Shown: positions 1-33,844 of the stretch, piece after piece
Numbering within the stretch: the first letter of the stretch is position 1
Layout: each line of letters begins with the position of its first letter
IMG/VR virus record: IMGVR_UViG_3300045119_000091
Coordinates: 1 to 33,844 of that record
Reading direction: 5' to 3' (one strand)
Length of the DNA stretch: 33,844 nucleotides
Source of the DNA: a virus
The notes under the pieces: generated by a model
Databases searched by the model: none
What the model was told of the DNA's origin: nothing
The model's input: only the letters and a program-made list of their open reading frames with translations
Made by a program: the position numbers and the translations under genes

Positions 1-104
1 ATCTTTTTCATAATCTTTTTCTTTTAAAACCGACTTTTTATTTGTCGTCGATTGTTCTAAATCGACAATAGATCTTAAATCTTTTTCTTTATTTAAGTTA
101 TTTA
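1..104. repeat. Left copy of a 104-bp terminal direct repeat (circle overlap)
   Basis: Bases 1-99 are identical to 33741-33839. Base 100 is A here and C at 33840, and 101-104 match again. Because the replication gene reads straight through the join, this is best explained as an assembly overlap of a circular or circularly permuted genome rather than a true terminal repeat. Confidence 0.85.
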
Positions 105-543
105 TATTATGTTCCGCTCCACCGGACCCCCCCTTCCGCTCCACCGGACCCCCCCCTTCCGCTCCACCGGACCCCAAATCCTGGTTTGCGGGAACAGATA
201 AAGTAGACGGAACTATTTCATTTGAAATAGGTTTTGATGATTCTAATTCTATTATTTTCTCAGGCTGAACAAGGTATCTCTTGAAGTTGATAGTGCGACG
301 CTTTAATTCACCATGTTTTTCAAAGAAAGCGAAAGCTTCGTAAAGCTGGGATTTTGCAAGGTTAGTTCTTTCCATTAAAACTTTGTCGCTTAGAAAGCAT
401 TGCCTTCCTTTATTCCAGAACTGGAATATGCAGTCATAAACTTTTGCGAAACCTAAAGTTATGCCAGGTAAAGACATAATATGAAAAGGAACAATGAAAA
501 AAGAAGGGATATAAGAATTAGTATTGCTGTTTTGATCGTTCAT
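1..543 (-). CDS. Phage replication initiation protein (lambda O-like), N-terminal part; continues at 33740-33285
   Basis: ATG at 543 reads leftward without a stop to base 1 (181 codons). It continues in the same frame from 33740 to the TGA at 33285, so the full product is 332 residues. The N-terminal ~110 residues look like a winged-helix DNA-binding domain (PSFFIVPFHIM at the start, then a helix pair around KVLMERTNLAKSQLYEAF). A glycine-rich linker follows, encoded by three GC-rich tandem repeats (112-175), then a lysine/glutamate-rich region. The gene lies directly downstream of the Cro-like gene, as O does in lambdoid phages. A weak GAGG ribosome site sits about 13 nt before the ATG. Replication initiator is inferred from position, fold-like N-terminus and internal repeats; I cannot name a precise family. 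Confidence 0.6.
   Translation of the reverse strand, partial: MNDQNSNTNSYIPSFFIVPFHIMSLPGITLGFAKVYDCIFQFWNKGRQCFLSDKVLMERTNLAKSQLYEAFAFFEKHGELKRRTINFKRYLVQPEKIIELESSKPISNEIVPSTLSVPANQDLGSGGAEGGGPVERKGGSGGAEHNINNLNKEKDLRSIVDLEQSTTNKKSVLKEKDYEKD
112..175. repeat. Three GC-rich tandem repeats (iteron-like)
   Basis: Copies start at 112, 134 and 157 and share the 19-base core TTCCGCTCCACCGGACCCC. The spacing is 22 then 23 bp because the C-runs are 7 and 8 long. Each copy has the dyad TCCG-6 nt-CGGA. The total of 45 bp keeps the reading frame of the replication gene, although the middle copy is read in a different frame. The block stands out from the AT-rich surroundings. Confidence 0.75.
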
Positions 544-582
544 GTTATAATTGCCTCGTGTTATATGTGTTTTTCTTGATCG

Positions 583-664
583 TTGGACACTTGTAATTGC
601 CCCGGAATTTAATTTCTTATCGTGTGGACACGTTTGAAGTACTTCACCAAAACATTGGTGTCCG
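583..664. promoter_or_regulatory. Cluster of dyads upstream of the replication gene
   Basis: The gene-free stretch 544-821 holds three adjacent dyads: CGTGT-GG-ACACG at 621-632, the perfect palindrome TGAAGTACTTCA at 635-646, and CACCAA-AACA-TTGGTG at 645-660. The hexamer GGACAC also occurs at 585-590 and 626-631, and inverted (GTGTCC) around 658-663. These are probably protein-binding sites or a transcript leader between the Cro-like gene and the replication gene. I see no convincing gene in 544-821. Confidence 0.4.
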
Positions 665-821
665 GTTGTAATGAGCTAGAATGTCAACTTTGGTAGGGGA
701 GCATTCAAGCGTAAATATTCATATTATCTGTAATATCAAAAATCCTGAGTGGAAACATGATGTACCGCTCAGCGAATCAAACAATTATGACTCAATTTTA
801 TTTATAGTACTATTTAAATCC

Positions 822-1040
822 TTAACTATTTGCTCTTGCTATTTTAATGCGCCTATCCATTGACTCTTTATCAATATCAATCGGTAATTCATCCTCAATT
901 AACATATTAATCATAAGCTGTCGCTTAATAGGGATAAAATCTCGCCTTTTCCAAGTTGAATAGTTTGTCGGCGTAATGCCTAACTTCTTGCATAACTTAT
1001 AACCTGTTCCAAAATAATCTAATGCTTCATTTAATGTCAT
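822..1040 (-). CDS. Cro-like DNA-binding regulator
   Basis: A 72-residue protein. The N-terminal half (NEALDYFGTGYKLCKKLGIT, then a YSTWKRRDFIP segment) matches the small Cro/YdaS-type helix-turn-helix: one helix, a turn at GIT, and a second helix running into the basic KRR segment. A strong AAAGGAGA ribosome site precedes the ATG. It is the first gene of the leftward unit and is transcribed divergently from the early rightward genes. A role repressing one or both divergent promoters is inferred. No partner CI-type repressor was found. Confidence 0.7.
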   Translation of the reverse strand: MTLNEALDYFGTGYKLCKKLGITPTNYSTWKRRDFIPIKRQLMINMLIEDELPIDIDKESMDRRIKIARANS

Positions 1041-1060
1041 GTCATCTCCTTTAAACGCGA

Positions 1061-1066
1061 ACTATA
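1061..1066 (-). promoter_or_regulatory. -10 element of the leftward (Cro) promoter
   Basis: On the minus strand TATAGT lies about 20 nt upstream of the Cro-like ATG. No good -35 hexamer is visible 16-18 bp upstream, so the promoter may be weak or activated. Confidence 0.35.
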
Positions 1067-1071
1067 ACATC

Positions 1072-1082
1072 TTAATCATTAA
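1072..1082. promoter_or_regulatory. Operator-like palindrome TTAAT-C-ATTAA
   Basis: A perfect dyad with 5-bp arms sits just upstream of the leftward -10 element, in the divergent control region. It is a candidate binding site for the Cro-like protein. Confidence 0.35.
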
Positions 1083-1125
1083 AATGCATAGATATAAAAT
1101 ATTTAACTTATTTTTTATAAAAGTG

Positions 1126-1153
1126 TTGACTATGTAATTATAAGTTGTATACT
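1126..1153 (+). promoter_or_regulatory. Early rightward sigma70-type promoter
   Basis: TTGACT (1126-1131) and TATACT (1148-1153) are separated by 16 bp. Each differs from the consensus hexamer at one position. The expected start is near 1160, 25 nt before the first rightward gene. Confidence 0.65.
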
Positions 1154-1168
1154 TGCTTTATCAACTTA
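1141..1168. promoter_or_regulatory. Inverted repeat overlapping the early promoter
   Basis: TAAGTTG (1141-1147) and CAACTTA (1162-1168) form a perfect 7-bp inverted repeat. It straddles the -10 box and the predicted start, a typical repressor position. The Cro-like protein is the obvious candidate binder, by inference. Confidence 0.4.
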
Positions 1169-1184
1169 ACGAGAGGAAATAAAA

Positions 1185-1331
1185 ATGAACGACTACCACA
1201 TAATGCTAAATGGGCAATTGTTTGAAGTTCACAGTAGTTTAAAGAGCGCAAAAGATACGGTTAGATGCATGAAGAAAAACGGGGACTTCGACAGTACAGA
1301 CAAAATCAAGATTATAGAGATAGCAGCCTAG
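1185..1331 (+). CDS. Small early protein of unknown function (48 aa)
   Basis: The first gene behind the early promoter, with GAGAGGAA a few bases before the ATG. It encodes 48 residues beginning MNDYHIMLNG. The composition is mixed and charged, with no membrane segment and no family I recognise. Its stop codon lies inside a 16-bp palindrome. Confidence 0.6.
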   Translation: MNDYHIMLNGQLFEVHSSLKSAKDTVRCMKKNGDFDSTDKIKIIEIAA

Positions 1332-1337
1332 GCTGCT
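1322..1337. repeat. Perfect 16-bp palindrome over a stop codon
   Basis: AGCAGCCTAGGCTGCT reads the same on both strands and contains the TAG of the 48-aa gene. With no loop and no T-run after it, it resembles a protein-binding site more than a terminator. Confidence 0.6.
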
Positions 1338-1357
1338 GCACCTAAGAGGAAATAAAG

Positions 1358-1867
1358 ATGAATGCATTAAGAAAATACGATATATTAAATAAGGGAAACA
1401 ATGATTGTGACCCATTTGAATTTGCTACTGTCAAAGGATTGACAATGAACCACGAAAGGGACTTGGACGACACCATAAGCTATTTGATTCAATCTTACGG
1501 CATACAAAGCTGTGACTCTATAGAGATTGACCTAGACCTGATTCCTCAGGAAGACCAGGACGAACTGTTACGTTTTTACATCGAATCAATTGCCCGTGAA
1601 ATAGAATGGGCTTGTTACGGAGCCGATGAATCAATCGATAGTGATTTTCTTTGCTCCATGCTTGCTATGTTACAAGATAACAACTCAGAAACTCGCGAAC
1701 AATTTGCAGTTACTACCCGAAAAAACTTATTTATCTACTACAAAGAAACCCTTGAAAACCTGCTAGACATTGGTTGCGACGTTTATTTCAAAAATCAAAT
1801 GCTCGAATCAGGTTATAGCGCCCAAATTGATAACGATCATGGTGATGTAGTGTGGGGTAAATTCTAA
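1358..1867 (+). CDS. Strongly acidic early protein (169 aa)
   Basis: Starts at ATG 1358 behind an AAGAGGAAAT ribosome site. By my count it has about 34 Asp/Glu against about 13 Lys/Arg, so it is very acidic. No family motif is recognised. It overlaps the next ATG by one base (TAATG). Immediate-early position plus strong acidity is reminiscent of phage DNA-mimic inhibitors such as Ocr. This is only inference from composition. Confidence 0.7.
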   Translation: MNALRKYDILNKGNNDCDPFEFATVKGLTMNHERDLDDTISYLIQSYGIQSCDSIEIDLDLIPQEDQDELLRFYIESIAREIEWACYGADESIDSDFLCSMLAMLQDNNSETREQFAVTTRKNLFIYYKETLENLLDIGCDVYFKNQMLESGYSAQIDNDHGDVVWGKF

Positions 1868-2127
1868 TGATTGAAAAATATAGTCACCATAAGTTTAAAA
1901 TAAATACAGTTGAAGACGGTACTTTTGTTTATCAGATACTCGATGCTTATATGTTTACAAATGAAGTTATCGAGTCTGATGAATGGTTTGATACAGAGCA
2001 AGAAGCACGATTTGCAGCTATTGGGCATATTTCAAAAATAGAAGATGGCCTCGATTGTGAGTCTGATTATGATGTTTCACCAACCTTTCAGATTGACTGG
2101 GAAGAACGCAGAAAACTAGGAGAATAA
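1867..2127 (+). CDS. Acidic small early protein (86 aa)
   Basis: Starts in the TAATG overlap with the preceding gene, implying coupled translation. It is acidic overall, with a WFDTEQEARFAAIGHI stretch that looks helical. Similar short segments occur in unnamed phage proteins. No function is assigned. Confidence 0.65.
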   Translation: MIEKYSHHKFKINTVEDGTFVYQILDAYMFTNEVIESDEWFDTEQEARFAAIGHISKIEDGLDCESDYDVSPTFQIDWEERRKLGE

Positions 2128-2128
2128 G

Positions 2129-2344
2129 ATGATAATGCAAGACCATATTAAAGCTACAGAAAGATTAAATTTTGATGATGTGAAGCATGATTTTTACTTG
2201 GAGGAGTGCGTAGGTTGCGGCCGTGATAGCAATCAGATAGTTAAAGATGATGGGTGCTCATACATAGAGTTAGAGCGTGAAGCAATAACACTAGATTGCG
2301 GTTTATGGTACTGCCATCCTGATTGTTACAAGGGAAGCAGATAG
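2129..2344 (+). CDS. Cysteine-rich small protein, possible zinc binder (71 aa)
   Basis: Follows the previous gene by one base. It has CVGCG near residue 27 and a C-terminal pair in WYCHPDCYKG, which together could hold a zinc ion. The ATG at 2135 is an alternative start. No family is recognised. Confidence 0.6.
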   Translation: MIMQDHIKATERLNFDDVKHDFYLEECVGCGRDSNQIVKDDGCSYIELEREAITLDCGLWYCHPDCYKGSR

Positions 2345-2427
2345 ATTCCTCATGGGCATACTGTGTCCATCGGGAATAAATCTGAAGACCTTAACTGGTC
2401 ATAATTAAAACTAGTAGGAGTTGTAAA

Positions 2428-3273
2428 ATGGCGTTACGTGGTGTTAAACCTGAAAAGGTAGAGAAGAGATTAAAGGCTTTATTTTATGGTTCAGCAGGCG
2501 TTGGTAAAACTACTGCGGCTATATCATTCCCTCGCGTTTATCTGATAGATACAGAAAAAGGTGCTGAAAATAGTCAATACACAGATACTCTATCAAAGAA
2601 CGGCGGTGTAGTATTTCAGACATCAGACTTTAATGAACTCATGACAGAAGTAAAGGCATTGCTAACAGAAAAGCACGAATATAAGACGCTGGTTATTGAC
2701 CCACTAACAACTCTTTATAATGACTTGTTAGACAAATCAGCATTAAAAAACGGTACTGAATTTGGTCGTCATTACTCTGATGCTAACAAACAGATTAAAC
2801 ATTTACTAAATTTGCTATTACGCCTAGACATGAATGTGATAATCACTAGTCACTCAAAGAATGAATACGGACAAAATATGTCGGTACTTGGGCAAACATT
2901 TGATTGTTATAAGAAATTAGATTATCTTTTTGACTTAGTGTTTGAGGTGCAGAAAAGAGGGAAAGAGAGGGTAGGTTTAATTAAAAAGTCTCGCATAGAA
3001 TCATTTCCAGATACAGAGCATTTTCCATTTTCTTATGCAGAAATATCAAAAAGATATGGTCGTGAAATACTTGAGCGTGATGCTGTAGCTCAAGAGGTTG
3101 CAGATATACACCAGGTTAACGATTTGCTAAGGCTAATAGACTTGTTAAAAGTTCCATCAGAAATATATCAAAAATGGCTGGATAAATCAGGCTCTGATAC
3201 ATGGGAAGATATGCCTCGTGACGCAATACAAAAATGCATCGATCACTTAAAGTCAAAAATACAAGGAGAGTAA
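2428..3273 (+). CDS. Sak4-like RecA-fold ATPase (phage recombinase accessory, AAA_24 type)
   Basis: A 281-residue protein with Walker A GSAGVGKTT at residues 21-29 and Walker B TLVIDPLT ending at D91. The later segments NVIITSHSKNEYGQ and KKLDYLFDLVFEV are typical of the phage nucleotide-binding proteins grouped as Sak4/AAA_24, single-domain RecA relatives that promote strand annealing. An AGTAGGAG ribosome site precedes the ATG. The next gene, three bases downstream, is an SSB-like protein, the partner usually found with Sak4. Role: homologous recombination or repair of phage DNA. Confidence 0.8.
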   Translation: MALRGVKPEKVEKRLKALFYGSAGVGKTTAAISFPRVYLIDTEKGAENSQYTDTLSKNGGVVFQTSDFNELMTEVKALLTEKHEYKTLVIDPLTTLYNDLLDKSALKNGTEFGRHYSDANKQIKHLLNLLLRLDMNVIITSHSKNEYGQNMSVLGQTFDCYKKLDYLFDLVFEVQKRGKERVGLIKKSRIESFPDTEHFPFSYAEISKRYGREILERDAVAQEVADIHQVNDLLRLIDLLKVPSEIYQKWLDKSGSDTWEDMPRDAIQKCIDHLKSKIQGE

Positions 3274-3276
3274 TAA

Positions 3277-3735
3277 ATGTTTGAGTATCAAGTTTATAGT
3301 GAAGCCCAGGCCAGTGTAGAACGGTTTAATCTCCTCAAGGACGGGGAGTATGATGCAGTGATAGAGAAATCCATGGACAAAATATCATCAAGTGGAAATC
3401 CAATGATGGATATGACTTTGTCAGTATTTGATGAAAATGGCATGCAATATACCATAAGGGACTTTCTAGTTTTCACGCCTAAGATGATGTGGAAAATAGT
3501 TAATTGTGCTAAGTCTGCAAATGTTATTGAGCAATACGAATCACAAAATTTTTGTTCGGAACTTATGGAAAGTAAACGAGTTCGTGTAAAAATAAGTACT
3601 GAAAAGGGTGGAATTATTTTAGAAGATAAGTTAAAAGGTAAATCTTTTGGTTCCAAATATCCAGATAAGAATAAAATAGAAGATTATATTTCAATATATG
3701 TGAATAAATTTAATGACGATGATATAGCTTTTTAA
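3277..3735 (+). CDS. SSB-like single-stranded DNA-binding protein (DUF669-like)
   Basis: A 152-residue protein directly after the Sak4-like gene, with a GGAG ribosome site in that gene's 3' end. The N-terminal part is beta-rich, with GEYDAVIEKS followed by a GNPMMDMTLSVF strand, as in phage DUF669 proteins. The last residues NDDDIAF closely match the acidic tip of bacterial SSB (DDDIPF), which docks repair and replication proteins. The tip is the strongest evidence. OB fold and DNA binding are inferred. Confidence 0.75.
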   Translation: MFEYQVYSEAQASVERFNLLKDGEYDAVIEKSMDKISSSGNPMMDMTLSVFDENGMQYTIRDFLVFTPKMMWKIVNCAKSANVIEQYESQNFCSELMESKRVRVKISTEKGGIILEDKLKGKSFGSKYPDKNKIEDYISIYVNKFNDDDIAF

Positions 3736-3767
3736 GCAATGATTAATAATATAAAGAGATTTTTTTG

Positions 3768-3794
3768 AAACCATGATATTTCATATGGTTTTTT
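3768..3794 (+). terminator. Probable intrinsic terminator after the Sak4/SSB pair
   Basis: AAACCAT (3768-3774) pairs with ATGGTTT (3785-3791), and the T-run extends to 3794. It lies 32 bp after the SSB stop codon. Confidence 0.5.
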
Positions 3795-3797
3795 AAT

Positions 3798-3817
3798 AGG
3801 ATGTACTTTTGCATCCT
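3798..3817 (+). terminator. Second hairpin followed by T-rich DNA
   Basis: AGGATG (3798-3803) pairs with CATCCT (3812-3817), followed by TTATTAATTTTTTA. With the hairpin just upstream it may form a tandem terminator. It could also be a leader hairpin for the next gene. Confidence 0.4.
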
Positions 3818-3847
3818 TTATTAATTTTTTATTGGGTTATTTTTTAT

Positions 3848-4582
3848 ATGATTGACTACGACAAACTGCGTCTTGCTCATGAATTGGCTCATAAAAATGC
3901 AAGATTATCAGGAAGATTATGTTGTGTTACTGTTTGCTTTTGTGGTGGAGTTAATTTTAGATTAGTATATCAAACAGAAACACATACCCATGATAGTCAC
4001 TTTAATGACCTAGATAGCTTAATATCAAAACTCACAGAATTAACTCAACCTAAATGCAAATGCGGGAATCCTTTAGATTTAGAAAGAACAGTTTGCAATG
4101 AATGCATTGAAAGAGCAGTTAAATCTATTAAACAAAAACCTAAATATGAAATTGGGTCATTAGTATGGTTGATTGATTGCGACGAAATTTGTACGGCAAA
4201 TATAGATAAATATGATGATGGTGATTGTAAATTAATCAATTGTGTTACCTTCAAATCCTGTCATGCCACCGGTATAGACTGGACATCAGAAAACAAATTA
4301 TATTCATCCCGTGAAGCTCTAATAGAATCACAAATTGAATATTGGCAAACATTACAAGACTTTCCTTCACTACGTAAATTTACGTGCCCTAAATGCAAAG
4401 ATCCATGGTCAAAGTGTGAATGTAAGGAAGAATGCGAACATGAAAGTGATGATATTATTTACTCGAAAGACGATTTTGGTGGATTTCACGCAACTTTATA
4501 TAAAAACGCTGATCCATTATTGCTACCAGCTTCGTTCGTTTTTTTCTATAGATGCATTAAATGTGGTGAGTTTTATAGATGA
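3848..4582 (+). CDS. Cysteine-rich protein with several CxxC pairs (244 aa)
   Basis: ATG 3848 was chosen over a TTG at 3809 because the longer form begins inside the upstream hairpin. No clear ribosome site is visible for either. CxxC-type pairs occur near residues 80-100 (CKCGNP and CNECI), near 180-200 (CPKCKDP, CECKEEC) and at the end (YRCIKCGEFYR), suggesting zinc-ribbon modules. The closing CxxCGxxYR pattern recurs in its small neighbours. The stop overlaps the next ATG by four bases. No function is recognised. Confidence 0.65.
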   Translation: MIDYDKLRLAHELAHKNARLSGRLCCVTVCFCGGVNFRLVYQTETHTHDSHFNDLDSLISKLTELTQPKCKCGNPLDLERTVCNECIERAVKSIKQKPKYEIGSLVWLIDCDEICTANIDKYDDGDCKLINCVTFKSCHATGIDWTSENKLYSSREALIESQIEYWQTLQDFPSLRKFTCPKCKDPWSKCECKEECEHESDDIIYSKDDFGGFHATLYKNADPLLLPASFVFFYRCIKCGEFYR

Positions 4583-4857
4583 ATCAAGAATCAGGTACAG
4601 ATTTCTTAATATATCCGTATTTATCAGGTGATAATCGACTATGTTTAGGTGTGCGGTCTGTAGATTTCAATGCTAATTGCTGTGTAAGAATTCAGTTGCA
4701 TGAAGATGTGGTTTCAGAGATATTGAATGCCCTTAATAAAGCACAAAAAGATATGGTATCAGCAGTAAAACAAGGTAATCTTATAAAAGATATTAAGTGT
4801 AAACTTTGCGTAGTTGACCGGGGAATATGCACTATTTGCGGTAAGGATTACAGATGA
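4579..4857 (+). CDS. Small protein with C-terminal zinc-knuckle-like tail (92 aa)
   Basis: ATGA overlaps with both the upstream and downstream genes. The C-terminus CKLCVVDRGICTICGKDYR has two CxxC pairs and the same CxxCGxxYR ending as the preceding gene. The rest shows no known motif. It is probably part of a translationally coupled cassette. Confidence 0.6.
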   Translation: MNQESGTDFLIYPYLSGDNRLCLGVRSVDFNANCCVRIQLHEDVVSEILNALNKAQKDMVSAVKQGNLIKDIKCKLCVVDRGICTICGKDYR

Positions 4858-5063
4858 ATGAATTCACGAAAGAAGAGTTAATCTTATTGGCATGCTGGTC
4901 TGTTAATAGATGTTTAAAAATAGGGTTAGAGCAGGCGAAAGATGAAGGAACTATTGCTTTATCACATAAACTACAAGATATAATTATTAATTATTGTGAG
5001 CATGATATGCAAGCTTTGACAACGTTTACAGATATATGTACTAAATGTGGAGAAATATTTTAA
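4854..5063 (+). CDS. MNEFTKE-family small protein, copy 1 (69 aa)
   Basis: Begins MNEFTKEELILL and ends CEHDMQALTTFTDICTKCGE. The gene at 5229 has the same start and end, and the one at 6977 shares the start, so this is a multi-copy phage family. C/H residues in CEHD and CTKC could bind a metal. It overlaps the upstream gene by ATGA. Function unknown. Confidence 0.65.
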   Translation: MNEFTKEELILLACWSVNRCLKIGLEQAKDEGTIALSHKLQDIIINYCEHDMQALTTFTDICTKCGEIF

Positions 5064-5179
5064 TGAGAAGTAAAGCTGAAATAATTAATGAAATAAATGA
5101 GTGCAAATGGTTTGATGTGGAATTTTTTAACGGCAAGAATAAACATGGAACGCCATTGTATAGCATTAATGAGCAATAA
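5063..5179 (+). CDS. Tiny protein (38 aa)
   Basis: Starts in a TAATG overlap with the preceding stop. It encodes 38 residues beginning MRSKAEIINE, soluble and helical in appearance. Coupled translation is likely, since no separate ribosome site is needed. A 17-codon reading frame (5183-5236) lies between it and the next gene but is too short to call. Confidence 0.4.
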   Translation: MRSKAEIINEINECKWFDVEFFNGKNKHGTPLYSINEQ

Positions 5180-5228
5180 CAAATGAAAAATATCATAGAT
5201 GGTCTTAAGAATGAGTTGAGATTGATAG

Positions 5229-5435
5229 ATGAATGATTTCACGAAAGAAGATTTATTAATTATCTATCTTGACATGTGTACTTATGTAGAGCAAAAAAAG
5301 ATTCTAAAAGAATCGCATACTCATAAAGAATTAAGGCTTAAAGTACAATCTATGATTGACAATTATTGTGAACATGACTTTCAGGCGTTAACTTCTTTTA
5401 GAGACATTTGTAGTAAATGTGGAGAAATTCTTTAA
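5229..5435 (+). CDS. MNEFTKE-family small protein, copy 2 (68 aa)
   Basis: Begins MNDFTKEDLLII and ends CEHDFQALTSFRDICSKCGE, nearly the same as copy 1 at 4854 at both ends but diverged in the middle. The pattern suggests gene duplication within this cassette with conserved terminal motifs. The stop overlaps the next ATG (TAATG). Confidence 0.65.
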   Translation: MNDFTKEDLLIIYLDMCTYVEQKKILKESHTHKELRLKVQSMIDNYCEHDFQALTSFRDICSKCGEIL

Positions 5436-5593
5436 TGAAGATAAGTGAAAAGCAAATCATGCAATTGATTCAAACTGCACAGCTATATGTACGTGAAATT
5501 AGGTTAACGGATGCTGAATTAGCACAAAAAGTAGAGCATTTTATTAATGGGATTTTTAATCAACAATCAGATGAATTAAAAGATATAGAATAA
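5435..5593 (+). CDS. Small helical protein (52 aa)
   Basis: Starts in the TAATG overlap with copy 2. It encodes 52 residues beginning MKISEKQIMQLIQTAQ, with alternating hydrophobic and charged residues that suggest one or two helices. No family is recognised. It is the last gene before the tRNA-like RNA region. Confidence 0.5.
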   Translation: MKISEKQIMQLIQTAQLYVREIRLTDAELAQKVEHFINGIFNQQSDELKDIE

Positions 5594-5738
5594 TGACAAT
5601 CGCGGCGTGGAAGGTGACACGCATGACTTAGAATTTGGCGTCATGGTGTAAAGCAGATTGGGATAGAGGCCAAACACTTAACCCTTAATTATGCTGCGAA
5701 GAAGCCAAGCACGTTCGAATCGTGCCGATTGTCAACCA
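5594..5738 (+). ncRNA. tRNA-like RNA 1 (145 nt, CCA encoded)
   Basis: The ends pair over 9 bp (5594-5602 TGACAATCG with 5726-5734 CGATTGTCA), followed by A and CCA at 5736-5738. A canonical T-arm lies beside it: GCACG-TTCGAAT-CGTGC (5709-5725). A D-arm-like hairpin GCGTG-GAAGGTGA-CACGC (5605-5622) is followed by ATGAC/GTCAT (5623-5627, 5640-5644) with a 12-nt loop containing TAG after a T, as in a Leu(UAG) anticodon. About 64 extra nt sit where the variable loop belongs. It could be an expanded or decayed tRNA, an intron-bearing tRNA or a tRNA mimic. Confidence 0.5.
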
Positions 5739-5740
5739 AA

Positions 5741-5781
5741 TAAGAAAACTTTGTCAACATTATAAGAAACATTGTCAACAT
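5741..5781. repeat. Imperfect ~20-bp tandem direct repeat between the two tRNA-like RNAs
   Basis: TAAGAAAACTTTGTCAACAT (5741-5760) is followed by TAAGAAACATTGTCAACAT (5763-5781). The octamer TTGTCAAC also ends tRNA-like RNA 1 (from 5729), so it occurs three times at 21-22 bp spacing (5729, 5751, 5772). Confidence 0.6.
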
Positions 5782-5786
5782 ATTAT

Positions 5787-5918
5787 GGGATAGAGCTCGA
5801 AAAGACAACGCGTTGATCGAAGAGCGCCTCATTTTGCAGAAATGCGAGGCCGAAGATTGTGAAAACATGAGTAAGCATAACGAGGTAGGTGCAGGTGAAA
5901 ACCCTGCTAATCCCACCA
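5787..5918 (+). ncRNA. tRNA-like RNA 2 (132 nt, CCA encoded)
   Basis: GGGATAG (5787-5793) pairs with TAATCCC (5908-5914; five Watson-Crick pairs plus G-U), then A and CCA at 5916-5918, with normal tRNA spacing to a T-arm GCAGG-TGAAAAC-CCTGC (5891-5907). Its loop departs from TTCRANY. GCTC/GAGC (5795-5798, 5822-5825) fits a D-stem but encloses 23 nt. GCCTC/GAGGC (5826-5830, 5846-5850) fits an anticodon stem around TTTTGCAGA, compatible with GCA or UGC. Like RNA 1 it looks like a tRNA inflated by insertions. Both contain GGGATAGAG. Confidence 0.4.
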
Positions 5919-5940
5919 TTTTAAATAAGGAAGCGGGATA

Positions 5941-6240
5941 GTGTTAAATGAATCATCTTTAAGTGAACAATATATTGCAGATCTAAAAATTATAGTAGAT
6001 TTAACAAATGGATATATTTTATCATTTGTTAAAGAAATTGATCCAAAGAATTACAAAGATAATATTGAGCTATTTATTAGTACCTCTTTATCAGGACCTT
6101 CAATGATAGCTGCCGTAATTATAGATAAACTGTCAGGAACATTTCATCTTGATAGAAAAAAGGTTATGAAAAACTTTATTAAAAAATTAGAACTTTCAAT
6201 TAAAATAGTTGAACAAAAATATAAACAGGATAATAAATGA
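5941..6240 (+). CDS. Hypothetical protein (99 aa)
   Basis: GTG start at 5941 with AAGGAAG about 8 nt upstream; no in-frame ATG lies nearby. The sequence is rich in Ile, Lys and Ser and looks alpha-helical, with a basic C-terminal half. The stop overlaps the next ATG by four bases. No family is recognised. Confidence 0.6.
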   Translation: MLNESSLSEQYIADLKIIVDLTNGYILSFVKEIDPKNYKDNIELFISTSLSGPSMIAAVIIDKLSGTFHLDRKKVMKNFIKKLELSIKIVEQKYKQDNK

Positions 6241-6611
6241 ATTTCAGTGACGCAATGGAAAAATTAAAATCTGGTTCAAAGATAACTAGGCATGAATGGA
6301 AGAGTCTTCTTTATTTCATGATGCAAGATGATGTGATTAAATCTTTTCAATCAAGAATTTCTACTTATGTTTATTGCGAAGACATTATGACATCAAGCGG
6401 CTGGCTCATTGATAGTGATGAAAAAGAATATTCCTTCTGCGATATTATTGGTCCATTACAGTCAGGATCTAACGCTAGATTAAAAGAATGGAAGGAAGCA
6501 TATATTTACTTTGACCATTCTGTAAAAGAAATTGTTATTCATAACATGGAATATTATCCTTTTGTTCCTGCTTTTGATTCTTTTGTTAAAGAAGACTGGA
6601 TTGAATTATAA
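6237..6611 (+). CDS. Tandem-duplicated Tad2-like (DUF2829) protein, candidate anti-Thoeris sponge
   Basis: The 124 residues show two copies of one motif. Residues 3-22 (F-S-D...LKSGSKITRHEWK) align with 67-86 (F-C-D...LQSGSNARLKEWK). Each is followed by an aromatic strand, and the chain ends KEDWIEL, the closing DW motif of DUF2829. Tad2 proteins of this family bind and sequester cyclic nucleotide signals of Thoeris defence. A second, single-domain member lies at 27012-27266. The family call rests on motif pattern. The fused-pair architecture is seen directly. Whether it still binds a signal is unknown. Confidence 0.6.
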   Translation: MNFSDAMEKLKSGSKITRHEWKSLLYFMMQDDVIKSFQSRISTYVYCEDIMTSSGWLIDSDEKEYSFCDIIGPLQSGSNARLKEWKEAYIYFDHSVKEIVIHNMEYYPFVPAFDSFVKEDWIEL

Positions 6612-6613
6612 TT

Positions 6614-6802
6614 ATGTCATTCAAAGACAAAACATTCTGTGCCTCACCCAATTGTAAAAATAAATGTGGTAGGAAAATGACAGAGAATGAAAAAGATCAG
6701 TATATTCAAATGGTGTCTCGTCTGCATTTTAGTATTCCAGTATCTTATGCATATTTTTGTGTTGAACCAGAGGAAGAAAAGGGAATTTTAAATGTTAAAT
6801 AA
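6614..6802 (+). CDS. Small Cys-rich phage protein, likely zinc-binding (62 aa)
   Basis: Starts two bases after the preceding gene. FCASPNCKNKCGRKMT near the start and SYAYFCVEP near the end resemble a short protein common in phages of Gram-negative bacteria. The four cysteines suggest a metal site. Function unknown. Confidence 0.65.
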   Translation: MSFKDKTFCASPNCKNKCGRKMTENEKDQYIQMVSRLHFSIPVSYAYFCVEPEEEKGILNVK

Positions 6803-6971
6803 GATTATATGCGCAATTATAGGACATGACTTTGATTTCTCTAAGAGAGAGAAGTTTGTTGATACATTATTAAAAGAAACTGGATTAATAGATTTTGAAA
6901 AGGATGTTATTGTAAAGGAATTTTATAAATGTTTGCGATGTGGAAAACTTACAAAAGTTATTGAGGATTAG
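6792..6971 (+). CDS. Small C..GH..CxxCG protein, DUF1660-like (59 aa)
   Basis: Overlaps the preceding gene by 11 bases. It begins MLNKIICAIIGHDF and has KCLRCGK near the end, the C-x3-GH ... CxxCG pattern of small prophage proteins of the DUF1660 type. The product of 8363-8509 has the same layout. A structural zinc is likely; role unknown. Confidence 0.55.
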   Translation: MLNKIICAIIGHDFDFSKREKFVDTLLKETGLIDFEKDVIVKEFYKCLRCGKLTKVIED

Positions 6972-6976
6972 AAAAA

Positions 6977-7162
6977 ATGAATGAATTTACGAAAGAAGAA
7001 ATAAAGTGGCTTTATGAAGACATAGTTACTGCATTAGGTGAACACATGCATTCTACAAGCATGGCATACCGAGTAACTGAAAAGCTAAAAGTAATGATTG
7101 ATGATCTTGAAATTTCTTATTTAGAAAAATCATTAGATGATCCTAAGCTCCAAGGATTGTAA
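6977..7162 (+). CDS. MNEFTKE-family small protein, copy 3 (61 aa)
   Basis: The N-terminus MNEFTKEEIKWLYEDI matches copies at 4854 and 5229, and KVMIDD parallels their KVQSMIDN segment. It lacks the C-terminal CEHD...CxKCGE part, so it is a shortened or diverged paralogue. Function unknown. Confidence 0.6.
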   Translation: MNEFTKEEIKWLYEDIVTALGEHMHSTSMAYRVTEKLKVMIDDLEISYLEKSLDDPKLQGL

Positions 7163-7163
7163 A

Positions 7164-7370
7164 ATGAATGATTTATATACATTTAAACAATTTGTATCAG
7201 AGCAGAAATTATTCACAGAAGCAGGGCTGAGAGATATTATCTTTAAGCGAGATAAAAATAATCTTCAAAAAAGCGGGGCCATCCTTAGATATGGTAAAAA
7301 AATAATAATTGACAAAGAAAAATTTTTTAAATGGTTTAAAGATCAATATGCAATCCCTCCTGAAAATTAA
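7164..7370 (+). CDS. Excisionase-like winged-helix DNA-binding protein (68 aa)
   Basis: The ATG at 7164 (AAGGA upstream, right after the previous stop) is preferred to a start at 7137, which would overlap that gene. The pattern YTFKQFVSEQKLFTEAGLRD, then a basic wing (RYGKKIIIDKEKFFKWF), is that of small phage HTH proteins related to excisionases and AlpA. With no integrase in the genome, it is more likely a regulator. It ends next to a hairpin (7371-7394). Confidence 0.6.
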   Translation: MNDLYTFKQFVSEQKLFTEAGLRDIIFKRDKNNLQKSGAILRYGKKIIIDKEKFFKWFKDQYAIPPEN

Positions 7371-7647
7371 GTCTGGTTTTAATAATAATCAGACCTAACT
7401 TCATGTTGTCTATATAAATCAACTACTTACTGGTTTATATAGACACCAAGATCAGTATAATATTTACACCAACAATATAATCAATTAATATACACTTTTT
7501 ATGTTCTATATAAGTCCTTATTTATACTAAGTTAAACAATAAGATCTTAAATCTACTAGATTTTTTAAATACCATCAATTAAAATTACCGAGCTACATTT
7601 TTAAATTTTAAATACGGATATTTAATTTTATTAATAAGGAGATTCAA
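7371..7647. other. AT-rich intergenic region before the collagen-like gene
   Basis: Holds a hairpin GTCTGGTT/AATCAGAC (7371-7378, 7387-7394) without a T-run and the long inverted repeat at 7407-7445. CTATATAA occurs three times (two arms of that repeat and near 7514, one inverted). I see no gene and no clear sigma70 promoter in the rest. Confidence 0.5.
7407..7445. promoter_or_regulatory. 12-15 bp inverted repeat, operator-like
   Basis: TGTCTATATAAA (7407-7418) and TTTATATAGACA (7434-7445) are perfectly complementary. Three more pairs (one G-U) extend the stem to 15 bp with a 9-nt loop. It could be a large operator or a stable RNA hairpin in the leader of the collagen-like gene. Confidence 0.55.
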
Positions 7648-8322
7648 ATGGACCATGAAAAAAAATGCTGTTGTCCTGGTGAAAAAGGTGACCGTGGAGA
7701 CAAAGGCGAACAAGGAATGCAGGGTGTTCAAGGAATTGCAGGTCACGATGGTGTTCAAGGAATTGCAGGACCACAAGGTATTCAGGGACCTAAAGGTGAT
7801 AAAGGTGATTGCATGCAATGCGAAAATGAATGCCATTGCCCAGAGCCTGAATTTGCTGAAGTATTCTCAATTACAACTCAAGATCTTGGAGCATCTCCTG
7901 GTCCCAATCTTGCAGGCCAAACAGTAGTTCTTGAAAATACCATTTTTAATACACCCAATATTGATTTATCTATGGCTTCTATTAATGGTAAAGTTAAAAT
8001 TAATCGTGCGGGTTGGTATGATGTTTTCACAGGAATGTGTGGTTCTTTAAATCCTGTATCATCTCCTTTGCCAGTATGGACACTATCTTTGTTTAAAAAT
8101 GGAATCATTGTTCCAGGATCCACATTTGCAAACATGACCTTAAGTCCGGAACAAAAAGCAAATGAAATATGTGCTGATGTATTGGTTCATTTTTTAGTTG
8201 GAGATATTGTTGAATTAGCAAACACATCAGTTTCTAATGTTGTGCTCACAGCACCAACCTTTGGTACAAATGCACCCACAAATTCAGCATATCTAAAACT
8301 TATCTTGCTTAAAGCTGACTGA
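7648..8322 (+). CDS. Collagen-like protein with C-terminal beta-sandwich domain (224 aa)
   Basis: Preceded by AATAAGGAGA. Residues 11-55 are fifteen consecutive Gly-X-Y triplets rich in GDK, GPQ and GIQ, flanked by Cys-rich segments (CCCPG before, CMQCENECHCP after) that could cross-link or nucleate a trimer. The C-terminal ~150 residues resemble the C1q/TNF-like or BclA-type jelly-roll that trimerises such proteins. There is no signal peptide. It could be a virion appendage or a host-surface decoration. It lies on the strand opposite the virion genes and is closed by a clear terminator. Confidence 0.75.
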   Translation: MDHEKKCCCPGEKGDRGDKGEQGMQGVQGIAGHDGVQGIAGPQGIQGPKGDKGDCMQCENECHCPEPEFAEVFSITTQDLGASPGPNLAGQTVVLENTIFNTPNIDLSMASINGKVKINRAGWYDVFTGMCGSLNPVSSPLPVWTLSLFKNGIIVPGSTFANMTLSPEQKANEICADVLVHFLVGDIVELANTSVSNVVLTAPTFGTNAPTNSAYLKLILLKAD

Positions 8323-8329
8323 TATAATG

Positions 8330-8350
8330 AGGCCGAGAAATCGGCCTTTA
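8330..8350 (+). terminator. Intrinsic terminator after the collagen-like gene
   Basis: AGGCCGA (8330-8336), loop GAAA, TCGGCCT (8341-8347), then TTTATTT. It has a GC-rich stem, a stable tetraloop and a short T-tract, eight bases after the stop codon. Confidence 0.8.
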
Positions 8351-8362
8351 TTTGAGTTTACT

Positions 8363-8509
8363 ATGATTAAGCGCATCAAATGTTTTTTTACAGGACATAA
8401 TATCATTTGTTCTTACCCCTCGACTTATTCTTGGTATAAAAATGGAACGCGTTTTTATAAGATTGAAACTTTAAGGATTTGCAATAAATGTAAGAGAGCG
8501 TTCAAGTAA
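8363..8509 (+). CDS. Small C..GH..CxxC protein (48 aa)
   Basis: ATG 8363 is preferred because an earlier in-frame ATG (8327) lies inside the terminator. It begins MIKRIKCFFTGHNIICS and ends RICNKCKRAFK, the same C-x3-GH ... CxxC layout as the product of 6792-6971. A possible zinc-binding prophage protein of DUF1660 type. The ribosome site is weak. Confidence 0.5.
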   Translation: MIKRIKCFFTGHNIICSYPSTYSWYKNGTRFYKIETLRICNKCKRAFK

Positions 8510-8519
8510 AAAAATTTAC

Positions 8520-8548
8520 TTGCAGTCAAGATCTGAATTTTGTAGCAT
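8520..8548 (+). promoter_or_regulatory. Possible promoter before the WGR gene pair
   Basis: TTGCAG (8520-8525) and TAGCAT (8543-8548) are spaced by 17 bp, 33 bp before the next ATG. Each hexamer has two mismatches to consensus. Confidence 0.3.
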
Positions 8549-8580
8549 ATATATCCTTGGTTGTATAAAAGGCAAACACT

Positions 8581-8703
8581 ATGAGGTTTTATAATCTTGA
8601 CGGTGTTGAAGAGGATGTTCAAGAACCAAAATTCTTCACGGATGAAGAAGCATTAAAAGAGCAGTTACAATCCCTGAACGAACTTTTGGAGTATTATGAA
8701 TAA
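8581..8703 (+). CDS. Tiny acidic protein (40 aa)
   Basis: ATG at 8581 behind AAAAGG. It encodes 40 residues beginning MRFYNLDGVEEDV, very acidic. It overlaps the WGR gene by eight bases, implying coupled expression. No family is recognised. Confidence 0.45.
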   Translation: MRFYNLDGVEEDVQEPKFFTDEEALKEQLQSLNELLEYYE

Positions 8704-8935
8704 TACATATCGATGGTTGAATAAAGAAAAGTCACGTTATTATACAATTGCCATTCAAAAACGCTCACCAGGTGAAATAATATTAAATTATTCATGGGGA
8801 GGATGTAATTCAAATCGAGGCGGCAAGAAAAGTTTATTGGTTGAAAGTCATGAAGAGGTACAAAAGTACGTCAACTTAATGATGAAGAGGCGCAAAAGCC
8901 GTGGTTATGAGCTTATCGCGCCAATAATGCATTAA
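8696..8935 (+). CDS. Stand-alone WGR-domain protein (79 aa)
   Basis: RYYTIAIQKRSPGEIILNYSW is followed by GGCNSNRGGKKS and a helix EEVQKYVNLMMKRRKSRGYEL. This matches the WGR domain, a small beta-rich fold with a Trp-Gly core and a following helix, found in PARPs and in bacterial and phage proteins. In PARP1 the domain contacts DNA ends; here the role is unknown. It is the last rightward gene. Its stop codon overlaps that of the convergent tail gene. Confidence 0.65.
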   Translation: MNNTYRWLNKEKSRYYTIAIQKRSPGEIILNYSWGGCNSNRGGKKSLLVESHEEVQKYVNLMMKRRKSRGYELIAPIMH

Positions 8936-9639
8936 CGCATTCTTCTTGCTCCTATCCATCCATAAGCGCCCATGGTTGATACTGCAAATACAAGGGTCGT
9001 TACTAGATAAACGGTAGTTGTTCCTGCAAGACTTATTCTGCAAGACCCAACTGGAAAACCTAGTGTTAGATTTGCAGCGGCTGCAATATTTGTGAAATTA
9101 ACAAATGCATTATTTGGACCTGAGCCAGGTAATGTCGCTGATACTGTGTTAATGGCCGCGCTGTATGCTGAGGTAGTAGTACCAGCAGCTGGTAATGTAT
9201 AGACCGTACCGAACACATCCCAGTCTCCAGCAGTTAGTGATATTGATGTAATATTTACGCAAACTGTTGAAGTTACAGCAACTGGAGTACCAATTCCTAT
9301 GTTTGAGCTTATAAATTCGCCGACATAACTCGCCGCTGCATTGTTGTTTGTAGGAGTACCAACGATTCCTTTTGTTGTTGGGCTGAATGTCACGCTTCCA
9401 AATGTAACATCACTTGTTGTTGCAATTGACTGAGGAAGACTTAGAGTTACGGGACCTACGGATGCAGAGGCAATGACTTGATTTGCGGTGCCCGTAATTG
9501 TTGTAGTAGCAACACTACCAATTAATGCAGCTAATTGAGTACAAGTTTCTTTATATGTGACGCCAGCTTGAACTACTGGAAAAATATCTGTTAATGATGG
9601 TGCTGCTATCGCTGGCAATGCGCTTATTTTGACGCCCAT
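8932..9639 (-). CDS. Tail appendage/fibre-type virion protein (235 aa)
   Basis: The N-terminus GVKISALPAIAAPSLTDIFP is shared with the 751-aa protein just upstream, so the first ~45 residues are probably a common virion-attachment or assembly module. The remainder is rich in Thr, Ala, Ser and Val, with beta-strand alternation, as in phage fibre tips. It ends with a basic RRMR tail. It is the most distal gene of the late operon. Host-recognition role is inferred. Confidence 0.6.
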   Translation of the reverse strand: MGVKISALPAIAAPSLTDIFPVVQAGVTYKETCTQLAALIGSVATTTITGTANQVIASASVGPVTLSLPQSIATTSDVTFGSVTFSPTTKGIVGTPTNNNAAASYVGEFISSNIGIGTPVAVTSTVCVNITSISLTAGDWDVFGTVYTLPAAGTTTSAYSAAINTVSATLPGSGPNNAFVNFTNIAAAANLTLGFPVGSCRISLAGTTTVYLVTTLVFAVSTMGAYGWIGARRMR

Positions 9640-9652
9640 GTGAAACTCCTTG

Positions 9653-11908
9653 TTAAACTGATATAAATTCCGTTACTACTAAATAACCTGCGGTCCCCGC
9701 GGAGCCTGTTTGAGCCGCACTTAAATTCCCGCCGCCCCCGCCACCGGAACCAAACCCATTGCCAGCAGTACCAGGGTTATTTGATGCCGCACTTGTACCG
9801 ATTCCTCCCGCACCAAAGGGAGATGATCCGCCATTACCTCCGCATCCTAGAAGTGCCGCCCCTGCTGATAATCCCGGGGAACCAGGTTGACCATTAGATG
9901 TTGCAATAGTGGTTCCTGAACTGACTGTTGGCACTCCTCCAACGCTTCCTATTATGAAATTTGATCCAACTCCCACAGGGCCTGCAGCACCACCTGTGCA
10001 TGAAAATAAAGTTGCTCCGAACGTCGTAGTTCCTCCGGCGCCTCCTACTGCCGCACTTCCTCCGGCAGCACCTGCAGCCCCTATTGTTACGCCTTTTGAT
10101 GCGCCAATTTGAGCCGCCGTATATAGAACTTTTGCATATCCACCTGAACCTGCTCCCGGCGCACATACATAGGTTACTGAACCACCAGAGGCAGTACCAC
10201 CAGATCCCCCGCCTCCTGCAACCCCCTCAACGATGCAAAACTGCATTCCAGTTGTTGGGGTATACGTACCATTACCGGTAAATGACTGTACAACTACCTG
10301 AGTAATCGGCTTTCCAGTTGACCATGTTGGTGTTGTACTTGCGCCAGACAACAATGTCAATCCAGCTGTTGCAGTTCCTGCAAGTATTGCAAGCGCACTC
10401 GCATTTGAATAAACTATGCCCCCGTTACTAGCTGTTAGTGCAGCATTAGCTCCGCCTTGTGCAAGAGTGACTTGATTTTCACCTGATACGGCGGTCCCTG
10501 TAGCGGCATAATATGCAACTTGGCCAATAGTCCCGCTATTAACCGTTCCTGTTCCCGTTGACGGAGAAGAAGACCAGTTTGTGCCATCAGAGGTTAAAAC
10601 GTTACCTGAGGTTCCGGCGGTAGTTGGGAAGGTAGCAGTCGTATAAGCATTGGTTGTGCCATCCGAGCGCAATATCTTACCAGCAGTCCCTACAGTATTT
10701 GGCCATAAAGAAGTCGAGGCTATATAGTTTGTTCCATCCGAAATAAGTATCGCGCCACTGGCACCACTACCACTCGGGAATGTTGGAGTTGACCAAGTAG
10801 GCGCAGCTGTAGCACCTGATTGAAGCATCTTACCCGCAGTGGCAGTACCCGATAAAATTGCTCCTGCTGTTGCTGTACTGTAAAATATACCCCCATTGCT
10901 TGCAGTTAAACTTGCATTCGTGCCTCCGCGAGTTAATCCTAGTTGTCCAGTCCATCCCAATGTTAAGGAGGTGGCTTGTAAAAGAGCTGTTGCAGGAGTT
11001 CCGCCTAATGTTAATGTCACATTGGTGTCATCAGTTTTCGTAAGGGCTGCCGGCACGACTCCTGGAACTGATTGCCAGGTAGGCAGCAATCCTGCTCCAT
11101 TGGACACTAAAACTTGGTTGGCAGTACCTACGCCGCTCACATTCTGGAAAGTTCCTGTGGCTGTGGTGCCTGCGCAAATAACTGAATAAGCTGTAAAGGT
11201 TGTATTTCCAGTACCTCCTAAAGGGACTGTTACCGGCGTAAATCCTGCCACTAATGATCCACTTGCTAATGCGCCGACCGTTGTAATTGACGATTGTCCA
11301 ACATATAAGGCGGAGATATCTATTACAGGAGTGTTGCCCCCTGTTGATGTAATACGGTTTGCAGTTCCGCTGACTGAGGTGACGCCGGTTCCTGCGGGTA
11401 TTGCCCATGTTCCATCACCTCTCCAGAATGTTGTAGCTCCAGCACTTGTTCCGCTGTTTAAATTAGTAACTGGAAGATTTCCCGTGACACCCGTAGTTAA
11501 TGGCAAACCTGTGGCATTAGTAAGCGTTCCTGAGCTGGGCGTGCCTAATGCGCCATTGAATGTGACGAACGCACCTGGGGAACCCACATTAATACCTAAT
11601 GCAGTTGCGACACCTGTACCGAATGCGCTAATTCCCGTCCCACCTCTAGATACTGCTAATTGTCCTGTCCATCCAAGTGTCATAGATGTTGCATTTAATA
11701 ATGCGATTGTAGGAGAGCCACCCAGTATCATTGTAACATTAGTATCATTTGTGCTTGTTAATGCGTTACCGTTGGCTTGAAATAATGTTAGAAGCTGTTG
11801 ATTTGATTCTTGATAAGTCACCGGCCCTGGTAATTGGTCGACAGGATACACATCGGTTAATAATGCCGATGGAGCTACTGGAAGCGCCGAAATTTTTATG
11901 CCTGACAT
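9653..11908 (-). CDS. Large repetitive tail fibre protein with glycine-rich tip (751 aa)
   Basis: The N-terminus SGIKISALP...LTDVYPV is shared with the next gene. The body is built from repeats: [20 protein letters not shown] and related TNDTNV..., LGWTGQL..(S/T)RGGT twice, and LTASNGGI(F/V)YS...TATAG twice, an arrangement frequent in phage fibres. The last ~200 residues are glycine-rich ([24 protein letters not shown]), like glycine-rich receptor-binding tips. The ATG follows CGGAG. Probable fibre or receptor-binding protein. Confidence 0.75.
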
Positions 11909-11913
11909 ATTGC

Positions 11914-12057
11914 CTACTCCGTGGCTAAAATATCTTGTGATAATTGAGTCATAATAAATTTATTGTCTTGTGTAATAATTGCAAATTCTGTCTCAACAGC
12001 ACCTTCTGAAGCTGCATACATAAGAATAACAATTAGCCCACCATAAGCACCCTGCAT
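11914..12057 (-). CDS. Small protein between fibre genes (47 aa)
   Basis: The 205-bp gap between two fibre genes contains a minus-strand frame beginning [20 protein letters not shown] and ending just before the next ATG. AAAAGGA precedes it, in a 4-bp AGGA-loop hairpin at 12061-12072. The start is hydrophobic and could be a short membrane or packing segment. No family is recognised. Confidence 0.5.
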
Positions 12058-12113
12058 CAATAAATCCTTTTAAAGTATCTGCGCCCTAATTAGATGACGC
12101 AGAATAATTGTTA

Positions 12114-13451
12114 CTAAGCTGTTGTGCTTATTAAATGATAATAAACCTTAATTCTCCAAGTGCTATCACCAGTCGTAAATGCTTGAGTCAAGTTAGAGAT
12201 ATACAATCCTTTATTAGCACAGGTAGTAAATGGAGCTAATACTAGGCCGCCATTAAGCTTAAATACAGTACTTGCAGCAGCAAAGAAATCAGCTGCAGCT
12301 TCATCACTAGATGCATGAACACCCGCGCCATTTGCAGTAAGGTCATATTGCGCCGCAACAACACCACCAGCAGCATAGGCCGCAGATACGAAAGTCATCT
12401 GCAATTGGATACTATCAACGATTATCATAGTATTTGCCCCGGGAGCCGCAACCAATAGAACAGGAGCCGCATACATGCCATTAAATTGGGCTGCTGTTAA
12501 AGAAACTTGTGCAAACTTTTGAGCAGGAACACCAGAATCAATAATAACGCCTCCAGTACCGGAAAATACTGGATAATTACCACTCACTAATGTAGCAGTG
12601 TTAACTATAAACTTCCCGGTAGCGGCTCCCACGTCAGGAATTGATATAACCTGTGATTGTCCAACAGATGCAGCATTGCTGATTGTGGTATTAAATGCAC
12701 CGCCGGCATTTGTGGCGGCTAGAATCAATGTGCCATTTGCAGCGGTTGCAGGGAAGGATATAAAAGTACCAGCATCACCTGAAGAACCAGAGGTAATATT
12801 TCCTGCGGTTGATGTAATCGCACCTGATGCCGTGATAGTACCAGCAGTAGTTGCAATATTACCTGATGATGTAATTGTACCAGCAGATACGGCCAAGTTT
12901 CCCGTGCTGATAGTCAACCCAAACCCTAAGGTACTTGCGGTTGTTTGCGCTTTAAGGTTGCCAGCGGTATCAGAAAACACGGCCAATGCGTTTGCAGTAG
13001 AAGCGCCGCCTGAGAATGTCACGCCACCCGCAGATGGATCGGCATTAAACACCATAGCATCAACACCAATGGTTTGGGGAATAGGCTCAACTAAGGTATA
13101 GAAGTTACCAGCATTTACAGAGCCCGCACCAACGGCTACGTATTCACCGGGTTTTAATTGCTCGATATTTTGTTGGTCATCTGCACGTTGTAGAACAACA
13201 GTTGATCCAATACTCAATACAATGTAAATACCTTGCTGGTATGTGGTTGTTTGAGTTTGAAGCAATACACGGTCACCAACATTACATACAACACCATCAA
13301 TAGTTAGAGAAGATGCAGCGATTGTTAATGTAGCACCAACGCCATTATTGTTTGGTCCATTATAATAGGTTCCTGCGATGTTAGAGGTTGAAGCAAGACG
13401 CACAGGGGTTAGCCAGGGCGAAAAGACTGTTTCTGTTACTTTTGTAGTCAT
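12114..13451 (-). CDS. Tail fibre/structural protein (445 aa)
   Basis: Residues ~10-135 match a common phage fibre module: PVRLAST...NIAGTYYNG, then LTIDGVVCNVGDRVLLQTQT, QQGIYIV, LQRADDQQ. A repetitive stretch follows (GTITSSGNIATTAGTITASGA and similar), then a C-terminal beta-rich domain. Strands of this kind assemble trimeric fibres. Start at ATG 13451, with its Shine-Dalgarno in a 6-nt hairpin loop (13451-13468). Confidence 0.7.
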   Translation of the reverse strand: MTTKVTETVFSPWLTPVRLASTSNIAGTYYNGPNNNGVGATLTIAASSLTIDGVVCNVGDRVLLQTQTTTYQQGIYIVLSIGSTVVLQRADDQQNIEQLKPGEYVAVGAGSVNAGNFYTLVEPIPQTIGVDAMVFNADPSAGGVTFSGGASTANALAVFSDTAGNLKAQTTASTLGFGLTISTGNLAVSAGTITSSGNIATTAGTITASGAITSTAGNITSGSSGDAGTFISFPATAANGTLILAATNAGGAFNTTISNAASVGQSQVISIPDVGAATGKFIVNTATLVSGNYPVFSGTGGVIIDSGVPAQKFAQVSLTAAQFNGMYAAPVLLVAAPGANTMIIVDSIQLQMTFVSAAYAAGGVVAAQYDLTANGAGVHASSDEAAADFFAAASTVFKLNGGLVLAPFTTCANKGLYISNLTQAFTTGDSTWRIKVYYHLISTTA

Positions 13452-13468
13452 TTTAATTCCTTTTAAAA
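13451..13468 (-). promoter_or_regulatory. Shine-Dalgarno hairpin of the 445-aa fibre gene
   Basis: Read on the minus strand: TTTTAA-AAGGAA-TTAAAA, whose last A is the first base of the ATG. A perfect 6-bp AT stem exposes AAGGAA. Same design as at 33273, 31661, 30188, 26906, 19069, 15427 and 13802. Confidence 0.55.
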
Positions 13469-13490
13469 TTGAATAGTAATATTACATTTT

Positions 13491-13506
13491 GAAGTTAGCT
13501 AACTTC
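13491..13506. repeat. Perfect 16-bp palindrome over a stop codon
   Basis: GAAGTTAGCTAACTTC covers the TAG of the 100-aa gene on the minus strand. There is no T-run after it, so terminator function is doubtful. A similar stop-spanning palindrome is at 1322-1337. Confidence 0.55.
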
Positions 13507-13801
13507 CCCACACGATGCTAGTTGCGGTTGTTGCGGCACTATTTACCATGATACTAAAGACTGGATGCCAAACACCTGCTGCTAACCCGATTAGAGTCTG
13601 ATCGGTACCATCCCATTTTCTATATGAAACGTTACCTGTGACGCCGACATATAACCAGCGTGCAAATTCTACTGAGCCATTGGCTCCATACATTGTATTA
13701 ACTACAACATCCCCAGTGCGTGCAACGCCTGCCATGACGCGTGTAGGACCCGTATATGCATTTGGGTCTAAAGCTGGGACATTTACTAGTTGTACTGCCA
13801 T
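13499..13801 (-). CDS. Spike-base-like virion protein (100 aa)
   Basis: The segment EFARWLYVGVTGNVSYRKWD, followed by LIGLAAGVWHPVFSIMVN, resembles the RALYVGTxGD core of small spike-base proteins (RCAP_Rcc01079 type) found in phages and gene transfer agents. The length of 100 residues fits. It lies between two fibre genes. Role as a fibre-base or baseplate adaptor is inferred. Confidence 0.5.
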   Translation of the reverse strand: MAVQLVNVPALDPNAYTGPTRVMAGVARTGDVVVNTMYGANGSVEFARWLYVGVTGNVSYRKWDGTDQTLIGLAAGVWHPVFSIMVNSAATTATSIVWGS

Positions 13802-13820
13802 AAAATTTACTCCTAATTTT
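13802..13820 (-). promoter_or_regulatory. Shine-Dalgarno hairpin of the 100-aa gene
   Basis: Minus strand: AAAATT-AGGAGTA-AATTTT directly followed by ATG. A 6-bp perfect stem with the full AGGAG in a 7-nt loop. Confidence 0.55.
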
Positions 13821-15424
13821 TAAAGTTTTATTAACACATTCATGAAGCTCGATGGAGACATGGTTGTAAATGGCTGACTTCCTCCAGCAATTACAAAATT
13901 TACAGGCGTAGTGCCGCCTCCTGAAAGTCCAGACAAAGTACTGCCTCCGCCCCCTGGAATGTTGTTTAATGTAGTTGATGAAATAGTGCCTGTAAAAGCT
14001 GCTGGTAAATTATTTTGAACTATTGTGCTTGTTTCAGATCCTATCCATTCTCCTAGTGCTCTTACTGTTAAGTCTGAAGGTCCACCAGAACCACCTATTA
14101 ATCTGCCTAAAGCTCTGGGTAAATTAAGTGTTTTTCCTGCTATGAAGTCAGCTACAGCTGTAGCACCTCTACCTGTTGAAACTGGTGCAAACGTATTAGA
14201 TACACCATCCCAAAGAGTTTTATATAGTTGAAAAGTATCTTGATTGGCACGAGTTGTTCCACCAGAACCTACATTTCCAATCGATCCATTATTATTTATA
14301 ATCCAACCCTTAGGAGCCGATGATAAATAACTTGTTTTAACATCCCCGGTTCTTGGAGTTGAATTAATTGAATTAATCTGATCGTAATCATCGAATTCTT
14401 GATCAGGACTTATATCTCCAAGATAAAGTGCAGGTTTTATGAACGAAATATCACATGCTGTATTTAGTGGTAACAAAATTTGTATATAAAGTGCATCATC
14501 ATCTGTTTGAAGACCTGGAGTACCTAGACTTTTACCAACCACACTTGGGACAGGAACAGTTATTTTATATTGAGTCCAGGTGGCTGTTAAATTTATTGGT
14601 GTTAATGGCGTTATAACCTCAGGACTTGCTGTAGGAGCCGAGCCAAAATATTGTCTTATTTGAGGAGTTATAGTATCTGTTCCACCACTTTTTGCCCAAA
14701 TTAGAAAACTCATAGTTTGAGTATTTAAATTTTTAACCTTTTGAGTAATTGGGAATTGGAAAACTTTATAACTTTCTCCTGGATTTCCTGTAGTACATTG
14801 ATATCTAACATAATCAACAGGCGTCACATCCCCTATTAACGGATCGAGTCCAAAGATAAACAAAGGAAAAGTTATAGTGTCAGCATTGGCTAATGAATCT
14901 TTCATAAAGCGTATATCTGGCCCAACTACCCCTGCGGTAGTAGTTGATATTGGATTGATTAGAGATGGAGTAAAACCTTTGTGGTTAGATGGGGCAATAA
15001 CAAGATCCGTTAATCCGATAGGTGATGCAACATCATCGATATGATCTATAAATTGATTATTAGCTATATAGTTTGTTAATGGCAAATAAGTAGTTGTATC
15101 ACCTCCACCACCACCAGAACCAGGAGGGAAATAATTATCAAGCGTCCAGAGTGGATTATCATCTGAATCAAAGGCCTCAAGGTAATAGGTATCTGTCAAA
15201 TCAGCACTATTAACAGTCCAATAGAATGGACCTTGTGTGCCATTTAAATCAAAAATAATAGGATTTGTCCAAGGAGTTGTGAACCCTGTATCTTGATAGA
15301 CTGGCTTTTGCAGAATCTTATTTCTAGAACTATAAGTAAAGAGCTTAGCGCCACCTGCAACGGTGCCTTGATTATTTATCAAAACCCATTTAGGTATTGG
15401 AGCTAGCAAATTTGTTAGTGCCAT
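13820..15424 (-). CDS. Tail fibre protein with collar-like C-terminal domain (534 aa)
   Basis: Residues 1-100 (LLAPIPKWVLINNQGTVAGG, KLFTYSSRNKILQKPVYQD, YYLEAFDSDDNPLWTLDNY) are a typical phage fibre N-terminal module. A (G)n hinge (PPGSGGGGGD) leads to a central beta-sandwich resembling a carbohydrate-binding fold (~140-350). The C-terminal third (GDVKTSYLSSAPKGWIINNN, then LNLPRALGRLIGGSG) resembles the Phage Tail Collar domain, with a glycine-rich tail. Probable receptor-binding fibre. Confidence 0.7.
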   Translation of the reverse strand: MALTNLLAPIPKWVLINNQGTVAGGAKLFTYSSRNKILQKPVYQDTGFTTPWTNPIIFDLNGTQGPFYWTVNSADLTDTYYLEAFDSDDNPLWTLDNYFPPGSGGGGGDTTTYLPLTNYIANNQFIDHIDDVASPIGLTDLVIAPSNHKGFTPSLINPISTTTAGVVGPDIRFMKDSLANADTITFPLFIFGLDPLIGDVTPVDYVRYQCTTGNPGESYKVFQFPITQKVKNLNTQTMSFLIWAKSGGTDTITPQIRQYFGSAPTASPEVITPLTPINLTATWTQYKITVPVPSVVGKSLGTPGLQTDDDALYIQILLPLNTACDISFIKPALYLGDISPDQEFDDYDQINSINSTPRTGDVKTSYLSSAPKGWIINNNGSIGNVGSGGTTRANQDTFQLYKTLWDGVSNTFAPVSTGRGATAVADFIAGKTLNLPRALGRLIGGSGGPSDLTVRALGEWIGSETSTIVQNNLPAAFTGTISSTTLNNIPGGGGSTLSGLSGGGTTPVNFVIAGGSQPFTTMSPSSFMNVLIKL

Positions 15425-15426
15425 TA

Positions 15427-15443
15427 TTCACATTCCTTGTGAA
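15427..15443 (-). promoter_or_regulatory. Shine-Dalgarno hairpin of the 534-aa fibre gene
   Basis: Minus strand: TTCACA-AGGAA-TGTGAA, two bases, then ATG. The stem is 6 bp and perfect. The core CACAAGGAATGTG recurs before the gene at 19066. Confidence 0.65.
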
Positions 15444-15488
15444 ATTTCATTTATTTTACATTATTACCAAATCATTTAGTATTAATGC

Positions 15489-15517
15489 TTGTATTTTGTC
15501 CAATCATTCATTATAAT
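15489..15517 (+). promoter_or_regulatory. Sigma70-type promoter facing against the late operon
   Basis: TTGTAT (15489-15494) and a perfect TATAAT (15512-15517), 17 bp apart. The expected start is near 15524, just before a ribosome site and a 20-codon frame on the plus strand. Confidence 0.6.
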
Positions 15518-15545
15518 AAACCTTAATCAGATTAAGGAGAAATAA

Positions 15546-15608
15546 ATGTTCGGCATAATAATGTTCATCGTAGGTGTAATGCTTATTCAATATTCATTGT
15601 CAGAATAA
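15546..15608 (+). CDS. 20-residue hydrophobic peptide (possible small membrane toxin or moron)
   Basis: The frame encodes 20 residues: MFGIIMFIVGVMLIQYSLSE, almost entirely one membrane-spanning helix. It has its own promoter (15489-15517) and AAGGAG seven bases before the ATG, but runs opposite to the late operon and overlaps the 3' end of the 551-aa gene. Size and composition resemble type I toxins such as Ibs, or tiny phage membrane peptides. No homology is claimed. A hairpin (15592-15622) overlaps its stop. Confidence 0.45.
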   Translation: MFGIIMFIVGVMLIQYSLSE

Positions 15609-15622
15609 ATGAGACAATGAAT
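15592..15622. terminator. Convergent-end hairpin, possibly bidirectional terminator
   Basis: ATTCATTGTC (15592-15601) and GACAATGAAT (15613-15622) form a perfect 10-bp stem with an 11-nt loop. It spans the ends of the small plus-strand peptide and the 551-aa minus-strand gene. T-tracts are short on both sides. Confidence 0.45.
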
Positions 15623-17255
15623 TTACCCCCCCAATTGATGCACCAAGACCAGTTATACCACCTATTTTTTTAGCATATCTTTTATTTCTTAATTTTTTAC
15701 CAAGCTCATTAATACTTTTATCAATTTCAGGAGTGAAATAACTCCCGTATCCTTTGCTTTTAATCTCATCTAATTTTTCCATTAAAGATTCTGGATTTAA
15801 TTTATTTCCTCCAATAGCACTAAATAATATCCTATTTTTTGATGACTCAGGCAAATCGCTTAATATTTTATTTATATGACCAATTTCTTCTATCCCATTT
15901 TTATTAATAACATTTGATGGGGTATTAAATGGCGTGTGAAGATTTTTAATATCCGTTTTGCCGCCCTTGGTTATCTCTAAAATCTTTTTATCCTTTAAAT
16001 AAGGAACAACATGCTCTTCAAATAATTGACTGGCCTTCTTATATTTGTCGCTAAGTGGTATATTTGATGTCTTGTCGTGACGCTCTAAGAATCTTGAAAT
16101 GTCATTTTGTAAATCAGATTTAGCTGATTTAATTTTAGCTATTTGATGATAATCATCTTGTGTCTTTATGGGGTTTGATTCTAGTTTTCTTTCCATAGAC
16201 CCAAGTTCAGATTGTAATTTATGGGCATTATTAAAGGTGGGATTTGCCTTAAAGTTATGATACAAATCACCAGCATTTAAATCTTTAATCTTTCCAAGTG
16301 TGTTTGCAGATTCGTCAGTTTTATTTAAAATAAGAGGGTTGTCTTTATATATTTTTTGATTTCCAGCTTTTTCAAGGGGATATTTATAGAATGCCTCAGC
16401 TTGTGCAACCCTGCTATCATATGCTTTCCTGACATCATTGGCCAATTCTTGGGAATTTTTTGTTACCCCATTAGCCCCTAAACTTAAGGAATTTTCTATT
16501 TCTTTAGCGTGTGCCGTAGGATTTATTTTTGAATATAATTTACTATTGGTAATTGAATTGATAATTGAATTTTTTGTATCGCCATATGTTTTTTCAAGAC
16601 CTTTTTTAACTGATGGTGAATTATAAATATCACTTCCTATCTTTGATATGCCTTCGCCCAATGCTCCACCTACTGCACCTAGTCCTAGGCCTACCAAAGG
16701 ATTATCTGGAGCATAAGCCCCTCCTAATAAAGCGTTACCAGCTATCTTTGATGCTGTTGGAGCTTTGCTCAATATGTTACTAGCATGCTTGATGCTTTCT
16801 GCAATCATAGGTATTTTCATGGCAGCGCGTGTTGTATGCATGAATGCGGGTGCTTTGCTTAATAATTTTAATGCGCTACCTGGCGCAAAGAACGAACCTA
16901 TCTCACCTAATGTAGACCCAGGGCTATGAGGAACTACGTCAATCATAGGAATTTTAGGCGCATTTGCTCCTAATGAATTTATGCCGCTAATTCCAAGATT
17001 AGCCAATCCAGGCCCAATATTAGCCAATCCCTGTCCGAATCCTCCGACTGCTTCTAGTCCAGATTGAACTGGGTTTCTGATATATTTTTCAACTGGTTCA
17101 TTGATATATTTCTGCGCAAAGTTAGCATTACGTTCCAGCCAACCAGGCTTAGGTTCTTCTTTTTTCTTATAGTTAGAGGCTAGATATTTAGTATCTGCAT
17201 CTTTCTTTCTAAAATTAGAAGCTAGATATTTAGTGTCTTCATCCTGATTTGGCAT
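15600..17255 (-). CDS. Probable DNA ejection/internal virion protein (551 aa)
   Basis: Begins with two copies of DTKYLASN(F/Y)(R/K)KK (residues 7-18 and 21-32). A glycine/alanine-rich, weakly hydrophobic section follows (GLGLGAVGGALGEGI), then a long charged helical region, and finally another Gly/Ala hydrophobic segment (IGGITGLGASIGG). This composition and the position after two similar genes fit the P22 gp16/gp20-type ejection proteins. Its start overlaps the upstream gene by 17 bases. Assignment is by context and composition. Confidence 0.5.
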   Translation of the reverse strand: MPNQDEDTKYLASNFRKKDADTKYLASNYKKKEEPKPGWLERNANFAQKYINEPVEKYIRNPVQSGLEAVGGFGQGLANIGPGLANLGISGINSLGANAPKIPMIDVVPHSPGSTLGEIGSFFAPGSALKLLSKAPAFMHTTRAAMKIPMIAESIKHASNILSKAPTASKIAGNALLGGAYAPDNPLVGLGLGAVGGALGEGISKIGSDIYNSPSVKKGLEKTYGDTKNSIINSITNSKLYSKINPTAHAKEIENSLSLGANGVTKNSQELANDVRKAYDSRVAQAEAFYKYPLEKAGNQKIYKDNPLILNKTDESANTLGKIKDLNAGDLYHNFKANPTFNNAHKLQSELGSMERKLESNPIKTQDDYHQIAKIKSAKSDLQNDISRFLERHDKTSNIPLSDKYKKASQLFEEHVVPYLKDKKILEITKGGKTDIKNLHTPFNTPSNVINKNGIEEIGHINKILSDLPESSKNRILFSAIGGNKLNPESLMEKLDEIKSKGYGSYFTPEIDKSINELGKKLRNKRYAKKIGGITGLGASIGGVNSLSHLF

Positions 17256-18411
17256 ATTTATATTTCCTCTTCCTGTACGCCTCTACTTCTCCATTTGGAA
17301 TAAAATGCAAGTTACCATCTGGATCTATCATGCCAACACTACCAGGAGGCTTATCATAATCAACATATTCAAAATTATCTTCCGCCTTTGTACCACCACC
17401 CCTTAATTGATTCTTTGTTTCACTTAAAGATTGACCCACGGTCTTGCTAATTGTTTCTTTGAACATCTTCTGCATGTATTTGTAATTTTCCATAGCAGTC
17501 TTAGGATTGCTATCCCAAAATGTTGGGTCCATAACCGACATATATATTTCTTTTTGTTTATCGGATGCATTTACACCTAGAGCACGCATCATCTCACCAG
17601 CAGCTGTAGGAGCAGTTATTCTAGTAAACTTTAAATAATCTTTGTATTCAGGGGAATCTGCACCGAGCGAACTTCTTGCAGCATCAATTTTACCCTGAGC
17701 TTTTCCTAGTGCTCCTGCGTATTTTGCAACACTAGGAATTAGTTTTGCACCTTCATCTAAAAGCTTGTCGGTGGTTGCTGCATATCTTTGTTGATTTAAT
17801 CCGGCCGCAGTATTTGCTTTTTTTGTCATGATATCTAGGTATTGTTGGCCTTGACCAGAAATAATAGGTAATGGGGTCCCATCTTTAAGTTGTGAATCTC
17901 CGCTAATATATGCACTAGATGCCTCGTTAACCTGTTGAGGCGTGAATTCTGGATTGTCATCAGATATCTGTTTCTTAAATGACTGCATTATTTTTTGATC
18001 CACACCACCACCACTTCCGCCTGAGTTTTTCCAATCTATAGTTGCCTGCTCGGTTTTTGGATACCATTCATTCTTTAATTCTAACTCCTTAGCTTTAAGG
18101 GGAGTCATTGTCGTAGTTTGGTCTGTAAGAGCATTTCTGTTATTAATCTCTGATTGAATGTTAGGCCCATAATATTGGTTTCGAAGGTCAGCCAATGCGT
18201 TAGCTAGCCTTAACTTATCCGGCATATATTGATTTTCAATCTTCTGACCTTCAGTCAATGCGTTCTTATTGTTTATCTCAGATTCAATGTTAGGCCCGTA
18301 ATATTTATTTTTTAACATATCATTTCGCAACGCATTTGCGCCACGCATAGACGTAACTATTGGGCCACCAGGGCCTACATCTGCAATAACTCTAGGTAAT
18401 GGTAATCCCAT
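17239..18411 (-). CDS. Probable DNA ejection/internal virion protein (390 aa)
   Basis: The N-terminal region repeats YYGPNI(E/Q)SEINN(K/R)NALT at residues ~37-53 and ~80-96, then becomes charged and helical. The position between the small gp7-like gene and the 551-aa gene matches the ejection-protein cluster of P22-type phages. GGGG lies before the ATG. Function is inferred from context. Confidence 0.5.
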   Translation of the reverse strand: MGLPLPRVIADVGPGGPIVTSMRGANALRNDMLKNKYYGPNIESEINNKNALTEGQKIENQYMPDKLRLANALADLRNQYYGPNIQSEINNRNALTDQTTTMTPLKAKELELKNEWYPKTEQATIDWKNSGGSGGGVDQKIMQSFKKQISDDNPEFTPQQVNEASSAYISGDSQLKDGTPLPIISGQGQQYLDIMTKKANTAAGLNQQRYAATTDKLLDEGAKLIPSVAKYAGALGKAQGKIDAARSSLGADSPEYKDYLKFTRITAPTAAGEMMRALGVNASDKQKEIYMSVMDPTFWDSNPKTAMENYKYMQKMFKETISKTVGQSLSETKNQLRGGGTKAEDNFEYVDYDKPPGSVGMIDPDGNLHFIPNGEVEAYRKRKYKYAKSG

Positions 18412-18421
18412 AACTTAACCC

Positions 18422-19066
18422 CTATAAAAACATTCCAAGTAAGCTGCCAATTCCGCCAAACATATTAGACCAATCCTGGTTCTTGCCCGCTTGCTTACCA
18501 TATGCAGTTTGTCCCATCTGGTCACCCATATGTCCATAAATATTACTTAGCGAGTTAGCAGAATTTTGGCCAGTATTAACAAGATTATTTTGTCCTTGTC
18601 CATATTGAGTGTTAATCCCCAAAACATTTTGCAGCCATTTATCTTGGTCTGCAGAGGTAATTGCGCCAGCATTTTGTTGTAATTGTTGCATCATGGGGGT
18701 ACTTCCCATTAATCCGCTTGCGCTAGCGGCATTTTGTCCTGCATTCATGGATTGCTGTTTTAAATTATGCGCATACTCGCTTTCATTATATTTACCCATC
18801 TGGTCATTAATAAATTTAGCCGGGTCTTTCTGCCCCTTTAACCAGTCTTGATAGTCTCCTAAAGCTCCCACTCCTGCGTTTTGATAAGGTTGTTGTGCAC
18901 CAGCAGCTTTTGCAGCCCATTCCCTGTACGCCTTCTCGGCATCATCATAAGGTTTTCCTGAATTTCCAAACATGCCGCCAAATAATTGTCCAAGGCCGCT
19001 CATTAGCCCGCTTCCAAAATTATTACCACCAAACCCACCATTATCAGGATTCTGCCAATTGTTCAT
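18422..19066 (-). CDS. Gp7-like ejection/DNA transfer protein (214 aa)
   Basis: ATG 19066 is chosen over GTG 19072 because a hairpin-displayed AGGAA (19069-19083) ends two bases before it. The sequence is Gly/Asn/Gln-rich (GGFGGNNFGSGLMSGLGQLF), with helical central parts (AYREWAAKAAGAQQPYQNAG) and a hydrophobic end (IGSLLGMFL). Such proteins precede the larger ejection proteins in P22-like phages. Confidence 0.55.
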   Translation of the reverse strand: MNNWQNPDNGGFGGNNFGSGLMSGLGQLFGGMFGNSGKPYDDAEKAYREWAAKAAGAQQPYQNAGVGALGDYQDWLKGQKDPAKFINDQMGKYNESEYAHNLKQQSMNAGQNAASASGLMGSTPMMQQLQQNAGAITSADQDKWLQNVLGINTQYGQGQNNLVNTGQNSANSLSNIYGHMGDQMGQTAYGKQAGKNQDWSNMFGGIGSLLGMFL

Positions 19067-19068
19067 AG

Positions 19069-19083
19069 TCACATTCCTTGTGA
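19069..19083 (-). promoter_or_regulatory. Shine-Dalgarno hairpin of the gp7-like gene
   Basis: Minus strand: TCACA-AGGAA-TGTGA, CT, then ATG. A 5-bp perfect stem, near-identical to the element at 15427-15443. Confidence 0.6.
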
Positions 19084-19353
19084 TTAAATCAAGTTTACCC
19101 AGGTCCCGGCTTCCCTACCCTGGAATTTATCTAATGTCGTGTTATAAATTAATTGCCCATTCACCACGTTTTGCAAACTATCTCTCTCAGCTGTAGTAAT
19201 TATTGGTACAAACATCCCATTCTGTGATAAATATTCACGCAATGATTCTACAAATGTCGCCATGAAATCAGCCCAAACACTACTTAAATAGACACCATTA
19301 TCATCGTCAAGAACTGGGTCATATGTCGGGAAATTGTCGAAATCACGTGCCAT
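19084..19353 (-). CDS. Small conserved podovirus virion-region protein (89 aa)
   Basis: Begins RDFDNFPTYDPVLDDDNGVY and has an NGQLIYNTTLDKFQ segment near the end. This resembles short proteins next to gp10 in P22-like genomes, possibly linked to the tail needle or structural junction. It lies four bases after the gp10-like gene. No defined function. Confidence 0.5.
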   Translation of the reverse strand: MARDFDNFPTYDPVLDDDNGVYLSSVWADFMATFVESLREYLSQNGMFVPIITTAERDSLQNVVNGQLIYNTTLDKFQGREAGTWVNLI

Positions 19354-19356
19354 ATC

Positions 19357-21213
19357 TCACTCCGGTAAGGTCTCAAAGTCCCAGGCTGCACCTAATACTA
19401 TAAATGGAATCGTATTAAAAAATTCAATCTTAGGTATAAATCCCTGGCCTCGTGGAGTAGTTCCAAGCTTTCTCCATACAGTTCTATGTGTACGCTCACC
19501 TATCTTGCCCATGGTTGCATGAAAATAATTTCCGTATGTCTGTCCGCCATCTTTAGATATAGCCAAAAATACTGTTGGCTGCGGACCTACAACAATTACT
19601 TGTTGTTCTAAAATAATATCTTCGCCTGCTTCTGTTAAAAGAATTTCGCTAAATTCTGTATCTAAATCGATATCTCCTAATTCAAGGCTAGCTGGAGAAC
19701 CCTGTAATAAGTCCACCTGGAATCTATCAATTCTAAGCCTGTTGTAGCCCTCAGGGCACATTTGACGACCTATTCGCATGCGCCTTATAGTTTCGCCATT
19801 GTTAGTTGAGACATCATTATCAACAATATAAAATAAAGGGCGCTTATAATCCCCGTAGAAATTTAACCCATCAAAATATGCATGAGTTTGAGCAGGATGC
19901 CTGTCACCATTTAACACTTCTTCTTCATGCCACTGAGGTTTCTCCATGCTCATAGTTACATTAAGAACAAAAGTATGGTTCGCTTTAGTAAAATTAAGCC
20001 TATAAAATATAATTCCATTCTCTTTTACTAGAACACCACGAGCATCAGCAACACCTGTTAATGGATTACCAGCATATTGAGCCAATTGGAAATCTAGTGC
20101 CCTATTGCTTGCAGGAATAGATTGCGAGCCCTTAACTTCCATGACCCCCGCAAGACCATCTTTGTCTTGAGCTAAGAAAAACATGCGGTCAAATCCGACT
20201 ACAATGCTTCCCAGAGCAGGGGTTCCAACTTCCATAAGCAATGAGTTGTTGCGCCTAAATGGTAGATTTGTACCACGGCCCGCGTTTTCCCAAACTTCTG
20301 TATAATTTTCAGAAAATAAAAATAAAATTCTATGTAGTGTTCTACATCCAACAATGTTTCCTGGGTGCGATGTAATGCTACCAAGCTGCAACTGACCTCC
20401 ATTTGATAGAGTGATTATCGCAGTACCTACTGTTGCAAATGTTATTGCAGTCCCTCCATCTGTTGCAGATATCGTAAATGTCGTAGCGTTTACTACCGAC
20501 TTAACAAAATATGTAGTTCCTGCAACAATAGTCGGAGTTCCAACAGGAAGGACGCCGCCAGCTCCTATTGTAAAAATAATTGGACTGCCAATTTGATAAT
20601 TGGCTGTAGTTCCGGTTGTTAGAACAAGATTAGGTGATCCACCGCTTGTTGCAGTAAAAGCATTTCCAACGCCTGTTGTAAAATCCGGACCCCAAACTAA
20701 TCCCTGGTTAATCATAGACAATTGAAAATTGTTTGTGCCGCCACTTGCTACTACAAAAAAACCATCAAGAAAGCATACATCTATAGGAAGAGCTGGAAAT
20801 GATGTGTCTGTTATTTTAACAAATATGTTTGTATTAACATCCCATATATATCCGTCTTCTCCATCAACAAAAATAACCTGGAAAGTATTAGCATCAATGC
20901 CAACGAAACCTACAGCAGTGGTAAGAGTGCCTATTAATGTTGTAACCAGGGCCGTTGATGTTCCTGTTGTTTTAAAAACTGATTGTCCATAAACATTATA
21001 GATTGCATTCTTAAACACAAAAGATGCACGTGCGCCTCCTAATTCCCCATGTAAATTTAGATTTGCATCAACAAGGCCTGATGTTGGCAATAAGACCTTA
21101 GGTCTCTTACCATTTTCATCCATATACTCAAACAGATTAACCGTGCGTTCAGCATTGATTGTGCTAACCCGTTGGTTATCATAGCTTCCTACAAGGTCAT
21201 AATCTTTACGCAT
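19357..21213 (-). CDS. P22 gp10-like packaged DNA stabilisation protein (618 aa)
   Basis: The N-terminal DYDLVGSYDNQRVSTINAERT, NLFEYMDENGKRPKVLLPTSG and later RMRIGRQMCPEGYNRLRIDR and VWRKLGTTPRGQGF fit the phage stabilisation family (P22 gp10, tail-hub component that plugs the filled head). Residues ~184-270 are a Ser/Thr/Gly-rich beta domain (TATSGGSPNLVLTTG...) not expected in P22 gp10, apparently inserted. ATG overlaps the gp4-like stop (TAATG). Confidence 0.75.
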   Translation of the reverse strand: MRKDYDLVGSYDNQRVSTINAERTVNLFEYMDENGKRPKVLLPTSGLVDANLNLHGELGGARASFVFKNAIYNVYGQSVFKTTGTSTALVTTLIGTLTTAVGFVGIDANTFQVIFVDGEDGYIWDVNTNIFVKITDTSFPALPIDVCFLDGFFVVASGGTNNFQLSMINQGLVWGPDFTTGVGNAFTATSGGSPNLVLTTGTTANYQIGSPIIFTIGAGGVLPVGTPTIVAGTTYFVKSVVNATTFTISATDGGTAITFATVGTAIITLSNGGQLQLGSITSHPGNIVGCRTLHRILFLFSENYTEVWENAGRGTNLPFRRNNSLLMEVGTPALGSIVVGFDRMFFLAQDKDGLAGVMEVKGSQSIPASNRALDFQLAQYAGNPLTGVADARGVLVKENGIIFYRLNFTKANHTFVLNVTMSMEKPQWHEEEVLNGDRHPAQTHAYFDGLNFYGDYKRPLFYIVDNDVSTNNGETIRRMRIGRQMCPEGYNRLRIDRFQVDLLQGSPASLELGDIDLDTEFSEILLTEAGEDIILEQQVIVVGPQPTVFLAISKDGGQTYGNYFHATMGKIGERTHRTVWRKLGTTPRGQGFIPKIEFFNTIPFIVLGAAWDFETLPE

Positions 21214-21947
21214 TAGTAGGCCAAAATGTTTTGCCAGTAGAAAGGCTCTGGGCGACTTAATATGGCCGATGGTCTGACGGTCAAATCAGTCTCATTGGCA
21301 TTTTTTATAATGTTAAAATAATCTTGGTATTCTTCCTCGGCTGTTTCATTCCAATTGCCTGATGGATAGTACGATCTAAACTTTCTAGCCAAGCAATACT
21401 TTAAAAATCCATAATAAAATGGCGGTAGCTCTGATAAGCTCTGATTAGCAACAAGTTTATCGAGCATGACTTTTACGCCTAATAAACATGGATATGGCTG
21501 ATCGGGCTGAGGATAAAGAGTAATAAAACTTTCTATTGCCTGCTTATCTAAATAAATAAATCCCGGACGTGTAGTTAGCGGCAATAATCTTGTAACATTA
21601 AAATATTGTGATTTATTTATAATCTGTAATGGATAAATAATGCCCTGGTTATCTGATGGAACTGTGTAGTTAGCAAACGATAAATCGACTATTCGATTTG
21701 ATATAACATCTGCAATTCCAACATCTGCAAAAGAATATGTTCCTTGACCTACAACCATATTAAATGAAACTTCAGTTAAATAAGGAATATAAATACTGTC
21801 TGATGCAAATTTGTCTAAAAGTTCATTAATTAACTCTAACCCTGTAGACAACATAAAACTGTCAGGCGTTTCGTTTACTGCCAATTCGCCAAGCAAGTAA
21901 AGTGAGTTTATAATTAACTCATTTGTAGTCCGTAGAATTTGAGCCAT
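21213..21947 (-). CDS. P22 gp4-like head-completion/tail accessory protein (244 aa)
   Basis: LRTTNELIINSLYLLGELAV, then LELINELLDKFASDSIYIPY and LPPFYYGFLKYCLARKF resemble the P22 tail accessory factor gp4, which binds under the portal. The order portal-scaffold-coat-gp4-gp10 is the P22 order. AAGGA lies seven bases before the ATG, directly after a set of alternative hairpins (21958-22015). Confidence 0.65.
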   Translation of the reverse strand: MAQILRTTNELIINSLYLLGELAVNETPDSFMLSTGLELINELLDKFASDSIYIPYLTEVSFNMVVGQGTYSFADVGIADVISNRIVDLSFANYTVPSDNQGIIYPLQIINKSQYFNVTRLLPLTTRPGFIYLDKQAIESFITLYPQPDQPYPCLLGVKVMLDKLVANQSLSELPPFYYGFLKYCLARKFRSYYPSGNWNETAEEEYQDYFNIIKNANETDLTVRPSAILSRPEPFYWQNILAY

Positions 21948-21957
21948 GACAATTCCT

Positions 21958-22015
21958 TATGTCGAAAAAAACCAAATTTATCGACATACCATTTAGATAT
22001 GTCGATCGAATCGAC
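21958..22015 (-). promoter_or_regulatory. Four-segment alternative hairpin leader before the gp4-like gene
   Basis: In message order: GTCGAT (22015-22010), ATCGAC (22006-22001, running into TCGACATA to 21998), TATGTCGA (21988-21981) and TCGACATA (21965-21958). Segments 1:2, 2:3 and 3:4 can each pair, giving mutually exclusive stems as in attenuators. Segment 1 follows the stop codon of the upstream small gene, and segment 4 abuts AAGGA. A T-run lies between segments 3 and 4. Function is not proven. Confidence 0.45.
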
Positions 22016-22219
22016 TTATTTCAAAGGGAAAGCATCATCAAGCCCTCTACACAGCTTGCGAGCTGACTCTTTAGCATTCTCTCCATCATTACTCATGAAA
22101 GCATCAAAATGCTTCATTTCAGGAGGCGCGCCCGGGCGATTTCCCATTCGACCCTTCATTTTCATCTCTTGCGCCTTTACAAACGCATTGTTAGATTGAA
22201 CCATCTTATTATCTTTCAT
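22016..22219 (-). CDS. Small basic protein (67 aa)
   Basis: Preceded by AAAAGGAAATC. The sequence MKDNKMVQSNNAFVKAQEMK continues into KGRMGNRPGAPPEMKHFDAF, basic and proline-containing. Its start overlaps the upstream gene end by four bases. Possibly a head-associated small protein. No family is recognised. Confidence 0.55.
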   Translation of the reverse strand: MKDNKMVQSNNAFVKAQEMKMKGRMGNRPGAPPEMKHFDAFMSNDGENAKESARKLCRGLDDAFPLK

Positions 22220-22425
22220 TTTGATTTCCTTTTTATTTTGGATATCGGTTTTTCAACATTGGCTTCTTCCGATTCTTTCTGCTTTATTTCATTTTCGACT
22301 TTCAAACGATAATCAGCCGCCTTTTTAGGACTATCAAACCACACGCCTGATGCTTTTAGTTTATCAGCCTCACAAGCCTCAACAACGCGCATTGCGTCAA
22401 TGGGGTGATATATACATGTAAGCAT
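22216..22425 (-). CDS. Small conserved head-region protein (69 aa)
   Basis: The ATG at 22425 is favoured over 22461 because AAAGGAGA lies seven bases upstream and the longer form overlaps the coat gene. LTCIYHPIDAMRVVEACEAD and KASGVWFDSPKKAADYR resemble short proteins next to coat genes in podoviruses. The C-terminus is highly charged. Function unknown. Confidence 0.6.
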   Translation of the reverse strand: MLTCIYHPIDAMRVVEACEADKLKASGVWFDSPKKAADYRLKVENEIKQKESEEANVEKPISKIKRKSK

Positions 22426-22438
22426 CAGGCGGTCTCCT

Positions 22439-23650
22439 TTAAGATAATACACGGACTGCATATTGTGGATGCCATTTAAAGCCGCACAATAAATCTAGAC
22501 GCATATAGTTTTGATATCCTAAAATATCCCCGGTTTGTGTTACAGCAAGTGATAATCCTGTTTCGGGATCTACTGCAACCGATGCATAAGGAACTTGTAG
22601 TTTATATAAAGGAGGGCAAACGATATCAAGGCCACGAGAAGGATAAGCCACGTTCACATTATGTGAGCCAACCATGGTCACAGCCGCATCATCAGGAATA
22701 GCATTACTGACGTTACGATTAGGATTTAATGTATCAGATATAATTATAGGAGCCACAAGAACTGTGATGTTGCCTGCGCCATCAGAGCTTGCATTGGCAG
22801 TTACGACAAACTGCATATCTTGACCGGTTGATGCACGCCCTACAGGATTGACCGACTGCACGCCAGCTATAGAAATAACATCCCCAACTACAAAGTAGTC
22901 AGTGACGGTAAATGAGGCACCGTCCATAACGATTGTAGCGCCAGATGTAACCGCACCATTTACAAGCAGCGCATCGGAAGAATGAAGACGAGGTCCTGCA
23001 CCTGCAATGTGACGTTTAATATTTTGAGATTGGAAAATGTCAAAATAGGATAGGTGACCGATAGCGCTTGAACGGACGATATCTTCATTAAATACTGGTG
23101 TGAAGTTATTGAGCAGAGCACCTTTTAATGAGGAACCATCACGAACAGTCATTGCCATGTACGCATCGGATGCAATATTAACGCCTTGCTCCAGAAGTTT
23201 CGCACCAGCTGTATCAACGGTCGTAAAGGAGTTAATCGCTACACCTGCAGTACCTGTGAAGAAGTTTAGGTCTTGTTCGGCAGAAGACGCGATATCTTTT
23301 TCCATCTGAGTTATTACTTCCTGTATTGCAGGGGCAATAAATAAACGGGAGAAATCTTCAATTCTTAATGATAAATCTTGAATAGTATAAGCTATTAAAG
23401 CGTGGTATTGATGCGCTACAACGATAGATTCAACCGTTTCAATGATTGATTGAGGGGTTGCGACACTACCATCACCTACGATAAAATGATTTTGTCTTCT
23501 GACTTGTAACGTATCTCCTATCTTATAACCAGAAGACACAAAATCATCCTGGTAAATTCTTGAAGCTGTCATTACAAAAGGTGCGTTATTGGCAAACATT
23601 GCCAATGCTGTGTTACTGACTAAGTCAGTTGTAATAAATTGGTTAGCCAT
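22439..23650 (-). CDS. Major capsid (coat) protein, P22 gp5-like (403 aa)
   Basis: ANQFITTDLVSNTALAMFAN at the start, then VRRQNHFIVGDG, LIAYTIQDLSLRIEDFSRLF and LLCGFKWHPQYAVRVL at the end match the P22-type coat family (HK97-fold shell protein with the same N-terminal helix and spine elements). The length of 403 is close to P22's 430. It lies directly downstream of the scaffold gene, as expected. The start codon is preceded by a nested hairpin containing the ribosome site. Confidence 0.8.
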   Translation of the reverse strand: MANQFITTDLVSNTALAMFANNAPFVMTASRIYQDDFVSSGYKIGDTLQVRRQNHFIVGDGSVATPQSIIETVESIVVAHQYHALIAYTIQDLSLRIEDFSRLFIAPAIQEVITQMEKDIASSAEQDLNFFTGTAGVAINSFTTVDTAGAKLLEQGVNIASDAYMAMTVRDGSSLKGALLNNFTPVFNEDIVRSSAIGHLSYFDIFQSQNIKRHIAGAGPRLHSSDALLVNGAVTSGATIVMDGASFTVTDYFVVGDVISIAGVQSVNPVGRASTGQDMQFVVTANASSDGAGNITVLVAPIIISDTLNPNRNVSNAIPDDAAVTMVGSHNVNVAYPSRGLDIVCPPLYKLQVPYASVAVDPETGLSLAVTQTGDILGYQNYMRLDLLCGFKWHPQYAVRVLS

Positions 23651-23653
23651 GAG

Positions 23654-23698
23654 CTAGGTCTCCATTAAATCCGTTTAATGGCAATGCAAGTGACCTAG
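23654..23698 (-). promoter_or_regulatory. Nested hairpin enclosing the coat gene ribosome site
   Basis: The outer stem is CTAGGTC (23654-23660) with GACCTAG (23692-23698). The inner stem is a perfect 8 bp, CCATTAAA (23662-23669) with TTTAATGG (23674-23681), and a 4-nt loop. In the message the SD GGAG falls at the junction of the two stems, 9-10 nt before the ATG. This would limit or regulate coat translation. Confidence 0.55.
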
Positions 23699-23732
23699 GT
23701 TAAATCAAAGTTTTATCCTTAAAACCTTAAAG

Positions 23733-24551
23733 TCACTTCCATGTGCCGGCCTTCATTCTCGCCCTGATAACAGAGGGAGGTGTTTTATCCGTAACGGCAG
23801 TTGAAGAATGAGCAGGATTTGCTCTGACAGTTCCTAAGGGATTAGCCTTAGATTGGCTTGACGGTTTCCCGCTGTTACCACCCATCAAAGAAAAAGACAG
23901 CTTATTAACTTCACGTGCCTGGTCTAGTGGATGGAGTTTTGATATACGTTCAAGTTCAGATTTGTTCTTGCCTAATTTGTAAGCAACTTCTGCAGGATTT
24001 TCAACGAGTAGAAGCGCGTCCCGTACATGTGGAGTAAACGGAACATGATCGGCTCTTACTACGTCATCAAAATCGTCGTACTTATCAGATGCACGGTCAA
24101 ACTCGTCATTTAAGCGTTGATACTGCTTATGTACGTGAGCCTGGCGTTCTGCAACCTTAGCTTGTTGCTCCTCGTGGTCTTTAGCCCCTAAAGCAAAGCG
24201 TACTGCATGATGTATTTTTTCCTCTTCAGTCATCGAAGGCGGGTTAGGCTGCCCTGGCGACGGATAAGGATTGGAGTTATATGGAGACTGTTGGGGATTA
24301 GCACTATCGCCGTTAAATTGAGACTGCAAGTGCATTAACTGTTCTTGCATATGTCGCATTTCACGAGCATGCTTTTTGGCCTGCATCCCTAGTCGCTTTT
24401 TAATGCTTCCAGGTTCATCTTGTGATGAATTGCTTGTGTCATCTGAAGCATTTCCTTGCTCTTCAGCGTCACCAGGACCAACACCACCATCAACTACATC
24501 TTCATCATCTCCGCTTACTTGCTCTGCAAGTGCGTTCTGGTCTTCATCCAT
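23733..24551 (-). CDS. Scaffolding protein (P22 gp8-like, 272 aa)
   Basis: Acidic N-terminus (DEDQNALAEQVSGDDEDVVDGG), long helical charged middle with coiled-coil character (KKHAREMRHMQEQLMHLQSQ), Gln/Pro-rich linker and basic C-terminus (RARMKAGTWK). These are hallmarks of podovirus scaffolds that bind coat through a basic C-terminal helix-turn-helix. It lies between portal and coat. Sequence families are divergent, so the call rests on position and composition. Confidence 0.65.
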   Translation of the reverse strand: MDEDQNALAEQVSGDDEDVVDGGVGPGDAEEQGNASDDTSNSSQDEPGSIKKRLGMQAKKHAREMRHMQEQLMHLQSQFNGDSANPQQSPYNSNPYPSPGQPNPPSMTEEEKIHHAVRFALGAKDHEEQQAKVAERQAHVHKQYQRLNDEFDRASDKYDDFDDVVRADHVPFTPHVRDALLLVENPAEVAYKLGKNKSELERISKLHPLDQAREVNKLSFSLMGGNSGKPSSQSKANPLGTVRANPAHSSTAVTDKTPPSVIRARMKAGTWK

Positions 24552-24703
24552 GATTTATCAATTCCCCATTCGATGCATGCAAGCACCCTAGACCATGCGG
24601 TAGGCCTGAAACCCTGAGAGAATCCTTCCCTCGCATGATTAGTATAAATGTTAATTAATAAAAAACAGCGCTATATGTATGGGTAATGCACTAAATCCTG
24701 ATA
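24552..24703. other. Gap between portal and scaffold genes
   Basis: Holds an imperfect hairpin over the scaffold ribosome site (ATCGAAT-GGGG-AATTGAT in the message, 24557-24574, one mismatch and one G-U) and a minus-strand TATACT (24641-24646) without a good -35. A 30-codon frame at 24544-24636 lacks a ribosome site and is not called. Confidence 0.4.
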
Positions 24704-26902
24704 TTATTTATGATTTGGATTATTATGTTTATGTATATCCGATAACACGGATGCAAGCTTTGATGAAAAGTCTTTTTCACTCTTATCAGCATCTAATAAT
24801 AATCTTCCATGGTCTACCTTAATCTTTTGCTGCTCAAGGCCCATTTTTGATTTCATCTCTTGGGCTTTTAAAATCATTTCGGCTTGGTCAAGCATATGCT
24901 TTTCTTTACGAATCTTTAATTCTTCTGCACGCTCCATTAACGCTTGTTCTTCAAGATGCATCTTTTGTTCATTCATCTGCATCATTTGTTGTTGGGCTTG
25001 CATTTGTTGTTGGGCCATCATTTGTTGGGGGTCTGGCTGTTGAGGAGGAGGTGGTTTACCTTCTTCTTTAGCAAGTATTTCAGGAGGCACCATTGTTTTA
25101 AACCGCTCTGCAATTTGCGGCATGAACTGTACGTCAAGATTCTTAGCCCATAGGTCTGCAATAAGAGGAAATGTCTGAGGATTAGCTTGTAAAGTCTGCT
25201 GAAAGAATTCCAAAGCTATATCTTTTTGTACCGCAAAGCTAGGACCTGTATCGATTTCTACATCGTAATCACCGGATTCTAATACATTCTCTCGTTGTTC
25301 TTGGCCATCTTCTGAATTGCCAACTAATTTGTTTAAAGTGATAGAATCTGTGCGCCCATCGGCCTTTGATATAACCATATGACGCTCATTTTCACCAATT
25401 ATTGTTGGAAGCAAATCAAGTACAACCCGCCCTCCTTGCTCAATCGCTTGATTAAGATTATCAAAGTAGACATAAGCTGACATGGATCCTTCAAGTTTGC
25501 GCTCACGACGAGCTTTACCTGACATATCACGTCCTTGAAGAGCTTCATTTTCAGAGAAACCCAATATTTCACGTATATCCTGACAGCCTCTTTGATATTG
25601 TTGCAATAGAGACTGTGACATCTCCCATGGCGGCATTTTATTTGGCATAGCTCCTGTTTTAGGATCGGGCTTTGCTATTAATATCCCATTTTGCAGCTCA
25701 GGATTTCTCCACATTTGCTCATTACCAAGAATGTTATCAGGCGTGCCAATCCATTGTTCACGGCGACGGTTTTTAATCTCAGCCGCAACCTCAGAACCCA
25801 CATAGTTAACAAACTTCTGCGCATCCTTTGCTTCATGAATAAATGAGCGTGTATACTGCTGCCCGTTAATAAAGTTCGAATCTCCATCTACAAATATAAG
25901 TGGCAGGTATTTAGAAGGCCAGTCTGTGAACTCTATTACCTGGTTTTGAGTCATCATATATTGTCGAATCTTATAATCTTTGCTCATTCTATCGCCGTGT
26001 ATCTCAGGGATTGACCGGCGTATCATATCTCCAACAACTTGAGAACCTTGTGCTAGCTGCTTTTTCATCTCAATTTCTTTTTGCATATCCTCCCATTCAT
26101 CCTCAGTAACAGTACTGCCATCTGTTAATAGGAGAATCTTTAAGGGATACCACTCTTTCCTGTTGTATTTGCATACGACTATTGTGTCTCTGGTTTCCCA
26201 TTGAAAGTCTAGTAGTGAGCGAGGGTCAGAGTACGATACTGGATTCATTACCCAGGGAAACGTTGCATAGAATTCTTCTTTTGTGTAAACATATTGTCTT
26301 CCACAAAAGTTACCATCTCCCTTATGGGGCTTCATAGCTGTTGGGTCAAATGATGTACGTGTTACATCAGGTATTATTTCGTAGGCTATCTTTTGATTAA
26401 ATGAGCGTGGATTTTCATATTCTAAACATATCTCAAACGCACCATAGCCCATCATGAGAGCTTGCTTAAAGGCTGTTTGATAGATTAAATCATTTTGTGA
26501 TTGGTAGGATATTGTTCTAACAAGGTCTGCTCGTAAGTCGATTTGAGCTTGCTTTGATTTTCCAGTAAGTGATCTAACCATTAAGTCTGGTTTATTTTTT
26601 CTTTGCTCTCCCACAACTTTCTTTGTGGTATCATAGAGCTTATTGAATGTCATTGCAGGTTTAAAAAGGCGCGTAAACTCTGAGCGCTCAACCGCTGACC
26701 ATTGGTCACGCAGCACAAAGTTCATGTCATCTTTACCGCGAGTCATATTTTCGCCGAAGTAGCCATCCCAAAGCACCAAATCTTCACGAGCTTTCTTTAA
26801 GACTTCCGCTTCATCAATTCCTGCATCTTCAAGCCTGTCTTGAAGTTCTTCATTAATGCTATCAATGTCATCGACTGACATCTGTTCGGCAATTATTTCC
26901 AT
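24704..26902 (-). CDS. Portal protein, P22 gp1-like (732 aa)
   Basis: ATG 26902 is chosen over TTG 26911 because the AGGA-loop hairpin (26906-26921) ends three bases before it. LVLWDGYFGENMTRGKDDMN, AMTFNKLYDTTKKVVGEQRK and FIHEAKDAQKFVNYVGSEVA match the P22-type portal family. The C-terminal ~100 residues are Gln/Met-rich coiled coil (QQMMAQQQMQAQQQ, LEEQALMERAEELK), like the P22 barrel. The length of 732 is near P22's 725. It forms the dodecameric DNA entry ring. Confidence 0.85.
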   Translation of the reverse strand: MEIIAEQMSVDDIDSINEELQDRLEDAGIDEAEVLKKAREDLVLWDGYFGENMTRGKDDMNFVLRDQWSAVERSEFTRLFKPAMTFNKLYDTTKKVVGEQRKNKPDLMVRSLTGKSKQAQIDLRADLVRTISYQSQNDLIYQTAFKQALMMGYGAFEICLEYENPRSFNQKIAYEIIPDVTRTSFDPTAMKPHKGDGNFCGRQYVYTKEEFYATFPWVMNPVSYSDPRSLLDFQWETRDTIVVCKYNRKEWYPLKILLLTDGSTVTEDEWEDMQKEIEMKKQLAQGSQVVGDMIRRSIPEIHGDRMSKDYKIRQYMMTQNQVIEFTDWPSKYLPLIFVDGDSNFINGQQYTRSFIHEAKDAQKFVNYVGSEVAAEIKNRRREQWIGTPDNILGNEQMWRNPELQNGILIAKPDPKTGAMPNKMPPWEMSQSLLQQYQRGCQDIREILGFSENEALQGRDMSGKARRERKLEGSMSAYVYFDNLNQAIEQGGRVVLDLLPTIIGENERHMVISKADGRTDSITLNKLVGNSEDGQEQRENVLESGDYDVEIDTGPSFAVQKDIALEFFQQTLQANPQTFPLIADLWAKNLDVQFMPQIAERFKTMVPPEILAKEEGKPPPPQQPDPQQMMAQQQMQAQQQMMQMNEQKMHLEEQALMERAEELKIRKEKHMLDQAEMILKAQEMKSKMGLEQQKIKVDHGRLLLDADKSEKDFSSKLASVLSDIHKHNNPNHK

Positions 26903-26905
26903 GAC

Positions 26906-26921
26906 ACTCAATCCTTTGAGT
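26906..26921 (-). promoter_or_regulatory. Shine-Dalgarno hairpin of the portal gene
   Basis: Minus strand: ACTCAA-AGGA-TTGAGT, GTC, then ATG. A 6-bp perfect stem with a tetraloop of pure SD sequence. Confidence 0.65.
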
Positions 26922-26936
26922 TAATTGGGTAAAGCG

Positions 26937-26964
26937 CGACTTCAACATATCTATGTCAAAGTCG
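26937..26964. other. Interrupted hairpin between Tad2-like and portal genes
   Basis: CGACTT-ca-ACAT-atct-ATGT-ca-AAGTCG. Two stems are separated by a symmetric internal loop. There is no T-run on either side. It may be an RNA processing or protein-binding site. Confidence 0.45.
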
Positions 26965-27011
26965 AGTTTTGATATATCTAATCAAGCTAATCTAAGCCTG
27001 ACTTTGTTGTT

Positions 27012-27266
27012 TTAACAACCAGCGTTACTTTCAGTCGTAGCAACTTCAATTGGCTCTTTTGATATTTCAAACTTTTCCCAATCATCAGCTACTAAATCCT
27101 CAATTGAGAATATATAATTACCAGCATTTGGGGTGGGATGTAAAACAATCTTCCATGCATGAGACATGCCAGGCATACACACGATATAACCGTCTTGTGG
27201 AACCCATCCTGTACGATGCATGCATTCCCCGTCTTTTAATAAATCAATAGCTGCTTGTAACAACAT
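27012..27266 (-). CDS. Tad2-like (DUF2829) protein, candidate anti-Thoeris sponge (84 aa)
   Basis: QAAIDLLKDGECMHRTGWV, then YIVCM and the closing FSIEDLVADDWEKFE give the DUF2829 pattern A..LLK.G....R.GW...YI...(Y/F)...DL.A.DW. Characterised Tad2 proteins of this family capture Thoeris signal molecules. The gene lies in the head operon between small structural genes and the portal, with CAAGGAG before the ATG. A duplicated relative is at 6237-6611. Activity is inferred. Confidence 0.65.
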   Translation of the reverse strand: MLLQAAIDLLKDGECMHRTGWVPQDGYIVCMPGMSHAWKIVLHPTPNAGNYIFSIEDLVADDWEKFEISKEPIEVATTESNAGC

Positions 27267-27287
27267 CTTTACGTCTCCTTGTGTAGT

Positions 27288-27548
27288 TTATGGTAAAACA
27301 GTTAATTGACAAGAACCTGCTGTAAATACAGGCTTATAAATCTGATGCCCATCAGATGCTACAGCCATTACAAAATCTGTTGCAAGCAAAGATGCATCTT
27401 GAGTTTTTAAATAGTTATCCAAAAATCCTGCGGCAGCTACTTGTGCCAATGTATTAGTTGGACAATATAACCTACCCATACGTGGAACTATGTTATTAGC
27501 TTCACCTGCAAAGTTTAATACCAAATTAATATTTGACTGAATTGACAT
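27288..27548 (-). CDS. Small virion-region protein (86 aa)
   Basis: The pattern NLVLNFAGEANNIVPRMGRL, then CPTNTLAQVAAAGFLDNYLK and FVMAVASDGHQIYKPVF, is seen in short proteins near head genes of other phages. Soluble, mixed alpha/beta. CGGAG precedes the ATG. Possibly a head decoration or minor protein; not certain. Confidence 0.55.
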   Translation of the reverse strand: MSIQSNINLVLNFAGEANNIVPRMGRLYCPTNTLAQVAAAGFLDNYLKTQDASLLATDFVMAVASDGHQIYKPVFTAGSCQLTVLP

Positions 27549-27583
27549 TTTATTCTCCGTTTAATTTAAAGTTAATTTCCATT

Positions 27584-27841
27584 CTAACCCCATACTATTC
27601 CAGTACCATCACAGGGTATACACAAAGTTCCTTCATTACCATCATATGTGGTTCCAGTGCATACAGGACAGCGGTGTGGTATTCTAATTCTTATATGCGC
27701 TTCCTCATAGATATCTTCAATCATGTATTTTATGTAATTCTCAAGATTAGTATGGTTAATTAATGGTTCAAGGCGTCTTGTTAAAAACATAATTTTGTCT
27801 TCAATATATTCCATCCTGCTATTAATGCCTTTGTATTCCAT
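27584..27841 (-). CDS. DnaJ-type zinc-ribbon small protein (85 aa)
   Basis: The N-terminal 50 residues look helical. The C-terminus has CPVCTGT (C58, C61) and CIPCDGTG (C74, C77), two CxxCxGxG-type modules as in the DnaJ zinc-finger region, without a J domain. It starts in TAATG overlap with the upstream gene. A metal-binding assembly or chaperone-adaptor role is speculative. Confidence 0.55.
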   Translation of the reverse strand: MEYKGINSRMEYIEDKIMFLTRRLEPLINHTNLENYIKYMIEDIYEEAHIRIRIPHRCPVCTGTTYDGNEGTLCIPCDGTGIVWG

Positions 27842-27993
27842 TATCTATCCGCCAAGTTTTTAAACACTCCGTCATATCGTTTTAATATTTTCAAAGGAAT
27901 TTCTTTGAATTCTTTTTCACATTGCACGCATCTATTGCTCAGATTGATACGCCTACAATATTTACGGCAATAGTGACACCTTATTTCAGTCAT
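27841..27993 (-). CDS. Small zinc-ribbon protein (50 aa)
   Basis: A 50-residue frame beginning MTEIRCHYCRKYCRRINLSN, with RCVQCEKEF shortly after, so a CxxC/CxxC pair with a basic C-terminus. It overlaps the upstream gene by eight bases and the downstream ATG by one (TAATG). The tight packing supports it as real. Confidence 0.55.
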   Translation of the reverse strand: MTEIRCHYCRKYCRRINLSNRCVQCEKEFKEIPLKILKRYDGVFKNLADR

Positions 27994-28264
27994 TCTTAGT
28001 CTTCAATAAGTTAATTTCTATTTGCATTTCTGCTACGATTTTATTTATCCTATCAATTTTGTCTATCATTTCATTTAAGCAAATGTATGACTGGGATAGG
28101 GTATGAGTCACCGATCTCATAGTATCCATTTTTATATCTTGTAAATTCGATCTTACCATGCACATTTCACAATAAACATAAGGCTTAAATTGGTGTGAAC
28201 TACATCTAATTGAGTAATTAAAATCTACACTTTGCGGATATACATCTGTATTAATCATTGCCAC
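27986..28264 (-). CDS. Hypothetical protein with coiled-coil end (92 aa)
   Basis: Overlaps the end of the large terminase gene by 10 bases. The N-terminal half contains RCSSHQFKPYVYCEMCMV (a possible metal site), and the C-terminal half is a heptad-like helix (LNEMIDKIDRINKIVAEMQI). Function unknown. Confidence 0.5.
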   Translation of the reverse strand: MAMINTDVYPQSVDFNYSIRCSSHQFKPYVYCEMCMVRSNLQDIKMDTMRSVTHTLSQSYICLNEMIDKIDRINKIVAEMQIEINLLKTKND

Positions 28265-29811
28265 CTAAATCCCGGGTTAAACATATTAACTCTCTCTTGA
28301 CACTGCATCTTATCATGAGTAATCCTATCGGAAGCCAGCTCAAGACAGGCGTAACCAAGAGCGTCCATGGGGTGTGAGCTCATATTCTTATTGGGCTTAT
28401 CCTTGTAACGCTCTTCTCCTGAGACTGCAATGCGCGCATATACATAGTCTTTAACAAATCCCTTGAACAATGTTGGGCAATTACGACGGTCTAATATTAA
28501 TCCAGGCTTACCATCAACCATTTTGTTTAGGAAGTATCTGACACTTCCAAGCCTGGGGTCAATATCATTGGTTCTTGCGCTAACAGTTGGGATATTTAGT
28601 GAGTTAAGCTCGCCAATACAGCTCATTTCTTCTATAATCTCATTTCTAGCATTACCTGCCGGATCTGCAACCGACATTCCAACCTTGCAATATGGAAAGT
28701 CTTTAGCAATAGAAGGTATCACAATAGAATCAGCAAATGTCCTAATACCCATCCCATCACCCACATATTCCTTCAATATCATGAGCTGACCGCGAGCAGA
28801 CAATTGTACAACCACACAAGCAGGAGTAAGCCCAAAGTCCCAACCAAGAATAAGTTGCTCGCCTTGAATAGCAGATAAAGAATCAACTGCGTGAAAATCA
28901 GGATTAAATTCTGGATAAACTCGTTTACCAAAACCAACAGAACCGTACTCACCAAGACAGAAGACTTTAATAAATTCCTGAGATTGTCCTTCTGCCAGCA
29001 TCTCATAATAATTATCAGGCAAATGACCAGCATTATCGGCAAGAGGGTTACGATGCCATTTATTATCTTCATCTTTTATTAATCCAGGCGGCTGTTTAAA
29101 CAGCATATGATGCTCAAACTTATTATCTTCAAAGTCTTTAAATATCCAGTGATCGTCTTCAGGCGGATTGGTATCTGCTATAATTCCCGCCCAATAAGGT
29201 TCCGAGCAGAATGCTTTTGAAGGATATCTATTAACACGCCCTTTCATGTGGGCTAAGGCGGCTTTAGGGACCTCTGAGAGCTCGTTTATGTAGCATCCGG
29301 TCAACTCTAGCGACTTAATCTTTCTAACGTCTTCAGGACGGTCTAGAGCGATAAAAAGCAACTCTAACTCAACCATACCATGGCCATCATTAAAGCAATG
29401 CTCATAAGTCATAATTGGCTTTTGACGTTTACGTATATCTCCTAAATCTTCAAACCATGCAAGCCAGGTTGCAAGAGTAGTAGATGAAAGCTCGCCGGAT
29501 GTATTTCTTACAATTCCCCACCTGCTTCGGCGTCTTCCATGGCTCCATGCAGGGACCGCGCAAGCTCGTTTAACGATTTCAGTGATTGCCCACGTAGACT
29601 TTCCACTTCCATAAGGGCCCATAATGACACGCACAAAGCTATCATCGTTATGAGCAATGTTACCAGTTCTAGTGGGGATATAGATTTTATCTTGTTTAAT
29701 TGCATGAATAATCATTCCTGATTCAGTAATTGTTAATTGACGCGAAGTACCTTTTCGTCTTGAGTCTTCAATTGATTCAATGCGTTTAGCAATGGCCGAT
29801 GCTGTCATCAT
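28255..29811 (-). CDS. Terminase large subunit (518 aa)
   Basis: Walker A GPYGSGKST at residues 65-73, Walker B-like LTGCYINE with catalytic E177, and coupling motif IADTNPP near 211-217. RNase H-like nuclease residues are probably D325 (GWDFGLTPA), D383 (SVADPAGN) and the Asp in SSHPMDALGYA near 487. This is the ATP-driven packaging motor that cuts and threads phage DNA into the head. It starts within an overlap with the 64-aa gene. The length is normal for the family. Confidence 0.9.
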   Translation of the reverse strand: MMTASAIAKRIESIEDSRRKGTSRQLTITESGMIIHAIKQDKIYIPTRTGNIAHNDDSFVRVIMGPYGSGKSTWAITEIVKRACAVPAWSHGRRRSRWGIVRNTSGELSSTTLATWLAWFEDLGDIRKRQKPIMTYEHCFNDGHGMVELELLFIALDRPEDVRKIKSLELTGCYINELSEVPKAALAHMKGRVNRYPSKAFCSEPYWAGIIADTNPPEDDHWIFKDFEDNKFEHHMLFKQPPGLIKDEDNKWHRNPLADNAGHLPDNYYEMLAEGQSQEFIKVFCLGEYGSVGFGKRVYPEFNPDFHAVDSLSAIQGEQLILGWDFGLTPACVVVQLSARGQLMILKEYVGDGMGIRTFADSIVIPSIAKDFPYCKVGMSVADPAGNARNEIIEEMSCIGELNSLNIPTVSARTNDIDPRLGSVRYFLNKMVDGKPGLILDRRNCPTLFKGFVKDYVYARIAVSGEERYKDKPNKNMSSHPMDALGYACLELASDRITHDKMQCQERVNMFNPGFRWQ

Positions 29812-30002
29812 TTCTCAAGCACCTGCTTGGGAGGTTGAGTTTTGTAAGGCGCATTTTTATAGTTTTCACGGAAATGTTCTTGCGTTGAATAACGAGCCCC
29901 ACACTTAATGCATTCTCGACGCCTATAGATTTGATTTGTTCTGTCATCACTGGTAGTGCTTACAACGCGTGACTCAGGATATCCGCATAATTTGCAATCC
30001 AC
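29808..30002 (-). CDS. NrdR-like zinc-ribbon protein lacking the ATP-cone (64 aa)
   Basis: GTG start in overlap with the preceding TAG stop. MDCKLCGYPESRVVSTTSDD, then IYRRRECIKCGARYSTQE, reproduces the N-terminal zinc ribbon of the ribonucleotide-reductase repressor NrdR (Cys 3, 6, 31, 34; RRRxCxxCGxRF core). NrdR normally continues with an ATP-cone of ~90 residues, absent here. It could be a DNA-binding module or a structural zinc protein. Confidence 0.6.
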   Translation of the reverse strand: MDCKLCGYPESRVVSTTSDDRTNQIYRRRECIKCGARYSTQEHFRENYKNAPYKTQPPKQVLEK

Positions 30003-30187
30003 TATTTACGCACTCCTCGCAAAGTACGGACCATGGTTGCACGAGATGCTTGTGATGTGCGCTTAACTTGTTTTGAAGGATTGATAGGAAGCCAGCTGTC
30101 CATTGAATTAGCTTCAAATGCTGGGGCCGTATCAATTGCTTTCTTTTTCTTTTCTTTCTCTAACCACTTGTTTTGAATCACTGCCAT
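30002..30187 (-). CDS. Small basic protein (61 aa)
   Basis: ATG 30187 is chosen because the hairpin-displayed GGATA (30188-30204) abuts it; an upstream start at 30226 has no such signal. Sequence AVIQNKWLEKEKKKKAIDTA, with a basic C-terminal third. Function unknown. Confidence 0.55.
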   Translation of the reverse strand: MAVIQNKWLEKEKKKKAIDTAPAFEANSMDSWLPINPSKQVKRTSQASRATMVRTLRGVRK

Positions 30188-30293
30188 GAATAATATCCTT
30201 ATTCTTTCTAGATAATCGCCTAGCATTCCGTGCTGAAGGTGGATACAAACTATTTACTTGAGTCTTGTTTTCACCATGCTGTGGGTTTTTCAT
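30132..30293 (-). CDS. Possible small basic protein (53 aa)
   Basis: Fills the gap upstream of the previous gene and begins in an ATGA overlap with the 69-aa gene. It encodes 53 residues beginning MKNPQHGENKTQVNSLYPPS. It overlaps the next gene by 56 bases in another frame, which lowers confidence. Basic and proline-containing. Confidence 0.35.
   Translation of the reverse strand: MKNPQHGENKTQVNSLYPPSARNARRLSRKNKDIIHGSDSKQVVRERKEKESN
30188..30204 (-). promoter_or_regulatory. Shine-Dalgarno hairpin of the 61-aa gene
   Basis: Minus strand: GAATAA-GGATA-TTATTC directly followed by ATG. A 6-bp perfect stem, with the SD at the stem-loop edge. Confidence 0.55.
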
Positions 30294-30499
30294 TTCTTCT
30301 TTCCCAATACCTTATTGGCTTTTGCATCAATCTTTGATTCACTTGATTTAGATAGCTTACCCTTGTTAACCATCTCAGACGCTCGTGCTTTGGCGTTCCT
30401 CGCATGTGCCTTATCTTCCATTGGATATTTCTTTTCACCAGGCAATCCAAATTCTTTCTTTGGTATCTTTTTGCGTTTATCAGTTGTGAGTTTCGCCAT
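30290..30499 (-). CDS. Small Lys/Ala-rich phage protein (69 aa)
   Basis: AKLTTDKRKKIPKKEFGLPG, then KKYPMEDKAHARNAKARASE, is the pattern of short proteins found in many phages and prophages (P-x-x-DF-G-x-P-G ... YP-x-x-D-x-x-HARNA). AAAAAGGAAG precedes the ATG. Possibly DNA-binding or capsid-associated; the role is unknown. Confidence 0.65.
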   Translation of the reverse strand: MAKLTTDKRKKIPKKEFGLPGEKKYPMEDKAHARNAKARASEMVNKGKLSKSSESKIDAKANKVLGKKK

Positions 30500-30501
30500 G
30501 A

Positions 30502-30651
30502 TTACTTCCTTTTTGGTTTGCGCTTTTTCTCATCGGCCTCAGAAAAGGCGATAGCGATGGCCTGTTTAGGTTTTTTACCGGCATTTTCTTCTGCAGCTAT
30601 ATTTTTACCGAAGTTTTTGCTTCCGGGCTTTGCGCCTTTAATTAATGGCAT
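30502..30651 (-). CDS. Small basic phage protein (49 aa)
   Basis: The frame begins PLIKGAKPGSKNFGKNIAAE and contains KPKQAIAIAFSEAD, a pattern of short phage proteins (KNI..E...GKP.KQAIAIA). The C-terminus is very basic. It follows the upstream gene by two bases. Function unknown. Confidence 0.6.
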   Translation of the reverse strand: MPLIKGAKPGSKNFGKNIAAEENAGKKPKQAIAIAFSEADEKKRKPKRK

Positions 30652-30653
30652 GA

Positions 30654-30863
30654 TTATTTACCATCCTTTTGCTTGGTCAGATAATCAGGGATACTCTCTA
30701 CATAGTTAAGCTTGCCATAATTAGCCATGCTTTGAGGCTCAAGATTACGGCACGCACCACTCTTGGCGAAAGCCTCCTGCGTAACTCTCTTGCCACGAAC
30801 CACTTCAGGCGCAGGGTCATTGAGGCCACGTGTTGGTTTCTCAGATACATATTTTCCGCTCAT
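30654..30863 (-). CDS. Hypothetical small protein (69 aa)
   Basis: AACTAGGAGCAGTC precedes the ATG. MSGKYVSEKPTRGLNDPAPE is followed by a basic stretch and a C-terminal YGKLNYVESIPDYLTKQ. Soluble and basic, one of the run of small proteins between the terminase genes. No family is recognised. Confidence 0.55.
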   Translation of the reverse strand: MSGKYVSEKPTRGLNDPAPEVVRGKRVTQEAFAKSGACRNLEPQSMANYGKLNYVESIPDYLTKQKDGK

Positions 30864-30875
30864 GACTGCTCCTAG

Positions 30876-31085
30876 TTATTTTTTACCTTGTTCACGCTGG
30901 TTGTTTGCTATTCTATAGTCTTTATCAAAAGATTTAAGTCTTGAAGCATTTTGTTCTACGCTTTCACCTGGAATATCGTTCATCCATCCATCCATAGGCT
31001 GGCCATTTCGTCCCATACGAGTTTGCTGTTTAACACGTTTCTGTGCTTCTTCCACGGTATGGTGATCTGGGTTCTTATCTAGCAT
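30876..31085 (-). CDS. Hypothetical small protein (69 aa)
   Basis: AAGGAG precedes the ATG, with a possible 4-bp stem (31090-31103) around it. MLDKNPDHHTVEEAQKRVKQ, then MGRNGQPMDGWMNDIPGESV: hydrophilic, Gln/Asn/Arg-rich. No family is recognised. Confidence 0.55.
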   Translation of the reverse strand: MLDKNPDHHTVEEAQKRVKQQTRMGRNGQPMDGWMNDIPGESVEQNASRLKSFDKDYRIANNQREQGKK

Positions 31086-31097
31086 AATTTATTCTCC

Positions 31098-31220
31098 TTA
31101 ATATTTAGCATCTTTCTTTTTAGATGCTTTCATAGGCTTAGGTTTCTCATGCAGATGCTTCTCGTGCTTTGAGAAATCACCTTCCATATTTTTAACTGAC
31201 TTGTGTACTTTATTCTTCAT
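31098..31220 (-). CDS. Tiny Lys/His-rich protein (40 aa)
   Basis: Overlaps the end of the small terminase gene by 11 bases. It encodes 40 residues beginning MKNKVHKSVKNMEGDFSKHE, very basic with several His. Could bind nucleic acid. Small size keeps confidence moderate. Confidence 0.45.
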   Translation of the reverse strand: MKNKVHKSVKNMEGDFSKHEKHLHEKPKPMKASKKKDAKY

Positions 31221-31659
31221 TTTTAGACCCTCCCAGTTCTATTTTGTCCACTCCATCTTCTAGCTTGTCCATTCGTTCACTTAGCTCATTTACCTGTGCA
31301 TTAGGCCCGAAATGCTTATACCATCGCCGCTCTAAAAGCCATGCATCAGCTTGCCAACGCTCAGGTCTTTCGGCAATTATATCGCAATGCTGTCTAACTT
31401 TTGTCATTTCAGCTTTCTTTAGAGCTTCCGAAAATATCGTATATTCAGACTCTATTCCCTCTGATGAATGCTCGCGCCCTATCTTAAACCACTCATAAAG
31501 AGTTGATAAGGTTATACCATTAGCTTCAGCTGCCATTTGATAGGGAATACGATGTGATATAGCGTCAATGATGTCATTGCGCCTTTTTTCGGTGAACTTA
31601 GACGGCCTACCAATAGGTTCTCTGGCATATTCTTTAGGGGGGTTCGGTTTTCCAGACAT
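31210..31659 (-). CDS. Terminase small subunit (149 aa)
   Basis: GRPSKFTEKRRNDIIDAISH...YQMAAEANGITLSTLYEWFK is a helix-turn-helix of the kind at the N-terminus of many small terminases. It is followed by a helical region (EALKKAEMTKVRQHCDIIAE) and a C-terminal coiled segment (ELSERMDKLEDGVDKIE) for oligomerisation. It would recognise the packaging site and recruit the large subunit (28255-29811). The ATG follows a hairpin with AGGA in its tetraloop. Confidence 0.75.
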   Translation of the reverse strand: MSGKPNPPKEYAREPIGRPSKFTEKRRNDIIDAISHRIPYQMAAEANGITLSTLYEWFKIGREHSSEGIESEYTIFSEALKKAEMTKVRQHCDIIAERPERWQADAWLLERRWYKHFGPNAQVNELSERMDKLEDGVDKIELGGSKNEE

Positions 31660-31660
31660 A

Positions 31661-31676
31661 CACTAATCCTTTAGTG
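31661..31676 (-). promoter_or_regulatory. Shine-Dalgarno hairpin of the small terminase gene
   Basis: Minus strand: CACTAA-AGGA-TTAGTG, T, ATG. A perfect 6-bp stem with a pure-SD tetraloop; identical geometry to 33273-33288 though the stem sequence differs. Confidence 0.7.
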
Positions 31677-31691
31677 ATTTATATTATTTTA

Positions 31692-31904
31692 CTACTTTTT
31701 AACTTTAAGTACGAGCATAATTATACCAGTTAACACAGACTCAAATCCATCGGAAGATTTAATTAACTCGTTGAATTCAATATTATCAATACGTCCTGTT
31801 TTGATAATAGATATAAATATTGCAATAAATGCAACAAAATACAATACAGACGATAAAGATATAATATTTTTTTTATATTTTACATGTCTTCTGTGCCTTT
31901 TCAT
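31692..31904 (-). CDS. Holin candidate (70 or 74 aa)
   Basis: Basic start (MKRHRRHVKYKKN), one clear membrane helix (ISLSSVLYFVAFIAIFISII) and a second weaker hydrophobic segment (VLTGIIMLVLKVKK). It sits directly after the endolysin gene. Two starts look usable: GTG 31916 with GGAG six bases upstream, and ATG 31904 with GGAG seven bases upstream. They differ by four residues, recalling the dual starts of lambda S. Holin is inferred from topology and neighbour. Confidence 0.5.
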   Translation of the reverse strand: MKRHRRHVKYKKNIISLSSVLYFVAFIAIFISIIKTGRIDNIEFNELIKSSDGFESVLTGIIMLVLKVKK

Positions 31905-31919
31905 GACAGTCTCCACAAT

Positions 31920-32330
31920 TTACTCCACTAACTCAAAGTGAACCAAATCTTTAAAGCTCTCATTTTCAATTATTTTATCGCTATTCCAATCTCCACCATA
32001 ACGTATAAAGTGATTAATCTTTCCTTCTTCTCGCAGCTTTTGCGCAATCCCCATAACATAACCTGCAAACCAATAAAAACGGTTATGATTGTTCCAGTTA
32101 ACAGGATAAGGGGATACATCTACTGCCATTGAAGGCTGATGATTATGTTTACCATCTGGCCAATGTAGCTTAGTATTACCCGAATTGAAAGCTTTTTCTT
32201 GGTCATATTCATTCCTATATCCTTCCAGAATCTCGCAATCAAATGTCTTAATTACCTCATAAAACAAAACCTGTAAATCAGTATGGCACGTAGAAAGCTT
32301 CGTAAATGATTCAGCGCTAAATTTTGGCAA
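31920..32330 (-). CDS. Endolysin, peptidase M15 (L-Ala-D-Glu/D-Ala-type) family (136 aa)
   Basis: TTG start at 32330 with AAGGA ten bases upstream; a stop lies just before it in frame. The M15 zinc site is visible: H64 and D71 in KHNHQPSMAVDVSPY, and H131 in DLVHFELVE, with D128 as probable catalytic base. Phage enzymes of this size cleave the peptide stems of peptidoglycan. The holin candidate follows. No signal peptide, so a holin is needed. Confidence 0.8.
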   Translation of the reverse strand: MPKFSAESFTKLSTCHTDLQVLFYEVIKTFDCEILEGYRNEYDQEKAFNSGNTKLHWPDGKHNHQPSMAVDVSPYPVNWNNHNRFYWFAGYVMGIAQKLREEGKINHFIRYGGDWNSDKIIENESFKDLVHFELVE

Positions 32331-32341
32331 TTAAATATTCC

Positions 32342-32728
32342 TTATGTGGTTAAATAGTTTTCAACTATAGCCTTACCGTCAATCCATCCATAACAAAAAT
32401 GACCTGCATAACCCCTATCTTTAACGCGCTCGATGAACTTTTCCTGAGCAATCCACGTCTTAGTTGAGCGCTCGGAAGGCGTATATTTTTTATTTCTTTT
32501 AACCTCTAAAAACAAACCATAAAAAGAAGTTGTTGGATAAAATATAAACAAGTCACTGACGCCTGGTAATAGTCCCATCATCTTCAAATTATATCCTGAA
32601 ATTTCACTTCTTTTGCCCTCATTGTCATTTTTAAAAAAATAATCACGCAAAACAATGTGATAATTTAGCCATCTTACAAGCGCCATTTGCTCTTGGCGTT
32701 CGCTGGGTACTGGTAATGCATTTATCAT
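32342..32728 (-). CDS. VRR-NUC domain nuclease (128 aa)
   Basis: ATG 32728 is preferred to TTG 32734. SERQEQMALVRWL, then MMGLLPGVSDLFIF (D59) and GLFLEVKRN (E75-x-K77), reproduce the VRR-NUC core of the PD-(D/E)xK superfamily, with a later QEKFIERVKDRGYAGHF helix. Stand-alone phage VRR-NUC proteins are thought to cut branched DNA. It is placed after the replication gene group and before lysis, so a replication/recombination resolvase-like role is plausible. Confidence 0.8.
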   Translation of the reverse strand: MINALPVPSERQEQMALVRWLNYHIVLRDYFFKNDNEGKRSEISGYNLKMMGLLPGVSDLFIFYPTTSFYGLFLEVKRNKKYTPSERSTKTWIAQEKFIERVKDRGYAGHFCYGWIDGKAIVENYLTT

Positions 32729-32730
32729 AA

Positions 32731-32886
32731 TCAATCAAACTCATGATAGTTAACGAAAGGCTTTCTATAGCCATATTTTAATTCACATAAACTTCCGTCA
32801 ACGTTTTTTTCAAAATTAATACGCCTTTTCTCTTGAGCATAAGTCTCTTTTTTACCATGGGCATAATTAGGCATGCCATTACCCAT
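32731..32886 (-). CDS. Hypothetical small protein (51 aa)
   Basis: GAAGG lies six bases before the ATG. It encodes 51 residues beginning MGNGMPNYAHGKKETYAQEK. It fills the gap between the 48-aa gene and the nuclease gene exactly, ending next to the nuclease start. Charged, no family recognised. Confidence 0.5.
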   Translation of the reverse strand: MGNGMPNYAHGKKETYAQEKRRINFEKNVDGSLCELKYGYRKPFVNYHEFD

Positions 32887-32904
32887 CCAAACCTTCAAAT
32901 TTGA

Positions 32905-33051
32905 CTACAGTGACTCGATATCCAATAACCCGTGCATCATGTCAACTTTGTCCTGTTCGTTCAATAGACGAGTGGCTATGAGGTTTGGAGATACTCCTAA
33001 CTTGATACCTAAGCTGAAAAGTATTTTTTTACATTCGGTATTAGTAAGCAT
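32905..33051 (-). CDS. Small helical protein (48 aa)
   Basis: Overlaps the preceding gene by 11 bases. MLTNTECKKILFSLGIKLGV...IATRLLNEQDKVDMMHGLLD suggests two or three helices, possibly a small helix-turn-helix-like fold. It lies in the replication segment of the operon. Function unknown. Confidence 0.5.
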   Translation of the reverse strand: MLTNTECKKILFSLGIKLGVSPNLIATRLLNEQDKVDMMHGLLDIESL

Positions 33052-33271
33052 CGGTAATATTCTTAACAATGTCGAGTATATGTCTAGGACCTGACCGACA
33101 TATCTTATTTTTAATTTTCAATTGTTTCCATTGACCAAAAGACAAATTGAATTGTTCGGTAGAATAAAATCTATCAACTTCAGATAGAGCGCATTTTACG
33201 GTTGCATTTTTTGAAGTTCTCATAATTTCGTCAACCAAAAACTTTTTAAAGTGATTCTCTGTAATTTGCAT
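33041..33271 (-). CDS. Hypothetical replication-region protein (76 aa)
   Basis: Follows the replication gene by 13 bases. MQITENHFKKFLVDEIMRTS, with SEVDRFYSTEQFNLSFGQWK, is basic and mixed alpha/beta, and resembles no family I can name. Its position is that of a replication accessory gene. The ribosome site AGGA sits in a perfect hairpin tetraloop. Confidence 0.55.
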   Translation of the reverse strand: MQITENHFKKFLVDEIMRTSKNATVKCALSEVDRFYSTEQFNLSFGQWKQLKIKNKICRSGPRHILDIVKNITDAY

Positions 33272-33272
33272 A

Positions 33273-33288
33273 ATGAAATCCTTTTCAT
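33273..33288 (-). promoter_or_regulatory. Shine-Dalgarno hairpin of the 76-aa gene
   Basis: Minus strand: ATGAAA-AGGA-TTTCAT, T, ATG. A perfect 6-bp stem, AGGA tetraloop, overlapping the stop codon of the replication gene. Confidence 0.65.
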
Positions 33289-33740
33289 AGCAATGTAATT
33301 TCTTTTACAAGATTCTTAAATCTATCTGTGGCGGCCACAGGAATCTTTTGTGATTCTTTTTTTAACTGCCTATAAATCTTACCGTCCTTGTATTTTGATT
33401 CGTCGTTCTGTCGCTCTGTATCTGCTCGTAGCTGCGATAACCTTTCCTGCTCAGCTTGTCTCTTCTCGTTATCTAGGCGCTCGCGTTCCTTTTTTTCCTT
33501 CAGTTCGGTTTCGGCGTTATATATTTCTCCTAGAAATTCACCTGACCGAATATATCCAGCCGGCAATTTAATGAACTGCTTGTCTCCCCACTGAGAATGT
33601 TTTTCTTTTCTTAATTTTAAGTCGGTGAGAAGTGTATTTAGTAACTCGTCATTATTTCCAATTTTATTTTTAAATGCCTTCCATGCATCCCATGGCTGTA
33701 CCTGCCGTGGATATATACTATAAAAGCTCATGAACCGAGC
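33285..33740 (-). CDS. Replication initiation protein, C-terminal part (joins 543-1)
   Basis: This is the continuation of the frame running 543 to 1. Codons from 33740 (GCT CGG TTC ATG) join the GAT codon at base 1-3 without a stop. An internal ATG at 33731 is therefore not the start. The part here is 151 residues: VQPWDAWKAFKNKIGNND, then a strongly charged helix (KEKKERERLDNEKRQAEQER) and ending FKNLVKEITLL. In lambda O the C-terminal half recruits the helicase loader; a similar role is inferred. Confidence 0.6.
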   Translation of the reverse strand, partial: ARFMSFYSIYPRQVQPWDAWKAFKNKIGNNDELLNTLLTDLKLRKEKHSQWGDKQFIKLPAGYIRSGEFLGEIYNAETELKEKKERERLDNEKRQAEQERLSQLRADTERQNDESKYKDGKIYRQLKKESQKIPVAATDRFKNLVKEITLL

Positions 33741-33844
33741 ATCTTTTTCATAATCTTTTTCTTTTAAAACCGACTTTTTATTTGTCGTCGATTGTTCTAA
33801 ATCGACAATAGATCTTAAATCTTTTTCTTTATTTAAGTTCTTTA
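33741..33844. repeat. Right copy of the 104-bp terminal direct repeat
   Basis: Equals bases 1-104 except C at 33840 for A at 100. In the replication gene the difference changes one codon (Asn in the left copy, Lys in the right). Confidence 0.85.

Follow-up and report, generated by a model that had tools for sequence, protein, structure and literature searches.

Those Tad2 proteins that have been characterised act by sequestering gcADPR, His-ADPR or cyclic dinucleotides (PMC12043709; PMC13299392). SPO1 Tad2 (gp34.65; PDB 8SME/8SMF/8SMG/8WJE), from a Bacillus phage, is one domain of 89 amino acids that forms a homotetramer (PMC12043709). Two protomers build the Tad2 pocket: one supplies its β1-β2 loop, β3-β4 loop and strand β4, and the other its β1-β2 loop, β4-α3 loop and helix α3 (review, PMC12043709). 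In HgmTad2 (AcrIIA7) and SptTad2 (PDB 8KBI-8KBM, 8WJC, 8WJD, 9KZR), an insert between β2 and the later strands is reported to bind cyclic dinucleotides (PMC12043709). ModTad2, from a Myroides odoratus prophage (PDB 8V3E, 9EIB), is a His-ADPR binder. All solved Tad2 proteins that we encountered are single domains, and the characterised ones are symmetric oligomers with equivalent pockets. We found no description of tandem Tad2 proteins in the literature searched, a set that did not include the original Tad2 papers.

Here, we analysed a 33,844-base IMG/VR virus record, the whole of which we call the window. It encodes a protein that appears to consist of two shortened copies of the Tad2-like fold in one chain.

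Two Tad2-like units in one chain

The open reading frame translates to 124 amino acids, as first read, and divides into two halves of equal length.

6237..6611, + strand: tandem Tad2-like protein, 124 aa
6237..6422, + strand: N-terminal Tad2-like half, residues 1-62 (from the AlphaFold2 model m06890b8ab5e0 and conservation)
6423..6608, + strand: C-terminal Tad2-like half, residues 63-124 (from the AlphaFold2 model and conservation)

The whole protein scores 39.2 bits against PF11195, in two matched stretches, which is above the curated gathering score of 25 bits and places it in the family. Scored separately, the halves reach 24.4 bits (N-half) and 13.3 bits (C-half), so neither passes 25 by itself. 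All 17 aligned tandem members match PF11195 at E ≤ 0.01. Residues 3-22 and 67-86 form the top ungapped 20-residue internal match (9/20 identical, BLOSUM62 score 43), a score that none of 500 shuffles reached (shuffle maximum, 36), and D120-W121 close the chain near its C-terminus. The repeated DUF2829 opening, the terminal DW motif and the family match had each been proposed in a sequence-only reading of this DNA, and all three are borne out.

The two halves are also homologous at the profile level. With profiles built from 43 relatives, hhalign aligned the N-half to the C-half at a score of 42.3 (E = 1e-8), and the highest of 200 column-shuffled controls scored 18.4. We reject a chance internal repeat on this result together with the 500 shuffles. 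Each half profile can also be aligned, almost end to end, with a single-domain Tad2-like protein encoded by the same phages.

AlphaFold2, run on the monomer with 17 sequences (pLDDT 93.2, pTM 0.74), predicted a helix-strand-strand-strand-helix-strand order in both halves. The predicted elements are H3-11, E16-18, E25-30, E33-43, H48-52 and E56-58 in the N-half, which keeps R18-x-x-W21, and H67-75, E79-82, E89-93, E98-106, H113-117 and E121-123 in the C-half, which retains W85 and D120-W121 and lacks the Arg. The N-half was first read as truncated, given that it matches Pfam profile positions 1-59 only; this was dropped because the model shows the full element set. One long strand is modelled in the tandem protein where the single-domain protein has a β3-β4 pair.

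A Foldseek search of the PDB with the tandem model returned Tad2 proteins as its first eight matches, ModTad2 at the top, with E values of 0.02-0.2 and no match at E ≤ 1e-3. These alignments spread one Tad2 chain across both halves (~11 Å rmsd), so the fold identity of each half rests on sequence profiles and element order. The prediction of two Tad2-like folds stands at the level of secondary-structure order, at which the folds were compared, and is accompanied by profile homology. At the sequence level, the PDB relatives are Tad2 or AcrIIA7 proteins, with ModTad2 among the top matches. The likeness of the halves, the AlphaFold2 model and the PF11195 match together indicate two Tad2-like units per chain.

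A constrained family in related uncultivated phages

Tandem relatives were collected with a family-alignment search, which yielded 42 IMG/VR loci and one contig in a metagenome-assembled genome (MAG). The 43 distinct sequences are nearly all 124 to 128 amino acids long, and their carriers are related, uncultivated phages of ~34 kb with P22-like portals. The window protein alone, used as the query, found no relatives in public phages or IMG/VR, and a tblastn search of 50,697 public phage records gave no convincing tandem relative (best E, 0.4). The relatives emerged only through contigs related by their terminase large subunit (TerL), and then by family alignment. A close TerL is encoded by 45 IMG/VR contigs, while TerL relatives among public phages reach at most about 40% identity. 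When we scanned 38 of these 45 contigs with PF11195, the matches fell into two classes. One is a single-domain protein encoded near the terminase; the other, present in many contigs, is a protein of ~125 amino acids that matches twice and is encoded elsewhere in the genome. Among TerL-selected records of at least 30 kb, the tandem gene occurs in 10 of 15 and the single-domain gene in 14 of 15.

Elsewhere, this architecture was not seen. None of 80 canonical Tad2-like loci sampled from IMG/VR was tandem; these were fetched by canonical motifs, which biases the frequency of W-N-G more than it does the number of domains. A canonical N-terminal query matched 273 places, spread over 271 public phage records, so repeated Tad2-like copies are rare in public phages. 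We also checked 15 PF11195-carrying records: 14 were public phages without a tandem protein, and the fifteenth was the MAG contig of the tandem family. The expectation that the protein departs from canonical, single-domain Tad2 therefore agrees with both the 80-locus sample and the public records.

The family is under purifying selection, with a median dN/dS of ~0.12 and constraint on both halves, and 11 columns are invariant across 17 tandem members. These values bear on whether the gene is a decaying, non-functional remnant, or an ordinary open reading frame with a chance repeat. Loss of the canonical motifs (below) and a C-half that alone falls under the Pfam cut-off would fit such a remnant, but the dN/dS, the near-constant length of 43 distinct members, the invariant columns and a repeat unmatched in 500 shuffles strongly disfavour it, and we regard it as extremely improbable.

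In a phylogenetic tree, the N-halves, the C-halves and the single proteins fall into three separate groups, all of them supported. The order of the groups is not separated (p-AU of 0.23 for N- and C-halves together, 0.27 for N-halves with single proteins and 0.42 for C-halves with single proteins). Because each set of halves is one supported clade, the family likely descends from one ancestral tandem protein, formed by internal duplication or by fusion of two different Tad2-like genes. A Tad2-like ancestor would have been duplicated or fused once, before the tandem phage group diversified, and both halves may then have been trimmed to about 62 amino acids.

Lost and retained Tad2 signatures

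The tandem protein shares PF11195 and a predicted Tad2-like element order with SPO1 Tad2, along with the opening helix with G13, R18 and W21 and the closing D-W. Unlike SPO1 Tad2, which is one domain, it has two shortened units per chain and lacks W-N-G, S-x-x-D and the β3-β4 hairpin. ModTad2 likewise differs in being a single domain with canonical pocket-loop motifs. HgmTad2 and SptTad2 are single-domain members of the same family, and their β2 insert is absent from the tandem protein.

Eleven residues are invariant among 11 aligned canonical public proteins: G13, R18, G20, W21, N22, G23, W69, S72, D75, D80 and W81 (position 1 being the second Met of SPO1 Tad2). The W-N-G motif occurs in every public canonical protein compared (13/13) and in none of the 43 N-halves or 43 C-halves, which thus lack the R-x-G-W-N-G feature of the β1-β2 loop of functional Tad2. 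The S-x-x-D that precedes the final A-x-D-W shows the same pattern (13/13 canonical proteins, 0/43 N-halves, 0/43 C-halves). By their position in the sequence, W-N-G would lie in the β1-β2 loop and S-x-x-D in the β4-α3 loop. A-x-D-W itself is kept in 42/43 C-halves and 2/43 N-halves, the latter mostly ending in D-G-W. R18 is found in all N-halves; an Arg occupies the same place in 5/43 C-halves, which mostly have Leu or Met there. From first to last W, the median spacing is 35-36 residues in tandem halves; in canonical proteins it is 62 (range, 55-78).

The halves have decayed complementarily, the N-half keeping R-x-x-W and the C-half A-x-D-W, and this is the most interesting new feature of the family. 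One specific form of this idea is that the N-half R-x-x-W loop and the C-half A-x-D-W helix constitute a divided ancestral pocket, an asymmetric composite that captures an immune signal bound by no known Tad2; we consider this quite improbable. The suggestion that a built-in dimer alters the ligand range or targets another signalling defence is not supported as it was put. With W-N-G and S-x-x-D absent from 43/43 proteins, a change of either ligand or function is the more cautious interpretation. With two pocket features of the functional Tad2 class (immune-signal sponges) missing, membership of that class is not established, and an anti-Thoeris Tad2 label cannot be given from sequence.

A Bacteroides phage C3_41T2LP protein annotated as DUF2829 (L150:786-1190) also lacks W-N-G, with a PF11195 score of only 36 bits. 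Loss of the canonical motif is therefore not unique to the tandem phage group.

Genome context and a single-domain companion

The tandem gene lies with AAA/DUF669 replication genes; the structural block is on the opposite strand. Its main neighbours and the structural landmarks of the window are as follows.

2428..3735, + strand: AAA_24/Sak4-like ATPase and DUF669/SSB-like gene, upstream of the tandem gene; 41/43 tandem-bearing loci have a homologue of each
6614..6802, + strand: small Cys-containing protein, encoded immediately after the tandem gene; 23/43 tandem-bearing loci have a homologue
22439-23650, structural block: major head protein
24704-26911, structural block: P22-like portal
27012..27266, − strand: second, single-domain Tad2-like protein, 84 aa (P0002), from a PF11195 score over the cut-off, AlphaFold2 and Foldseek

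The small genes between AAA/DUF669 and the tandem gene vary among loci, and the tandem gene is more persistent. Two neighbouring small proteins of the window (4854-5063 and 5229-5435, + strand) are paralogous, with a common M-N-[ED]-F-T-K-E-[ED] and a conserved NYCEHDxQALTxFxDICxKCGEI tail; a possible third paralogue (6977-7162) shares only the M-N-[ED]-F-T-K-E-[ED] start. Further on, 7648-8322 (+ strand) encodes collagen-like G-x-y repeats and, after them, a C-terminal part that is probably globular, and has no homologue among the tandem-bearing neighbour loci. Two adjacent probable tail genes (8932-9639 and 9653-11908, − strand) have a common N-terminal module, KISALP...LTDxxPVxQ...VTYxE, which suggests that they share an attachment piece and differ in interchangeable ends.

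The single-domain gene, an addition to what the sequence-only reading had found, sits in the structural block near the terminase large subunit gene. Its AlphaFold2 element order is H-E-E-E-E-H-E, and the top 24 PDB matches in Foldseek are all Tad2/AcrIIA7 (probability, 0.99-1.0). It has PF11195, RxxW and DW in common with the tandem family (hhalign E = 1.2e-8), and differs in having both β3 and β4, a near-invariant WKIVLxPxPNAGNYIF stretch (across 34 relatives) and its place on the other strand. Within the phage group it is even commoner than its tandem counterpart: each of the 21 near-complete records (≥30 kb) with a tandem gene, the window included, carries it as well, and four near-complete records (G006, G015, G025 and G029) carry it without a tandem gene.

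This co-occurrence raises the possibility that the tandem protein has been repurposed for a job internal to the phage, for instance as a regulatory scaffold or by forming hetero-oligomers with the single-domain protein, and binds no immune signal. The pairing in 21/21 records, the lost pocket signatures, and a tandem gene that occurs in two-thirds of the longer TerL-selected records and outlasts the small genes around it are all consistent with such a role. However, the four records with the single gene only indicate that this gene does not need the tandem, and common phage ancestry alone could account for the co-occurrence. We consider an internal role doubtful, though a serious contender.

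A position among variable small genes, and again the loss of the small-molecule pocket motifs, would also suit a counter-defence protein that directly binds a host defence protein instead of a signal molecule. The AcrIIA7 name of a Tad2-family member invites this comparison, since entries labelled AcrIIA7 or "Inhibitor of Type II CRISPR-Cas system" occur among the relatives by sequence and by fold. Yet the same AcrIIA7 entries were solved with 1',2'-cADPR and cGG, according to the entry descriptions, and the Acr label is thus no evidence of protein binding; the tandem protein's resemblance to AcrIIA7, a class defined by inhibition of Cas9, is at the family level only. Direct inhibition is unlikely, and we rank it third, after the internal partner and, ahead of both, counter-defence through a signal.

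No host or defence system could be linked to the tandem phages from the records examined. One contig of 34 kb (L136, JAHFOW010000001.1), binned with a Planctomycetota MAG, has both Tad2-like genes, and its size and gene content make it probable that the whole phage itself was placed in the bin. PF11195 is rare in Planctomycetota (2/392 genomes, this bin included), and the bin placement is only a weak hint of a Planctomycetota host.

Proposed function and significance

Our analysis directly supports two homologous units, a conserved tandem architecture, the predicted element order, purifying selection, motif loss and co-occurrence with a single-domain paralogue. As to function, we tentatively favour, as the leading candidate, an early counter-defence protein: an intramolecular Tad2 pseudo-dimer that would bind a host immune signal, with a changed ligand. 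Early expression is probable because the gene sits with replication genes, and this position, together with the fact that characterised members of the family counter host signalling, makes early counter-defence our best guess. The missing pocket signatures, the short W spacing, the single long strand, the weak Foldseek matches and the failure to link a host or defence system weigh against it. The two halves most likely pack like two Tad2 protomers, and one or two tandem chains would stand in for the four chains of the usual homotetramer. The ligand is probably other than gcADPR held in the SPO1 way, since neither pocket-loop signature survives and the halves have kept different signature parts.

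A conserved tandem lets two protomers evolve separately, which is a simple route to a new or asymmetric ligand. The diverged single-domain copy in the same phages provides a natural comparison pair. If the tandem protein binds a signal, it would point to an immune messenger of unknown environmental hosts; if it binds none, a PF11195 match alone should not earn an anti-Thoeris annotation.
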